Assembly (NCBI GenBank): GCA_030630935.1
Contig: DAOVMD010000180.1
Coordinates: forward strand, 1 to 6,502
Length of the DNA stretch: 6,502 nt
Direction of reading: 5' to 3'
Source of the DNA: Candidatus Mcinerneyibacteriota bacterium
Lineage (GTDB): Bacteria; AUK180; JAQVHJ01
Position numbers and translations under genes: made by a program. The notes beneath the pieces are model-generated. The model saw only the letters and a program-made list of their open reading frames with translations, was not told the DNA's origin and ran no database searches. Shown one piece after another: positions 1 through 6,502 of the stretch (position 1 is the stretch's first letter; each line of letters opens with the position of its first letter).

Positions 1-109
1 ATGTTAACTTTTTACTTGCTCACTAATCTTTTAACATAATATAATTCACATCTGAAAATAATATCCTTCTTATCTCATATACATAATTTTTCTAAAAAAA
101 AGGGTTTCA

Positions 110-208
110 CTACTGAACACACTGAACACGCCGCTATATTATAGATTGCAATATACTTGTTTGGAGTTGGAGATACTTGTAAAACAACCGAATGTAAAAT
201 TTTCAACA
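110..208. repeat. Degenerate intergenic repeat, copy A
   Basis: Two blocks recur about 4.7 kb away. The 14-mer ACTGAACACGCCGC at 121-134 is identical to 4893-4906; here ACTGAACAC is also directly duplicated (112-120 and 121-129). The block at 158-208 aligns with 4790-4838, with roughly eight substitutions and a few single-base gaps across about 50 bases, including GATACTT and CGAATGT cores. Both copies lie outside genes. The scattered substitutions suggest old, decaying copies of a dispersed non-coding element rather than a recent duplication. Confidence 0.7.
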
Positions 209-225
209 CCCCGAAAAAACGGGGT
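208..225. repeat. GC-rich hairpin in repeat A
   Basis: ACCCCG (208-213) and CGGGGT (220-225) are perfectly complementary around a loop of six A. On the minus strand the loop becomes six T, but no T tract follows the stem on either strand, so this is not a convincing intrinsic terminator. Its role is unknown. Confidence 0.4.
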
Positions 226-362
226 AAACTCCGAACACGAAGAAAAAATAAAATTCGCACCCGAGTTTAACAGGAGTTTAAACGTTGAATAAATTCAACT
301 TGTTAAAATGTTAAAGTGTTTTTATAAAGGCATGCTTTGTATGTGTTCAAATGTTAAAAATT

Positions 363-408
363 ATCTTAGTAAAACCTTACTAAATACATGGTTGACTTTT
401 ACTAAGAT
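363..408. promoter_or_regulatory. Candidate operator: three phased TTAGTAA/TTACTAA boxes
   Basis: A 12-bp perfect inverted repeat (363-374 and 397-408) brackets the -35 region. Within it and between its arms lie three copies of one heptad: TTAGTAA at 366-372 and TTACTAA (its reverse complement) at 377-383 and 399-405. Centre-to-centre distances are 11 and 22 bp, one and two helical turns, so all boxes lie on the same face of the DNA. The third box sits in the -35/-10 spacer. Bound protein would block RNA polymerase. The winged HTH of the first gene of the operon is the natural candidate ligand; this is inferred. Confidence 0.65.
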
Positions 409-420
409 TTGTGTTATAAT
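392..420 (+). promoter_or_regulatory. Sigma70-type promoter of the HTH-NTase/HEPN operon
   Basis: TTGACT (392-397, one mismatch to TTGACA) is followed after exactly 17 bp by a perfect TATAAT (415-420). Transcription should start near 426-428, leaving a leader of only about 10 nt before the ATG at 437. This is the closest match to consensus of any promoter in the window, and it is overlaid by the heptad boxes, which suggests strong but repressible expression. Confidence 0.8.
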
Positions 421-426
421 TATATT

Positions 427-430
427 GAGG
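427..430 (+). promoter_or_regulatory. Ribosome binding site at the extreme 5' end of the operon mRNA
   Basis: GAGG lies 6 nt before the ATG at 437 and 9 nt before a second ATG at 440. Given the TATAAT at 415-420, the predicted transcript begins at about the same base as this site, so the Shine-Dalgarno sequence would sit at or within a base or two of the mRNA 5' end. Confidence 0.55.
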
Positions 431-436
431 TAAGTT

Positions 437-982
437 ATGATGATTAGTTTAAGGTCTAAGGTTATTCAAAAGGTTCTGAGGTATTTCTTTTTGAATGAGG
501 ATGCAGACATTTATTTAAGTGAGCTTGCAGGAATAATCGGAGAAGATGTAGCCAATGTTCACAAGATACTTGTTAAGCTTGAGAAAGAAGGTTTACTAAA
601 TTCGAGTTATCGTGGTAAAGAGAGGTTTTTTTTATTAAATCGAAGATATCCCCTTCTCTCTGCTTACCGTGAGATATTTTCACAAAAATTTGGTTTGCCT
701 GAATTATTAAAATCAATTTTGCGGAATATAAAAGGAATTAGCAAGGCATTTATTTATGGTTCATTTGTAGATGGTCAGTTTGATGAATTTAGCGATATTG
801 ATATTGTCATAATCGGGTCAATTACCAGAAAATTTATTTTAAGTAAATTTACAAAGCTTGAAAAGGAATTAGGCCGGGAACTAAATTTTATTTTATATAC
901 TTCAGAGGAATATCATCAGGAACAAGAAAAGGATCCATTCCTAAAGAATATTTTATCTAATAAAACCATTGATTTAGTATAA
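437..982 (+). CDS. Winged-HTH / MNT-type nucleotidyltransferase, probable autoregulating antitoxin
   Basis: A fusion protein of 181 residues. Residues ~5-68 form a winged helix-turn-helix of ArsR/MarR type: helices at 5-19, 26-34 and 36-50, then a basic wing around YRGKERFF. Residues ~87-155 are a minimal nucleotidyltransferase carrying the exact GSx10DxD signature (G108-S109, D120 and D122; bases 758-802). The late strand reads GRELNFILYT, so N150 appears to stand where many relatives have a third acidic residue, although E148 could substitute. The order HTH, NTase, then the tail 'GRE-N...YTSEEY...PFL' matches a recognisable stand-alone wHTH-nucleotidyltransferase family at full length. The stop codon shares one base with the start of the HEPN gene. 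In HEPN/MNT systems the nucleotidyltransferase neutralises the HEPN RNase by adenylylation. That, plus self-repression through the upstream boxes, is inferred. Start: ATG 437, with 440 possible. Confidence 0.88.
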   Translation: MMISLRSKVIQKVLRYFFLNEDADIYLSELAGIIGEDVANVHKILVKLEKEGLLNSSYRGKERFFLLNRRYPLLSAYREIFSQKFGLPELLKSILRNIKGISKAFIYGSFVDGQFDEFSDIDIVIIGSITRKFILSKFTKLEKELGRELNFILYTSEEYHQEQEKDPFLKNILSNKTIDLV

Positions 983-1389
983 TGAAGAACAGGAAATATT
1001 TCACAAATATAGAATTTTCTAATGAAAGTATTCATAAGTTTTTAGAGTCATCCCATCGAGACTACAAGATTGCAACAGAATCTAAGGAAGAGATTGTTTC
1101 GTTTATGTTTATATATAATAGTATTATCAAAGCATCTATTGCGTTAATGGCTCATCATGGTTTAAAGTTACGCTCAATCCCGGGACATCACAAGATTCTG
1201 TTGGAAACAGTCAAAGAATTATTAGGGTCAAAATTCCAAAGTAATCTTGATCTTTTCCAGGATATGCGAAAGCGAAGAAATTCAGACTTATATAAATGTA
1301 GTATTCATATTAGTAAGACAGAAATTAAAGAATATTTAAAAGAAGCCAAAGCTCTATTACATCACATTAAAAAATTAATAGATAAGTAA
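982..1389 (+). CDS. HEPN-domain protein, probable RNase toxin partner
   Basis: A small all-alpha, basic protein (135 residues). The central helices (FIYNSIIKASIALMAHHG), the PGHH motif at residues 67-70 and the late motif RKRRNSDLY (residues 96-104, bases 1267-1293) match the branch of HEPN proteins that pairs with wHTH-nucleotidyltransferases; I believe this is the SAV_6107-like group. The active-site signature is RxxRNxxxY: the usual HEPN histidine (Rx4-6H) is replaced by Y104, which I read as the normal state of this branch rather than decay. No signal peptide or membrane segment is visible. The ATG overlaps the TAA of the upstream gene (TAATG) and has no Shine-Dalgarno of its own, so it is probably translated by re-initiation after the antitoxin, holding toxin below antitoxin. 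RNase activity is inferred from the family. A regulatory, non-toxic role is the alternative. Confidence 0.82.
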   Translation: MKNRKYFTNIEFSNESIHKFLESSHRDYKIATESKEEIVSFMFIYNSIIKASIALMAHHGLKLRSIPGHHKILLETVKELLGSKFQSNLDLFQDMRKRRNSDLYKCSIHISKTEIKEYLKEAKALLHHIKKLIDK

Positions 1390-1608
1390 CTACTTCGCAA
1401 TTGAAGCTCCTGTGGTTAAATTACATAAAATATTTTTATAAGATAAAAGAGTTTAAATTCGGCGTATCTACAATTTGTTATTTTTCAAGGCCGGAATAAT
1501 AAATTTCGAATCTATGGATAAAACTTTATTCATGATATATTGTGTATAATATTAACCTTGCAACAAACTTATTTTTCTAATATTAAAGAATTCCCTAAAA
1601 AATATTCC
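1390..1608. other. Intergenic spacer after the HEPN gene
   Basis: No gene is visible and no good T-tract terminator follows the HEPN gene. A lone TATAAT occurs at 1545-1550 without a matching -35. ATTCGGC and GCCGGAAT form an imperfect inverted pair about 26 nt apart around 1456-1498. Neither can be given a function from sequence alone. Confidence 0.4.
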
Positions 1609-1637
1609 TTGATTTTTCTATAATTATATGATTTAAT
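1609..1637 (+). promoter_or_regulatory. Candidate promoter of the ATPase-TPR gene
   Basis: TTGATT (1609-1614) is followed after 17 bp by TTTAAT (1632-1637), two and one mismatches from consensus. The start would fall near 1644, just upstream of the AGGAGA at 1647. A nearby TATAAT at 1619-1624 is too close to this -35 to be its partner. The region is so AT-rich that chance matches are likely. Confidence 0.4.
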
Positions 1638-1646
1638 ACTTATTAC

Positions 1647-1652
1647 AGGAGA
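1647..1652 (+). promoter_or_regulatory. Distant Shine-Dalgarno of the ATPase-TPR gene
   Basis: AGGAGA is a good Shine-Dalgarno match but lies 13 nt from the ATG at 1666, longer than the usual 5-9 nt. No alternative ATG, GTG or TTG occurs in frame between it and the in-frame stop at 1621-1623, so the ATG at 1666 must be the start. Initiation may be somewhat weak. Confidence 0.6.
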
Positions 1653-1665
1653 TAAAGTATTTAAA

Positions 1666-4317
1666 ATGGAAGAAACCCGATTTTTCTTTGGCAGAGAGCA
1701 TGAGCAGGCCGAGTTATTTAAAGTAATCCGATCTGCAAATAATAGTCATGGCATACTTTTTTATATAAAGGGAGAGGTTGGTACCGGAAAGACATACCTT
1801 GTTGAGAATTTTTTAGATGGAATTGAAGACCAGATAGAAATAATCAGGATCCGTGGAATTGAATACTTGAAGGATGATGCATACTTTGGTTTACGCATGT
1901 TATTAAGGTCTATTTGGAGAATTGAAGAGACATCGGAAGAAAATTTGACTGAAGTAATTGATAATTTCTTCAATTCAAATGTAATAATTTCATTTATTAA
2001 ACCTTATATAAAATGGTTTCTAAAACTCCCTCTCAATGAACGGGAACAATTTATAATTAATAATTTACAAGATTCCGATAAGCAGGACATGGCACTCGGC
2101 AGTGTAATTAATTTAATTAAATACATTTCTCATGAGAAGACTCTTGTAATATTCATTGATGATTTACATTTTTTAGATCGCTCCACTTCAGTTTTTATTA
2201 GGTATTTATCCCATGAAATTAAGAATAGAAGGATCCTCGGTATTTTTACATCCCTCCCCGAATTTAATTTGGAGAAGGAATTTAATATCACCCGGATTGA
2301 CGAGATGATTTTAACGAATTTCACAAAATCAGAGACCGGGGAATACATTGCAGCATCAGAAGATTGTGAGAAGGTTGATCCAAAATTAATCGATTTTATC
2401 TATAAACGCTGTAAAGGGAATCCCCTCTTCATATTTGAATTTATGGCGCTGATACGAGAGAAGGAATTTCTAAAGAGAGAAGATAACACCCTTACATTAC
2501 AGACTACATTCTCTAATATCCCCAATAAGGTTTCACAGATTATTCTATCGCGATATAATTACTTAAAAACTCCGTACAAGAAGCTTCTTAAGAAAGGAAG
2601 TATTTTTGGAAATGAATTTTCAGATTTAATGTTGACTAAGATGAGTGGAGATGTTGATTTAAATATCTTCCTTGATTATTTAGTTGAGAAAAAGTTCATA
2701 GAGAAAAGCCAGCATTTAGCAAAGGAATCGGAAGGTGAGAACATATATAGATTTTGTCATACAAGTATAAGGGATATAATTTATAATACAATGGCTCCTG
2801 ATGAAAGGAGCATTTACCATAAGGTTGCAGGAGAAGTATTCGAGAGAGAATTTTCCGGTATCGCAAATGATAATCTAAATATTATGATACATCATTTCAA
2901 GAAAGGTAATGTAAAAGATAAATATATTACTTATCTTTTACAGTCTGCAAAGGAAAAAGTTCAGGACTTTGAACTTTCGGAAGCAGAATCATCCTTCATG
3001 CAGCTTCTTGATGAGGGAGTAAAAACATCGGAAGTCTATAAGGGTTTGGGTGATGTATACTTTAAACTTGAAGAATACAAGAAAGCTCTCGATTATTACA
3101 ATGAGATATTTGAATTATCTGATGGTGATGAGGCTCTTACAATTGATTCTGAGATATCAAGGATAAATGTTTTGATAAAATTAGCCAGGTTCAATGATGC
3201 ACAGCAAAAGATTATTCAAGTCGAGAAATTGGTCGAAGATAAATCTGTCTATCTCAAACAATATATTAATATCCTGGACATTAAAGGTAACCTGATGTTG
3301 ATTCAGGGGATATTGGATATTGCTGAAGAATATTTCAATAAGTCCCTGGAGACAAAGTTGAAACATTATGGGGACCTCAACTTAAAAGTTGCAGATAGTT
3401 ATAATAACCTGGGGATAATTTATAGGAAAAAAAACAAGTTAAAGCTTGCTGAAGAATATATTTTAAAGGCACTCGACATTAAAAAGGAATTCCTGGGTGA
3501 GAATCATCCTGAAATTGCAGAGGTCTATAATAGTTTAGCCCTGGTCTACTGGACTGCTAATGACCTTGAGAAAGCTGAGGATTTCTTGACCATTTCAATT
3601 GAAATTAAAAAAATGATCTTTGGTGAGGGACAAGTCTCATTAGCAAAAGGTTATGTTAATCTCGGTGCTTTATATTGGAAAAAACAAAACTATATTGAAG
3701 CGGAAGAATTCTATAAAAACGCATTATGTATTTTAAAGAATGCATTTGGAGAAGAACATTCGAATGTTGCAGTATGTTATTATAACCTCGGTTTATTATA
3801 TTTCATTACTGATGATCTGAACGATGCTGAATTGAATACTAAAAAAGCTCTTGCACTCTGTCTCCTGATCTATGGCGAAGTTCATCCCGAAACTGCTAAA
3901 GCAAATAATACTCTTGGATTAATTTATCTAAGTCGGAATGAACTTAATGAAGCTGAAATACTTGAGAAAAAGGCGTTGGATATTTATGAAAATATCTATG
4001 GACACGATGATGCATTTTTAATTGATGCAATAATCAATATTGCCGAAACCCTTTCTAAGAAATCGGAATTTGATCAGGCAAAAGAATATTTGGACAGAGC
4101 TGCAAAACTGATTGAAAAACTCAATGAAGAAGATTTTCCAATTTATTATTTCAGGTTAAATTATCTCCTTGGCTTATATTATAAAGCAAAGGGAGAAGAA
4201 GATCTTTTAAGTACTACCATTTCAAATGCAAAGCGTGTCGTCGAAAAAATAAAAAGCGTCCCACTATACCCGATGCTCAAGAAACAGGTTGAAGAATTTT
4301 TAGAAGAACATGTATAA
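1666..4317 (+). CDS. AAA_16/STAND-type ATPase with C-terminal 42-residue TPR array
   Basis: A cytoplasmic protein of 883 residues. It opens with the FFGRE box (7-11) typical of AAA_16 ATPases. Walker A GEVGTGKT is at 36-43 (bases 1771-1794), Walker B VIFIDDLHFLD at 161-171 and the KGNPLF box at 250-255. A winged-helix-like segment with the FxHxxxRxxxY signature (363-373, then R381 and H385) closes the NTPase module. An isolated TPR lies around 455-486, and seven kinesin-light-chain-type TPR modules run from 533 to 826, starting at 533, 575, 617, 659, 701, 743 and 785, every one exactly 42 residues. Relatives usually add a kinase, cyclase or LuxR-type DNA-binding domain. Here there is none: the ORF starts two residues after an in-frame spacer that holds a stop at 1621-1623, and the C-terminus (827-883) is plain helix. 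It probably works as an ATP-dependent sensor or scaffold for an unknown partner. Substrate and pathway are unknown. Confidence 0.88.
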   Translation: MEETRFFFGREHEQAELFKVIRSANNSHGILFYIKGEVGTGKTYLVENFLDGIEDQIEIIRIRGIEYLKDDAYFGLRMLLRSIWRIEETSEENLTEVIDNFFNSNVIISFIKPYIKWFLKLPLNEREQFIINNLQDSDKQDMALGSVINLIKYISHEKTLVIFIDDLHFLDRSTSVFIRYLSHEIKNRRILGIFTSLPEFNLEKEFNITRIDEMILTNFTKSETGEYIAASEDCEKVDPKLIDFIYKRCKGNPLFIFEFMALIREKEFLKREDNTLTLQTTFSNIPNKVSQIILSRYNYLKTPYKKLLKKGSIFGNEFSDLMLTKMSGDVDLNIFLDYLVEKKFIEKSQHLAKESEGENIYRFCHTSIRDIIYNTMAPDERSIYHKVAGEVFEREFSGIANDNLNIMIHHFKKGNVKDKYITYLLQSAKEKVQDFELSEAESSFMQLLDEGVKTSEVYKGLGDVYFKLEEYKKALDYYNEIFELSDGDEALTIDSEISRINVLIKLARFNDAQQKIIQVEKLVEDKSVYLKQYINILDIKGNLMLIQGILDIAEEYFNKSLETKLKHYGDLNLKVADSYNNLGIIYRKKNKLKLAEEYILKALDIKKEFLGENHPEIAEVYNSLALVYWTANDLEKAEDFLTISIEIKKMIFGEGQVSLAKGYVNLGALYWKKQNYIEAEEFYKNALCILKNAFGEEHSNVAVCYYNLGLLYFITDDLNDAELNTKKALALCLLIYGEVHPETAKANNTLGLIYLSRNELNEAEILEKKALDIYENIYGHDDAFLIDAIINIAETLSKKSEFDQAKEYLDRAAKLIEKLNEEDFPIYYFRLNYLLGLYYKAKGEEDLLSTTISNAKRVVEKIKSVPLYPMLKKQVEEFLEEHV

Positions 4318-4335
4318 AATAATAATTAAGAAGTA

Positions 4336-4356
4336 ACAATGAACAATGAATAATGA
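4336..4356. repeat. ACAATGA short tandem repeat
   Basis: Three 7-bp units in a row: ACAATGA, ACAATGA, ATAATGA. It begins 18 bases after the stop of the ATPase gene. Simple AATGAACAATGA-type repeats are common in AT-rich spacers and no function is implied. Confidence 0.6.
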
Positions 4357-4360
4357 TTTT

Positions 4361-4383
4361 GCATTAGGGATTGTAATGCTTTT
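4361..4383 (+). terminator. Weak candidate intrinsic terminator after the ATPase-TPR gene
   Basis: GCATTA (4361-4366) pairs with TAATGC (4374-4379) around a 7-nt loop, followed by TTTT and then GTTT. The stem is short, with only two G-C pairs, so termination would be inefficient. It lies 43 nt past the stop codon. Confidence 0.35.
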
Positions 4384-4432
4384 GTTTAGAGTCATTTATG
4401 TCTATTATGAAAACAATTCATAGCCTGGGGAA

Positions 4433-4452
4433 AAGTTTCCTTTCGGAAACTT
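4433..4452 (+). other. Perfect 8-bp hairpin upstream of the strong terminator
   Basis: AAGTTTCC (4433-4440) and GGAAACTT (4445-4452) pair perfectly around the tetraloop TTTC. No T tract follows, so it is not a terminator itself. It lies 26 nt before the terminator hairpin and would be part of the same RNA, either the 3' UTR of the ATPase mRNA or a separate small RNA. Confidence 0.5.
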
Positions 4453-4478
4453 CAGTTCGAGTAAAAAGTAAGTGTTTG

Positions 4479-4501
4479 CTCCCCTAATCGGGGAGTTTTT
4501 T
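4479..4501 (+). terminator. Strong intrinsic terminator
   Basis: CTCCCC (4479-4484) pairs with GGGGAG (4490-4495) around TAATC, followed at once by six T (4496-4501). The stem has five G-C pairs and reads in the direction of the ATPase-TPR gene. It lies 162 nt beyond that gene's stop codon, so the mRNA has a long 3' UTR unless the weak hairpin at 4361-4383 acts first. Confidence 0.85.
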
Positions 4502-4595
4502 ATCTCAAACGTCTCTTACTCATACTCTTACTCTTACTGATAAATAAGATAAACTTTTTTCTTTTCTGCTCTCAATTATCTGCTATCTACTTTCT

Positions 4596-4620
4596 ATTCG
4601 GTTAACGAAATTAACCGAAT
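4596..4620. repeat. Perfect hairpin with 10-bp stem
   Basis: ATTCGGTTAA (4596-4605) and TTAACCGAAT (4611-4620) are exact reverse complements around CGAAA. A second small inverted repeat, GGCAT-TT-ATGCC (4622-4633), follows immediately. No T tract follows on either strand. It could be an extragenic palindrome, a protein-binding site or an RNA hairpin; the sequence does not decide. Confidence 0.55.
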
Positions 4621-4648
4621 TGGCATTTATGCCGTGTATGAAAACAAT

Positions 4649-4696
4649 AAAAAGAAAAGTAAAAAGAAAAGTAAAAAGAAAAGTAAAAAGAAAAAT
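4649..4696. repeat. 12-bp tandem repeat, four units
   Basis: The unit AAAAAGAAAAGT occurs exactly three times (4649-4660, 4661-4672, 4673-4684) and once with a G-to-A change (4685-4696). It is purine-only apart from one T per unit. Such tracts are prone to slippage, so copy number may vary between strains. No gene or promoter is placed so that the number would obviously matter. Confidence 0.85.
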
Positions 4697-4698
4697 AT

Positions 4699-4838
4699 TT
4701 TAACAGGGAACTAACGAGAACTAAAAAAAGACAATTTTTTACAGGGACTGGAAGAGACTTATAATTGGCTTACTTATACTGTTAACATTTGTTTAGAGCT
4801 GAAGATACTTATCAAACAATCGAATGTGAATTTTAACA
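4699..4838. repeat. Degenerate intergenic repeat, copy B
   Basis: Contains two TTTwACAGGGA starts (4699-4709, 4737-4747), the block GACTGGAAGAGACTT (4746-4760) that recurs exactly at 5146-5160 and in altered form at 4927-4942, and the block 4790-4838 that matches 158-208. It has the most complete set of sub-blocks and may best represent the ancestral order: TTTAACAGGGA, GAAGAGACTTATAA, TGTTTAGAGC, GATACTT, CGAATGT. Confidence 0.7.
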
Positions 4839-5003
4839 GGGATGAACGGGTTGGACGTGATAAAAAAAAAGAGAAACAAAATAAAATTAACTACTGAACA
4901 CGCCGCAAAAGAAAAAATTTAACAGTGACTTTAAAGAGACTTATAAGTAACTTATTAATATTGTTTATATTTGTTTAGAGCAATTGATGCTTAAATGAAC
5001 AAA
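4832..5003. repeat. Degenerate intergenic repeat, copy C
   Basis: TTTAACAGGGA (4832-4842) begins it; ACTGAACACGCCGC (4893-4906) is shared with copy A. From TTTAACAGTGA (4918-4928) through AAAGAGACTTATAA to TTTGTTTAGAGC (4970-4981) it parallels copy B at 4737-4799. It then fades into a poorer match (GATGCTTAAATGAACAA against the B sequence). The block order is conserved between copies although the sequence has drifted. Confidence 0.65.
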
Positions 5004-5016
5004 AAAATGCCTCTTT

Positions 5017-5046
5017 CACCGCAGAGAACGCAGAGGACGCAGAGAA
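5017..5046. repeat. GCAGAG 9-bp tandem repeat
   Basis: Three 9-bp units run from 5020: CGCAGAGAA, CGCAGAGGA, CGCAGAGAA, preceded by CAC. The CACCGCAGAG...CGCAGAGG pattern is one I recognise as recurrent in non-coding DNA of many unrelated environmental bacterial genomes. That statement rests on memory, not on a search. Its function is not known to me. Confidence 0.7.
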
Positions 5047-5074
5047 AAATAAAAAACAGAAGATATTCCTTTGC

Positions 5075-5110
5075 AGGTTGACGACCGAAGGGAGGAAATC
5101 CCGCTCGTCC
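5075..5110. repeat. CGACCGAAGGGAG-type dispersed palindromic element
   Basis: Outer arms GACGA (5080-5084) and TCGTC (5105-5109) enclose an inner stem GGGA (5090-5093) with TCCC (5099-5102). The core GACCGAAGGGAGGAAATC closely resembles the GACCGAAGGGAGAAATCT element that recurs in spacers of many environmental genomes (from memory). It is GC-richer than its surroundings, which fits an acquired or separately maintained element. Confidence 0.55.
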
Positions 5111-5141
5111 CAAAGTGAATTCAGGATAAACTTCACGTATC

Positions 5142-5164
5142 GGGAGACTGGAAGAGACTTGTAA
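5142..5164. repeat. Fragment of the intergenic repeat, copy D
   Basis: GACTGGAAGAGACTT at 5146-5160 is identical over 15 bases to 4746-4760, followed by GTAAT against ATAAT. The rest of the repeat is not recognisable here, so this is a truncated copy. Confidence 0.65.
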
Positions 5165-5189
5165 TGGATGCTTTACATCAATACTTTTA

Positions 5190-5346
5190 TCTATAAAACG
5201 ACTGCTTCCGCGTCTAGATACCCTAACGAAGTGCGTGCGGAGTCAAGTATCGTATCTGGTACTTGGGTTCTGGATCAGTTCTCTGCTATCTATTCTCTAC
5301 TTAAGCTACAGAGTTGCTTAAGTTTAGCAGGTCACCGACAAAGTGG
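5190..5346. other. GC-richer non-coding block of unknown origin
   Basis: This block (around ACTGCTTCCGCGTC, GTGCGTGCGGAGTC, GTATCTGGTACTTGG) has clearly more G and C than the genes beside it. A 62-codon frame crosses it on the plus strand (5168-5356) but shows no domain and no ribosome binding site, so I do not call it. TCTGCTATCTAyT (near 5282) also occurs near 4578. It is probably decayed mobile or repetitive DNA. Confidence 0.4.
5299..5323. repeat. Perfect 8-bp hairpin in the GC-richer block
   Basis: ACTTAAGC (5299-5306) and GCTTAAGT (5316-5323) are exact reverse complements around a 9-nt loop. Only TT follows on the plus strand and no T tract on the minus strand, so it is unlikely to terminate transcription. 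Confidence 0.45.
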
Positions 5347-5359
5347 AGTTGATTGAGTT

Positions 5360-5379
5360 TATCCCGACTATCGGGGATA
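5360..5379 (-). other. Hairpin just downstream of the TPR gene
   Basis: TATCCCGA and TCGGGGATA pair with one bulged base around CTA. On the minus strand it begins 12 nt after the stop codon of the TPR gene, the position expected for a terminator, but no T run follows (the next bases are AACTCAATC). It may protect the mRNA 3' end or act in a factor-dependent way; weak evidence. Confidence 0.35.
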
Positions 5380-5391
5380 TTGATTAGGAAT

Positions 5392-6243
5392 TTATTTCCA
5401 CCACTTAATCAAGGGTTTTCTTTTAATAATTCTACTCAGGTTTTCTTCTATTTCTTCAATAACTTCAATGTCAATACTATCTGTTTTAAGAAATTCCCTT
5501 GCTAATTTAATCGCATGTTTCATAAAATATTCAGCTTTTTCAAATTCCTTTTTATAATAATACACATAAGCCAATCCTTCAGGACCATTATGGTGCTTTG
5601 GCTGAATTACCAAGGTTTTCTTAAATAGAATCTCTGCTTTATCAAATTTATCAGCTTTTAATAGTTCAAATCCTTTCTCATTCCAATTAATGTAATTTTT
5701 TTCATCTTCAAAAGGAATAATGTCAGGATATTCTTCCCTGATTTCTTTAATATACTTCATTTTAAATATTTCTAAAACTTTAAAAGGAAGAACTCTTGGA
5801 GAATCTTTTTTCTTTGCCGGTCTCTGGTCCTCCTTAGCTAATTTCCCCATTATTCCCATAATTTTAGTCTTACTTAATTCATCAGATTCATACTGTGGAA
5901 ACTTTTCATCCTTTATTTCAAAAATAATCTCGTGATATTCAATCGAAAACCATTTAACAAAGTTTTTCCAGGACCTATCTTCAGGCCAAAATTTTTCATC
6001 CCTGTAATAAAATCCAAGTTCATTCTCAAAAAGATCTTTACAAATAGATTTCACATAAGCCTTTCTTTTTTTTATCTCTATAATTTCAGGAATAATATAT
6101 ATCGAAGAAGATTTCTTTTCCTCTTCGTAATCTATTCTCTCGAAACCTTCTAACTTATCTAATTTCTTTACCCAATTAAGATATGGTTTGTTATAACGTA
6201 GGGAAAATGCATTATATTCTTCATAGCATTCAAATTCTACCAT
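5392..6243 (-). CDS. Cytoplasmic TPR-repeat protein with unrecognised charged N-terminal domain
   Basis: A protein of 283 residues from the ATG at 6243. The N-terminal ~175 residues are rich in E, K and aromatic residues (WPEDRSWKNFVKWF; a KKRK cluster; a lysine-rich linker AKKKDSPR) and match no family I recognise. Residues ~185-217 (NWNEKGFELLKADKFDKAEILFKKTL...) and ~219-252 (PEGLAYVYYYKKEFEKAEYFMKHAI) are two adjacent TPR units, followed by an acidic helix and a basic end (KRKPLIKWWK). No signal peptide or membrane segment is seen. An upstream in-frame GTG at 6297 would add 18 residues, but it has no Shine-Dalgarno and lies inside a hairpin. The ATG has GGTGGG 5 nt upstream (6254-6249). 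It is transcribed towards the ATPase-TPR gene. TPRs imply protein-protein contacts; partner and role are unknown. Confidence 0.75.
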   Translation of the reverse strand: MVEFECYEEYNAFSLRYNKPYLNWVKKLDKLEGFERIDYEEEKKSSSIYIIPEIIEIKKRKAYVKSICKDLFENELGFYYRDEKFWPEDRSWKNFVKWFSIEYHEIIFEIKDEKFPQYESDELSKTKIMGIMGKLAKEDQRPAKKKDSPRVLPFKVLEIFKMKYIKEIREEYPDIIPFEDEKNYINWNEKGFELLKADKFDKAEILFKKTLVIQPKHHNGPEGLAYVYYYKKEFEKAEYFMKHAIKLAREFLKTDSIDIEVIEEIEENLSRIIKRKPLIKWWK

Positions 6244-6266
6244 ATTTACCCACCACTTTAATTCAA

Positions 6267-6366
6267 TGGAAGCAGGAGCGACAAGTGTTTTAAACACTAA
6301 GAAGGTGATTAGTTTAATAATTGTAAACTAACCCCTTATTTTTTTAGAGTCGGCAACCTGCTTCCA
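6267..6366 (-). promoter_or_regulatory. Structured ~100-nt 5' leader of the TPR gene, riboswitch-like
   Basis: Read on the minus strand, TGGAAGCAGG (6366-6357) pairs perfectly with CCTGCTTCCA (6276-6267). The helix can continue after a small internal loop by GC/GC and GAC/GTC pairs. Inside lie a hairpin with an 8-bp core, TTAGTTTA/TAAACTAA (6331-6324 with 6316-6309), extendable by AGG/CCT with bulges, and a second hairpin AGTGTTT-A-AAACACT (6297-6283 region). Together they make a three-way junction. The predicted transcription start (~6365) falls at the first base of the closing helix, and its 3' arm ends 23 nt before the ATG. No riboswitch consensus known to me fits. The alternative is a DNA palindrome or MITE remnant, but no target duplication flanks it. 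Confidence 0.5.
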
Positions 6367-6371
6367 CTTAT

Positions 6372-6401
6372 ATATTAACATATTTTTAATATAAATGTCA
6401 A
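6372..6401 (-). promoter_or_regulatory. Candidate promoter of the TPR gene
   Basis: On the minus strand a perfect TTGACA (6401-6396) is followed after 18 bp by TAATAT (6377-6372), which keeps the three most important -10 positions (T, A and final T). The start would be near 6365, giving a 122-nt leader to the ATG at 6243. The -35 is convincing; the -10 is only moderate. Confidence 0.55.
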
Positions 6402-6502
6402 GAAAAACTTCGCCATCACATCGCAATACTTTGCAGTGCTAAGGAACAGAAATTGTACAATAACTGGTTCATCTCCAAAAAAGTTGGTAAAATAACAAAA
6501 AT
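6402..6502. other. Right edge, no gene recognised
   Basis: A 28-codon open frame runs from the edge on the minus strand to a TGA at 6418-6416. It could be the tail of a gene outside the window but has no recognisable motif. A 10-bp palindrome, ATTGTACAAT, lies at 6452-6461. Confidence 0.3.

Follow-up and report, generated by a model that had tools for sequence, protein, structure and literature searches.

The window, the whole stretch of 6,502 nucleotides analysed here from a Candidatus Mcinerneyibacteriota bacterium, carries a two-gene MNT + HEPN operon, in which ORF1 and ORF2 overlap by one base at position 982, and a set of repeated boxes over the predicted promoter of this operon. It coincides with one entire contig out of the 471 into which the fragmented, 80% complete genome is divided, and the host phylum is represented by seven genomes in the searched set. 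The features of the operon are as follows:

437 to 982, plus strand: ORF1, 181 aa, winged HTH (wHTH) fused to a minimal nucleotidyltransferase (MNT), predicted antitoxin and autorepressor
982 to 1389, plus strand: ORF2, 135 aa, HEPN-fold protein, predicted toxin
363 to 408, no strand: whole putative operator, with perfect 12-bp arms at 363-374 and 397-408 and its dyad at 385.5
366 to 372, plus strand: half-site 1, TTAGTAA (sequence reading and shuffle test)
377 to 383, minus strand: half-site 2, TTACTAA on the plus strand, inverted relative to half-site 1 (sequence and shuffle test)
388 to 394, plus strand: half-site 3, degenerate ATGGTTG with 3/7 matches to TTAGTAA, overlapping the -35 TTGACT (position from the family geometry and four-site fit)
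399 to 405, minus strand: half-site 4, TTACTAA on the plus strand (sequence reading and shuffle test)
392 to 420, plus strand: sigma-70-type promoter, TTGACT-17-TATAAT with an extended -10 TG (consensus match only)
426 to 429, plus strand: Shine-Dalgarno-like GAGG, 7 nt 5′ of the ATG (direct reading)

Downstream of ORF2, after 280 bp, an 883-aa STAND-like AAA ATPase with TPR repeats is encoded at 1666-4317 (AAA_16 and TPR_12, with an AfsR/MalT-like region), for which no DNA-binding domain was found above threshold. An intergenic dispersed repeat at 4730-4990 matches 47 other places in the genome, and a stretch at about 140-220 appears related to it by eye. A further intergenic feature at 5020-5050 is the short periodic repeat CACCGCAGAGAACGCAGAGGACGCAGAG, presumably a motif present in many uncultured genomes.

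Identity of the Two Genes

A winged HTH in the first gene of the operon had been proposed in the first-pass annotation, and the AF2 model, Foldseek, Pfam, and PADLOC agree on a wHTH joined to an MNT in ORF1. The model of ORF1 consists of helices at residues 8-19, 27-34, and 38-50, a two-strand wing at 54-67, and then the nucleotidyltransferase, which is matched by the Pfam families NTP_transf_2/Polbeta. Foldseek retrieves the crystallised MNT antitoxin 8xeo as well as MarR/TrmBL2 regulators, and the PADLOC PDC-M05A model PDLC04368 aligns to residues 5-180 with an E-value of 4.6e-34. ORF1 falls below the cut-off of the NCBIfam MntA antitoxin model (20.2 bits vs 60).

ORF2 matches the PADLOC PDC-M05B model PDLC04379 (3.4e-14), and its AF2 model (pLDDT 92) has the HEPN protein 2hsb as the best Foldseek match, with TM-scores of 0.71/0.76. 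Five residues, Y45, H70, R96, R99, and Y104, are invariant in the family alignment of 18 members. The RX4-6H RNase motif is absent from ORF2 in this alignment; the corresponding segment reads R96-x2-R99-N-x3-Y104, and the invariant histidine H70 is located elsewhere. Among HEPN-T proteins, variants having D in place of H and a relocated His have been described (PMC3710099). At the level of sequence and fold prediction, the two genes form an MNT/HEPN pair of the PDC-M05 type, a predicted toxin-antitoxin system and a candidate antiviral one. An antiviral function of PDC-M05 itself still awaits confirmation (PMC12988326).

Boxes and Promoter in the Window

The heptad TTAGTAA/TTACTAA occurs upstream of ORF1 at 366-372, 377-383, and 399-405, exactly as first read, with centres at 369, 380, and 402, which gives successive spacings of 11 and 22 bp and 33 bp for the outer pair. 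Single copies of the heptad are also found inside genes, at 593 and 1310. The 12-bp inverted repeat claimed for this region is indeed perfect, ATCTTAGTAAAA at 363-374 being fully complementary to TTTTACTAAGAT at 397-408 across a gap of 22 bp. The promoter, described earlier as near-perfect, has 11 of 12 consensus matches, with TTGACT at 392-397, a 17-bp spacer, TATAAT at 415-420, and TG at 412-413. The statement that the repeat straddles the -35 and the spacer holds for the spacer, in which the right arm lies (397-408), but of the -35 this arm touches a single base, the last, most of the element being inside the loop of the inverted repeat.

To estimate chance, the 186 bp preceding ORF1 were dinucleotide-shuffled. 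Inverted repeats with perfect arms of at least 12 bp arise with P of about 0.005, at least three TTASTAA heptads with P of about 0.0002, and three copies of any one 7-mer class spaced by multiples of 11 bp with P of about 0.001. The array and its non-randomness are established at this level, and the pair TTAGTAA-N4-TTACTAA, with 0 or 1 mismatch, has no second copy in the 3.16-Mb genome, which gives no sign of a regulon.

The perfect inverted repeat could fold as a hairpin and could therefore be thought of as an RNA structure such as an attenuator or riboswitch, or else as a recombination site. However, transcription from this promoter is expected to begin at about 427, downstream of the repeat at 363-408, which would therefore be absent from the transcript, an Rfam search for RNA families gave no match, and homologues keep a two-turn period over four half-sites that hairpins do not need. 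This explanation is extremely unlikely; with the whole array preceding the expected start of transcription, action as DNA rather than as RNA is the most likely.

Putative Operator Arrays in Homologous Operons

Homologues came from two sources, 80 loci retrieved out of species genomes and others found by whole-genome searches, and 70 proteins sharing less than 70% identity, from many bacterial and archaeal phyla, were retained as non-redundant. Searches of small phyla contributed few further homologues. Viral contigs yielded no relative, phages one distant match, and plasmids 16 distant matches. A HEPN partner was recovered at 53 of the 70 loci, all of them among the 58 whose downstream ORF could be scored.

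In the 90 bp 5′ of the start codon of these 70 homologues, direct-repeat self-similarity peaks at lags of 21 and 22 bp (z of 12.7 and 8.0), whereas no other lag between 8 and 40 reaches a z of 3, the next highest being 2.5 at lag 11. Inverted similarity in the same regions is high at short gaps. The inverted half-sites alternate, and the pattern as a whole recurs every 21 or 22 bp, which corresponds to two helical turns. Significant four-half-site arrays (P <= 0.05) are present upstream of 57 of the 70 HTH-fused MNT genes, compared with 2 of 66 control regions at -300 to -211 of the same loci, 2 of 70 inside ORF1, 2 of 100 upstream of other ORFs, and 4 of 21 unfused MNT genes (Fisher P from 3e-7 to 8e-30). 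At 43 loci both the array and a predicted core promoter could be called, and the two overlap in 41 of them. Conservation of this geometry across the family, and of its overlap with the promoter, is established.

The first-pass annotation had looked to conserved TTACTAA-like boxes upstream of homologous operons. What is conserved there is the phased inverted geometry, in the same place, and not the TTACTAA sequence; the exact TTACTAA array was found in none of the homologues, which are at most 44% identical in protein. The box sequence varies between subfamilies while the geometry is constant. The Nitrospirota loci L087 and L088 have two tandem copies of the palindrome TTGTATTC...GAATACAA, and other loci show TATGGTA-N6-TACCATA twice (L065), TTACTC-N6-GAGTAA twice (L086), or GTTC-N8-GAAC-N4-GTTC-N8-GAAC (L013). 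Arrays are likewise present in archaea, at Methanoregula L104 and Nanoarchaeota L124. Close relatives share the array but not the sequence flanking it. Between L087 and L088, the segment from -55 to -5 is 98% identical vs 28% for the flank, and between L085 and L090 the array region is 98% identical vs 36% for the flank.

When the family geometry is applied to the window, half-site centres are expected at 369, 380, 391, and 402, and sites 1, 2, and 4 are perfect. The inverted repeat flagged earlier is the outer pair of this four-half-site array. Because half-site 3 is degenerate, the window by itself scores only borderline when all four sites are counted (P = 0.045 to 0.08). A first scoring with three consecutive sites missed the window (P = 0.995), since the intact sites are 1, 2, and 4, and a three-of-four score, devised post hoc after the window had been seen, is maximal (21/21, P = 0.003). 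The borderline score and the AT-rich character of the region could be taken to indicate chance repeats, but this possibility is scarcely credible against the shuffle P values of 0.0002-0.005 for the window features and the strong enrichment of arrays in the family over controls.

The Candidate Binder of the Array

Two further HTH-MNT/HEPN operons, L019 on contig C131 and L023 on contig C121, occur in the genome of the window, and each of the three paralogues has its own distinct box sequence, which suggests that their operators are insulated from one another. Control of the operon could instead lie with an unlinked regulator other than ORF1, such as a global repressor or a stress regulator, since phased palindromes are also recognised by winged HTH proteins from other families. 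Such a regulator is nevertheless highly unlikely, for the arrays accompany HTH-fused MNT genes and only seldom unfused ones, the boxes differ among paralogues and subfamilies, the pair is genome-unique, unlike a regulon site, and the geometry is identical in bacteria and archaea. Taken together, the tie to HTH-fused MNTs, the genome-unique pair, and the paralogue-specific boxes point to ORF1 as the probable binder of the array.

Divergence of the half-sites was also compared with that of the HTH, giving an apparently HTH-specific co-divergence with a partial Mantel r of 0.19 (permutation P = 0.0005). Box evolution simulated along the protein trees gives similar values (P of about 0.35 on the full tree and about 0.08 on the NTase tree), and covariation of HTH and box beyond shared ancestry was dropped, since the tree simulation reproduces the Mantel value. 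A sliding-window version has a weak peak over the HTH and was set aside as evidence.

Proposed Mechanism

The boxes are probably the operator through which a predicted HTH-MNT/HEPN (PDC-M05-type) toxin-antitoxin operon represses itself. The autoregulation put forward in the first-pass annotation appears right in outline and would extend to a family-wide operator. From the sequence features described above, we infer the binding of ORF1, its dimer stoichiometry and cooperativity, repression, and the toxin and antitoxin roles. ORF1, probably assembled into two dimers or a tetramer, would use its winged HTH to occupy the four alternating half-sites centred at 369, 380, 391, and 402. Since these half-sites lie one helical turn apart, both dimers would be placed on one face of the DNA, and because the array covers the -35 and the spacer, bound ORF1 would exclude RNA polymerase. 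Such exclusion could hold the antitoxin/toxin pair at a set level, and the operon would be de-repressed if free ORF1 protein were lost.

The array might alternatively serve as an activator site, or as a bifunctional one at which the effect of ORF1 switches sign with the level of ORF2 through conditional cooperativity, a behaviour common in type II toxin-antitoxin systems. In the closest relative in the class (L004/L059), TACCA/TGGTA/TACCA boxes with 11-bp centre spacing stand beside a TTGACA...TATAAT promoter, just upstream of the -35 and not over it; the sign of regulation may therefore differ in this relative, as an activator could also sit there. The overlap with the core promoter in the window and in 41 of 43 homologues favours repression, and stimulation or a change of sign is unlikely. 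Autorepression by ORF1 is the reading retained below.

Comparison with Known Systems

The operon resembles PDC-M05 in that ORF1 and ORF2 match M05A (nucleotidyltransferase) and M05B (HEPN) and are adjacent in the same order. PDC-M05 is defined by its proteins only, and no description of a PDC-M05 operator was found in the searched literature, which consisted mostly of open-access papers. With the type VII HEPN/MNT systems (SO_3166/SO_3165; MntA/HepT), the operon has in common a two-gene arrangement that pairs an MNT fold with a HEPN fold; in those systems, the toxicity of the HEPN protein is neutralised through AMPylation by the MNT. Promoter binding and repression by the antitoxin itself have a precedent in the unfused MNT SO_3165, whose promoter carries two dissimilar palindromes near the -10 and -35 (PMC4621449). 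SO_3165 is a protein of 139 aa without a recognised DNA-binding domain, whereas ORF1 has a fused wHTH; the half-sites of the window form a regular array rather than dissimilar palindromes; and the histidine of RX4-6H is replaced in ORF2, with H70 as the invariant His. The putative operator would work like that of SO_3165, yet with a wHTH-nucleotidyltransferase fusion and a regular two-turn grammar of four half-sites.

The repeats of AbiE type IV systems (AbiEi; Rv2827c) are built differently, with two 23-bp elements 3 bp apart, four of them in Rv2827c, compared to half-sites of about 7 bp with a period of 20-22 in the family of the window. The nucleotidyltransferase of AbiE is the toxin partner, whereas here it is fused to the wHTH and the partner is a HEPN protein. 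The N-terminus of ORF1 matches the fold of the MarR/TrmB-type winged-HTH repressors MepR, ScoC, and TrmBL2 by Foldseek, but its HTH is fused to an MNT and its sequence similarity is below the family thresholds. More generally, the inverted repeats over a consensus-matched operon promoter and the DNA-binding domain of the predicted antitoxin are shared with autoregulated toxin-antitoxin operators. Such operators are already well known; the family-wide four-half-site form at a wHTH-MNT fusion differs from them.

Implications for the PDC-M05 Family

PDC-M05 occurs across bacteria as well as being common in archaea, and the putative operator makes its regulation directly testable. The array supports the view that the HTH-MNT protein is an antitoxin controlling its own operon and not a free enzyme, and it offers a means of recognising intact PDC-M05-type operons. 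With slightly less than even confidence, it can be proposed that the PDC-M05 HTH-MNT proteins use one operator grammar, four alternating half-sites with a two-turn period, across bacteria and archaea, with its own box for each lineage or paralogue. They would then be insulated, co-evolving repressor/operator pairs, in which a nucleotidyltransferase antitoxin senses the state of the toxin and sets transcription. The combination of constant spacing and changing box sequence provides a natural repressor/operator set for studies of specificity.
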